Source: a virus. Taken from it: 36,574 nt of DNA. Shown piece after piece: positions 1 to 36,574 of this stretch; the first letter of the stretch is position 1; every line of letters begins with the position of its first letter. The stretch lies in the IMG/VR virus record IMGVR_UViG_3300028376_000015, positions 1 through 36,574 of that record, one strand, 5' to 3'. Under the pieces are notes generated by a model. The model did no database searches. It saw nothing but the letters and a program-made list of their open reading frames with translations, and was not told where the DNA came from. A program made the position numbers and the translations under genes.

Positions 1-2
1 CC

Positions 3-131
3 TGGAAAGCCTATGAAGCTATCCAAGTACCAGCCTGGAAAGCCTATAAAGCAGAACTAGAGAGAATTAACAACGAACCAGACGAAGACATTATCGAAGT
101 GGACGGCAAGCGTTATCAACTAATTAAATAA
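3..131 (+). CDS. 3' end of a repeat-containing protein (partial)
   Basis: This is an open frame entering from the left edge and ending at TAA 129-131. The visible 42 residues begin WKAYEAIQVPAWKAYKAE and end in a charged tail. The first part is a short tandem repeat: the 14-base string starting at 1 recurs at 34, a 33-base (11-residue) period built on the motif A-W-K-A-Y. Such Ala/Tyr/Lys repeats are usually helical and low in complexity. Function is unknown and most of the gene lies outside the window. The next gene starts 4 bases later, so it is probably in the same early operon. Confidence 0.6.
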   Translation, partial: WKAYEAIQVPAWKAYKAELERINNEPDEDIIEVDGKRYQLIK

Positions 132-134
132 CCT

Positions 135-464
135 ATGACAAACCAAACAATAGAACAAGCGGTGGAGGAGGTTTGTAGTATTCTCAACTCCATACCCAAG
201 TTTAAAACAGTTGTAGATGAAGATACTCATGTGGGGATACAAGACACTTTACGAGAAGCCCTACAAGCCCAACGTGACGCTGGGGCTAGGGAGGCACTCG
301 AATGGGTAATTTCCCTTGAAGACGAAATGCACTCTACCCTTACTATTGAAATGACAAATCAAACTGAGATGGATAAGGGGTATATTCTATATCAGGATAT
401 GGTACTAAACATAATAAAACTTGCGCAAGAAAAACTAAAAGCCCTAACCCCACCCACTAAATAA
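135..464 (+). CDS. Small early protein of unknown function
   Basis: This 109-residue acidic protein begins MTNQTIEQAVEEVCSI and is predicted mostly helical, with no motif I recognise. The start is supported by the ACCT-ATG context shared with other starts in this phage, and by the preceding gene ending 3 bases upstream. There is no Shine-Dalgarno. Its first five codons (MTNQT) and the bases before them are repeated just upstream of the helicase gene at 467-484, which suggests a local duplication. Its position points to an early accessory role, but this is inference only. Confidence 0.6.
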   Translation: MTNQTIEQAVEEVCSILNSIPKFKTVVDEDTHVGIQDTLREALQAQRDAGAREALEWVISLEDEMHSTLTIEMTNQTEMDKGYILYQDMVLNIIKLAQEKLKALTPPTK

Positions 465-469
465 AACCT

Positions 470-502
470 ATGACAAACCAAACAGAGGAAGCAAGAGCAT
501 GA
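470..502 (+). CDS. Ten-codon mini-ORF coupled to the helicase gene
   Basis: ATG 470 opens a 10-residue frame (MTNQTEEARA) whose TGA overlaps the helicase ATG as ATGA (499-502). The first 15 bases plus the preceding CCT are identical to the start of the gene at 135, so this looks like a copied or decayed translation start kept as a coupling leader. Ribosomes ending here could reinitiate on the helicase. It could also be a vestige without function. Confidence 0.35.
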   Translation: MTNQTEEARA

Positions 503-1836
503 GTGAAATAAAACTATTCGACCACCAACAGAACGCAGTTACAAAGTTCAAAGAGAAGAGTCAAATCCTCGCACACGAGATGGGACTAGGTAAAACCATC
601 ACAGGAGCATACATCGGAATGGGAGACCGCTCGCTGGTGGTATGTCCAGCTAAGCTCAAGAAGTCATGGCTGGCAGAACTAAAAAAGGTAGGTGAGACGA
701 ACGTCCAGATTGTGGAAACGGCCAAAGATGACATCGATAGCGAAGCAGACTGGGTAGTAGCCAGCTATGACATCGTGATGAAGATATACGAAAAGCTCAT
801 CGCACAAAACTTCGACCATCTATTCGGAGACGAGAGCCACTACATCAAAGGCAAGTGCACAATCAGAAAAGACGGCACGATAACAGGCACGAAGCGAGCA
901 GGAGCATTCCTACTACTGGCACAATCAATCCCACACAAGATCCTAACGACAGGAACGCCAGTGATGAACAAGCCAATAGAACTGTGGAATCAACTGGTAG
1001 CAGTAGACGCACCAATAACAAAAGAAATGGCACGCAGTTCATTCTCTAAAATCTACTGCGGAGGACACCTCAAGCAAATGGGATACCTACGCTTCTGGTG
1101 GGAGGGAGGAGCAACACGACTCGACGAACTAAAAGAAAAGATAGCTGGCGACATCGACATCGTACGCAAAGCAGAAGTGCTCGACCTACCAGAGAAAGTA
1201 ATCAACCGAAAAGTGATAGAACTATCACCAACAGAGCACAAAGAATACGAACAAGAGTGGGATAACTACGTCGCACTAATCGAGGCACATCCAGACTACA
1301 AAGGCGACGACATCAAGAACATCATCGGAGCACAGCAACTGGTAGAACCAATGAAGCTCCAGCAAATCACCTCGAGAGTAAAAGCACAGGCAGTAATAGA
1401 AGACCTGGACAACCTCGCACCAGACGATCAAGTGGTCATCTTCGGCCGCTTCGTCAAAACCATCGACACACTAAACGAAGCACTTAAGGAAAAAGCTCGC
1501 AAACAAAAGAAAGCAGGCGAGGCACACATCATCAGTCACTCAACACTAAAAGAAGATGGTGGCGTCGAGAAGTTCCAACAGAAGCAGGCACAAGTATTTA
1601 CATCAAACATCGTGGCAGGAGGTACAGGACTCAACCTGCAGAACGCCAATCAGGTATGGATCATAGACGAGGACTGGGTGCCAGCAATCAACACGCAGGC
1701 AGAAGACCGCATCTACAGAATCGGCCAGGAGAAGACCGCATTCGTCACCTACTACGAAGTATTCGGCACAGTAGATGAGAACGTCAGAGAGGCAGTAGTG
1801 CGAAAGAAGAAAGTGATTAGCAAGATAATGGACTAA
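499..1836 (+). CDS. SNF2-family DNA helicase/translocase
   Basis: This 445-residue superfamily 2 ATPase has motif I HEMGLGKT at residues 26-33, motif II DESH at 111-114, motif III around TTGTP at 150-154, motif V GGTGLNLQNA, and motif VI QAEDRIYRIGQ at 400-410. The RIGQ form of motif VI is typical of SNF2/RapA-like enzymes, and phage versions are compact single-module proteins of this length. It would use ATP to translocate on double-stranded DNA in the cytoplasm, most likely during recombination or replication, since the YqaJ-type nuclease gene follows shortly after. The start at 499 overlaps the mini-ORF stop. There is no strong SD. Confidence 0.9.
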   Translation: MSEIKLFDHQQNAVTKFKEKSQILAHEMGLGKTITGAYIGMGDRSLVVCPAKLKKSWLAELKKVGETNVQIVETAKDDIDSEADWVVASYDIVMKIYEKLIAQNFDHLFGDESHYIKGKCTIRKDGTITGTKRAGAFLLLAQSIPHKILTTGTPVMNKPIELWNQLVAVDAPITKEMARSSFSKIYCGGHLKQMGYLRFWWEGGATRLDELKEKIAGDIDIVRKAEVLDLPEKVINRKVIELSPTEHKEYEQEWDNYVALIEAHPDYKGDDIKNIIGAQQLVEPMKLQQITSRVKAQAVIEDLDNLAPDDQVVIFGRFVKTIDTLNEALKEKARKQKKAGEAHIISHSTLKEDGGVEKFQQKQAQVFTSNIVAGGTGLNLQNANQVWIIDEDWVPAINTQAEDRIYRIGQEKTAFVTYYEVFGTVDENVREAVVRKKKVISKIMD

Positions 1837-1849
1837 CAGATACCCAGTT

Positions 1850-2143
1850 ATGGAAGTAGACACAAAAAGTACAAGACGGTATAATCAAGGAGTGAACCGA
1901 AGCCATATCGACACAAAAAAAGACTACACGGTAAACGACCTGATAGAAGCCAATGCATTCTGGTGGACGACGTCCCGAAGACTCTACATAGAAATCATCA
2001 AGCGTGACCAAGAACTAGAGAAAGCTCTAGAAGTAGAAACAACAGGCGAGAAGCTCGGCACACGATACAAAATCAAAGGTCGAAGCATTAACAAATTCTA
2101 TAAAGTCTACGGACTAGGAATCAAATTATTAAAAACTAAGTAG
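1850..2143 (+). CDS. Putative excisionase-like helix-turn-helix protein
   Basis: This is a 97-residue basic protein. The pattern YTVNDLIEANAFWWTTSRRLY, followed by GTRYKIKGRSINKFY, resembles small excisionase/MerR-type helix-turn-helix proteins: a recognition helix with a wing ending in RY-I. The family assignment is from pattern only. The start is uncertain. ATG 1850 lies upstream of the P1 -10, whereas an in-frame GTG at 1892 coincides with the expected transcription start and would give an 83-residue leaderless product that keeps the whole HTH region. A DNA-binding protein overlapping its own promoter would fit autoregulation. Confidence 0.5.
   Translation: MEVDTKSTRRYNQGVNRSHIDTKKDYTVNDLIEANAFWWTTSRRLYIEIIKRDQELEKALEVETTGEKLGTRYKIKGRSINKFYKVYGLGIKLLKTK
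1857..1907 (+). promoter_or_regulatory. sigma70-type promoter P1 with variant conserved leader
   Basis: The -35 TAGACA (1857-1862), 17-base spacer and perfect -10 TATAAT (1880-1885) form a strong promoter. Downstream lies CCGAAGCCATA (1897-1907), a variant of the TCGAAGCCRTT element found behind three other promoters, here 11 rather than 9 bases after the -10. The promoter lies inside the first codons of the ORF annotated from 1850, so either that ORF starts internally or the promoter serves downstream genes. Confidence 0.7.
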
Positions 2144-2156
2144 CCAACACAACTAC

Positions 2157-2699
2157 ATGACTACAAAAAACGAGGCAACAATCCTCACTAAAAAAGTAAA
2201 GGGACAGAACAGACACTGGAAAAACTACGTCGACAAAGAGTACCTCGGAAGCCACAACCTAGAGAAAGGCGAAGAGATGCTACTGACGATAGCAAAGTTC
2301 GAAGGAGAAGAAGAGGTAACAACACAAGACGGTAAGAAGACAGCACGAGTACTGTACTTCAAAGAGGAGGCACCAAAGATGATCCTCAACATCACCAACG
2401 GAAACATGCTCACACACCTCTACGGCTCACACCCAGAGGACTGGACAAGCAAGGCAATCCAAGTCTACGCCACATCAGTAAAAGCATTCGGAACAACGCA
2501 GGACGCCATCCGCATCCGAGACTTCGTACCAAAGCACGACGTCGACGCAGACAAACACGCGAAGACACTCAACGCAGTCAAAACGCTAGACGAACTCAAG
2601 GCGGTATGGATCAAGCTACCAGCATCGGTACGCAACGACGCAGAGATGGTGAAGAAAAAAGACGCACTTAAAAACAAACTAACTCCAAAGAAAAAATAG
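2157..2699 (+). CDS. Conserved partner of YqaJ-type recombinase
   Basis: This 180-residue protein has the signature KMILNITNGN...LYGSHPEDWTSKAIQVYATSVKAFG...AIRIRDF over residues ~80-120. I recognise this pattern from phage proteins that commonly sit next to YqaJ/lambda-exonuclease-type genes. Biochemical function is not established. The N-terminal half looks beta-rich and could be an OB-like nucleic-acid-binding fold, and the C-terminus is a Lys-rich helix. It ends one base before the nuclease ATG, so the two are almost certainly co-expressed in a recombination module. Confidence 0.6.
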   Translation: MTTKNEATILTKKVKGQNRHWKNYVDKEYLGSHNLEKGEEMLLTIAKFEGEEEVTTQDGKKTARVLYFKEEAPKMILNITNGNMLTHLYGSHPEDWTSKAIQVYATSVKAFGTTQDAIRIRDFVPKHDVDADKHAKTLNAVKTLDELKAVWIKLPASVRNDAEMVKKKDALKNKLTPKKK

Positions 2700-2700
2700 T

Positions 2701-3411
2701 ATGGAAGTATTAAACATGGAGCAAGGCACGCAGGAGTGGCACGAAGCTCGACGATGCACAATCACAGGAACAAAGCTCAAAGCAGTGATGGGAACGAGAG
2801 AGGCACAGACAACTCTGATTGCAGAACTGATTGCAGAAAAAGGAACTGAGCTCACAAAAGAGTTCAGACAATCAGCTGAGATGGAGCGAGGAAGCGCAGA
2901 AGAAGACTTCGCGGTAAAGAAGTTCGAAGCAGAGACAAAGATGACAGTCGATCGCATAGGAATGTGTCGACACAAAACACTCGACTGGGTGGCACTATCA
3001 CCAGACGGACTCATCAAAGACGAGAACGGCAAGTACACAGAGGCGGTAGAAATCAAATGCCCGGACTCAAAGAAGCTCATCCTCTCAAAGATTCACAACA
3101 TAGTAGACCCAAAAGAGACTGGACTGATGGGAGCGCGTGGATTCAAAGCAGGAACACCATTCCTCGGCATCCCGAGCGAATACAAGTGGCAGGTAGTCCA
3201 CTACTTCCTAGTAAATCCAGACCTAGAAAAACTATACTTCGTAACCTACGACGAGCGATTCATCGACGAAGGAGCAAAACTCTACACGGTAGAGGTACTG
3301 CGAGAGCAGGACGAACTAGCATTAGCAATCAAAGAGGCAGAGACAGAACTCCTAGCATTCCGAAAGCGATGGATGGAATGGGAAGAGCTGGTACTGCCGA
3401 GTAACTTCTAA
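2701..3411 (+). CDS. YqaJ-like viral recombinase / exonuclease
   Basis: This 236-residue PD-(D/E)XK nuclease of the YqaJ/lambda-Red exonuclease group would resect double-stranded ends for recombination. The key residues are visible: E-W-H-E-A-R near the N-terminus (residues 12-17), MERGSAEE at 61-68, SPDGLI at 100-105 with catalytic D102, and EIKCP at 117-121 supplying E117 and K119. A downstream YKWQVVHY segment supplies the helix with the conserved Gln. Length is normal for the family. An alternative start at 2716 (MEQGTQEW) would match many homologues more closely. It sits with the SNF2 helicase and the NinB-like gene. Confidence 0.85.
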   Translation: MEVLNMEQGTQEWHEARRCTITGTKLKAVMGTREAQTTLIAELIAEKGTELTKEFRQSAEMERGSAEEDFAVKKFEAETKMTVDRIGMCRHKTLDWVALSPDGLIKDENGKYTEAVEIKCPDSKKLILSKIHNIVDPKETGLMGARGFKAGTPFLGIPSEYKWQVVHYFLVNPDLEKLYFVTYDERFIDEGAKLYTVEVLREQDELALAIKEAETELLAFRKRWMEWEELVLPSNF

Positions 3412-3412
3412 C

Positions 3413-3577
3413 ATGGATACCATCAAAAACGATATATGGTGGGCAGTCATACACGCATCAGGCAGGGTAGTATCAACACACGAAATGCGGATGTCAGCCG
3501 ACATCATGGCAGAGCAATTAGGGGACGCAACGGTCGAAAGAGTGAGAGTAACAATCGATAGGATAAAAACATCATGA
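3413..3577 (+). CDS. Small unknown protein
   Basis: This 54-residue frame starts at ATG 3413, directly after the nuclease stop (3411), and ends in TGA 3575-3577, overlapping the next ATG as ATGA. The overlap and the filled gap support it as a real gene although it is short. The protein begins MDTIKNDIWWAVIH and ends VERVRVTIDRIKTS, and is mixed alpha/beta. No family is recognised. Confidence 0.6.
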   Translation: MDTIKNDIWWAVIHASGRVVSTHEMRMSADIMAEQLGDATVERVRVTIDRIKTS

Positions 3578-3843
3578 GAAAAGAACCAGCAAAAATATTC
3601 GAAAAAAAAGAAACAATCAGTGACGTGATGAGACAGTACGAAGCATCATTCTCAATCTCACTAAGTGATGGATTCGCACACATAAAATACATAGACCAAA
3701 AAATGTATGTCACTTGGCTGAACGATGATGGATACGTGCAGGATGAGGGACAAGACGTACCATTTGATGACATCGAAAGAATCGCAAACTTCATGAGAGA
3801 CCTGCAGGCACTACGACTAACAGACTACGTAAAGACATTATGA
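3574..3843 (+). CDS. Unknown 89-residue acidic protein
   Basis: The start ATG overlaps the preceding stop (ATGA, 3574-3577) and the stop overlaps the next start near 3840. The protein begins MRKEPAKIFEKKETI. It has a central stretch of beta-strand character (AHIKYIDQKMYVTWLNDDGYV) and a C-terminal helix. No catalytic motif or known family is evident. It belongs to the early operon of small genes between the nuclease and HNH-like genes. Confidence 0.6.
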   Translation: MRKEPAKIFEKKETISDVMRQYEASFSISLSDGFAHIKYIDQKMYVTWLNDDGYVQDEGQDVPFDDIERIANFMRDLQALRLTDYVKTL

Positions 3844-4199
3844 TGAAAGCACCAGAGCAATACAGAGTGAAGACTGGTCACATGGGCTCAGACGACACCT
3901 ACGGCAACAATGGATACTTCATCATTCCACACGAGAGCTACGAACTAAAAGTGATAGCAAGTGACGGAGAGGGATGGGAGCATGTCTCGGTATCACTACC
4001 TACACGCACTCCGAACTGGAAGCAGATGTGCTTTATCAAAGACTTGTTCTGGGAGAAGACAGACTGCGTCATCCAGTACCATCCACCAGAGAGCGAGTAC
4101 GTGAACAACCACGAGCACTGTCTGCACCTCTGGCGACCAATAGAACAGACGATACCAACACCACCAAGCATATTAGTAGGATATACAAGTACACCATGA
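3840..4199 (+). CDS. DUF7694-like phage protein
   Basis: This 119-residue protein has the signature GWEHVSVSLPTRTPNW followed by MCFIKDLFWEKTDCVIQYHPP and YVNNHEHCLHLWRP (residues ~42-100). That set of conserved Trp, His and Cys residues marks a widespread phage family known to me as DUF7694. Its function is unknown, and the His/Cys content could bind a metal. Two adjacent ATGs (3840 and 3843) are possible starts. The stop is embedded in the next gene's ATGA at 4196. Confidence 0.7.
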   Translation: MMKAPEQYRVKTGHMGSDDTYGNNGYFIIPHESYELKVIASDGEGWEHVSVSLPTRTPNWKQMCFIKDLFWEKTDCVIQYHPPESEYVNNHEHCLHLWRPIEQTIPTPPSILVGYTSTP

Positions 4200-4525
4200 G
4201 CAAGAAACTCACACAGAAGAAAGCCGTCTTCTACGTACTCTGGCAGGCACACAAACAAGATCCAGATGCATACGTTCCAGCATGGAAGTTCGTCGGAGAG
4301 CTATACCTTAAAGAACTAGACGAGTGGTTCTTCATGAGCTACAAATGCCCGGCCAACGGAGTGCAGATATACTTTGACAACCCAGGACTCATCGAGAGAC
4401 GAGAGACAGTAGGAAAGACAGGGGCAAAATACTTCGAGTATCGAATGACACTGGCACCAACACTGTCGATGATACACGACCAAGACCTGCGAGAGTTCGC
4501 AGAAAAGATAAACACACAAGCATGA
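4196..4525 (+). CDS. Unknown protein, likely winged-helix-like
   Basis: The start ATG 4196 is chosen because it forms an ATGA overlap with the previous stop. The open frame runs much further upstream, but that part overlaps a better gene. The 109-residue product begins MSKKLTQKKAVFYVLWQAHK. Its layout of helices followed by a short beta segment (VQIYFDNPGLIERRETVG...KYFEYRMT) resembles a winged-helix domain that reads an A/B-type module, but I cannot name a family. It is part of the early small-gene operon. Confidence 0.55.
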   Translation: MSKKLTQKKAVFYVLWQAHKQDPDAYVPAWKFVGELYLKELDEWFFMSYKCPANGVQIYFDNPGLIERRETVGKTGAKYFEYRMTLAPTLSMIHDQDLREFAEKINTQA

Positions 4526-4857
4526 GAAAAATACCAATCAAAATGCGAGAGGAGATGAACGCAGACCCGTACTACAAAACTTGCTCACGACTAGCAGACG
4601 GCGGGTGTGGAGGTAGAATTACATGGGAGCATGCAGTCATCTTCGCAGGCAGACAACTCAACGAGAAGTGGGCAATCATACCGATGTGCGAACGACACCA
4701 CGGAGTAGGGACATACCAAGACGGCGGAATACTAGACAAGCAACGCAACCTACACATTGCACTCAACCGAGCGACCGACGCAGAGCTCGAAGCAATCAGT
4801 AAGTCGATAGATTACAAGCAACTAAGAGATAGACTCAATGTAGAATATGGCGACTAA
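4522..4857 (+). CDS. HNH-like / NinG-type zinc protein
   Basis: This 111-residue protein carries cysteines at 21 and 29, a W-E-H at 35-37 and C-E-R-H-H at 56-60. The Cys pair with a conserved His followed by a C-x-x-H-H segment is the layout of HNH endonuclease folds seen in phage recombination modules near ninB. The expected HNH asparagine is not obvious, so nuclease activity is uncertain and it may be a structural variant. It overlaps the upstream stop (ATGA at 4522) and is overlapped by the NinB-like gene downstream. This supports a role in recombination-intermediate processing. Confidence 0.6.
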   Translation: MRKIPIKMREEMNADPYYKTCSRLADGGCGGRITWEHAVIFAGRQLNEKWAIIPMCERHHGVGTYQDGGILDKQRNLHIALNRATDAELEAISKSIDYKQLRDRLNVEYGD

Positions 4858-5326
4858 ACACATCTACCCAACATGGCCAGCCACAATAAGTAGCACAGGT
4901 CAGATACTCATAAAAGACCGCAACAAGTTCGACGAGTTTGCATCACTTTACGCAGGCAAAGAGAACATGGGCATCACACTAAAACCATTCAGAAAGTCAC
5001 GCTCACGGCAAGAAGAGAAATACTATCACGCAGTACCAAAGATGCTGATAGCCGAGGCGATGGACATAGAACCAGAACAAGCACATGAATTTCTATGCAA
5101 GATGTTCCTGACTGTAGAAGAGAGCACTACCATCGATGGAAAAAAGGTGCGCTACACTCGAACACGATCGACCACGGAACTGGACGATAAACAATACCGA
5201 GAATACTGGACCCGCGTCAATCGATGGGCATCACTACCAACAGGCAACGACGGACTCAACCTAGACAGTGGGCTAGGACTCTACATACCAGATCCAAACG
5301 AAGCAGACTGGGAGAGCTACTACTAG
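4847..5326 (+). CDS. NinB-like recombination protein
   Basis: This 159-residue protein carries features of the NinB/Orf family: KPFRKSRSRQEEKYYHAVPK near residue 45, a helix with AHEFLCKMFL, then an S-T-T-E-L segment, and a C-terminal G-L-Y-I-P-D-P-N-E-A-D-W. In lambda, NinB (Orf) binds single-stranded DNA and helps load recombinase in a Rec mediator-like way, and the same role is inferred here. The gene is larger than usual by a short insertion before the C-terminal P-D-P motif. It overlaps the HNH-like gene by 11 bases and closes the first operon before promoter P2. Confidence 0.65.
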   Translation: MATKHIYPTWPATISSTGQILIKDRNKFDEFASLYAGKENMGITLKPFRKSRSRQEEKYYHAVPKMLIAEAMDIEPEQAHEFLCKMFLTVEESTTIDGKKVRYTRTRSTTELDDKQYREYWTRVNRWASLPTGNDGLNLDSGLGLYIPDPNEADWESYY

Positions 5327-5358
5327 CCACAGAACAAGCAAAAGAGAGACCACCAGCG

Positions 5359-5390
5359 TGATACAATGAAGACAGGTCGAAGCCATTACA
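5359..5390 (+). promoter_or_regulatory. Extended -10 promoter P2 with conserved 5' leader
   Basis: TGA-TACAAT (5359-5367) is an extended -10 with no convincing -35. Nine bases after it comes TCGAAGCCATT (5377-5387). With a start 7 bases after the -10, the transcript begins AGGUCGAAGCCAUUA, identical to promoters P3 (one base differs) and P4. It lies in the only sizeable gap upstream of the replication block and should drive the genes from 5412 onward. Confidence 0.75.
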
Positions 5391-5411
5391 AGACTTAAAT
5401 AAAACCGCAAA

Positions 5412-6050
5412 ATGTTAGCACCAAAGTGGTTCAAATTCTACGGACAGGAATATCTATCCGACCCGAAGATAGAACGATTAACACCAACAGAAAGGTCGTG
5501 CTGGATGACACTACTCTGCATGGCCAGTCTCACAGAGGGACGCATCAGATTCCTCACAGTCGAGGTACTGATAGAACGCTCAGGAGTGAAACAAGATCCA
5601 TATAAACCAGAAGAATGGGAACGAGCACTCGCCGTACTAAAGAAGTTCGAGAGTCTCGAGATGATAAAGCTAGAAGAGAAAGGCGACATCCACATCATTA
5701 ACTGGGAGAAGAGACAAGAGACAAACCTCACAGGAGCAGAGCGAGTGAAAAAACATCGAGAAAAAAAGTCAGAGACAAAAAAAGAAGACCTGCCAGAATG
5801 GTTAAACAAAGATGCATGGAGAGCATGGGAGCAACACAGGAAAGAGATCCGAAAGAAACTCACGCCAACCACAACCAAACGTCAGCTGGCCATGCTCGAA
5901 AAGAATAAAGACAACCACGTCGATATCATCGAGAAGTCAATAGCAAACGGATGGACAGGGCTGTTCGAAATAACAGACAGAAAAAAGACCTCGACCAACA
6001 AGGTGGAGAGCAAGCCAGGCAAATATTCTAAGGTAGGAACAAGGGTATGA
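5412..6050 (+). CDS. Replication initiator / replisome organizer-like protein
   Basis: This 212-residue protein has an N-terminal winged-helix-like region (residues ~1-105: WFKFYGQEYLSDPKI, then TPTERSCWMTLLCMAS, then INWEKRQ). A Lys/Glu-rich linker and a small helical C-terminal domain follow. That plan, placed directly before a DnaC-type loader (4-base ATGA overlap at 6047), matches phage initiators that bind the origin and recruit the helicase loader. The linker text ERVKKHREKK is common in this group. Exact family membership is not proven. The first gene of the P2 transcript would thus be the replication initiator. Confidence 0.65.
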   Translation: MLAPKWFKFYGQEYLSDPKIERLTPTERSCWMTLLCMASLTEGRIRFLTVEVLIERSGVKQDPYKPEEWERALAVLKKFESLEMIKLEEKGDIHIINWEKRQETNLTGAERVKKHREKKSETKKEDLPEWLNKDAWRAWEQHRKEIRKKLTPTTTKRQLAMLEKNKDNHVDIIEKSIANGWTGLFEITDRKKTSTNKVESKPGKYSKVGTRV

Positions 6051-6565
6051 TTCCAGCTCGATACGAAAAGGCAGAGTACAAGGACGTACCAAAGGCCATC
6101 ACCAAACAGTTCGAGAAGATACGGGAGACGAAGCGAGGCATCTTCATCCACGGGAGCGTAGGCACAGGCAAGACGCACATCGCCTACGCACTCAAAAAAC
6201 AATGGGACGAAGAGAATCCATATCGCACAGCAATATTCTGGAACACACCAGAGCTACTACAAAACGAAAAGAACGACTTCGACCGTGACAACTACAGTAA
6301 GAAGCGATCGATAGAAAGACTCAAGGACTCAAAACAACTGCTGATACTCGACGACATCGGTACAGAGAACGCAACAGGATGGGTACTAGACCAACTCTAC
6401 ATGCTCATCAACAAACGCTATAATGAAATGAAGCCCGTCATCTTCACATCGAACCTATCGATAGAAGACGTCGGCAAAGTACTCGGTGACAGAATCGCCT
6501 CGCGCATCGTAGAGATGTGTGACGTCATCGAGCTAACAGGCGACGACAAACGCTTACAAACCTAA
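6047..6565 (+). CDS. DnaC-like AAA+ helicase loader
   Basis: This 172-residue AAA+ ATPase has Walker A GSVGTGKT at residues 36-43, Walker B LLILDDIG at 98-105, sensor TSN at 134-136 and R-I-A-S-R-I at 149-154 providing the arginine finger. This is the DnaC/IstB pattern. It is shorter than DnaC because it lacks the N-terminal helicase-binding domain, so the preceding gene product may supply helicase contact. No replicative helicase or polymerase is visible in the window, so host enzymes may be recruited. The start overlaps the initiator stop. Confidence 0.85.
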   Translation: MIPARYEKAEYKDVPKAITKQFEKIRETKRGIFIHGSVGTGKTHIAYALKKQWDEENPYRTAIFWNTPELLQNEKNDFDRDNYSKKRSIERLKDSKQLLILDDIGTENATGWVLDQLYMLINKRYNEMKPVIFTSNLSIEDVGKVLGDRIASRIVEMCDVIELTGDDKRLQT

Positions 6566-6576
6566 CCAATAGCACA

Positions 6577-6900
6577 ATGAAATTAGAAACAGGATTCGAA
6601 GAGCAGAAGAAAAAGCAAGCAGGACTGATAGCCGCTTCACTGTTCAACCTCCACCGCTACTCAAAGATGAGTAACAAGAAACTCCGAGAGGAAGTAGGGG
6701 GAGCATCAAACGTGAAAGACGACGCAGAACTACGAACGTACATCATGAGCAAGGAGGTAAAGGACGTCCTCGCATACCAAGCAAACATTCGATTACTAGA
6801 AAAGCTAAATAAAACATATGGAGAGACTGACATCACTGCAAACCTTGTATCTGATATCCAACGAGACTTTGGAATCACTACTGAAAGCAAAACTAAATAG
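6577..6900 (+). CDS. Unknown 107-residue protein
   Basis: The protein begins MKLETGFEEQKKKQAG and is predicted helical throughout, with no recognised motif. It starts 11 bases after the loader stop and ends at TAG 6898-6900. An overlapping frame beginning at 6818 is not counted because the next gene has a better start at 6917. It may belong to the replication operon by position only. Confidence 0.55.
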   Translation: MKLETGFEEQKKKQAGLIAASLFNLHRYSKMSNKKLREEVGGASNVKDDAELRTYIMSKEVKDVLAYQANIRLLEKLNKTYGETDITANLVSDIQRDFGITTESKTK

Positions 6901-6916
6901 GGCAACATACGAGGGA

Positions 6917-7105
6917 ATGGCAGACACTGAAAACATCATCCCGCAAGAGTTCGTAGACGCTGGCATCCGCCAGCAAAAAACAGCAGGAGACCGTAAAAAA
7001 GAGCTCAACGAACAGATCGAGACCAAGCAACACATGATGAACATCATAGACGAGATGATATTAAAAGAGGAAAGTAAAACAAAAGGCAATGAGCAAGAAA
7101 GCTAA
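6917..7105 (+). CDS. Small coiled-coil protein
   Basis: This 62-residue protein begins MADTENIIPQEFVDAGIRQQ and is mainly a charged helix (residues 20-55) with coiled-coil character. The start at 6917 is preferred to the longer frame from 6818 because GAGGGA lies just upstream and it avoids a long overlap with the previous gene. Its 3' end overlaps the methyltransferase gene by 17 bases. The function is unknown. Confidence 0.55.
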   Translation: MADTENIIPQEFVDAGIRQQKTAGDRKKELNEQIETKQHMMNIIDEMILKEESKTKGNEQES

Positions 7106-8381
7106 ATTCCAGTGGAAGAATGAGACACGCAAAGTAGCAGACCTCATTCCTGCCGACTACAATCCACGTTCACTGTCATCAAAGGAGCGAGCAGACCTAG
7201 AAGCGAGCATCGCAGAGTTCGGGATAGCTCAAGACCTCATAGTAAACATCGGCACACGCAAAGACATCCTCATCGGAGGACACCAACGAACAACCATCTA
7301 TGCAGACCTTGGCATCGAGGAGGTAGAAGTGAAAGTACCAAGCAGGGAACTAAGTCTAGAAGAAGAGAAGCGTTTAAACCTACGCCTCAACAAGAACACA
7401 GGTAGCTGGGACATCGAAAAGCTAGGAGACTTAGACATGGACATGCTACTCGACGTCGGATTCGGTGACGCAGAACTATCAAGTCTATGGGACGACGTCG
7501 ACATCATCGACGACGTACCTGCAGGCGAGGGAGGAGCAAAGAAGATAGAAGTAGCGAAGACAAAGACAGGGGACGTATGGCAACTAGGAGCACATAAACT
7601 AATGTGTGGAGATTCGCTGAACGACGACCACGTCGCAACACTGATGGGAAAAGAAAAAGCAGACATGGTCTACTGCGATCCACCATATAACATCGGACTC
7701 GACTACAACAAAGGAGTCGATACCAAAGGGAAGTACGGAGACAAAGTACACTTCAATACCGACAGCAAAGAGACACAGAACTACGCAGAGTTCGTAGACA
7801 TCTCAATGGACAACGCACTACGGCACACGAAAGAAAACGCTCACGTCTTCTACTGGTGCGACGAGGTATATATCTGGCTCATGCAATCGCTTATGGCAGA
7901 GCACAAGCTCGTAAACAAACGAGTGTGTCTGTGGATCAAGAACAACGCATTCCCAAAACCACAGATAGCATTCAACAAGTGCTACGAACCATGCGTCTAT
8001 GCGATACGAGGAAAAGAGCCGTACCTCAATAAAGAGATGACCAAGCTAACAGAGATACTAAACAAAGACGTAGAGTCAGGCAATCAGCTCCACGACCAAC
8101 TGCAGGAGTACCTGACGCTATGGATTGAAAAGAAAGACGACACCAGCAAGTACACGCATCCAACGCAGAAGCCAGCATCGCTGCACGAGCGACCGCTGAA
8201 ACGATGCACTGCTCCCGGGCACATCGTCCTAGACCTATTCGGAGGAAGCGGGTCAACATTAATAGCGTGCGAACAGATAGGGAGAAAGGCCAGACTGATG
8301 GAACTGGACCCGCTATTCGCCACAGGAATCATTGAGAGATGGGAAGAACTCAGTGGTCAGAAAGCTAAGAAAATATCATGA
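7089..8381 (+). CDS. ParB-domain DNA methyltransferase
   Basis: This 430-residue two-domain protein has a ParB/Srx-like N-terminal domain at residues ~15-100, with DYNPR at 23-27 and GGHQR at 63-67. The C-terminal N6-adenine/N4-cytosine methyltransferase domain has DPPY at 197-200 (motif IV) and FGGSGST at 384-390 (motif I). Motif IV before motif I places it in the beta class. It would methylate phage DNA with S-adenosylmethionine, plausibly protecting against host restriction. The ParB-methyltransferase fusion is common in phages. It is followed by a second methyltransferase at 9194 that lacks the ParB domain. Confidence 0.9.
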   Translation: MSKKAKFQWKNETRKVADLIPADYNPRSLSSKERADLEASIAEFGIAQDLIVNIGTRKDILIGGHQRTTIYADLGIEEVEVKVPSRELSLEEEKRLNLRLNKNTGSWDIEKLGDLDMDMLLDVGFGDAELSSLWDDVDIIDDVPAGEGGAKKIEVAKTKTGDVWQLGAHKLMCGDSLNDDHVATLMGKEKADMVYCDPPYNIGLDYNKGVDTKGKYGDKVHFNTDSKETQNYAEFVDISMDNALRHTKENAHVFYWCDEVYIWLMQSLMAEHKLVNKRVCLWIKNNAFPKPQIAFNKCYEPCVYAIRGKEPYLNKEMTKLTEILNKDVESGNQLHDQLQEYLTLWIEKKDDTSKYTHPTQKPASLHERPLKRCTAPGHIVLDLFGGSGSTLIACEQIGRKARLMELDPLFATGIIERWEELSGQKAKKIS

Positions 8382-8599
8382 ATGAAGATGCACAAAAAAC
8401 AGTAGAGCAGATAGCTGAGACAATAACCCAGCTCAGTAAATCAGTACAAGAATTATTAGACAACTCTAATCTGAATGAAAAAGCATTGGTAATATTGCTC
8501 GCTCATTCTTCAAAACTTTCACAAAGCGTAGTGAAAGAGGTGCTCTATTCAATCTACAACCTAGAGCACGACTACATAAAAAAGGATAATGAAAAATGA
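8378..8599 (+). CDS. Small helical protein between DNA-modification genes
   Basis: This 73-residue protein begins MNEDAQKTVEQIAETITQL. It is predicted all-helical with heptad-like spacing, and its C-terminus is Lys/Asp-rich. It starts inside the methyltransferase stop (ATGA at 8378) and runs 11 bases into the exonuclease gene. No family is recognised. Codon choice is slightly more T-rich than in neighbouring genes. Confidence 0.55.
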   Translation: MNEDAQKTVEQIAETITQLSKSVQELLDNSNLNEKALVILLAHSSKLSQSVVKEVLYSIYNLEHDYIKKDNEK

Positions 8600-9197
8600 T
8601 AAATATATAGTATGGGACTTAGAGACCACAGGATTCCGTCCAGAGCACGACGCAATCATCGAGATAGGGATGATGATAGTAGATGGGGACAAGGTAGAGA
8701 GAAAGGCATGGCTACTAAACCACGACATCGAAATACCAGAAAAAATCACCGAGCTAACCACGATCACGAAAGAGCTCCTCGATAAAGACGGAGAGAATCC
8801 AGCAGAGTGCCTCGAGGCATTCATTAAAGAAATAATGGTAGCGGAGACAAACGTCACACACAACGGCATTGCATTCGACATACCATTCATCCTCGGAGCA
8901 GTGAAGAAGCATCTGCACTACACAGCAGACAAAGAAGCAGAGCTCAGAGCACACCTACTGATGACAGCAATCGATACCTGCATCCTCATCAAAGGACGAA
9001 AGCTGAAGATAGGAATGGAACCAGGAGAGAAGTTCCGACACTACGCCAACAGAGTAAAAGACATCAGAGCAAAGGGAGTGAAGAGCAACCTCACTACAGT
9101 GTGCGAAGAGATGGAGATAAAAATAGACGAATCTAATAGACACCGAGCACTCGGAGACGTGGAGCTAACCAACCAAGTCTATATAAAAACATTATGA
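8589..9197 (+). CDS. DEDDh 3'-5' exonuclease (DnaQ-like)
   Basis: This 202-residue protein has the DnaQ/RNase T exonuclease motifs: Exo I D-L-E-T at residues 10-13, Exo II H-N-G-I-A-F-D with D97, and Exo III H-R-A-L-G-D with H185 and D190. These supply the four metal-binding acidic residues and the general-base histidine. It could proofread or trim DNA or RNA ends during replication or recombination, but which substrate cannot be read from sequence. It lies between two methyltransferase genes. The start overlaps the previous gene and the stop overlaps the next (ATGA at 9194). Confidence 0.88.
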   Translation: MKNDKYIVWDLETTGFRPEHDAIIEIGMMIVDGDKVERKAWLLNHDIEIPEKITELTTITKELLDKDGENPAECLEAFIKEIMVAETNVTHNGIAFDIPFILGAVKKHLHYTADKEAELRAHLLMTAIDTCILIKGRKLKIGMEPGEKFRHYANRVKDIRAKGVKSNLTTVCEEMEIKIDESNRHRALGDVELTNQVYIKTL

Positions 9198-9946
9198 AAA
9201 CAGGAGACATTATCCAACTAGGAAACCACAGACTAGCAATCGGAGACTCGACCGACCGAGACCTCGTCGCACGTCTGATGGACGGAAAGAAAGCACGCAT
9301 CATATGCACCGACCCACCATACGGAGTGGACTACGTGGCCAGCAAAAAAGACCTCGTAGCGATAGGAAAGAAAGACTCAGTAGACATCGCCAACGACCAG
9401 TTCCAAAGCGACGATCAGTACGTAGACTTCACATACGCATGGCTCAAGGCAGTAGCACCACACATGGAAAGCTACAACAGCTACTACATCTTTAACAGCG
9501 ACCTAATGTACTCAGCACTACGAGAGGGAATCCTCAAAGCAGGATACAAGTACAGTCAAATGATCATCTGGGTGAAGAACACAGTGGTCATCGGACGCAA
9601 AGACTACCTACCACAGCACGAGCTCATCGCATACGGCTGGCTCAAGCGACACAAGTTCCTACGGAGCAAAGGGAAGTCGGTAATCTTTCATCCAAAACCA
9701 GCCAAGAGCAAACTACATCCAACGATGAAACCAGTAGGACTACTGCGAAAGCTGATAGAAAACAGCTCCAGCACAAAGGAAATAGTCTACGAACCATTCA
9801 TGGGCTCGGGCTCAACGCTGATAGCATGCGATCACCTTGGCCGATACTGCTACGGAGTAGAGATGGACTTAGACTACGCCAAGACAATCGTCGCCCGATG
9901 GGAAAAGCTACACGAAAAAGAGAATCTAAAAGCAAAAGTATTATGA
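9194..9946 (+). CDS. DNA methyltransferase (N6-adenine/N4-cytosine)
   Basis: This 250-residue beta-class enzyme has DPPY at 40-43 and FMGSGST at 202-208, with T-G-D-I-I-Q-L-G-N-H-R-L at the very start. That opening is the same linker that joins ParB and catalytic domains in the gene at 7089. This gene therefore looks like the catalytic half of the same architecture. It probably has a different target sequence, since the variable middle region differs from the first enzyme. Together they would modify phage DNA at two sites. The start shares ATGA with the exonuclease stop. Confidence 0.88.
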   Translation: MKTGDIIQLGNHRLAIGDSTDRDLVARLMDGKKARIICTDPPYGVDYVASKKDLVAIGKKDSVDIANDQFQSDDQYVDFTYAWLKAVAPHMESYNSYYIFNSDLMYSALREGILKAGYKYSQMIIWVKNTVVIGRKDYLPQHELIAYGWLKRHKFLRSKGKSVIFHPKPAKSKLHPTMKPVGLLRKLIENSSSTKEIVYEPFMGSGSTLIACDHLGRYCYGVEMDLDYAKTIVARWEKLHEKENLKAKVL

Positions 9947-10137
9947 GTACAAACACCAAACGGATGATGCGAAAGCAGAAACAGGCCGCTCGAAGAGAAG
10001 TAAGAAAAGAGGCAGACCAGATGAGAGAACAGATAGCAAAAGACCTCAAGGTATTCGAGCAGTACCTACGACCGAAACCGAAGTGGATACCAACTCCAAT
10101 CTGGCGATGGGGTATGCGTATCTTCATTCAAATGTGA
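9943..10137 (+). CDS. Small basic protein
   Basis: ATG 9943 overlaps the methyltransferase stop as ATGA and is preferred over the longer open frame. The 64-residue product is strongly basic (MSTNTKRMMRKQKQAARREV), with a long charged helix and an aromatic, hydrophobic end (PTPIWRWGMRIFIQM). Its charge suggests nucleic-acid or membrane contact, but no family is recognised. Confidence 0.5.
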   Translation: MSTNTKRMMRKQKQAARREVRKEADQMREQIAKDLKVFEQYLRPKPKWIPTPIWRWGMRIFIQM

Positions 10138-10496
10138 ATTGGCTTAAGAAAAGAATCGCACGCTGGGCAGGCAAGAGGTGCTTCGGAGTAACGATGGAGA
10201 ACGAACTAGCGCCAGAGTTCATCATCACCTACCACGCCAAGCAACGAATGCAGAGGCGACTCAACTACCCAGACAAGATAGACTTGATGGAAACCGTCCT
10301 CGACGCATGGCACAACGGAACAGAGCCACCAGATACGTTCGACAAAGACGCAGGACATAAACCAAAGAAACGCTTTAAGAAGCTGATATACAAATACCAC
10401 AAAGACTACATCTTCATATTCGCAGTGCGAGACAGAGAAAGGATATGGGGAGGGCAGAAGTATCTGGTAACAGTCTACAACTGGAAAGAGAGGTAG
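10134..10496 (+). CDS. DUF4258-like / RelE-like small protein
   Basis: The core ITYHAKQRMQRRL, an alternating strand-helix middle, and the ending YLVTVYNWKER match the plan of DUF4258-type proteins. These share a RelE-like ribonuclease fold with the conserved H-A-x-x-R-M motif. No antitoxin partner is adjacent. The start is uncertain: GTG 10134 overlaps the previous stop as GTGA (120 residues), while ATG 10194 would give a shorter product keeping the core. Assignment rests on motif pattern only. A catalytic role is possible but not shown. Confidence 0.5.
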   Translation: MNWLKKRIARWAGKRCFGVTMENELAPEFIITYHAKQRMQRRLNYPDKIDLMETVLDAWHNGTEPPDTFDKDAGHKPKKRFKKLIYKYHKDYIFIFAVRDRERIWGGQKYLVTVYNWKER

Positions 10497-10500
10497 GGTG

Positions 10501-10506
10501 TATAAT
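10501..10506 (+). promoter_or_regulatory. Candidate -10 for the SD-led small unit
   Basis: A perfect TATAAT follows GGGTG directly after the previous gene's stop. No good -35 is seen. A start near 10513 would give a ~25-base leader carrying the AGGAGG that serves the gene at 10538. Its placement, between a stop and an unusually SD-rich unit that ends in a terminator, supports an independent transcript. Confidence 0.45.
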
Positions 10507-10537
10507 GAGTTTGGACCCAACAGCACAGGAGGAGAAC

Positions 10538-10708
10538 ATGGATGACCAACCAAACCTACCGCTTGACGAAAGGTTCAGACAGGCGGAACAGTATTCGCTC
10601 GACCTGCAACCCACGGGGGCGCAACAACCGGCAACGGAAGTCCAAGACGGGACGTGTCCGTACCACAAAGCATTCGTCTACGAGTGCCGATACTGCAATC
10701 CACGCTGA
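10538..10708 (+). CDS. Small zinc-finger-like protein with strong SD
   Basis: The 56-residue product begins MDDQPNLPLDERFRQ and ends with a Cys/His cluster, C-P-Y-H-x6-C-R-Y-C, which could bind zinc. ATG 10538 is chosen because AGGAGG (10527-10532) sits 5 bases upstream. In-frame starts at 10445 and 10505 lack this. Such a perfect SD is rare in this phage and suggests the gene came with its own expression signals. The stop TGA 10706-10708 abuts the 13-base anti-SD match of the next ORF, so translational coupling is likely. The function is unknown. Confidence 0.6.
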   Translation: MDDQPNLPLDERFRQAEQYSLDLQPTGAQQPATEVQDGTCPYHKAFVYECRYCNPR

Positions 10709-10709
10709 G

Positions 10710-10722
10710 AGGAGGTGATCCA
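10710..10722 (+). promoter_or_regulatory. Extended Shine-Dalgarno matching 16S 3' end over 13 bases
   Basis: AGGAGGTGATCCA is an exact complement of the canonical bacterial 16S rRNA 3' end (UGGAUCACCUCCU). GGAGG is 9 bases from a TTG codon at 10725. Almost all other genes here show no SD at all, so this maximal match stands out. It may drive a leader ORF that controls the overlapping terminator, or simply be a very strong ribosome binding site. Confidence 0.75.
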
Positions 10723-10724
10723 TC

Positions 10725-10808
10725 TTGACCGCTCGGAACAGACGAGCAAAAGGACTCACACTTAATCACAGTATGAGTCCTTTATCTTGGCAGAAAATGG
10801 TATACTAG
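10725..10808 (+). CDS. 27-codon leader-like ORF overlapping a terminator
   Basis: TTG 10725 opens a 27-residue frame (starts MTARNRRAKGL, ends SWQKMVY) and stops at TAG 10806-10808. Codons 9-20 run through both arms of the terminator 10749-10783, and the stop lies at the -10 of promoter P3. Translation would disrupt the terminator hairpin, an arrangement expected of a translation-dependent attenuator. The peptide is basic and has no recognised family. It may instead be a chance frame behind an SD-like site. Confidence 0.35.
   Translation: MTARNRRAKGLTLNHSMSPLSWQKMVY
10749..10783 (+). terminator. Rho-independent terminator T1
   Basis: The arms AAAGGACTCA (10749-10758) and TGAGTCCTTT (10774-10783) form a perfect 10-bp stem around a 15-base loop, followed by ATCTT. 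The T-run is partly within the stem. It separates the small SD-led unit from the Acb2-like/tmRNA unit that begins with promoter P3 only about 15 bases later. Confidence 0.8.
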
Positions 10809-10829
10809 ACGTAGGTCGAAGCCGTTATA
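10798..10829 (+). promoter_or_regulatory. Extended -10 promoter P3 with conserved 5' leader
   Basis: TGG-TATACT (10798-10806) is an extended -10. Nine bases later lies TCGAAGCCGTT (10816-10826). The predicted transcript begins AGGUCGAAGCCGUUA at 10813, differing from P2 and P4 by one base (A to G), which would still pair as G-U with the candidate small RNA. It should drive the Acb2-like gene, the tmRNA and the accessory genes downstream. Confidence 0.8.
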
Positions 10830-10853
10830 AACAAGACTAACAATACAAAAATT

Positions 10854-11042
10854 ATGGGATTCCAATACGTGAAACCAACAGAAGAACAGATGGAAACAAT
10901 GCAGAAGTTCCGAGACAAGTACGAAGCACTAGCATCAGAACTAAGCACACTAGCAAAAAGTAGAGGGCTGTCTCTCGCACTCACTAAACTAGAAGAGTCA
11001 GCATTCTGGCTGAATAAAGGCATCACACAGAACGACGACTAG
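10854..11042 (+). CDS. Acb2/Tad1-hairpin-domain-like anti-defence protein
   Basis: The 62-residue all-helical product contains RGLSLALTKLEESAFWLNKGI (written here for comparison). This closely follows the pattern R-E-x-S-L-A-L-T-x-L-E-E-A-x-x-W-A-N-x-A-I of phage proteins carrying the Acb2/Tad1 hairpin domain. Characterised members bind cyclic oligonucleotide or cyclic ADP-ribose signals and so blunt CBASS or Thoeris immunity. The N-terminal Y-V-K-P-T-E-E-Q also fits. It is the first gene after promoter P3 and directly precedes the tmRNA. Signal binding by this particular protein is inference. Confidence 0.7.
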   Translation: MGFQYVKPTEEQMETMQKFRDKYEALASELSTLAKSRGLSLALTKLEESAFWLNKGITQNDD

Positions 11043-11065
11043 AGAGACTGGTGGAGATAGAAGAC

Positions 11066-11111
11066 GCTGGCGGACGAAAGTCCCTTGTCGGTTTATATAC
11101 CGAAAGCCAGC
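11066..11111 (+). other. Compact three-way-junction RNA upstream of tmRNA
   Basis: GCTGGC (11066-11071) pairs with GCCAGC (11106-11111) and encloses two hairpins. One is GGAC-GAAA-GTCC (11072-11083, GNRA loop); the other is CGGT-(TTATAT)-ACCG (11089-11102). All stems are perfect. It ends 4 bases before the predicted mature tmRNA 5' end, so it may guide processing or stabilise the precursor. It does not carry the hammerhead core. Confidence 0.55.
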
Positions 11112-11115
11112 AACT

Positions 11116-11506
11116 GGGGTCGACGGGCATCGACGGTTCATTGAAAACTACATACGGGCGAACGACTGACTCACGCACGAGTCAACAGATACTTGCAAAA
11201 GCATCAATCCCTAGTCCATACGCTCACGAGCTCGGACTGAAGAACACTGTCTTAGCGTAGGAACCAAGACACGGGGTGTGCGTGCTACTCAGCCGTAGCA
11301 ACCTATCGAGCGCACACTTTGTCATAGCCAGATAGACACTCGAAGCTGGAAGATTCTTACCTCCGACAGCTAAGAGTGATAGAGCTAAACTTTAGGGAGA
11401 CACGGAGTGGAGACCGTGCTTCCACCATCCCTGTCGCCAGCAGGCAACTGCAACGTACGTAGCAAGTAAAAGAATTCGGACGGGAGTTCAACTCTCCCCG
11501 ACTCCA
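11116..11506 (+). ncRNA. ssrA: Transfer-messenger RNA (tmRNA, ssrA), phage-encoded
   Basis: tmRNA rescues stalled ribosomes with SmpB and adds a degradation tag. The tRNA-like ends are clear. 5' GGGGTCG (11116-11122) pairs with CGACTCC (11499-11505) as a 7-bp acceptor stem with one G-U. The 5' continuation CGACGGGCATCGACGG matches the conserved D-region. The 3' part AATTCGGACGGGAGTTCAAC matches other tmRNAs, with T-stem 11482-11486/11494-11498 around loop TTCAACT. A P2-like helix joins CTACATAC to GTACGTAG with one mismatch. A tag frame sits in the right place. The 391-base length is normal. CCA is not encoded (CTA is present), so it must be added. Confidence 0.93.
11195..11260 (+). other. 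tmRNA tag reading frame (21 codons)
   Basis: The probable resume codon is GCA 11195, preceded by ATACTT as in the usual TA-x-x-T-GCAAA context. The tag starts AKASIPSPYAHE and ends LKNTVLA before TAG 11258-11260. The end resembles the usual hydrophobic (V/L)-A tails read by ClpXP, but it is longer than the common 8-15 residue tags and ends in a single A after L. The resume codon is inferred from alignment by eye and should be treated as likely rather than certain. Confidence 0.7.
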
Positions 11507-11508
11507 CT

Positions 11509-11706
11509 ATGGAAAACAAATGCAAACAATGCGGAAAAGCAATCCTCCCATCATGGAGGACGTGCAACGAATGTGACGCATTAAAGAGACCAAAAGAAAA
11601 GCCAGCACGGCCAACAAATCCGTACATGGCTAAGTATCAAGAAGACACCGAAACATTAGGAGAATTGCAGAAAAGAAAACCTGCAGGTAAATCAAGAAAA
11701 CAATGA
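11509..11706 (+). CDS. Zinc-ribbon protein, start abuts tmRNA 3' end
   Basis: The 65-residue product has a C-x-x-C...C-x-x-C ribbon (KCKQCGK at 4-10, TCNECD at 22-27) followed by a basic, Pro-rich tail. The ATG starts 3 bases past the tmRNA discriminator base, with no room for an SD. If the tmRNA 3' end is cut as in tRNAs, the mRNA would begin CUAUG, essentially leaderless. The stop shares ATGA with the metalloprotease-like gene at 11703. Function is unknown; nucleic-acid or protein binding is plausible for a ribbon. Confidence 0.65.
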   Translation: MENKCKQCGKAILPSWRTCNECDALKRPKEKPARPTNPYMAKYQEDTETLGELQKRKPAGKSRKQ

Positions 11707-12110
11707 CACACGTATCAAGACAGCAACCGCCAGACCACATCTACAAACCAGCAGTAGAGAAGTGGGGCGTAGACTTCAAAAAAGGAATTGTATTCACCTA
11801 CGGAGACACTATCCATTCGGCCGTACACATTCCAAGAGACCTGATGGTACACGAGCTCACACACGTCAGACAGCAACGAGAGTTCGAGGGAGGCAAGGAC
11901 GCATGGTGGGAGAAGTACCTAGCAGATCCAAAGTTCCGCACAGCACAGGAACTAGAGGCATACCAAACACAATGGCAGTGGATCAAGAACAACGTCAAAG
12001 ACCGCAACGAACAGGTACGCATACTTAGCCACTGCGCTCAGTCGCTGGGGGGAGCAATGTACGGTAATGTAATGACAGTACAAGAAGCCATGACAGCCAT
12101 TAAAAAATAA
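11703..12110 (+). CDS. HExxH metallopeptidase-like protein
   Basis: This 135-residue protein has HELTH at residues 50-54, a zinc-binding HExxH, with a downstream TAQELEAYQ at 80-88 that can supply the third ligand (Glu). This is the pattern of small phage gluzincin-like proteins related to the DUF4157 type. No signal peptide or membrane segment is visible, so it would act in the cytoplasm or be packaged. Its target is unknown. The gene overlaps the zinc-ribbon stop and precedes a membrane protein gene by 10 bases. Confidence 0.65.
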   Translation: MTHVSRQQPPDHIYKPAVEKWGVDFKKGIVFTYGDTIHSAVHIPRDLMVHELTHVRQQREFEGGKDAWWEKYLADPKFRTAQELEAYQTQWQWIKNNVKDRNEQVRILSHCAQSLGGAMYGNVMTVQEAMTAIKK

Positions 12111-12120
12111 ACAACACAAC

Positions 12121-12384
12121 ATGAATCAATACACAAAGGAAACAGTAGTAGCATGGTCAATCCTTATCGGAGCAGTGCTGGTAGGAGGAGCAATCGGTTA
12201 CATCATCGGGAACGACTCATCACTGGACGCACTAGAAGAACGCATCGAGACACTACAACTCCAAGCAAACGAAGTTAACGAAGCATGCATCGCAGAACTA
12301 CAGAAGACCAGACGACTACTGCAGAGAGAAGCGAACATCAATATGGACACAGCAAACTCAACGGTAAGGACAAACGGTATATGA
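12121..12384 (+). CDS. Single-span membrane protein with coiled coil
   Basis: The 87-residue protein has one hydrophobic segment at about residues 9-30 (VAWSILIGAVLVGGAIGYII). A charged helix of coiled-coil type follows (LEERIETLQLQANEVNEACIAEL). The topology resembles a small spanin or anchor protein, but no lipobox is visible and it lies far from the lysis genes, so a spanin role is unproven. Its stop shares ATGA with the next ORF at 12381. Confidence 0.6.
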   Translation: MNQYTKETVVAWSILIGAVLVGGAIGYIIGNDSSLDALEERIETLQLQANEVNEACIAELQKTRRLLQREANINMDTANSTVRTNGI

Positions 12385-12572
12385 GTATAGAAAACTTCAG
12401 AGGACACACACGAGTAAACATGATAGAGGTGTGCGAGGGAGAGGGAACATCAATGTCACCAAAAAGAATTGTCCGATACTTCACAGATGACAACGGAGCG
12501 TCACTAGGAAAGATCGACAACAGCCGACCAGAGATTATTGGCAACATATATAAGACACAAGACGATGAGTAA
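12381..12572 (+). CDS. Unknown 63-residue protein
   Basis: ATG 12381 overlaps the preceding stop as ATGA and is preferred over the longer frame from 12285. The product starts MSIENFRGHTRVNMIEVCEG and is beta-rich with a compact charged C-terminus. No recognised domain is present. The stop overlaps the following gene by 8 bases. Confidence 0.5.
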   Translation: MSIENFRGHTRVNMIEVCEGEGTSMSPKRIVRYFTDDNGASLGKIDNSRPEIIGNIYKTQDDE

Positions 12573-12822
12573 TACAGGAAAACCAATACCATCAGAAGTA
12601 CTCAAAGAAATAGCAGAAAAGTTCGACAAGGACATAGTAGTGATGGTCGCATGGGACTTAGAAAACGGACACCTACACGGAGTCTCATACGCAAAAGGAA
12701 ACGTACACAAAGCAGGAGCTCACACCATGAGCAAAGCATTCGTCAGTATGGCAGGCGGAGACATCAAAGACGCAGTAGAGTTCGAAACATTATCAGACGA
12801 TCACACCAAGAAAACGTCATGA
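12565..12822 (+). CDS. Unknown 85-residue protein
   Basis: The start ATG 12565 lies just before the previous TAA and is chosen over 12538 to minimise overlap. The product begins MSNTGKPIPSEVLKEIAEKF, has a beta-hairpin-like middle (IVVMVAWDLENGHLHGVSYA), and its C-terminal half is helical. Nothing is recognised. The stop shares ATGA with the gene at 12819. Confidence 0.5.
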   Translation: MSNTGKPIPSEVLKEIAEKFDKDIVVMVAWDLENGHLHGVSYAKGNVHKAGAHTMSKAFVSMAGGDIKDAVEFETLSDDHTKKTS

Positions 12823-13106
12823 GTAACTACATCGAACAGGTCAGAGCAGACCTCGCAAAAAGAATCGACGTAGAGCCAGCACTCCTAGACCTCTACACAC
12901 TACTGGCAATCGTACGTGGGACCCAAACAACATGGGAAGACGTACACGACGCATGGTCAGTCTGGAGAAACCAATCAATGCCTACACATCAATCAATCGT
13001 ACCGTTCGAAGAACTGAGCAAGCGAGTGCAATCGATGGATCGAGAATATGCAGAGGCAATCAAGGAGACAGCGAGGGAGATTAATCCGAGGAATATAACG
13101 TTCTAG
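12819..13106 (+). CDS. Conserved-type small phage protein
   Basis: This 95-residue helical protein begins MSNYIEQVRADLAKRIDVEP and contains LLDLYTLLAIVRGTQTTWED and VHDAWSVWR. The pattern resembles small phage proteins that appear beside accessory genes, but I cannot name a family. ATG 12819 overlaps the previous stop. No signal peptide is seen. Confidence 0.55.
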   Translation: MSNYIEQVRADLAKRIDVEPALLDLYTLLAIVRGTQTTWEDVHDAWSVWRNQSMPTHQSIVPFEELSKRVQSMDREYAEAIKETAREINPRNITF

Positions 13107-13108
13107 GT

Positions 13109-13249
13109 ATGGACAGAGACGAACTAGCAGAAGAGATGGGCATCGACCTATTCTGCAAGGGATGCAGACTGGACTCGTCACACTGCGTATGCGGATGGAC
13201 AGAAGAGGACTTCAACAAACTAGGAGAGACACTAGACAAAGTAAAATGA
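13109..13249 (+). CDS. Cys-rich 46-residue protein
   Basis: ATG 13109 lies 2 bases after the previous stop and TGA 13247-13249 overlaps the next ATG. The protein has four cysteines in F-C-K-G-C-R-x5-H-C-V-C-G-W, a likely one-zinc knuckle. Perfect packing between neighbours supports it as a gene despite its length. The function is unknown. Confidence 0.55.
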   Translation: MDRDELAEEMGIDLFCKGCRLDSSHCVCGWTEEDFNKLGETLDKVK

Positions 13250-13398
13250 AAACTAGCGACAAGATAATCCACTACATCATACTCATCGCATCAATAGCTG
13301 CACTGATAGCAGTGGCACTAGATGCAGTATCATTCGGAATAGCAATACCGTGGACGCTGGCATTGGTCTGGACACTACATAATTTATATTGGATATGA
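13246..13398 (+). CDS. Small membrane protein, two spans
   Basis: The 50-residue product begins MKTSDKIIHYIILIASIAAL. It has two adjacent hydrophobic segments (about 8-27 and 30-47) separated by SFGI, consistent with a hairpin membrane protein. The start overlaps the previous stop and the stop overlaps the next start (ATGA at 13395). Its role is unknown. Confidence 0.55.
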   Translation: MKTSDKIIHYIILIASIAALIAVALDAVSFGIAIPWTLALVWTLHNLYWI

Positions 13399-13751
13399 CA
13401 TCAGTAAACGAATCAAAGGCATACCAGAGAGGCAAGCGAGACGGATACGACATCGGACACAGAGCAGCCACTCAAGAAACCTACAAACAAGCAATGTCAC
13501 TCCGCTGGATGAAGATAGCAATTGCAGTCCTAATCGGATTCGCACTGGGGATGGCTACAGAAGCACACGCACATACGGCTACAACGTCGCTCACAGTGGT
13601 TATTCCAGTAACAGTGGGAGCAGAAGTGGTATGCAACCCTACAAACTGCCCAGAGCTACCACAGGAGCAACCAGCACAGGTACAGAACATAGAAGAGGAT
13701 AGTACTTTACTGCAGAGAATATGGTCTGCTATACTGAAAGCACTAACATAA
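13395..13751 (+). CDS. Membrane-anchored or exported small protein
   Basis: The start at 13395 forms an ATGA overlap. The 118-residue protein has a basic N-terminal third (KAYQRGKRDGYD). A hydrophobic span follows at ~37-55 (MKIAIAVLIGFALGMATEAHAH) and ends in A-H-A-H, which could be a signal-peptidase site preceded by a long cytoplasmic region. The C-terminal part has two Cys in VVCNPTNCPELP that could form a disulfide outside. It is the last gene before the terminase genes. Function is unknown. Confidence 0.55.
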   Translation: MTSVNESKAYQRGKRDGYDIGHRAATQETYKQAMSLRWMKIAIAVLIGFALGMATEAHAHTATTSLTVVIPVTVGAEVVCNPTNCPELPQEQPAQVQNIEEDSTLLQRIWSAILKALT

Positions 13752-13757
13752 ACAATC

Positions 13758-14282
13758 ATGGCAACAAAAAAAGGAACAACTCGAAAGAGCTCCGCTAAGA
13801 AAGCCACCAAGAAAACGAGCAAAAAGAAACTTGAACAACTTGAAAAGAATGGGCTAGTTCAAGATAAACCTAAAAGCTCTCATGGTGGAGCTAGAGCGAA
13901 CTCTGGACCCAAAAAAAACGACGCCAGGGAGCGTTTGAATACACTCAAAGACCAAGCAGAACTCCACGCACTCGAGGAGGTTCCAATCACTGTCACAGTC
14001 AACGGCCAGGCACAGAACATCAAGATGACACGAGCACAAGCACTGCTCGACATGCTGTTCACGGAGGGAATTAAACGCAAGAGCATACCAGCAACCAAAG
14101 AGTACTTCGATAGAACACGAGGGAAGTCACGACAACCAGTCGAGCACTCAGGAGCAATCAAGACAGACGACCAATACATCCCAGACGATCCAGCAGTAGA
14201 GGCAGCACACAACGCCTACGTGACAGAACGCAAGAAGCTAATCGCACAGGGATACTATGAATCAGCTGATGGAGAGGAGTAG
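13758..14282 (+). CDS. Terminase small subunit-like protein
   Basis: This 174-residue protein has a Lys/Ser-rich N-terminal tail (residues 1-45), then GGARANSGPKK, which is common at the start of phage DNA-binding terminase small subunits and DUF5681-type proteins. A helical region and a C-terminal tail follow. It overlaps the large terminase gene by 26 bases, the usual neighbour relation. It would bind the packaging site on phage DNA and activate the large subunit. Confidence 0.65.
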   Translation: MATKKGTTRKSSAKKATKKTSKKKLEQLEKNGLVQDKPKSSHGGARANSGPKKNDARERLNTLKDQAELHALEEVPITVTVNGQAQNIKMTRAQALLDMLFTEGIKRKSIPATKEYFDRTRGKSRQPVEHSGAIKTDDQYIPDDPAVEAAHNAYVTERKKLIAQGYYESADGEE

Positions 14283-15897
14283 AGACGACCTCAAACGTCG
14301 CTCACTAACGTACTGGATAGACACAGAGCGGATAGTAAACGAGGACGGCAAACAAATCGACCTCGTCAACTTCTACTTCCTGCTAGACATCTACGAAGAC
14401 CAGCGAAAGAAGATAGTGGTCAAGAAGTCCGCACAGTCTGGAATCAGTACGTGGGCTATTCTTCGTGGTCTACACAGAGGACGCTATCAAGGAATCAATC
14501 AGATCCACACACTGCCGACCGTAGGAGACGCCAACACATTCGTACAGTCGAAAGTGAACATGATAATCAAGAACAACGAGTGCCTCAACACGAAGATGAG
14601 TAAAGAAGACACAGACAGCGTCGGCCAGAAGCAAATGGGTAAGGGCTTTTTATTCTACAAGGGAACAATCGGAAAGACGTCGGGTATTATGATTACCTCA
14701 GACAGCAATGTATACGATGAGTTCGACTTCAGTAACCACGACAACATCAGCAACTATCAGTCGCGCCTCGAGGGGGCGAACAGCTTAAAGATGGAGGCAT
14801 GGATAAGCACACCAACACTACCAATGTTCGGCATCGATGCCGAGTACGAGCAGAGCGACCAGAAGCACATGCGATTCAACTGTCCGCACTGCAAGCATAG
14901 ACAGCACATGGACTGGGAGAAGAACGTCGATCACGAGCGAATGCGATACCGATGTTCGGGATGTGACGGCACAATAGACAACAAACTGTTCCCACTCTGG
15001 TACGCACTAAGCGGAAAGGGAGAGAAGTTCGAACACATAGACATGCGATGGGAGGCACGCTATCCAGAGCGAGACGTGTCAGGGTATCAAATCAATCAGA
15101 TGATGGTGCCGTGGAAGTCGGCCAGAGAACTGATACAAGAGTTCAACAAACTCAGTGCATCAGGAGAGCTCGACTACTTCTACAACTTCAAACTAGGACA
15201 GCCGTACATGGACACTGACAAGAAAGTAACAGGTGGATTATTCTACAAAAACATCACCAGCAGAGAGGTGGTAGAAACTCACAGTGTAATGGGAGTAGAC
15301 GTGCAGGGGAGCGAACTGTATGCGATAATTGGAAACAAGGAAGCAATCTTCGGAATCACCAAGTGCGTCGACGAAGTAAACGGACTGGGCAAAACCATCA
15401 AATCTAAGTGGGATAGACTGGCAGAGCTCATGGAAGTCTACGACGTACGTACCTGCGTTATAGATGCGACATTCAAACCGAACGACGTCCTAGCATTCGC
15501 TAGAAGATTTCCAAACCGAGTCTACATGAACTGGTATCAGCCAGCACCGAAAGGTGGCCAGATATTCAGGTTCGGAGACAACGTCAAGTTCAGCGACACA
15601 AACGCTAAGAAGCTAACGTTCGAAGAAAAGGTAAAAGTACTAACCGACCGAGAACGTGCCATCGACAAACTCATCACACACCTCGACGACGGAGCACACC
15701 AATTCTCATACAGCAAAGAAGATCCGAACTTCAAAGAGCTAGTCAAACACGCAGAGACAATGTACGCACGGGTAATAGAAAACAAAGACGGTACAGTACG
15801 CAGAGAGTGGGCGAACACAGGTAAGAACGACTACTTCCACGCACTGGTATACTACGAGGTAGGAATGCACAAAGCCAAACTATTTACAAGCAAATAA
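14257..15897 (+). CDS. terL: Terminase large subunit (gpA-like)
   Basis: This 546-residue packaging ATPase/nuclease is of the lambda gpA group. The Walker A region reads KSAQSGIST near residue 59, Walker B includes YDEFDF, and a zinc-binding pair CPHC...CSGC lies around residues 210-250. The nuclease half shows GVDVQG, VIDATF and a closing NDYFHALVY, matching the gpA metal-binding acids. It cuts concatemeric DNA and drives it into the procapsid through the portal encoded next. It is a little shorter than lambda gpA. The start overlaps the small-subunit gene. Confidence 0.9.
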   Translation: MNQLMERSRDDLKRRSLTYWIDTERIVNEDGKQIDLVNFYFLLDIYEDQRKKIVVKKSAQSGISTWAILRGLHRGRYQGINQIHTLPTVGDANTFVQSKVNMIIKNNECLNTKMSKEDTDSVGQKQMGKGFLFYKGTIGKTSGIMITSDSNVYDEFDFSNHDNISNYQSRLEGANSLKMEAWISTPTLPMFGIDAEYEQSDQKHMRFNCPHCKHRQHMDWEKNVDHERMRYRCSGCDGTIDNKLFPLWYALSGKGEKFEHIDMRWEARYPERDVSGYQINQMMVPWKSARELIQEFNKLSASGELDYFYNFKLGQPYMDTDKKVTGGLFYKNITSREVVETHSVMGVDVQGSELYAIIGNKEAIFGITKCVDEVNGLGKTIKSKWDRLAELMEVYDVRTCVIDATFKPNDVLAFARRFPNRVYMNWYQPAPKGGQIFRFGDNVKFSDTNAKKLTFEEKVKVLTDRERAIDKLITHLDDGAHQFSYSKEDPNFKELVKHAETMYARVIENKDGTVRREWANTGKNDYFHALVYYEVGMHKAKLFTSK

Positions 15898-15911
15898 AGT
15901 GTTACAATAAA
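15895..15911 (+). promoter_or_regulatory. Extended -10 element directly before the portal gene
   Basis: TAAAGTGTTACAATAAA contains TGT-TACAAT (15900-15908), an extended -10 whose expected start (about 15915) is the A of the portal ATG, implying a leaderless transcript. The same 17 bases recur at 27421-27437 before another gene. It overlaps the 3' end of the terminase gene. Confidence 0.5.
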
Positions 15912-15914
15912 ACC

Positions 15915-17924
15915 ATGTCATCAGCTGAAGAAACAACACAATCTGTAGGAGAGTACACTCCGTCAGATGAGGAGCAAAAGGTCATAGACAAATGGAACAA
16001 ACGCTTCAAGGTAGCGGAGCGGTTCCGTGACCCATACGAGCGCAAAATGCTCCGAATGTGGAAGCTCTATCGTGCGTATAGAGACAAGACGAACTATGCA
16101 TACAACACTAACCTGATGCCTCCAATCGGGTTCGAAATCGTGGAGACAGTGAAGCCACGACTCTCAGCCGCTAAAATGAGGACGCGGATTTTTCCTATTA
16201 ACAAAGACGACGTCGGCAACGATGCAATAGAAGAGTGGGACAACCTCATCACCTACGACTTCGATATCATGGACTTCGAAGAAAAGAAAGTGGACTGGAT
16301 TGACTCAATGCTCAAGTACGGAAACGGTTATGCACACCTCTACTGGGTAGATGGAGAAGATGGTGGCGACCCAGGCATGGACATCATCGACAACTGGCTA
16401 CTGTACTTTGACCCAAACGCTGGACCCAGACTGAAAGACTCAGAGTGGGAAATCAAGCAGTCATTCAAAAGCAAGGCACGCATCGAGAAAGAAGAGAAGA
16501 AACGAGACGAACGTGAAGAAGAAGTGGATGAAGACTACGAGGGAGACGATGCAGAAGAGATAGAAGACGAAGAGACAGGCGAGACTAAAAAAGTAGTCAA
16601 AGCACACGGCGTCTACAAAAACCTCGAGTTCGTAAAGGACGAGAAGATAGCAGACGACCCACGAAGCGAGCGACTAGAGATAGAGTCACTGAAGATGGGA
16701 CAGATAGATGGCAACGCACGGCAAAGCGACGACACGCAAATCTCAAGCAGTGACAAGCTAGAAGAGACTGAACTGGTAGAGATATGGGAATGCTTCGACC
16801 ACGACACTGACGAGATTATCACTCTAATGAACCGAAAGGTACTGGTGCGAGAAGAAGACAATCCATACATCGACATCGAAGACGGGCGAATGATTATCGA
16901 CCTGCCATGCATCCGACTACCGTGGAGTGCATACTCAATGGCCATCATGGAACCAGTGGAGACAATCATCCACGAGATTGCAGACTCACGAAACCAAGCA
17001 ATGGACTCAATAGTCTTCAACCTTGACCCAATCAAGAAAGTAAAGAAAGACTCAGGCATCACAGCAGACGACATCGTAACTGGACCCGGAGCGATATGGG
17101 AACTGGAGAATGTAGACGACGTTGTGATCGAGCGAGGGGAAGCTCCAAACAACTCATGGGTAGAGAAAGACAACCTACTGCGTCGAGAGATTCAAAGCTC
17201 ACTAGCACTCTCAGAGTACGTGCGCGGACTGCCAGCATCACCTGATGAACCAAACAGTAAGGTAGAGACGCTACTACAACAGACACAGATTCGATTCAGT
17301 CAGATGGTGCGACAGTACGAGACTGCGCTCACAGACATCGTCAACATCCTTATCAAGATGAACCAGAAGTTCCTCACAGAGAGCAAGACCTACCGACTAA
17401 TTGGAGACGACGTAGACTTCAAAGAGTTCACAGAAGAGACGAAAGAAGTACGGGTAGATGCACGAGTAGAGCTAGAACCGAAACCAGAGATTGGACCCGA
17501 ACAGCGTAAGAAAGAAGTGCTGGAACTCTACAAACTATTCGTAAGCGAAGACCAGCCAGCCGAGGGAGACGAAGAGGCAATGAAGCAGTGGAAGTCACGT
17601 AAGCGAGAGATGCAGAAGATGGTACTCGATGAATACGACAAGAGTCAGTACGAAGAAGTACTACTAGGGATGGAAAAACTAGAGGACGCACAGCAAGACA
17701 AAGCAGACTCAGAGGAGAGTACTGTAGAGGCAGGAGAAGAAACGACACCACTACCTGCTACAATGAATGCACTGCCACCACAACCACTAGCACCAATCCC
17801 TGAACTGCCTCCAGAGGGAGGCAATCCACTCTCTCCAATCCCTAACAGTCCCGTAGCTCCTAGCGGTTCACCACCGCCAGGATTCCTACAGGCACTGCTC
17901 AGTAGGATTCGGGGAGGGCAGTAA
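15915..17924 (+). CDS. Portal protein
   Basis: This 669-residue protein lies directly after TerL. It has an N-terminal helical region (RFRDPYERKMLRMWKLYRAY), a core with aromatic and acidic strands (GNGYAHLYWVDGEDGG), long charged insertions around residues 190-225, and a Pro-rich C-terminal tail. The length is that of podovirus portals of the P22/SU10 kind. It forms the dodecameric channel for DNA entry and exit and the docking point of the short tail. A strongly acidic stretch (EEEVDEDYEGDDAEE) may be a surface loop. Assignment rests on position, size and pattern. Confidence 0.8.
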   Translation: MSSAEETTQSVGEYTPSDEEQKVIDKWNKRFKVAERFRDPYERKMLRMWKLYRAYRDKTNYAYNTNLMPPIGFEIVETVKPRLSAAKMRTRIFPINKDDVGNDAIEEWDNLITYDFDIMDFEEKKVDWIDSMLKYGNGYAHLYWVDGEDGGDPGMDIIDNWLLYFDPNAGPRLKDSEWEIKQSFKSKARIEKEEKKRDEREEEVDEDYEGDDAEEIEDEETGETKKVVKAHGVYKNLEFVKDEKIADDPRSERLEIESLKMGQIDGNARQSDDTQISSSDKLEETELVEIWECFDHDTDEIITLMNRKVLVREEDNPYIDIEDGRMIIDLPCIRLPWSAYSMAIMEPVETIIHEIADSRNQAMDSIVFNLDPIKKVKKDSGITADDIVTGPGAIWELENVDDVVIERGEAPNNSWVEKDNLLRREIQSSLALSEYVRGLPASPDEPNSKVETLLQQTQIRFSQMVRQYETALTDIVNILIKMNQKFLTESKTYRLIGDDVDFKEFTEETKEVRVDARVELEPKPEIGPEQRKKEVLELYKLFVSEDQPAEGDEEAMKQWKSRKREMQKMVLDEYDKSQYEEVLLGMEKLEDAQQDKADSEESTVEAGEETTPLPATMNALPPQPLAPIPELPPEGGNPLSPIPNSPVAPSGSPPPGFLQALLSRIRGGQ

Positions 17925-17957
17925 CATTTATAAGCACACCAAGTAACCACAAATACT

Positions 17958-18212
17958 ATGGAACCAGAAGAAACAAACGCAGAAGAGATGGAGATGGAAG
18001 AAACCAATCCAGTAGAAGCAGTCACTGACTTTGCAACATCAGTAGCCGAAAAAGCCAAGATGGTGGAGGCAGGCGAAATGAACGTAGCAGACTTCGTGGC
18101 AGAGTGTATGGAAACACTCGGAGCGATGGAAGTAGCAGAACCAGCACCAGAAGTCTCACCAATGGGTGGACTAGGAGGCAGTCCTACATTTCCACTACCA
18201 GACGCAGAATAA
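17958..18212 (+). CDS. Small acidic virion-region protein
   Basis: This 84-residue highly acidic protein begins MEPEETNAEEMEMEETNPVE, with a helical middle and a flexible Gly/Pro end (GGLGGSPTFPLPDAE). It lies between portal and scaffold genes. A capsid-assembly or DNA-mimic role is possible but nothing specific is seen. TTTATAA upstream (17927-17933), about 24 bases before the ATG, might be a -10. Confidence 0.5.
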   Translation: MEPEETNAEEMEMEETNPVEAVTDFATSVAEKAKMVEAGEMNVADFVAECMETLGAMEVAEPAPEVSPMGGLGGSPTFPLPDAE

Positions 18213-18214
18213 GT

Positions 18215-18511
18215 ATGGCAAACTATCAAGAACAATATGACATCGCCCACGAGGTGCTGGAGATAACACAAAGCGAGGGATTCAAAGTCCTGCTAGGTGA
18301 ATTAGAATCGAAAGTGTCTCAGGTCAAAAATGCGCTTGGTAGAGCCAACGGAGACTTGTTGGTAGCAGTCAAACGAGACGGGGTAGACTCAGAAAAGTAC
18401 GTGCAGAAAGTGACAGCACTCTCGGCCGAACTAGAAGGGCTACAATTTATTACCAATCAGGTCGAGCTCCATCGAAAGCGAAAGGAGCAGGCCGCTAAAC
18501 ACTTAGACTAA
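18215..18511 (+). CDS. Helical virion-region protein
   Basis: ATG 18215, two bases after the previous stop, is chosen over the longer frame. This 98-residue helical protein (MANYQEQYDIAHEVLEITQ...) has coiled-coil heptads in the second half and ends in a basic segment (HRKRKEQAAKHLD). It probably belongs to the head assembly genes by position. No family is recognised. Confidence 0.5.
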   Translation: MANYQEQYDIAHEVLEITQSEGFKVLLGELESKVSQVKNALGRANGDLLVAVKRDGVDSEKYVQKVTALSAELEGLQFITNQVELHRKRKEQAAKHLD

Positions 18512-18513
18512 CT

Positions 18514-18789
18514 ATGGACTCATTCATGGAAAAGCTGATCGCACTCCGCAACGGTGTCGGTAACGTCGCCAAGGGGACGTTCAATAACATGGCCAACGTG
18601 GGAGAGCGGTCGCAACAGATGGTAGACGCTGATAGGGCAAGAAACGAAGAACTGATGACACAAGCATTCGGCTCACCAGAAGCGTACATGGAACAGCAAA
18701 ATGCAACCAGTACACCAGCGATGCCAGAGACACCAGGTCAATCGCTCGGGTCATTCTTCGACCGAATCAGAGCACTGCGCGGAGGATAG
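18514..18789 (+). CDS. Unknown protein in head-gene cluster
   Basis: The 91-residue protein begins MDSFMEKLIALRNGVGNVAK and ends LGSFFDRIRALRGG. The middle is Gln/Met-rich with a flexible T-P-x-M-P-E-T-P segment. The end repeats the F-x-x-x-I-R-x-x-R-G-G shape of the portal C-terminus (LSRIRGGQ), perhaps a shared docking peptide. The function is unknown. Confidence 0.5.
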   Translation: MDSFMEKLIALRNGVGNVAKGTFNNMANVGERSQQMVDADRARNEELMTQAFGSPEAYMEQQNATSTPAMPETPGQSLGSFFDRIRALRGG

Positions 18790-18816
18790 ATTTATAACAA
18801 CTAACAAACAAACATC

Positions 18817-19656
18817 ATGGGAGATGCACGAATCGACAACCTAAAGGAAGAACTCGGGGAAGAAGAAGAGCTCGAGGAAACCGAAGAGGCCGAGGAGTCT
18901 GAAGAAGAATCAGATGAAGAGGCCGACGAAGAAGAAGAATCAGATGGAGAAGAGGAAGAAGAGTCTGGTGACGAAGAGGAAGAGGACGCTGGGGATGATG
19001 ACGAAGAAGAAGATGACGAAGACATCCCTGAGAAGTTCAAAGGCAAGTCGTCCAAAGAAATCATCAAATCATATCAGGCACTCGAGAAACTCATGGGTCA
19101 ACGAAACCTAACGAAGCAAGAACGCAAGGACTTGAAAGAGCTAGGATTCGAACGAAAGGATGTGGATGGCATGGAGGAAATGAAGAAGATTGTAGAGGGT
19201 ACAGACTTCACCAAAATGACTCCACAGGAATTTGCAACGTGGTTACTAGAGCAAAGTAACAAGCAGGCGGATACTCGAGCTCAGGAAATCTATAGAAACG
19301 CTTCAACTGTTCAGCAAGCAGTGAAGACAGAGATTGGGGAGGCAACAGCTAAGTATCCACTCCTCAAGAGCAACAAAGAGTTCCGAGACCTCACACTGTC
19401 AGTCATCGAAGCAGATGCCGCCGCTAATAAGATGACTCCAATCATCGAAGCCGCTGGCCGAGTAGCAAAACTAATGGGAGCCAAGGAGAAAGACGACAAG
19501 AAGAAGACCACCAAGAAGCTCCGAAAGCGCACAGCAGTAGAGCAGAAAGGGTCAGGGTCAGGTGCTCCAAAAAAGACAGACGACCAGAAAGTCCTAGAGG
19601 GAATTATGGGAGCTGGTGATAAAGGAGGGAACCCGATGGGTGGACTTGGTATATAA
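18817..19656 (+). CDS. Scaffold protein, acidic N-terminus
   Basis: The 279-residue protein lies directly upstream of the major capsid gene, the classical scaffold position. Residues ~9-70 are almost all Glu/Asp (the run of GAA/GAG/GAT codons at 18850-19030), then a helical core and a basic C-terminus (KKTTKKLRKRTAVEQK) follow. Scaffold proteins typically pair an acidic disordered part with a basic capsid-binding tail. No protease gene is visible, so capsid maturation may not involve scaffold cleavage. TTTATAA at 18791 may be a -10. Confidence 0.7.
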   Translation: MGDARIDNLKEELGEEEELEETEEAEESEEESDEEADEEEESDGEEEEESGDEEEEDAGDDDEEEDDEDIPEKFKGKSSKEIIKSYQALEKLMGQRNLTKQERKDLKELGFERKDVDGMEEMKKIVEGTDFTKMTPQEFATWLLEQSNKQADTRAQEIYRNASTVQQAVKTEIGEATAKYPLLKSNKEFRDLTLSVIEADAAANKMTPIIEAAGRVAKLMGAKEKDDKKKTTKKLRKRTAVEQKGSGSGAPKKTDDQKVLEGIMGAGDKGGNPMGGLGI

Positions 19657-19730
19657 TACTAAGTAGAGAACATGGGTGTGGGACTGCCCCCAGACCGCTG
19701 AGCCGTTTCGACGGGAACTCGGTGGGAATC
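19652..19730 (+). promoter_or_regulatory. Structured leader and candidate promoter of capsid gene
   Basis: TATAAT (19652-19657) overlaps the scaffold stop and may start a dedicated capsid mRNA. Its leader folds well. TGGG (19679-19682) pairs with CCCA (19689-19692). A second hairpin pairs CCGCTGAG (19695-19702) with CTCGGTGG (19718-19725, two G-U pairs), capped by CCGT-TTCG-ACGG (19703-19714) with a UUCG tetraloop and a GAA bulge. There is no U-tail, so it is not a terminator. It may stabilise or regulate the most abundant virion mRNA. Confidence 0.5.
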
Positions 19731-19776
19731 TAAAACCAGACGACAATCAACTTATTAACGCTAAACACATAACATT

Positions 19777-20952
19777 ATGGGAACAGCTTCAGCACGAGAC
19801 ACCACTAACCTGACCGCACGAAAGTACGACGTCAAGGATGTGGTCTCTCTATTGGATGTCAAGGAATATCCAATGCTCGCTATCCTTACCAATGCCGGTA
19901 AAGACATGGCATCAGGTAAAGGAAAAGCGATGAAGAAGATGCAAACAACTGACCCCGAATTCAAATGGTACGAAGATGAATTCGGAAGTCGGGAAGCGAC
20001 AACTGCAACTGGTCAAACAGGAAAGAACATCGCTTCAACCCCAGACGTGGCAGTGGCATCAGGACTCGGAGCACGCTTCGCAGTCGGTGACATTATCCAG
20101 TTTGTAGCCAGCAAGAACACATTCGAAGTAACAGCTATCTCAACCGATACGCTGACACTATCGAACGAACTTGGTGGAGCAACTGGTAGTGTCGACTTGT
20201 CGTCACTCACGGTCTGGATTATCGGAAACGCCAACGAGGAAGGAGGTAACCTACGAGAAATCAAAGGTACCACTCCAGTAGAGAAAGTAGGTTACGCGCA
20301 AATCTTCCGTACACCATTTGGTGTTACAGAAACGAGTGCGAACACTGAGACTCTCATCAAGGAGAACGACCTCGACCTACAACGACGCAAGAAAGGTATC
20401 GAGCACATGGTCGATATCGAACGAGCGTTCTGGTTCGGAAAGAAAAGCAAGCGTACAGGTTCATCTGGGAAACCAGTCCGTACAACTGCTGGTGTCATCG
20501 ACATTATCTCTACCTACGCAACAGCGAACGTAGATACCGAAGCAGAGTGGGAGACATGGCTACAGGACGTATTCCGATACGGTAACAAAGAGAAGTACGC
20601 ATTCTGCTCTCCGCAAATCATCACGATGATTAACGGATTCGCTAAGGCGAAAGTAGAAATCGTACAATCTGAGAAGACCTACGGAATCACTATCCTCAAG
20701 TACGTATCAGCGCACGGTACTCTGAACTTGATCAAGCACGATCTATTCACGGGTGCACCATACGGTAACTACGCAGTAGCTGTCGACATGGAAGCCGCAA
20801 CGTTCCGATACTTGAAGAACCGTGACACGAAATTGCTCACTAGCCGTCAAGCAAACGACGCCGACGAGCAAATCGAAGAGTACCTCACTGAGTGTGGACT
20901 CATGCTTGAACAAGAGAAGCGACACGCTATCTGTTCATACGCCGCTCTCTAA
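19777..20952 (+). CDS. Major capsid protein (SU10-type)
   Basis: This 391-residue protein begins MGTASARDTTNLTARKYDVK and continues with LLDVKEYPMLAILTNAGKD and DPEFKWYEDEF, the opening pattern of DUF5309/SU10 major capsid proteins with an HK97 fold. Codon use here is somewhat richer in T and C-ending codons than its neighbours, as expected for a highly expressed gene. It forms the icosahedral shell, assembled on the scaffold encoded upstream. No SD is present. Confidence 0.8.
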   Translation: MGTASARDTTNLTARKYDVKDVVSLLDVKEYPMLAILTNAGKDMASGKGKAMKKMQTTDPEFKWYEDEFGSREATTATGQTGKNIASTPDVAVASGLGARFAVGDIIQFVASKNTFEVTAISTDTLTLSNELGGATGSVDLSSLTVWIIGNANEEGGNLREIKGTTPVEKVGYAQIFRTPFGVTETSANTETLIKENDLDLQRRKKGIEHMVDIERAFWFGKKSKRTGSSGKPVRTTAGVIDIISTYATANVDTEAEWETWLQDVFRYGNKEKYAFCSPQIITMINGFAKAKVEIVQSEKTYGITILKYVSAHGTLNLIKHDLFTGAPYGNYAVAVDMEAATFRYLKNRDTKLLTSRQANDADEQIEEYLTECGLMLEQEKRHAICSYAAL

Positions 20953-20968
20953 TTCGTACCTAGAGAAA

Positions 20969-21031
20969 CGGATCGTCAGATGGGAGAGACTTCTCGATGA
21001 ACCTCTCCCATCACATCGGGTGGCGATCCCG
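20969..21031 (+). other. Large hairpin downstream of capsid gene
   Basis: GATGGGAGAG (20979-20988) and CTCTCCCATC (21003-21012) form a perfect 10-bp stem with a 14-base loop, enclosed by CGGATCG (20969-20975) and CGATCCCG (21024-21031). There is no T-run, so this is not a terminator. It may be an RNA processing site or a 3' stabiliser that raises capsid mRNA levels relative to the next genes. Confidence 0.6.
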
Positions 21032-21060
21032 AAACTATTACTAAACTAAAAGTAAATACT

Positions 21061-21537
21061 ATGAGCAAATCAACAACATTTGTATCGAAGTACTTCCAAC
21101 TGAAACTCATTCGTGAAAGTTCATACACGAAAGAGATTGCAGGAAAGCTACTACCAACGAAAGGTAAGTACATCCAATTCAACCAAGGAGCATTCACAAC
21201 CTCAGATGAGGAAGAGATCGAGTTTCTTGAGAATCATCCAAACCTTGGAAGCATCTTCATCAAGGTAGACAAGGATGCAGGACGAGAACGAGCAGAGTAC
21301 GTACAGACTCTAGAAGAACGAAACGCTGAACTAGAAGCAGAACTAGCCAAGAAAAACGGCGAGGGAGCAGGAGTAGACCGTACAACACCAGAAAACGCAG
21401 ACGGTGGAGACAAGTACGACGCTATGGCTGGACCCGAACTGAAAGAAGAGCTGGCAGGTCGATCACTTCCAGTGTCAGGTAAGGTAGATGAGCTACGAGA
21501 CCGACTGCGAGAGGCAGACGGAGGAGCTCAGTTCTAA
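21061..21537 (+). CDS. SAP-domain virion protein
   Basis: The 158-residue protein has an N-terminal compact region (residues 1-85), a short coiled coil (AEYVQTLEERNAELEAELAKK), and a C-terminal SAP-like helix-turn-helix (YDAMAGPELKEELAGRSLPV...KVDELRDRLREA, 119-153). SAP motifs bind DNA and recur in phage proteins encoded next to the capsid gene. It may contact packaged DNA or the portal vertex; this is inference. Confidence 0.6.
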   Translation: MSKSTTFVSKYFQLKLIRESSYTKEIAGKLLPTKGKYIQFNQGAFTTSDEEEIEFLENHPNLGSIFIKVDKDAGRERAEYVQTLEERNAELEAELAKKNGEGAGVDRTTPENADGGDKYDAMAGPELKEELAGRSLPVSGKVDELRDRLREADGGAQF

Positions 21538-21541
21538 TGCT

Positions 21542-21730
21542 ATGAGTAAAGCTCACGGCACAGCCGAGGTAACCATAGAAGCTGTCGTCACACGCGCTGA
21601 CGGTACCAAGGAAAACTTGGGGGTGGTCTCACGAAGAAAGGTCGACAAATCATTAGTAAGTAAACTATTTAAACGTCATGGCAACAGTACTAACAAACAC
21701 CGGAAAGGCGAACATGATCAACGCCCTTAA
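21542..21730 (+). CDS. Small virion-region protein
   Basis: ATG 21542 is chosen over an upstream frame that overlaps the SAP-protein end. This 62-residue beta-type protein begins MSKAHGTAEVTIEAVVTRAD and has the pattern T-R-A-D-G-T-x-E-x-L-G-V-V-S seen in small proteins upstream of phage tail-attachment genes. Its basic end overlaps the next gene by 53 bases, an unusually long overlap for this phage, so the true end or a shorter functional form is uncertain. Confidence 0.5.
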   Translation: MSKAHGTAEVTIEAVVTRADGTKENLGVVSRRKVDKSLVSKLFKRHGNSTNKHRKGEHDQRP

Positions 21731-22055
21731 CGGTGGCTCACACACAGCACCACAGCACGTAGCTTGGGGTACAGGAGCAGGAACTGCGAGTGAGTCTGAC
21801 ACAACATTGTTCACTGAAGCATCGGAAGACCGAGTATCAGGGACAAAGACAGTGGAGACCACCACAGTAACTAACGACACCTATCAAGTAGTAGCAACAA
21901 TCACAGCGGATGGTACAAAAACTATCACTAACGCTGGACTGTTTGATGCACTGACAGGGGGAGACCTCTATGTGAAAGGTGACTTTACAGGGATCGCATT
22001 GAACGCTTCAGACTCCATCCAGTTCACAATTAAGATTGTGCAGGATCAGGCATAA
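21678..22055 (+). CDS. Tail/decoration-like beta protein
   Basis: This 125-residue Thr-rich beta protein begins MATVLTNTGKANMINALNGG, with W-G-T-G-A-G-T-A near residue 30 and the repeated T-I-T-A-D-G-T-K-T-I-T-N-A-G-L-F-D. The latter pattern is shared with phage tail-collar or fibre-base proteins. It probably sits on the virion exterior or at the tail interface. Assignment is by pattern. Confidence 0.55.
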   Translation: MATVLTNTGKANMINALNGGSHTAPQHVAWGTGAGTASESDTTLFTEASEDRVSGTKTVETTTVTNDTYQVVATITADGTKTITNAGLFDALTGGDLYVKGDFTGIALNASDSIQFTIKIVQDQA

Positions 22056-22063
22056 CGTTCTGA

Positions 22064-22106
22064 CACTGTCTCTCCAAGGGGAGATAGTGATGAGGACGGT
22101 ATCCTC
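22064..22106 (+). other. Tandem intergenic hairpins
   Basis: CACTGTCTCTC (22064-22074) pairs with GGGAGATAGTG (22079-22089), 11 bp with two G-U pairs and a CAAG loop. A second stem GAGGA/TCCTC (22092-22096/22102-22106) follows. The tail CTACTTTAATCG is not a proper U-run. This resembles the post-capsid hairpin in position after a virion gene and may mark an RNA processing site. Confidence 0.5.
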
Positions 22107-22133
22107 TACTTTAATCGTCAATAAAAATAACCT

Positions 22134-22610
22134 ATGAAACTAAGTGAATATAAAACATCCACTCTAGCTCGAGCAGACGTGGACGACATCGTCAAAATTG
22201 AGCCAGTAGAGCGACGACCGACAGCTGACAAAAAAGGATACGAGCAAGTAGTGCACACAACCGAGACAGGGAAAAAGATCACGAAGTATGATGTGCATCT
22301 GATGCGAGTGGTAGATGGAGTGAAACGATTCGACAAAGAACACATCGCTATTGTAAACGAGGGGGAAGCTACTGAGGAAGTGGTCTTCACTGCACCAACA
22401 ACCGAGAAAAAAGAAGTAAGCGAGACAGCGATTGAAACCTACGTCAACTCACTACCATTCAAGAGCATCAAAATAACTGAGATTGATACCGAAGCTCCAT
22501 CAGCAACATTCACAGCTATCAAGGTAGAGAACGGAGTAGGCAAGCGAGTAGAAGTGTTCGCCTATCGAGAGGGAACGAAAGCTCCAACATACGTCGAAGT
22601 AACATCATAA
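22134..22610 (+). CDS. Unknown virion-region protein
   Basis: The 158-residue protein begins MKLSEYKTSTLARADVDDIV and is Glu/Lys/Thr-rich and beta-dominated, with no recognised domain. Start context AACCT-ATG matches the gene at 135. It ends 4 bases before the LamG-containing gene, so it may be a structural partner such as a neck or fibre-attachment protein. Confidence 0.5.
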   Translation: MKLSEYKTSTLARADVDDIVKIEPVERRPTADKKGYEQVVHTTETGKKITKYDVHLMRVVDGVKRFDKEHIAIVNEGEATEEVVFTAPTTEKKEVSETAIETYVNSLPFKSIKITEIDTEAPSATFTAIKVENGVGKRVEVFAYREGTKAPTYVEVTS

Positions 22611-22614
22611 AAAA

Positions 22615-24180
22615 ATGGCTCACGTTGCAACAATCACAATTGACCATACGAAAGTACCAGGTGATTTAACTGACTACGTGGGTCTTATTGTGCCTGACGG
22701 AAGTGCAGGGTATTCAGCTTTGTACGCCTTGTGCCTGGAAGGTGGTGGAGACATTCGCCTGTTTAAGAGTGACGACACTACTGAGCTGGCTCGTGAGATT
22801 GTTTCATTTTCTGTAAGTGCTGAGACAGGTGAGATTCACTACAAATACTCTGGTACTCTCAGCTCCAGCGTAGATACAGACATACACGTATACGCAGACG
22901 GCTCTAGTAGTGATTACGGAGTGACAGATACTTATGGGCGTAATGCAGTGTGGAATGATTACGAAGCGGTGTATCACCTAAATGATACGGGGAGTACAGC
23001 TGTTGACTCAACAGGAAACCATGATGGAACCTACAGAGGAACAATGCCTAATTCTGTTACTGGAAAATTAGGAGATGGTCAAGAAACAGGGGGGTCGGGT
23101 GATGAAATGGATGCAGGTAATGCTTGGAATTTTTCTTCTAATGCTGCTTTTACATACACATGCTGGTTAAATCCCAATACAGTAGGAGCTCCATTCCCTG
23201 GACAATATGTTGTTGGTGATTCTTCCGGCCGTAGGAGTTTGAACTATCTTGATAATGGGAAAGTTTCAATCCTAGGATGGAACGGGACAACACAACAGGT
23301 GGCAGGAAGCACCTCTTTGTCAACTGGAACTTGGCATTATGTTGGAATTACGAATGATGGTTCGACTGGTACTGTTTATATAGATGGCTCAAGTGACGGA
23401 AGTGGGTCTTTTGCCTATACCGAAAAATCAAGCTCAACTGTTGATGGTATAAATGTTCGTGCAAATCAAACTGACTTAAAGATTGACGAGGTAAGAGTAT
23501 CCACTTCTGAACAGTCTTCTAATTTGTTTCTAGCAGAATACAACAACCAAAACTTCCCCAGCACTTTCTACAGCGTAGCAGCGGTCAGTGGAGTAATAGA
23601 GCAAGCACTCACTGCTACAGCACAGGCATCAGGATTGATAGTAAAGCAGGTACAGCGAGACATCGAAGTGACGGCTCAGGCAACAGCGAGCTTCACACGA
23701 TCTATCGGCCGAACGTTGCAAGCAACAGCGCAAGCGGTAGCATCGGTAGGTAAGACACTCGGGAAAGGACTAGCAGTCACAGCAGGAGCGACAGTCACAT
23801 TGCTGAAAACACAGGTAAATCTAATAGTACTGTCAGTGACGGCACAAGCCAACGCATCACTAACGAAGCTGGCCATCAACACAGTGACTCTAGCTGTGAC
23901 AGCCAGCGCAACAGTGAGTGTACATATACTAAAAACACTGACACGAATCCTAACTGCAACTGCACAGGGTACAGTATCACTGGTGCAGTCAGGGCTCATT
24001 ATCTCAAGAGAGCTATTGGTGGTAGCCAGAGCAAACGTATCAATAACACTTGCGCAGACATTGAGCAAAGCACTTACCGCAACTGCATCGGCAGTGGTAT
24101 CATTAGCAAAGGACTTCGGTTTCCTCGATAAGTATCCAGAGAACGAGGCGACGTACGAAGATAAATATCCAGAACAATAA
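22615..24180 (+). CDS. LamG-like receptor-binding or decoration protein with C-terminal repeats
   Basis: The 521-residue protein has three parts. Residues ~1-120 resemble DUF2341 (DYVGLIVPDGSAGYSAL). Residues ~120-310 look like a LamG/concanavalin-type jelly roll (AVYHLNDTGSTAVDSTGNHD, TWHYVGITNDGSTGTVYIDG, DEVRVS). Residues ~325-505 contain nine imperfect repeats around T-A-x-A-x-x-S-L spaced 20-24 residues apart. DUF2341-LamG pairs bind glycans, so it may contact host surface sugars. The first ~950 bases are T-rich and unlike the rest of the genome, suggesting recent acquisition. Confidence 0.75.
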   Translation: MAHVATITIDHTKVPGDLTDYVGLIVPDGSAGYSALYALCLEGGGDIRLFKSDDTTELAREIVSFSVSAETGEIHYKYSGTLSSSVDTDIHVYADGSSSDYGVTDTYGRNAVWNDYEAVYHLNDTGSTAVDSTGNHDGTYRGTMPNSVTGKLGDGQETGGSGDEMDAGNAWNFSSNAAFTYTCWLNPNTVGAPFPGQYVVGDSSGRRSLNYLDNGKVSILGWNGTTQQVAGSTSLSTGTWHYVGITNDGSTGTVYIDGSSDGSGSFAYTEKSSSTVDGINVRANQTDLKIDEVRVSTSEQSSNLFLAEYNNQNFPSTFYSVAAVSGVIEQALTATAQASGLIVKQVQRDIEVTAQATASFTRSIGRTLQATAQAVASVGKTLGKGLAVTAGATVTLLKTQVNLIVLSVTAQANASLTKLAINTVTLAVTASATVSVHILKTLTRILTATAQGTVSLVQSGLIISRELLVVARANVSITLAQTLSKALTATASAVVSLAKDFGFLDKYPENEATYEDKYPEQ

Positions 24181-24181
24181 T

Positions 24182-24820
24182 ATGTCATCACTAGCAGACT
24201 ACAGAGCAGACCTAGAAGCATTACTCTCGACAGTAGACCTGTCAGGGTTCTTCACTGAAGCAATCAAAAATGAGTTCATCAACCGAGCAGGCCGACGGGT
24301 ATACAACGCAAAGAAGTGGGCATGGCTAGAACATGCGGTAAAGACACAGTCAAAAGCAGGAATAGAATACTACGCACAGCCATCGCGCTTCAAGAAAGGA
24401 AGCATCCATCGCATCACCCTAGGCGAGGGAATGGCAGAGCTAGAATACGACGTTGTGGCATGGAATCTATACAAGCAAAACAAAGAGCAGACTACAGGTG
24501 CACGGGTAGCATCCATACTAGGCAACCAGTACTTCATGTACCCAGCACCAGAGCGCGCAAACGAAGTGATTGGGATATACGGTCAACTTAAGTGGGTAGA
24601 CCTCACCAGCGACAGTACAGAGAGCATCAATCCAGAAGCATACGACGAGGCAATCATTCGCTTGGCACTAGCAGATGCGCTCAAGAAAGAACGTCGCTTC
24701 TCAGAAGCAAACAGTGAGACAAAAGAAGTGACAGACGTACTCATTCCATCACTATGGAGCGAAGACCAAAAGCAAGATCCAAAAGGATACATTGGCCAGT
24801 CAAGAAGCACGAGATGGTAA
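24182..24820 (+). CDS. Head-tail adaptor-like protein
   Basis: The 212-residue protein begins MSSLADYRADLEALLSTVDLSG and contains INRAGRRVYNAKKWAWLE, YYAQPSRFKKG and a helical C-terminus (YDEAIIRLALADALKKERRF). This is the pattern of podovirus adaptor (gp4/DUF6682-type) proteins that bind under the portal. Position just before the large beta protein (nozzle-like) agrees. ATG follows the previous stop by 1 base. Confidence 0.6.
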   Translation: MSSLADYRADLEALLSTVDLSGFFTEAIKNEFINRAGRRVYNAKKWAWLEHAVKTQSKAGIEYYAQPSRFKKGSIHRITLGEGMAELEYDVVAWNLYKQNKEQTTGARVASILGNQYFMYPAPERANEVIGIYGQLKWVDLTSDSTESINPEAYDEAIIRLALADALKKERRFSEANSETKEVTDVLIPSLWSEDQKQDPKGYIGQSRSTRW

Positions 24821-24831
24821 TCTAAATATAT

Positions 24832-26259
24832 ATGTCAGAACTACAAAGCTACACAATCAACAACTTCAACGGTGGCATTAGTGACCTCAGCAACAAAGGC
24901 GTGCGAGGAGCTTTTAAGTTCGGCTACGGCATTAACCTACGTAATACCTCGAGCGCACTATCCTGCAACCAGAAGCTCAAGAAAGACTCAGGAGCGGTGG
25001 TAACAGACCTGATACGTTTTGGAGTGGCCGCTACAGACGGAAATTGGTACGGATTCGGTGACACAGGAAACATATACAGACGAACATCGGGAGGAGCATG
25101 GTCGCTTCAAGCTACAGATCCAGATGGAGAGATACTAGGAGCCGCTGAATACATCCACAACGACGGCAGTAATAATTACGTCAGTCACATTGTATGGGGA
25201 ACGCAAACCAAACTAAAGAAAGTGAAGACTAGCAGTGGATTCGGTACAATCACTACGGTGACAACATTCGAAAACGGCTTCGCTGGCGAGTGGCACACCA
25301 TGCTAGAAGCACTAGGTGTGCTGTTCTTCTGTGACGCAGACTTCCTCGGCATCCTAGACTACGAGGGAGCAGTCAACAAGAAAGCCCTACAATTCCCAGG
25401 CGGAATATACTCACGCTCACTACTGGACAACGCCAATATTATAATTATCGGAGCAACAGAAAAAGAGCGACAACGACGTGGCTTTCTATTTACATGGGAC
25501 AAACTAGCAGACTCGTGGATCACAAAAAGAGACCTGCAAGCACAGGGAGCACGCTCATTAAACTTCTTGGAGGGAGGCGTCATGGTGCAAACAGGAGAAG
25601 AGCTCAAGTACTGGGACACAGTAAACCTACTGCCACTAAAGCAACTGCCCGGCGGAGGCGAAACACAGCCAGGAGCACAGTCCGAGTATCAATCAATCGG
25701 ACACTTTGGCGTACAGGGAGGGACAAAGAACGGAGTCTACGGCTACGGCCGTCGAGACAAGAACAGTCCGTTCGCACTGGCACTAGAGTACATTCCGTCA
25801 CACGGCAACTACGAAAACCCAGCACATAAAATAGGGAGCGTAAGCAATCACCAAGGCACAATGCTCGTGTCGTGGTATGACGGCACAGACTACGGAGTAG
25901 ATGTAATAGACAACGACAACAAAGCCGTAGCTCTCTATCAGTCATTAGAGATAGACGCTAACACACCATACTCAGAGAAGCGATGGAGGCAGGTAAAAAT
26001 AGTGACACGACCACTTCCTGCAGGCACATCAATAACATTGCGAGCAAAGACCAACAATGACGACGACTGGCAAGTATGCAAAACAGACTCGCAAGCAACA
26101 GTGATGAACGTCACAGGACAAAAGAAAGCAATCTTTAACATTGCAGGAGCAGGCAAGGGAGAGATTGTAGAACTAGAGCTGGTACTAACACCAAACGGAA
26201 ACGCTACGCCAGAGGTACTGTCGGTAAATACATATCACACAATGCTCACAATATATTAA
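24832..26259 (+). CDS. Tail nozzle / beta-propeller-like tail protein
   Basis: This 475-residue beta-rich protein begins MSELQSYTINNFNGGISDLSN. It has repeated W/Y-G-x-G-D strands (NWYGFGDTGNIYRR, GVYGYGRRDKN, VSWYDGTDYG) suggesting a propeller. The opening F-N-G-G-I-S-D resembles podovirus tail tubular B/nozzle proteins. It would form the distal short tail under the adaptor. No catalytic motif is seen. Confidence 0.6.
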   Translation: MSELQSYTINNFNGGISDLSNKGVRGAFKFGYGINLRNTSSALSCNQKLKKDSGAVVTDLIRFGVAATDGNWYGFGDTGNIYRRTSGGAWSLQATDPDGEILGAAEYIHNDGSNNYVSHIVWGTQTKLKKVKTSSGFGTITTVTTFENGFAGEWHTMLEALGVLFFCDADFLGILDYEGAVNKKALQFPGGIYSRSLLDNANIIIIGATEKERQRRGFLFTWDKLADSWITKRDLQAQGARSLNFLEGGVMVQTGEELKYWDTVNLLPLKQLPGGGETQPGAQSEYQSIGHFGVQGGTKNGVYGYGRRDKNSPFALALEYIPSHGNYENPAHKIGSVSNHQGTMLVSWYDGTDYGVDVIDNDNKAVALYQSLEIDANTPYSEKRWRQVKIVTRPLPAGTSITLRAKTNNDDDWQVCKTDSQATVMNVTGQKKAIFNIAGAGKGEIVELELVLTPNGNATPEVLSVNTYHTMLTIY

Positions 26260-26260
26260 T

Positions 26261-27436
26261 ATGACTGAAAAAGTAAAAGAATTCGAAGTAAAAAACATCG
26301 AACAAGATCCTGATCAGGACGTCGAGCTTCCAGAGATTCCAGCATGGGACAGGATATTCGGCCGACCAACCTCACTAGGAGATTTGGACCCAGATGCAGA
26401 GGAGCGACTAGATGACGTTGACGCTACATTTTTGACGCTCGGTGACATTGCATTCCTAGACAGCATCACAGAAACAGAAATAACTAACGGTGCAATCACG
26501 ACACCAAAACTAGCTGCAGGGTCAGTAATAGCCAGCAAGATATCAGTAGGCGACCTAGCCGCTATCAACGCAGACCTCGGGACAATTACGTCAGGAGACA
26601 TCAGAGGAGCACGCATCAGAACATCAACAGGTGGAGACAGAGTGGAGATAAGCGACAGCGATGACTCAATTAGAATCTACGACAGCAACGACCTACGGAT
26701 GGAACTGATAGAAAACCGTATGACGTTCTTCGACGGCAACGAAGATGATGTGGTCAGTTTGTTTGCAGGAAACAGTGGCAACTTTTTACTAGCAGGGACA
26801 AACGGAAACGACCTACTATTCAGCTCAGAGCGAGACATCATATTTAGCGTTGCGGATGACTTCTCGGTGATAGCAACTGACATCATTACACTACAAGCCG
26901 CCGATGAAATTACCTTAGACACGACGTCATTAGCAAACGACATCTTCATTGGACTGGCAGGCAATACGTTCATGCAGTTTGGAAACGGTCGGGTATATCT
27001 CGGGACATTCATCGACATGACCGGCTACGACATCACCGATGCAGGGGACATAGACTGCGTCTCACTAACAGAAACCTCAGACATCAGACGAAAGAAAAAC
27101 ATCAAACCACTGGCATACGGACTCAAAGAAGTACTCCAGCTAGAACCAATCCAGTATCAATTCAAGAAACGAGAAAACAAAATACAAGAGGGACGGAAAA
27201 AGAAAGGTCGAGCCAAAGAGAAGATGGTAGATGACCGAGCAAAGCAGGGAGGCAGTCACTTGGGATTCTCAGCACAGGACGTATACAAAATACTGCCAGA
27301 GGTAACGCAGTACGCAGACCAAGATGGCAAAGAAACCGCCAGACTATACAGCACGCAAATGATTCCAGTACTGGTGCGAGCCATCCAAGAATTGCACAAG
27401 GAACTAGATTTATTAAAAAGTAAAGTGTTACAATAA
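26261..27436 (+). CDS. Tail fibre with S74 self-cleaving chaperone
   Basis: This 391-residue fibre has a C-terminal intramolecular chaperone of endosialidase type (Peptidase_S74) at residues ~273-391. It contains SDIRRKKNI with catalytic Ser273 and a following Lys, H-L-G-F-S-A-Q-D-V, and a coiled end. A basic insertion (QEGRKKKGRAKEKM) interrupts the domain at ~309-322. The N-terminal half has short beta repeats typical of trimeric fibres. The chaperone normally cuts itself off after trimer folding. It is the likely receptor-binding fibre. Confidence 0.82.
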   Translation: MTEKVKEFEVKNIEQDPDQDVELPEIPAWDRIFGRPTSLGDLDPDAEERLDDVDATFLTLGDIAFLDSITETEITNGAITTPKLAAGSVIASKISVGDLAAINADLGTITSGDIRGARIRTSTGGDRVEISDSDDSIRIYDSNDLRMELIENRMTFFDGNEDDVVSLFAGNSGNFLLAGTNGNDLLFSSERDIIFSVADDFSVIATDIITLQAADEITLDTTSLANDIFIGLAGNTFMQFGNGRVYLGTFIDMTGYDITDAGDIDCVSLTETSDIRRKKNIKPLAYGLKEVLQLEPIQYQFKKRENKIQEGRKKKGRAKEKMVDDRAKQGGSHLGFSAQDVYKILPEVTQYADQDGKETARLYSTQMIPVLVRAIQELHKELDLLKSKVLQ

Positions 27437-27437
27437 A
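27421..27437 (+). promoter_or_regulatory. Second copy of extended -10 element
   Basis: TAAAGTGTTACAATAAA is identical to 15895-15911. TGT-TACAAT (27426-27434) is an extended -10. The start would fall at ~27441, 2 bases before ATG 27443. It overlaps the end of the fibre gene, so two late genes share a near-leaderless promoter arrangement. Confidence 0.5.
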
Positions 27438-27442
27438 CATAT

Positions 27443-27661
27443 ATGAGCGACCCGAATAAGGAACAATCACTCGAAGACAAAATTTTGACTCAGTCAAAGG
27501 ATGTCGAGAAGCAGTTCGCAGAGAATGAGAATAAAATCCAAGAAGCGAAAGCAGTACTCCAACAGAGAATGCAGAAGCGAATGGAACTCAAGGGACAGCA
27601 CACAGCTCTGAAAAACCTACTGCCTGAGAAAAAAACATTACCAGCAAAAAATAAAAAGTAA
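27443..27661 (+). CDS. Small coiled-coil protein
   Basis: The 72-residue product begins MSDPNKEQSLEDKILTQSKD and is one long charged helix with coiled-coil heptads and a Lys-rich C-terminus. It starts just behind the duplicated extended -10 and precedes the LysM protein by 2 bases. It could assist assembly of the internal virion proteins. The function is unknown. Confidence 0.5.
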   Translation: MSDPNKEQSLEDKILTQSKDVEKQFAENENKIQEAKAVLQQRMQKRMELKGQHTALKNLLPEKKTLPAKNKK

Positions 27662-27663
27662 TC

Positions 27664-28740
27664 ATGGCATCAGCACAATACGTCGTAGAAAAAGGAGATA
27701 CATTGGGAGGCATCGCAAAGAAGCTCGGTGTGTCAACTGGCAGTCTACAGGGATTCCGTTCGGGAAATGCAGACCTCATCTACCCAGGCGAAACTCTCTC
27801 AGTCAAGTCTCCTACAAACAGTGAGGCGACCAATCGCGCCAGCACAATACGGACTGAGCTCGCAGGAGACAGACCAGCCACAGGCGCAGGAGACGGAACA
27901 CCAAACGGCAGAGGGCAAGCATCACTAGACGGTGAAAGTACGTCGGGTGGTTTTGATGTTGGTACACTCAAGAGCAACGTAGAAGACGCACGAACAAAAC
28001 GAGACGAAGCATTCAAAAAGCTCGATGGTTTCCGTACGAGCAGGTACGACGAGCTCGTAGGGGAGCGCGCACTCAACGAACGTAAAGATGAGATAGCGTC
28101 ACTCGACGACCAGATTGCTGAAAAAAAACGAATTCGTGACGAATCAGTAAACAAAATCAGAAGCAACCCAGGAGCTTCGGCCGCTACTCTAACGGGAGAG
28201 GTGGCACGAGCCAGTGATAAACTAAACGCTGACATCAACAACCTCATCAGCCAGCGAAACTCAGTGGCAGGAGAATACAACACAGGACTCTCAGAGATTG
28301 AACGACTGGTAGAAAACGAAGCAAAAGACATCGAAGCATCATTCGGATTCTTCGACAACTCAGTAAATGAAGCAGAGCAAATGTTCCAAGCATATCAGCA
28401 AGCAATCGTAGACGAGCTCACCAAAGAAGAGGAACGCGCATACGACGAAGCGAGTGACATGCGAGACTTCGAGCAAGCACTACAGCTCGCACAGATGAGA
28501 GGCACAGGGTCAGGAAGTGGGACAAACTACACCATCCTCACAGACCAGTTCGGCCGACCAACAGTAGCAATCGACCGAAACAATCCAACCCAACAGATAG
28601 ACGTATCAGGAAACGAGGGGTCAATGCCAACAGGAGGCGGTAGCAATCCAGCACTGGCTCAAGCACAAGCGCAGGCAGCACAGCAAAGCAACGAGCCAGG
28701 GTTCTTCGGTAGAATTAAAAACTGGTTCACAGGAAATTAA
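27664..28740 (+). CDS. LysM-containing virion protein
   Basis: The 358-residue protein starts with a LysM domain at residues ~5-48 (YVVEKGDTLGGIAKKLGVST, LIYPGETLSV), which binds peptidoglycan. Low-complexity Ser/Gly regions and two long helices with coiled-coil character (about 115-260) follow, then a Gln/Ala-rich C-terminus. It probably enters or lines the cell wall during DNA ejection, next to the giant internal protein. No catalytic lysozyme motif is visible. Confidence 0.7.
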   Translation: MASAQYVVEKGDTLGGIAKKLGVSTGSLQGFRSGNADLIYPGETLSVKSPTNSEATNRASTIRTELAGDRPATGAGDGTPNGRGQASLDGESTSGGFDVGTLKSNVEDARTKRDEAFKKLDGFRTSRYDELVGERALNERKDEIASLDDQIAEKKRIRDESVNKIRSNPGASAATLTGEVARASDKLNADINNLISQRNSVAGEYNTGLSEIERLVENEAKDIEASFGFFDNSVNEAEQMFQAYQQAIVDELTKEEERAYDEASDMRDFEQALQLAQMRGTGSGSGTNYTILTDQFGRPTVAIDRNNPTQQIDVSGNEGSMPTGGGSNPALAQAQAQAAQQSNEPGFFGRIKNWFTGN

Positions 28741-28748
28741 ACAACTTT

Positions 28749-31700
28749 ATGGCATCTCTCAAAGACCTACTATCAAGAGCAAAAGGCAAGCTCGAGAGAA
28801 TCCCTGAAATCGCAAAAGAAACATTCAGTGACGGCAAGGAAGCGGTACAGGAATACTTCGAACCACAGCCAATACAAGACGGAATACGTATCCGTGATTT
28901 TCTGCGTGAGACGCCAGCAAATGTAGGTGAGGTAACCAAAGACATCGCACAAGGAACAGCACGATCGTTCGACTTCGTCGGGAGAAAGCTGTCACCATTT
29001 GAAGAAGATCTGAGTGAGAAGACTGGCTTCAATAAAACGATAGAAGACTTCCTATTCGGTGGAGCAGAGAAACGATCAGAGTCACTAACAGACGTGGGAG
29101 AAACAGAGATAGGACTCGACCGCGAAAAAAACCCAATCCTCACACCACTAGCAGGACTCGGTATCATCGGACTCGACTTCGTGCCAGGAGGTCAGGGAAA
29201 GAGCAAGGGCTTCAAACAGTTCATCAAATCGCTAACAGATGAGACAGCCGAGACACTGGCGAAGAGTAGCGACAGAGGACTGATAGAGAGCACAGTGCGC
29301 GAGTCAGCACCAGCATTGAAAGATGACGAGGTAACAAAGCTGGTAGACGACCTAGTAACAACCAAGAGCGTCGATGACGTGAAGAGTGTGGTGACTGGGG
29401 TGCCAGTGAAAGATGTGTCACAAGCAAGAGTTCCTGAAACAGACAAAATAAAAGTAGATCCAGAAACTTTTGATTACAACAGAAAAGCATTTGATGATTA
29501 CCTAGATTCTATAACAGGAGACACAATTCCTCTTACACATGAAACATCAAGAAAAACTGCAGAAGCAATTATAAAAGGAGCAAACTTGGGAGATGGAGAC
29601 GATGTATTTTTCTCACTAGGAAATAGAACGAAACCAACATTTGGAGTAGGTAAAGATACTGTCAGAATAGAATTAGAAGCACCAAAAAATGAGATAACTT
29701 TTCCAAAAGATGTACAAAAACAACTAGGACAAAAGTATGCAGTAGCACTAGATACTATGGATCATAGTTCAATACCATTTAAAGGTGATGGAGGTCATGT
29801 TGCTCTTGCACCAGAGAACTCATGGATAAGTAAAATATTAGATGCAGACAATAATGTTCTTTATTCAAGAGATAGTGCAACAGACGACCTCGTAGAACAA
29901 ACCACATCACTCAAGTCAAATAAGCAAAACCAAATCGACCAAGCAATGATGGAGCGTGACTTCATTGCAGAGTCAGTCCGAGACAATCCAGCTCGAGAAC
30001 TCATTAAGTTTATGGGCAAAGGAGACAATTCACTAGCAGAGATGCAGGTGCGTGGGGAAAGCCGTGGACTCAAAGGAGCACAGCTAGACAGCATGGTAAC
30101 TGAACTAGGATACAAAGGAATGGACGATGCACAAATTGCTATTGAACAATATGCAAAAGACAAAGAGCGACTCGAGGATGCAAAGCAAGTAGTGCGAGAC
30201 TTGAAACTGGAATACAGTACACTTCTGAAAAACCAAGACGGTATCAACATGGCAAAAGAAACCATCGTCGATGAGATGCCAGAGGGCTATCAAAAAGAAG
30301 TAGGAAAAGTACTGGACGCCGCTGAAAAAGAAACCAAGAAACTATCACCACGAAGATTAGCAGACGCCAAGAAGTACGGAATCAGCGAAGATGTGATGGG
30401 AAGAATGCTCTACAGTAAAGCTGGAGGGCGTCTTTCACATGAGCAAGCCAGCGACCTCGCACAAAGTATCAACGCACCAATGCGTGACCTACTAGAAAAA
30501 GATGCAAAACAATTCCCACTCGATCGTCCAAAGATAGAAGCATACTCACAAGAACTGCAGGGGTACTTCGAGAACGTGGTCAAGCGACTCAAAGCAGATG
30601 CAGAGGCACATCCAAAAGACAAAGACCTCGCTACACAATACAAAGAGTCGTCACGTACCTACATGAAAGCACGCACCACACTGGAGGCGGTAATTAGTGA
30701 AGCTGGGCGAGTGGTAGAGGGCTCGAAGGTTATCGGTAAATACTCAAGACTGCCCGGCATGGATGGCAAGATTAAACGAGTGCGAAATCAGATAGTGAAA
30801 TACGCAGAGAACAATCCAAAGCACGCAGACCTACCAACAGAGTTCGACATGGCACTCGAGACGGTAGACTTAAACGACACCACACAGATGCTCGACTTCC
30901 TCACACAATGGAACCGAGCGTCATTCCTACAGAAGCTATCAGAGTTTCAAAAAGCATCGCTACTCTCCGCATTATCAACTCACGCAGTAAACGCACTAGG
31001 AAACGCCATCCAGCAAGTGATAGACATTCCAGTCCGCGCACTAGCAGGAGGACTAGACGCAGGGAAGTCAGCCGTAACAGGTAGCAAAAGAACAGTCTAT
31101 GCAGGCGAATCACTGGCGCAAGTTCGAGGAGCATTCCGTTCCGCACCAGCCGCTATCAGACGAGCTACCAAAGCACTAGCCAACGAACACTACGCACAAG
31201 AGCTCCGACGTACTGAAATCGAAGCAGGAACCGTAGTGCCAGCAATCAGAGGACGATTCGGTAAGGTAGTGCGACTACCATTCAGACTTCTGCAGATGGC
31301 CGACCTTGGATTCCGTACTGTAAAGAGCGGAGCAGAGGGTGACGCACTGGCCACTCGCATCGCCAAAATGGAGGGACTCAAAGGAAAGGCACTTAAAACA
31401 AGAGTAGACGAGCTACGGCAAAACCTACCTGAAGACATGCTCGACCTCGTAGACGCTCGAGTAGAGCGGTCACTTATGCTCGAAGACCTCGACGGCATGC
31501 TAAAAACTATAGAAGACCTCAAGAATAAATATCCTGCACTGCAGTTCGTTATTCCTTTTTATAGAACACTAGTGAACCTATCCAAAGAGGCGTACCGAAT
31601 GACACCAATAGGAGGCGTCGGCCGAACAATAGGAAAGCTCACTCCCGGCCAACCCGGACGAAACATCGAACGAGCATTCAATAACAAATGGACTGCTAAC

Positions 31701-32813
31701 GACAATACAAAAATGGAAGAGCTGTCACGGCAAATTATTGGAACAACCATCATGGCGTGGGTAGTAACAAACATGCTCAACGGAGACGTAGAAATAACTG
31801 GACCCGCACCAAGTAGTGCAGGCGATAGAGCAGTATTCTACGGACAAGGAAAACTGCCACACTCAATTCGTTACGGAGATAAGTGGATAGAATTCCAGCG
31901 TGTCCAACCAATCGGCCAGCTACTACAGGTAGGAGCATCAATCAGTGAAACAATCGATGCATACAAGAACACTGGCCAGCTCGACGACAAAACAGTAGAA
32001 AAAGAAATGCTCAACTCAATCAGCGACATCGGGTCGATGGTATTCACACAGTCGCCATTCACAGGAGCCGCCGACCTCTTCGCATTGCTGTCAGGAGGTG
32101 AGTACGGCGAGGGATACTTCCAAGCAGGAAACAGATACGTCGGTCAAATGGCTGGAACATTCATTCCGAACATTCTACGACGATTGACAGTGGCACAAGA
32201 TCCAATCGTATATGAAAAGCGTGACATTGAGTCACAGCTGAAAAGTCGTGTGCCAGGACTAGCGCAAACCTTAACACCAAAGCGAGACATCTTCGGTGAG
32301 ACAATCCGTCAGGGAGGGACACCAGCATCACGCTTTGCTTCACCAATCAGAACGTCAGAATCAATCGAGAACAAACTCTACGACGAGATGGCAGACATAA
32401 AATTCACGCCGACCGTTCCAAATCGACGTGCCTACAACGAAGACCTCAGTGTCAAAGAATACGACTCACTGATGCTATTTTATGGACCCAGATTCAGAGA
32501 CGAACTGTGGACAGTAGTAAACGATCCGTCGTACAAGACACTAAACGCTGAACAAAAACAGGATATGATTAGTAGTGTCAGTAGAAAGGTACTCGACTTC
32601 TCACGACAGACATTATTTCCAGTCTACTTAGAGAAAAACCAACTCCGAAAGCAATGGGAGCAGGAGGGTATCACTCCAATGGTGATAGAAGACGCGCTCA
32701 ACATCCAGTTCCCATACGACAAAGCCACACTGGAAATATACGCAGAAAACATCCTTGACGAAAACATTCAACAGGGGGAGGCGAGACAAACCATAGAAGA
32801 CCTATTACAATGA
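28749..32813 (+). CDS. Giant internal virion / ejection protein with inserted ART-like domain
   Basis: This 1354-residue protein, the largest in the window, sits between the LysM protein and holin, where podoviruses encode internal core or ejection proteins. Residues ~1-235 are helical. Residues ~236-377 form a distinct module (ITGDTIPLTHETSRKTAEAI, then DDVFFSLGNRTKP) resembling an ADP-ribosyltransferase-type fold. The rest is helical with a repeated P-F-Y-R-T-L and hydrophobic segments (ALLSALSTHAVNALGNAIQ, IIGTTIMAWVVTNML) that may insert in membranes. The module's DNA (29460-29880) is AT-rich and unlike its flanks, suggesting a transferred domain. Ejection into the host is inferred. Confidence 0.7.
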   Translation: MASLKDLLSRAKGKLERIPEIAKETFSDGKEAVQEYFEPQPIQDGIRIRDFLRETPANVGEVTKDIAQGTARSFDFVGRKLSPFEEDLSEKTGFNKTIEDFLFGGAEKRSESLTDVGETEIGLDREKNPILTPLAGLGIIGLDFVPGGQGKSKGFKQFIKSLTDETAETLAKSSDRGLIESTVRESAPALKDDEVTKLVDDLVTTKSVDDVKSVVTGVPVKDVSQARVPETDKIKVDPETFDYNRKAFDDYLDSITGDTIPLTHETSRKTAEAIIKGANLGDGDDVFFSLGNRTKPTFGVGKDTVRIELEAPKNEITFPKDVQKQLGQKYAVALDTMDHSSIPFKGDGGHVALAPENSWISKILDADNNVLYSRDSATDDLVEQTTSLKSNKQNQIDQAMMERDFIAESVRDNPARELIKFMGKGDNSLAEMQVRGESRGLKGAQLDSMVTELGYKGMDDAQIAIEQYAKDKERLEDAKQVVRDLKLEYSTLLKNQDGINMAKETIVDEMPEGYQKEVGKVLDAAEKETKKLSPRRLADAKKYGISEDVMGRMLYSKAGGRLSHEQASDLAQSINAPMRDLLEKDAKQFPLDRPKIEAYSQELQGYFENVVKRLKADAEAHPKDKDLATQYKESSRTYMKARTTLEAVISEAGRVVEGSKVIGKYSRLPGMDGKIKRVRNQIVKYAENNPKHADLPTEFDMALETVDLNDTTQMLDFLTQWNRASFLQKLSEFQKASLLSALSTHAVNALGNAIQQVIDIPVRALAGGLDAGKSAVTGSKRTVYAGESLAQVRGAFRSAPAAIRRATKALANEHYAQELRRTEIEAGTVVPAIRGRFGKVVRLPFRLLQMADLGFRTVKSGAEGDALATRIAKMEGLKGKALKTRVDELRQNLPEDMLDLVDARVERSLMLEDLDGMLKTIEDLKNKYPALQFVIPFYRTLVNLSKEAYRMTPIGGVGRTIGKLTPGQPGRNIERAFNNKWTANDNTKMEELSRQIIGTTIMAWVVTNMLNGDVEITGPAPSSAGDRAVFYGQGKLPHSIRYGDKWIEFQRVQPIGQLLQVGASISETIDAYKNTGQLDDKTVEKEMLNSISDIGSMVFTQSPFTGAADLFALLSGGEYGEGYFQAGNRYVGQMAGTFIPNILRRLTVAQDPIVYEKRDIESQLKSRVPGLAQTLTPKRDIFGETIRQGGTPASRFASPIRTSESIENKLYDEMADIKFTPTVPNRRAYNEDLSVKEYDSLMLFYGPRFRDELWTVVNDPSYKTLNAEQKQDMISSVSRKVLDFSRQTLFPVYLEKNQLRKQWEQEGITPMVIEDALNIQFPYDKATLEIYAENILDENIQQGEARQTIEDLLQ

Positions 32814-33307
32814 AAAAGAACATGACTCTAGATTTTGTCCATACGCCGATACTAATAAAGCATCTAACATACTTCTTTGCATTCATTATCGGGTCAGTCG
32901 GGTTGGCAACCGAGGCCTTTGCTATATTCGGGGTATTAATTGTGATCGACACAATTACAGGAGTGGTAAGAACAATTAGAATTAGAGGCGGAGATAGCTT
33001 CACTAGTCTACAGTTAACAGGAGGAGTGATATCAAAAGCACTGATTATATCAGTACCACTTATCGTAGCGTGGGCAGGAAGAGGAGCAGGACTAGACCTG
33101 ACTCTAGTAGCACAAGGAATACTGTCAGTATTAATTCTAGCTGAAGCATACTCAATCCTTGGAAACATCCACGCCATCCACGTAAAACGTGACGTGAAAG
33201 AATTCGATGCAGTAGCATGGATTCTAGGAATGACCAGAAACAGACTGGAGCATTACTTAAAAACAACAGGAGGAGATAAAACTAAAGATGGACAAAAAGA
33301 CTTATGA
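32810..33307 (+). CDS. Holin (phage_holin_4_1-like)
   Basis: This 165-residue membrane protein has hydrophobic segments at ~18-36, 40-54, 75-97 and 98-113. Its order G-V-L-I-V-I-D-T-I-T-G-V followed by S-x-x-L-x-G-G-V-I-S-K matches the PF05105-type holin family, in which D-x-x-T-G and G-x-x-x-K are conserved. It would form the membrane lesion that releases the amidase. The start shares ATGA with the giant protein's stop and the stop overlaps the amidase start. Confidence 0.8.
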   Translation: MKKNMTLDFVHTPILIKHLTYFFAFIIGSVGLATEAFAIFGVLIVIDTITGVVRTIRIRGGDSFTSLQLTGGVISKALIISVPLIVAWAGRGAGLDLTLVAQGILSVLILAEAYSILGNIHAIHVKRDVKEFDAVAWILGMTRNRLEHYLKTTGGDKTKDGQKDL

Positions 33308-33999
33308 AAATAACAAACAAACCAACACCAAACATATACGAACTAGATGGAGTTCCAGTAGCAATAGTTCTGCACACCACACTCGGCTCAATCGAGGGAG
33401 CAGTAGAATGGCTACGCACTACACCAGAAGAACGACAGCTACAGACAGGAGTAAAAAGCTACAGCTCGGCACACGCAGTGATAGGACGCTACGGAGAAGT
33501 AGTGGAACTAGCTGGAGTAGACAAAGGAACGTGGCATGCAGGAGCAGTGAGTAACCCAAGTAAACGAGCAAAAGATATCATCCCAAAAACTTTACTAGGA
33601 GCAATAAAAAATCCAAACAAACACACCATCGGCCTCGAGTTCGCATCGGGATACGATATAGATCGAGACGGAGTGTTAGAATCATGGGAGAAGTTGTACA
33701 CAAAGAGTCAAATCAAAGGAGCAGTGGAATACGTTCTGACACGGGTAGAGCCACAAATCCTAGAAAAGCACGGAGTCGAAATACGCTTCGAGGACGCAAA
33801 CGTGATCACTCATAAAGACGTCACAAGCTACAAACCAGACCTAGAGATTCAACGAGCAATGTTCCTCACTGAATTAAAAAAACAACGAGGAGAAAATGAG
33901 GTAGTAGTACCGACACCAATAACAGAGATTGCTATTAAGAAAGGGCAAACTCTCAAGGTGGCGGAAGTAGGAGAAGACTTTATAAAACTAAAAATCTAA
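33304..33999 (+). CDS. Endolysin: N-acetylmuramoyl-L-alanine amidase
   Basis: This 231-residue PGRP/Amidase_2-type enzyme has zinc ligands H24 (V-L-H-T-T), H170 and D179 (T-H-K-D-V-T-S-Y-K-P-D) with catalytic-type K177. This matches the T7 lysozyme plan with Asp in place of Cys. Middle motifs S-A-H-A-V-I and T-I-G-L-E-F are typical. A C-terminal SH3-like tail (ITEIAIKKGQTLKVAEV) may bind the wall. No signal peptide is present, so release depends on the holin. Confidence 0.88.
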   Translation: MKITNKPTPNIYELDGVPVAIVLHTTLGSIEGAVEWLRTTPEERQLQTGVKSYSSAHAVIGRYGEVVELAGVDKGTWHAGAVSNPSKRAKDIIPKTLLGAIKNPNKHTIGLEFASGYDIDRDGVLESWEKLYTKSQIKGAVEYVLTRVEPQILEKHGVEIRFEDANVITHKDVTSYKPDLEIQRAMFLTELKKQRGENEVVVPTPITEIAIKKGQTLKVAEVGEDFIKLKI

Positions 34000-34002
34000 A
34001 CT

Positions 34003-34284
34003 ATGTACGCAACATTAATATTCATTGGAACAGTACTGCTAACACAAATTGTGAAGAAGCATGTCTTCCCAAGATTTGGAGCAACAGGAGTACACGCACT
34101 GACGTTCACAATCGCACTAGTGGGTCTAGGAATCTACGAGTACGCACAAATTAATCCTGCATTCATGGACGTGATCGTATGGGCACTTGGATACCTAGCA
34201 GGAGCCGTAGCAATCTACGAAGTGATCCTCAAGAAGATTGGCATGCCATCCGCAACAACTCAATTGGAAAACGACCAAAGATAA
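34003..34284 (+). CDS. Small three-span membrane protein
   Basis: The 93-residue protein begins MYATLIFIGTVLLTQIVKKH. It has three hydrophobic segments (about 2-19, 28-46 and 55-76) and a short charged C-terminus (TQLENDQR). Its place right after holin and amidase suggests a second holin, antiholin or other lysis helper. No family is recognised. Confidence 0.6.
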   Translation: MYATLIFIGTVLLTQIVKKHVFPRFGATGVHALTFTIALVGLGIYEYAQINPAFMDVIVWALGYLAGAVAIYEVILKKIGMPSATTQLENDQR

Positions 34285-34292
34285 GTTACACT
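34264..34292 (+). promoter_or_regulatory. Candidate promoter of small RNA
   Basis: The -35 TTGGAA (34264-34269), 17-base spacer and -10 TACACT (34287-34292) form a moderate sigma70 promoter. It overlaps the 3' end of the preceding membrane-protein gene and its stop. The start would be at about 34299, at the base of the first hairpin of the small RNA. Each hexamer matches consensus at 4 of 6 positions. Confidence 0.45.
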
Positions 34293-34298
34293 ACAGGC

Positions 34299-34392
34299 AC
34301 CATGTTCGTGTTGGACATGGGTCGAATGGCTTCGAAGACCGTAAGGTCTACTCCGAAAAGCACCCACTCAACCGAGTCGGGTGCTTTTCATA
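34299..34392 (+). ncRNA. Candidate regulatory small RNA, antisense to phage leaders
   Basis: This ~93-base stretch is a series of hairpins ending in a strong terminator. It runs CCATGT/ACATGG (34300-34305/34315-34320), CGAA-TGGC-TTCG (34323-34334), AGACC-GTAA-GGTCT (34336-34349), then the terminator. AATGGCTTCGA (34325-34335) is an exact 11-base complement of the leader TCGAAGCCATT found at the 5' ends of the P2 and P4 transcripts, and nearly so at P3 (G-U) and P1 (9 bases). The loop TGGC would pair first with GCCA. The small RNA itself is inferred from promoter, structure and terminator. Confidence 0.5.
34355..34389 (+). terminator. Rho-independent terminator T2
   Basis: GAAAAGCACCC (34355-34365) pairs with GGGTGCTTTTC (34379-34389) in a perfect 11-bp stem, extended by ACTC-AACC-GAGT with one bulged C. 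The T-run is in the 3' arm and the matching A-run in the 5' arm, so it may act in both directions. It ends the late/lysis transcript and the candidate small RNA. Confidence 0.88.
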
Positions 34393-34673
34393 TCACCAGT
34401 ACAAATCCTATGGGGGTACGTTGAACGTAAACATAGAAAAGGTACATACAGTCGAAACGTACACCAAATAGCGTACAGGGCAATTCTAAGCGAATAAGAG
34501 CATGTTCAAAAACAAAAGAAAATGAACACGTTAGGAGAACAAGTGCATGAAATGCGTATGTGTATACTCTTTTCTTATCTCTTCTTCTCTCCTCTAGCGT
34601 TACATATGTAACAATGATTGTTACAAGTAGACAAAATTGTACCCACAGACAGCGTGGACAGTAGACAGAAAAG
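34390..34673 (+). other. Regulatory gap with tiny ORFs and inverted repeats
   Basis: This stretch has no convincing gene. It contains ACGTT-G-AACGT (34418-34428), TGTTCA...TGAACA (34503-34528), a pyrimidine-rich tract (34567-34595) unusual for this purine-rich strand, and the nested palindromes listed separately. Two tiny frames overlap the pyrimidine tract. One is 16 codons from ATG 34547 with AGGAG 9 bases upstream (MKCVCVYSFLISSSLL); the other is 29 codons from ATG 34522 with a hydrophobic end. Either could be a leader peptide, but support is weak. The gap may hold operator or origin functions. Confidence 0.4.
34599..34625. promoter_or_regulatory. Overlapping palindromic operator-like repeats
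   Basis: GTTACATATGTAAC (34599-34612) is a perfect 14-base palindrome, and TGTAACAATGATTGTTACA (34607-34625) is a perfect 9-bp inverted repeat around one base. The two share the middle half-site, giving three evenly placed GTTAC half-sites about 50 bases upstream of the P4 -10. This layout is typical of cooperative binding by a dimeric regulator. The regulator is not identified in the window. Confidence 0.6.
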
Positions 34674-34705
34674 TGATAAGATATATACAGGTCGAAGCCA
34701 TTAAT
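34674..34705 (+). promoter_or_regulatory. Extended -10 promoter P4 with conserved 5' leader
   Basis: TGA-TAAGAT (34674-34682) is an extended -10. TCGAAGCCATT (34692-34702) follows 9 bases later, giving a predicted transcript beginning AGGUCGAAGCCAUUA at 34689, identical to P2. It should drive the early block from 34726 rightward. Confidence 0.75.
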
Positions 34706-34725
34706 AAAAACCTAAAACAACACAC

Positions 34726-35058
34726 ATGAAAAAGTACAGCGAAAGAGACGGCTACGGAATCTACACCACAGACTTCCAAGCCACGGACGGACGCCTACAA
34801 AAGACAGGTAACTGGATAGCAGAGAACAGCATCGAGATACTGATGATCGCACTATTTGCAGGAATGGTAGTAGGAACAGGAATGCTCCTACACACAACAG
34901 CACTAGCTGCTGACACACTAATCGAGTACGCAGAAGAAAGTGAACAAACACAAGAGAACAACTATCAACTGCAACAGGTACTCGAAGCAGTCCAAAAAGA
35001 AAACGAAGAGCTCAAGAACTTCAAGCCAGTGACAGGAGCACAGATTCAATCCTATTGA
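34726..35058 (+). CDS. Membrane-anchored coiled-coil protein (front half of a split 3D protein?)
   Basis: The 110-residue frame begins MKKYSERDGYGIYTTDFQAT. It has one transmembrane segment at ~36-55 (IEILMIALFAGMVVGTGMLL), then a coiled coil (YAEESEQTQENNYQLQQVLE), and stops at TGA 35056-35058. The same frame continues past this single UGA into a complete 3D domain (see next entry). Anchor, coil and 3D domain is the usual order of wall-associated 3D proteins, so the two may be one gene with a recoded or mutated stop. It is the first gene of the P4 transcript. Confidence 0.6.
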   Translation: MKKYSERDGYGIYTTDFQATDGRLQKTGNWIAENSIEILMIALFAGMVVGTGMLLHTTALAADTLIEYAEESEQTQENNYQLQQVLEAVQKENEELKNFKPVTGAQIQSY

Positions 35059-35337
35059 AGAGTAGAGGCGGAGGTGTCAGCGTACACATCTGACATAGCC
35101 GAGACAGACGACACGCCATTCACAACGGCGTCGGGAGCTCGCACAGAGCACGGAGTAATTGCTTGCCCACGCAAGTACGACTTCGGAACGCAGGTAAAAA
35201 TTAAAGGAGAGATATACACCTGCGAGGATCGAATGAACATACGCTACGACGGCGAACACTTCGACATCTGGATGGAGCACAAAACAGACGCATACAACTG
35301 GGGTCGAAGATTAATAGAGGTAAAAATAATCAAATAA
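35059..35337 (+). CDS. 3D-domain (double-psi barrel) protein, in frame after UGA
   Basis: From 35059 the frame runs RVEAEVSAYTSDIAETDD, TPFTTASG, GVIACP, FGTQVKI and CEDRM, then DIWM and WGRR. This carries the conserved Asp, Thr-Ala-Ser-Gly and Gly-Thr features of 3D/RlpA-like barrels found in peptidoglycan-associated lytic transglycosylases. If translated alone, GTG 35074 is the start, with GGCGG poorly spaced. If UGA 35056 is read through, it is the C-terminal half of a ~203-residue anchored protein. The next base is A, a leaky context for UGA. A sequencing or natural nonsense change is the alternative. Confidence 0.65.
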   Translation, partial: RVEAEVSAYTSDIAETDDTPFTTASGARTEHGVIACPRKYDFGTQVKIKGEIYTCEDRMNIRYDGEHFDIWMEHKTDAYNWGRRLIEVKIIK

Positions 35338-35340
35338 AAA

Positions 35341-35757
35341 ATGTACATCAATAAAGCAATGGTCTACGGAAACCTGACACGGGACCCAGAACTCAAAGCA
35401 CTACCATCAGGGAGTAGTGTGACATCATTCTCAATCGCAACCAATCGAGTCTACAAAGACAAAGACGGAAACAAGCAAGAATCAGTCGACTACCACAACA
35501 TCGTAGTATTCGGGAAGCAAGCAGAGAACGTCGCAAAGTACCTAACGAAAGGATCGAGCGCATTTATCGAGGGACGCATGCAAACACGAAGCTGGGACAA
35601 GGATGGACAAAAACAATACCGCACAGAAGTGATAGCAGACTTCGTACAGTTCGGGCCGAAGAAAGTAGAGGGAGGTACTGCACCAAAGAAAGACGAAGAG
35701 TCGGAAGCTCTAGACTATCCAGAGGAGGAGATTAATCCAGAGGACATTCCGTTCTAG
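35341..35757 (+). CDS. ssb: Single-stranded DNA-binding protein
   Basis: The 138-residue SSB has the OB-fold signature M-V-Y-G-N-L-T-R-D-P-E, the strand pattern F-S-I-A-T-N-R-V-Y-K-D, Y-H-N-I-V-V-F-G-K-Q-A-E and a typical E-G-R-M-Q-T-R-S-W-D. The C-terminal tail is acidic and ends D-I-P-F, the protein-interaction tip of bacterial SSBs. It would coat single-stranded DNA during replication and recruit host or phage partners. The start lies 3 bases after the 3D gene's stop, with an A-rich context and no SD. Confidence 0.92.
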   Translation: MYINKAMVYGNLTRDPELKALPSGSSVTSFSIATNRVYKDKDGNKQESVDYHNIVVFGKQAENVAKYLTKGSSAFIEGRMQTRSWDKDGQKQYRTEVIADFVQFGPKKVEGGTAPKKDEESEALDYPEEEINPEDIPF

Positions 35758-35801
35758 AGAGTATGAATGGAAACATAACTACCAGATAAAGAATTCTAGA
35801 C

Positions 35802-36104
35802 ATGGCACGCAAAAAGAGAAGAAACTTCATAGACGACAGCGAAGCACAAAAGTTTCTCTACGATGCATACGGACTCAAAACAAAAAGAGTAAACCACTAC
35901 CACATCAAAGTCTGGCACGAAGAGCACGACGGATGGTTCGACTGGTACCACACAACGGGGTCGGTAGTAAAGACCAGCAGAGGCACAAACGGAGAATACT
36001 ATCCAGCAAAGTTCGGATACGCCAACGACGAAGAGACATTAGCAATCAGAATAAACGAAGCCATATGGGAAAACAATTCACACTCACTCTCAGGTACGAA
36101 GTGA
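35802..36104 (+). CDS. Unknown early protein
   Basis: The 100-residue protein begins MARKKRRNFIDDSEAQKFLY, with an aromatic middle (KVWHEEHDGWFDWYHTTGSV), and overlaps the next gene by 40 bases. The pattern looks like a compact alpha/beta fold, but no family is recognised. It belongs to the SSB operon. Confidence 0.55.
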   Translation: MARKKRRNFIDDSEAQKFLYDAYGLKTKRVNHYHIKVWHEEHDGWFDWYHTTGSVVKTSRGTNGEYYPAKFGYANDEETLAIRINEAIWENNSHSLSGTK

Positions 36105-36304
36105 CAGTCGAAGCTGAGAATGAAGAAGAAGCAATCACACTCGCAGGAGAGCAACTGATAGAAGAGACAGGTCACGATTGGAATATTGACGAGGGAGAGT
36201 GTGCTCTATGTGACGGAACAGGAGAAGTAAGCACAGATGAAAGCGATGGAGAGGGTCACATTATGAGTGGAGTAGGAACAAGTAAATGCGAATGCCAGAT
36301 ATGA
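36065..36304 (+). CDS. Small protein with DnaJ-like zinc knuckle
   Basis: ATG 36065 is chosen over the longer open frame, which overlaps the previous gene entirely. The 79-residue product begins MGKQFTLTLRYEVTVEAENE. A C-A-L-C-D-G-T-G-E-V segment (DnaJ zinc-finger repeat C-x-x-C-x-G-x-G) is followed by a second C-E-C pair near the end. A zinc site is likely. A chaperone or nucleic-acid role is possible but not shown. Confidence 0.55.
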   Translation: MGKQFTLTLRYEVTVEAENEEEAITLAGEQLIEETGHDWNIDEGECALCDGTGEVSTDESDGEGHIMSGVGTSKCECQI

Positions 36305-36381
36305 AAACATACTCAGTAACAGTCATTATTGAGCAATGGGACGACAAAGAACCCAACGCCAGACAAAAGATGATTAACTAA
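36301..36381 (+). CDS. 26-residue mini-gene
   Basis: ATG 36301 overlaps the previous TGA as ATGA. The frame ends at TAA 36379-36381 and encodes MKTYSVTVIIEQWDDKEP and a short basic end. The stop could mark a truncated copy of a longer gene, because the opening M-K-T-Y-S-V-T-V-I-I looks like the first strand of a larger domain. Function is unknown. Confidence 0.4.
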   Translation: MKTYSVTVIIEQWDDKEPNARQKMIN

Positions 36382-36410
36382 TTAATAGCAGAGGGGATAA
36401 TTACCAAGCT

Positions 36411-36574
36411 ATGAGCACCAACGAAATAAATATGAACAGAAAACTACTACAAACAAATGGAATAGCAACAGAAAACAATAGAGGTGAATGGGTTCCACCA
36501 ATCCCTTGCCCTTATTATTATGGATGGAGACTTAATAGGTGCCGATGTGAGTGTGGAAAAAAGTTTAAAACAGA
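36411..36574 (+). CDS. Cys-rich protein, truncated by window end
   Basis: ATG 36411 opens a frame running off the right edge (54 codons visible), beginning MSTNEINMNRKLLQTNGIAT. Residues 33-53 contain C-P-Y-Y-Y-G-W-R-L-N-R-C-R-C-E-C-G-K-K, probably a zinc ribbon. It probably continues the early operon that starts at P4. Function is unknown. Confidence 0.5.
   Translation, partial: MSTNEINMNRKLLQTNGIATENNRGEWVPPIPCPYYYGWRLNRCRCECGKKFKT

Follow-up and report, generated by a model that had tools for sequence, protein, structure and literature searches.

Several phages are known to make antisense RNAs that act on phage mRNAs. The CI RNA of satellite phage P4 is a small RNA complementary to the leader transcript of its own phage, with which it pairs to control the operon; it derives by processing from an untranslated transcript next to the targets and causes premature termination (PMC4825925). 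The c4 RNA of P1/P7 carries complementary segments in loops, acts near the start region of one target, the ant mRNA, and has an immunity function, while OOP, sar and aQ are each directed at one gene (cII, ant and Q, respectively) (PMC12197685). VpdS of VP882 and PreS of lambda are trans-acting base-pairing RNAs that bind Hfq and have host RNA targets, phage RNAs being targets of VpdS too (PMC12197685). The chromosomal RNA FasX of Streptococcus pyogenes pairs with the 5' end of the mRNA of a host gene, ska, and stabilises it (PMC7509114).

The DNA analysed here (the window, a viral sequence of 36,574 nucleotides) appears to be a circularly permuted phage genome, because a relative, L066, continues from the early promoter P4 into the genes found at the window's start. 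No cultured phage is close to it. Its nearest terminases in bacterial genomes (32-44% identity) fall in MAGs of Moraniibacteriota, Doudnabacteria and Woesebacteria, which makes a Patescibacterial host likely, and in further bacterial MAGs; the virus probably infects tiny symbiotic bacteria. No match to Hfq was found in five genomes with related terminases, which stand for possible host groups. A predicted small RNA and a leader sequence shared by several operons are present in three phage species: A (the window and L035), B (L037, L066 and L119/L177) and C (L077/L122/L121), the fragments being assigned to species B and C by inference from common sequence and sample.

The predicted small RNA, of about 91 nt, lies at 34299-34389 on the plus strand. 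Hairpin 1 (CCAUGUUC-GUGUU-GGACAUGG, 34300-34320) is invariant in the three species. Hairpin 2 (UCGAA-UGGC-UUCGA, 34322-34335) contains the antisense segment AAUGGCUUCGA (34325-34335), which is complementary to the operon leaders and which in the predicted fold covers the unpaired UGGC loop and the 3' arm. Hairpin 3 (AGACC-GUAA-GGUCU, 34336-34349) varies in sequence and length while its stem is kept, reading AGAUC-ACGCAGCAAAAGCG-GAUCU in L066. An intrinsic terminator, predicted to be strong, follows at 34355-34389 (GAAAAGCACCCACTC-AACC-GAGTCGGGTGCTTTTC) and probably also closes the late operon; a generic terminator scan did not list it, and its U4 tract is paired within the stem. The 111 nt from 34285 to 34395 fold with a predicted energy of -46 kcal/mol (z = -5.7), a stability equalled by none of 200 shuffles. 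The initial annotation, made from the sequence without database searches, had described a string of hairpins here with a small CGAA-TGGC-TTCG hairpin among them and a very strong terminator, and all of this agrees with the four predicted hairpins. It had also described a -35/-10 of the RNA's own. A candidate promoter is indeed present on the plus strand at 34264-34292 (TTGGAA at 34264-34269, 17 nt, TACACT at 34287-34292), with 6 nt from the -10 to +1 as at P2-P4, but it is weak by consensus, with four of six consensus bases in either box. Its counterparts are TTGGAA-17-TACAAT in L077 and the -10 only (TACCAT) in L066, and the putative promoter is supported better by an edge of conservation at +1 than by consensus.

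This edge is seen when the intergenic regions are aligned. Invariance starts at CACCATG, the predicted +1, 6 nt past the -10, although species B has diverged upstream of this point. Identity between the window and L066/L119 is 92% over hairpins 1 and 2 and 100% over the terminator, with 53% over hairpin 3, and outside the RNA it is 73% in the upstream flanking gene, 73% in the endolysin and 68% in the downstream DNA as far as P4. A perfect inverted repeat, TACGTTGAACGTA, lies 3' of the terminator at 34417-34429 and is invariant in the three species amid diverged DNA. The basal closing pair of hairpin 2 is U-A in species A and C-G in species B and C. This compensatory change provides direct but small evidence for the stem, its signal being matched in 176 of 500 shuffles, as three sequences cannot beat shuffles. 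No Rfam family, the C4 / P4 CI type included, matched the RNA at gathering score or with a credible E-value. From its structure and conservation, 34299-34389 is very probably a real RNA gene.

The leader that the antisense segment would recognise begins at +1 of three promoters, all on the plus strand. P2 (5362-5388) has an extended -10 (TACAAT, with TGA before it) and the leader AGGTCGAAGCCATTA at 5374-5388, and serves the replication operon with its O-like and DnaC-like genes. P3 (10801-10827) likewise has an extended -10 (TATACT, with TGG before it), followed by the leader AGGTCGAAGCCGTTA at 10813-10827, and serves the late operon (a 62-aa gene, tmRNA, terminase and lysis genes). P4 (34677-34703) has the -10 TAAGAT with TGGACA 16 nt upstream, carries the leader AGGTCGAAGCCATTA at 34689-34703 and serves the early operon (membrane/3D-domain protein, SSB, helicase and a RecE-like gene). 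The shared 15 bases, AGGTCGAAGCC[A/G]TTA, begin exactly 6 nt past the -10 in each case, as the junctions TACAAT-GAAGAC-AGGTCG (P2), TATACT-AGACGT-AGGTCG (P3) and TAAGAT-ATATAC-AGGTCG (P4) show. The leader, AGGTCGA[A/G]GCC[A/G]TTA across the clade, stands at +1 in all seven of its promoters, in three species, while the preceding 6-nt spacer changes without constraint. A hairpin (GGACTCA...TGAGTCC) followed by TTT at 10753-10788, just before P3, is conserved in L121 and probably terminates the P2 operon. Upstream of P4 the palindromes GTTACATATGTAAC and GTAACAATgATTGTTAC (34600-34627) recur in slightly altered form in L066 and L077 and are likely operators for a regulator of the early promoter.

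Among viral contigs 117 raw matches to the leader were obtained, nearly all of them chance matches without promoter context, and requiring a -10 as well reduced these to 11 contigs, 5 of which belong to the window's phage group. In distant relatives (terminase 29-55%, DnaC-like 41-59% identity) the leader and the RNA are both absent as far as the contigs extend over them, and five such relatives, read whole or nearly whole, show no comparable tag repeated at +1. A 287-genome sample from the phylum of one related-terminase MAG gave a single weak match, a chance terminator. Within the window a leader-like sequence with one base missing, AGGTCGAAGCATTA, occurs inside a gene at 2077-2090, within a run of over 30 bases shared without change by L037; it has no -10 at the right spacing and was left as coding sequence.

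The segment AATGGCTTCGA at 34325-34335 (+) is the exact reverse complement of positions +4 to +14 of the P2 and P4 transcripts (TCGAAGCCATT at 5377 and 34692), so that the 11-base match pointed out in the initial annotation is correct, as is its statement that the A to G change at P3 (TCGAAGCCGTT at 10816) leaves one G-U pair. A search with AATGGCTTCGA allowing up to one mismatch found no other matches in the window than the three leaders. The chance figure of 0.02 per window given earlier is about right for one named 11-mer; the significance of the match nevertheless lies in its location in the leaders and not in the existence of an 11-mer, about one 11-base match to the RNA being expected by chance on the plus strand, where two were found, those in the P2 and P4 leaders. 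When the RNA was shuffled with its dinucleotides preserved, at least 11 bases complementary to the 15-base leader arose in 0.012% of shuffles (about 1 in 8,000) and at least 10 in 0.046% (0.093% for species B). The complementarity amounts to 11, 10 and 10 bases in the three species: in species B and C ten bases remain complementary (AATGGCTTCG) and a G-U takes the place of the eleventh pair, and P3 of species C (L121) reads AGGTCGAGGCCATTA, where an A to G change again leaves a G-U pair. All three substitutions (in the window's P3, in the L121 P3 and in the relatives' hairpin) are therefore compatible with pairing. By a rough estimate about 27% of random changes within the 11-mer are wobble-compatible, which gives about 0.02 for all three, and this weakly backs pairing. 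The initial annotation had looked to a covariance search in related phages for compensatory changes between loop and leaders. Among 51 sources, a covariance model of the RNA (R1) matched only the window, L066, L077 and a truncated copy in L119; the RNA is thus present in relatives, but the antisense core and the leader, invariant bar the G-U-compatible changes, never co-vary in these three closely related species, and the sole compensatory pair change sits inside hairpin 2.

Cofolding predicted a complex for all seven leaders, with energies from -7.5 to -16.6 kcal/mol. When the 47 gene starts of the window were ranked by predicted pairing, the P4, P2 and P3 genes came 1st, 4th and 5th; by duplex energy alone, over plus-strand sites, the leaders came 4th, 9th and 14th and are not exceptional. 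For P4 the predicted complexes show an opened hairpin 1, with GUGUUG...CAUG paired to the A/C-rich stretch around the start of the first P4 gene (..CAACACACATG, 34715-34728, +), the paired regions being AACAACACACAUG in species A, CCAACACAAAAAACAUG in B and AACAACACCAUG in C. Shuffling of the P4 leader gave p values for this second site of 0.011 (window), 0.007 (L066) and 0.31 (L077), and neither P2 nor P3 showed such a site by the same analysis. Hairpin 1 was discarded as a region for targeting across the genome, since its pairing was not significant and 12% of random 34-mers equalled P4. Contact between hairpin 1 and the P4 start region is therefore only a suggestion, drawn from modelled complexes.

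How pairing might act is constrained by the form of the leaders. These are short, about 37-40 nt, and the antisense target lies about 25 nt before the start codons. A Shine-Dalgarno-like motif is missing at 43 of the 47 gene starts, which makes the blocking of such a motif unlikely, and start regions are A/C-rich (for example at 12121, 34726 and 35341). Up to 9 bases of the leader (UAAUGGCUU) are complementary to 16S rRNA in one of the genomes checked, an extent expected by chance in a few percent of cases; the 16S segment concerned is not known to lie near the mRNA path. In the mechanism that we propose, the small RNA would be transcribed from a promoter of its own in the stretch separating the lysis genes from P4, and hairpin 2, through its UGGC loop and 3' arm, would pair in trans with +4 to +14 of the P2, P3 and P4 transcripts. 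A structured RNA held on a short leader without a Shine-Dalgarno motif could then alter ribosome access or 5'-end stability and lower expression of the target. At P4 hairpin 1 may also mask the A/C-rich start region and the AUG, so that the P4 early genes would be the strongest target. Late read-through past the lysis genes, possible because the small RNA sits directly after them, could raise its level and shut off the early genes late in infection. That the pairing of small RNA and leaders is functional appears slightly the better reading of the comparative evidence. The fuller proposal, a trans-acting antisense RNA that binds its own phage's operons at their 5' ends and probably represses them, mainly at P4, is about evenly balanced. 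A phage-wide post-transcriptional switch, in which one antisense RNA reads the shared 15-base tag and so times early, replication and late genes, is put forward more tentatively.

The most substantial competing account, though in our view an unlikely one, accepts a small RNA or structured 3' UTR and takes its match to the leaders as coincidence. The +1 tag would then be an element of the DNA or of initial transcription, such as one recognised by an activator or antiterminator of the phage, and hairpin 2 would serve another target or only RNA stability. It would fit with this that P2 and P3 have no -35 (one or two of six bases) and an extended -10 in every species, as would be expected of activator-dependent promoters, that the invariant part of the leader includes +1 to +3 and +15, which are unpaired in the 11-bp duplex, and that chance alone predicts an 11-base match to the RNA at some plus-strand site. 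A match within the leader itself, however, has a shuffle frequency of only 1.2e-4, and the pairing survives all three substitutions. Conservation moreover begins exactly at +1 and is missing from the spacer before it, which points to the transcript, and the promoter of the small RNA does without the tag. It is still less likely that the locus does no more than close the late operon, as a terminator preceded by hairpins, and that the RNA has no function of its own. Its place directly after the lysis genes and the 97-100% conservation of the terminator would suit such an end, but hairpins 1 and 2 are unnecessary for termination and yet near invariant, and conservation runs from the predicted +1, with the -10 retained in L066 despite diverged upstream sequence. 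That the region encodes a short protein is very improbable. An open frame does span it from an ATG at 34302 (MFVLDM...), but the reading frame is not the same in the three species, owing to a 1-nt difference that follows hairpin 1 and to 11 nt inserted in L066. The window's product agrees with the others for six residues and those of L066 and L077 agree with each other for twelve, and a coding ORF was rejected on account of the differing frames.

A different question is the sign of the effect. The same RNA and the same pairing could be positive if the RNA capped mRNA 5' ends against 5'-dependent decay, by analogy with FasX and ska, which provide a precedent (PMC7509114). Such 5'-end protection is a serious alternative to repression, although its overall probability appears low. 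The predicted target is the extreme 5' end of every major transcript (+4 to +14), away from the start codon, but at P4 the predicted complex reaches over the start region. Should the pairing be functional, a net effect of repression is reasonably favoured over stabilisation.

Two neighbouring genes have unusual features. At 34726-35337 the first P4 gene ends at a TGA (35056-35058) and the same frame continues as an apparent 3D-domain protein. L077 and L066 both retain this in-frame TGA together with the residues directly behind it (R/K-V-x-A-E-V-S-A-Y-T-S-D), while 16 of the 47 genes have TGA as their stop, which suggests programmed UGA readthrough to give a membrane-anchored hydrolase-like protein. 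A phage-encoded tmRNA (11116-11507) heads the late operon; its tag, AKASIPSPYAHELGLKNTVLA, is the same in L121 and differs from the tags of four tmRNAs from related MAGs.

If the pairing works, one RNA and one shared 5' tag would give compact control of a whole phage genome, in phages of uncultured, probably Patescibacterial hosts, and would provide a concrete case of small-RNA action on leaders without a Shine-Dalgarno motif, perhaps without Hfq. Phage antisense RNAs being known, the description of the locus as a new kind of phage RNA circuit was too strong for the class, and it is for the arrangement, a single RNA with the same 5' tag at the head of all major operons, that we found no counterpart in the literature consulted. 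In those parts of the literature on phages of probable Patescibacterial hosts that were reached by term searches, no mention of small RNAs was found. By sequence and conservation the window RNA has the features of a trans-encoded sRNA, namely a predicted promoter and intrinsic terminator of its own, apart from its targets, and a short conserved seed of 10-11 bases complementary to them in three species. It is like the P4 CI RNA in being small and in its predicted pairing with the phage's own leader transcripts (PMC4825925), but it has its own predicted promoter and terminator and its target tag lies at +1 of three separate operons; processing from the regulated transcription unit, a trait of the C4 and P4 CI RNAs, is not seen, the predicted targets being other units. 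With c4 it shares complementary bases placed in a loop and with OOP, sar and aQ the action, here predicted, of phage RNA on phage mRNA (PMC12197685), whereas its short match would be to a tag common to three separate leaders and not to one gene. Like VpdS and PreS it is predicted to be trans-acting (PMC12197685), with the difference that its targets are predicted to be operons of the phage itself and that the possible host groups gave no Hfq. Pairing with an mRNA 5' end, known for FasX (PMC7509114), is predicted here too. Set beside these systems, one RNA matched to a 5' tag common to several operons looks new.
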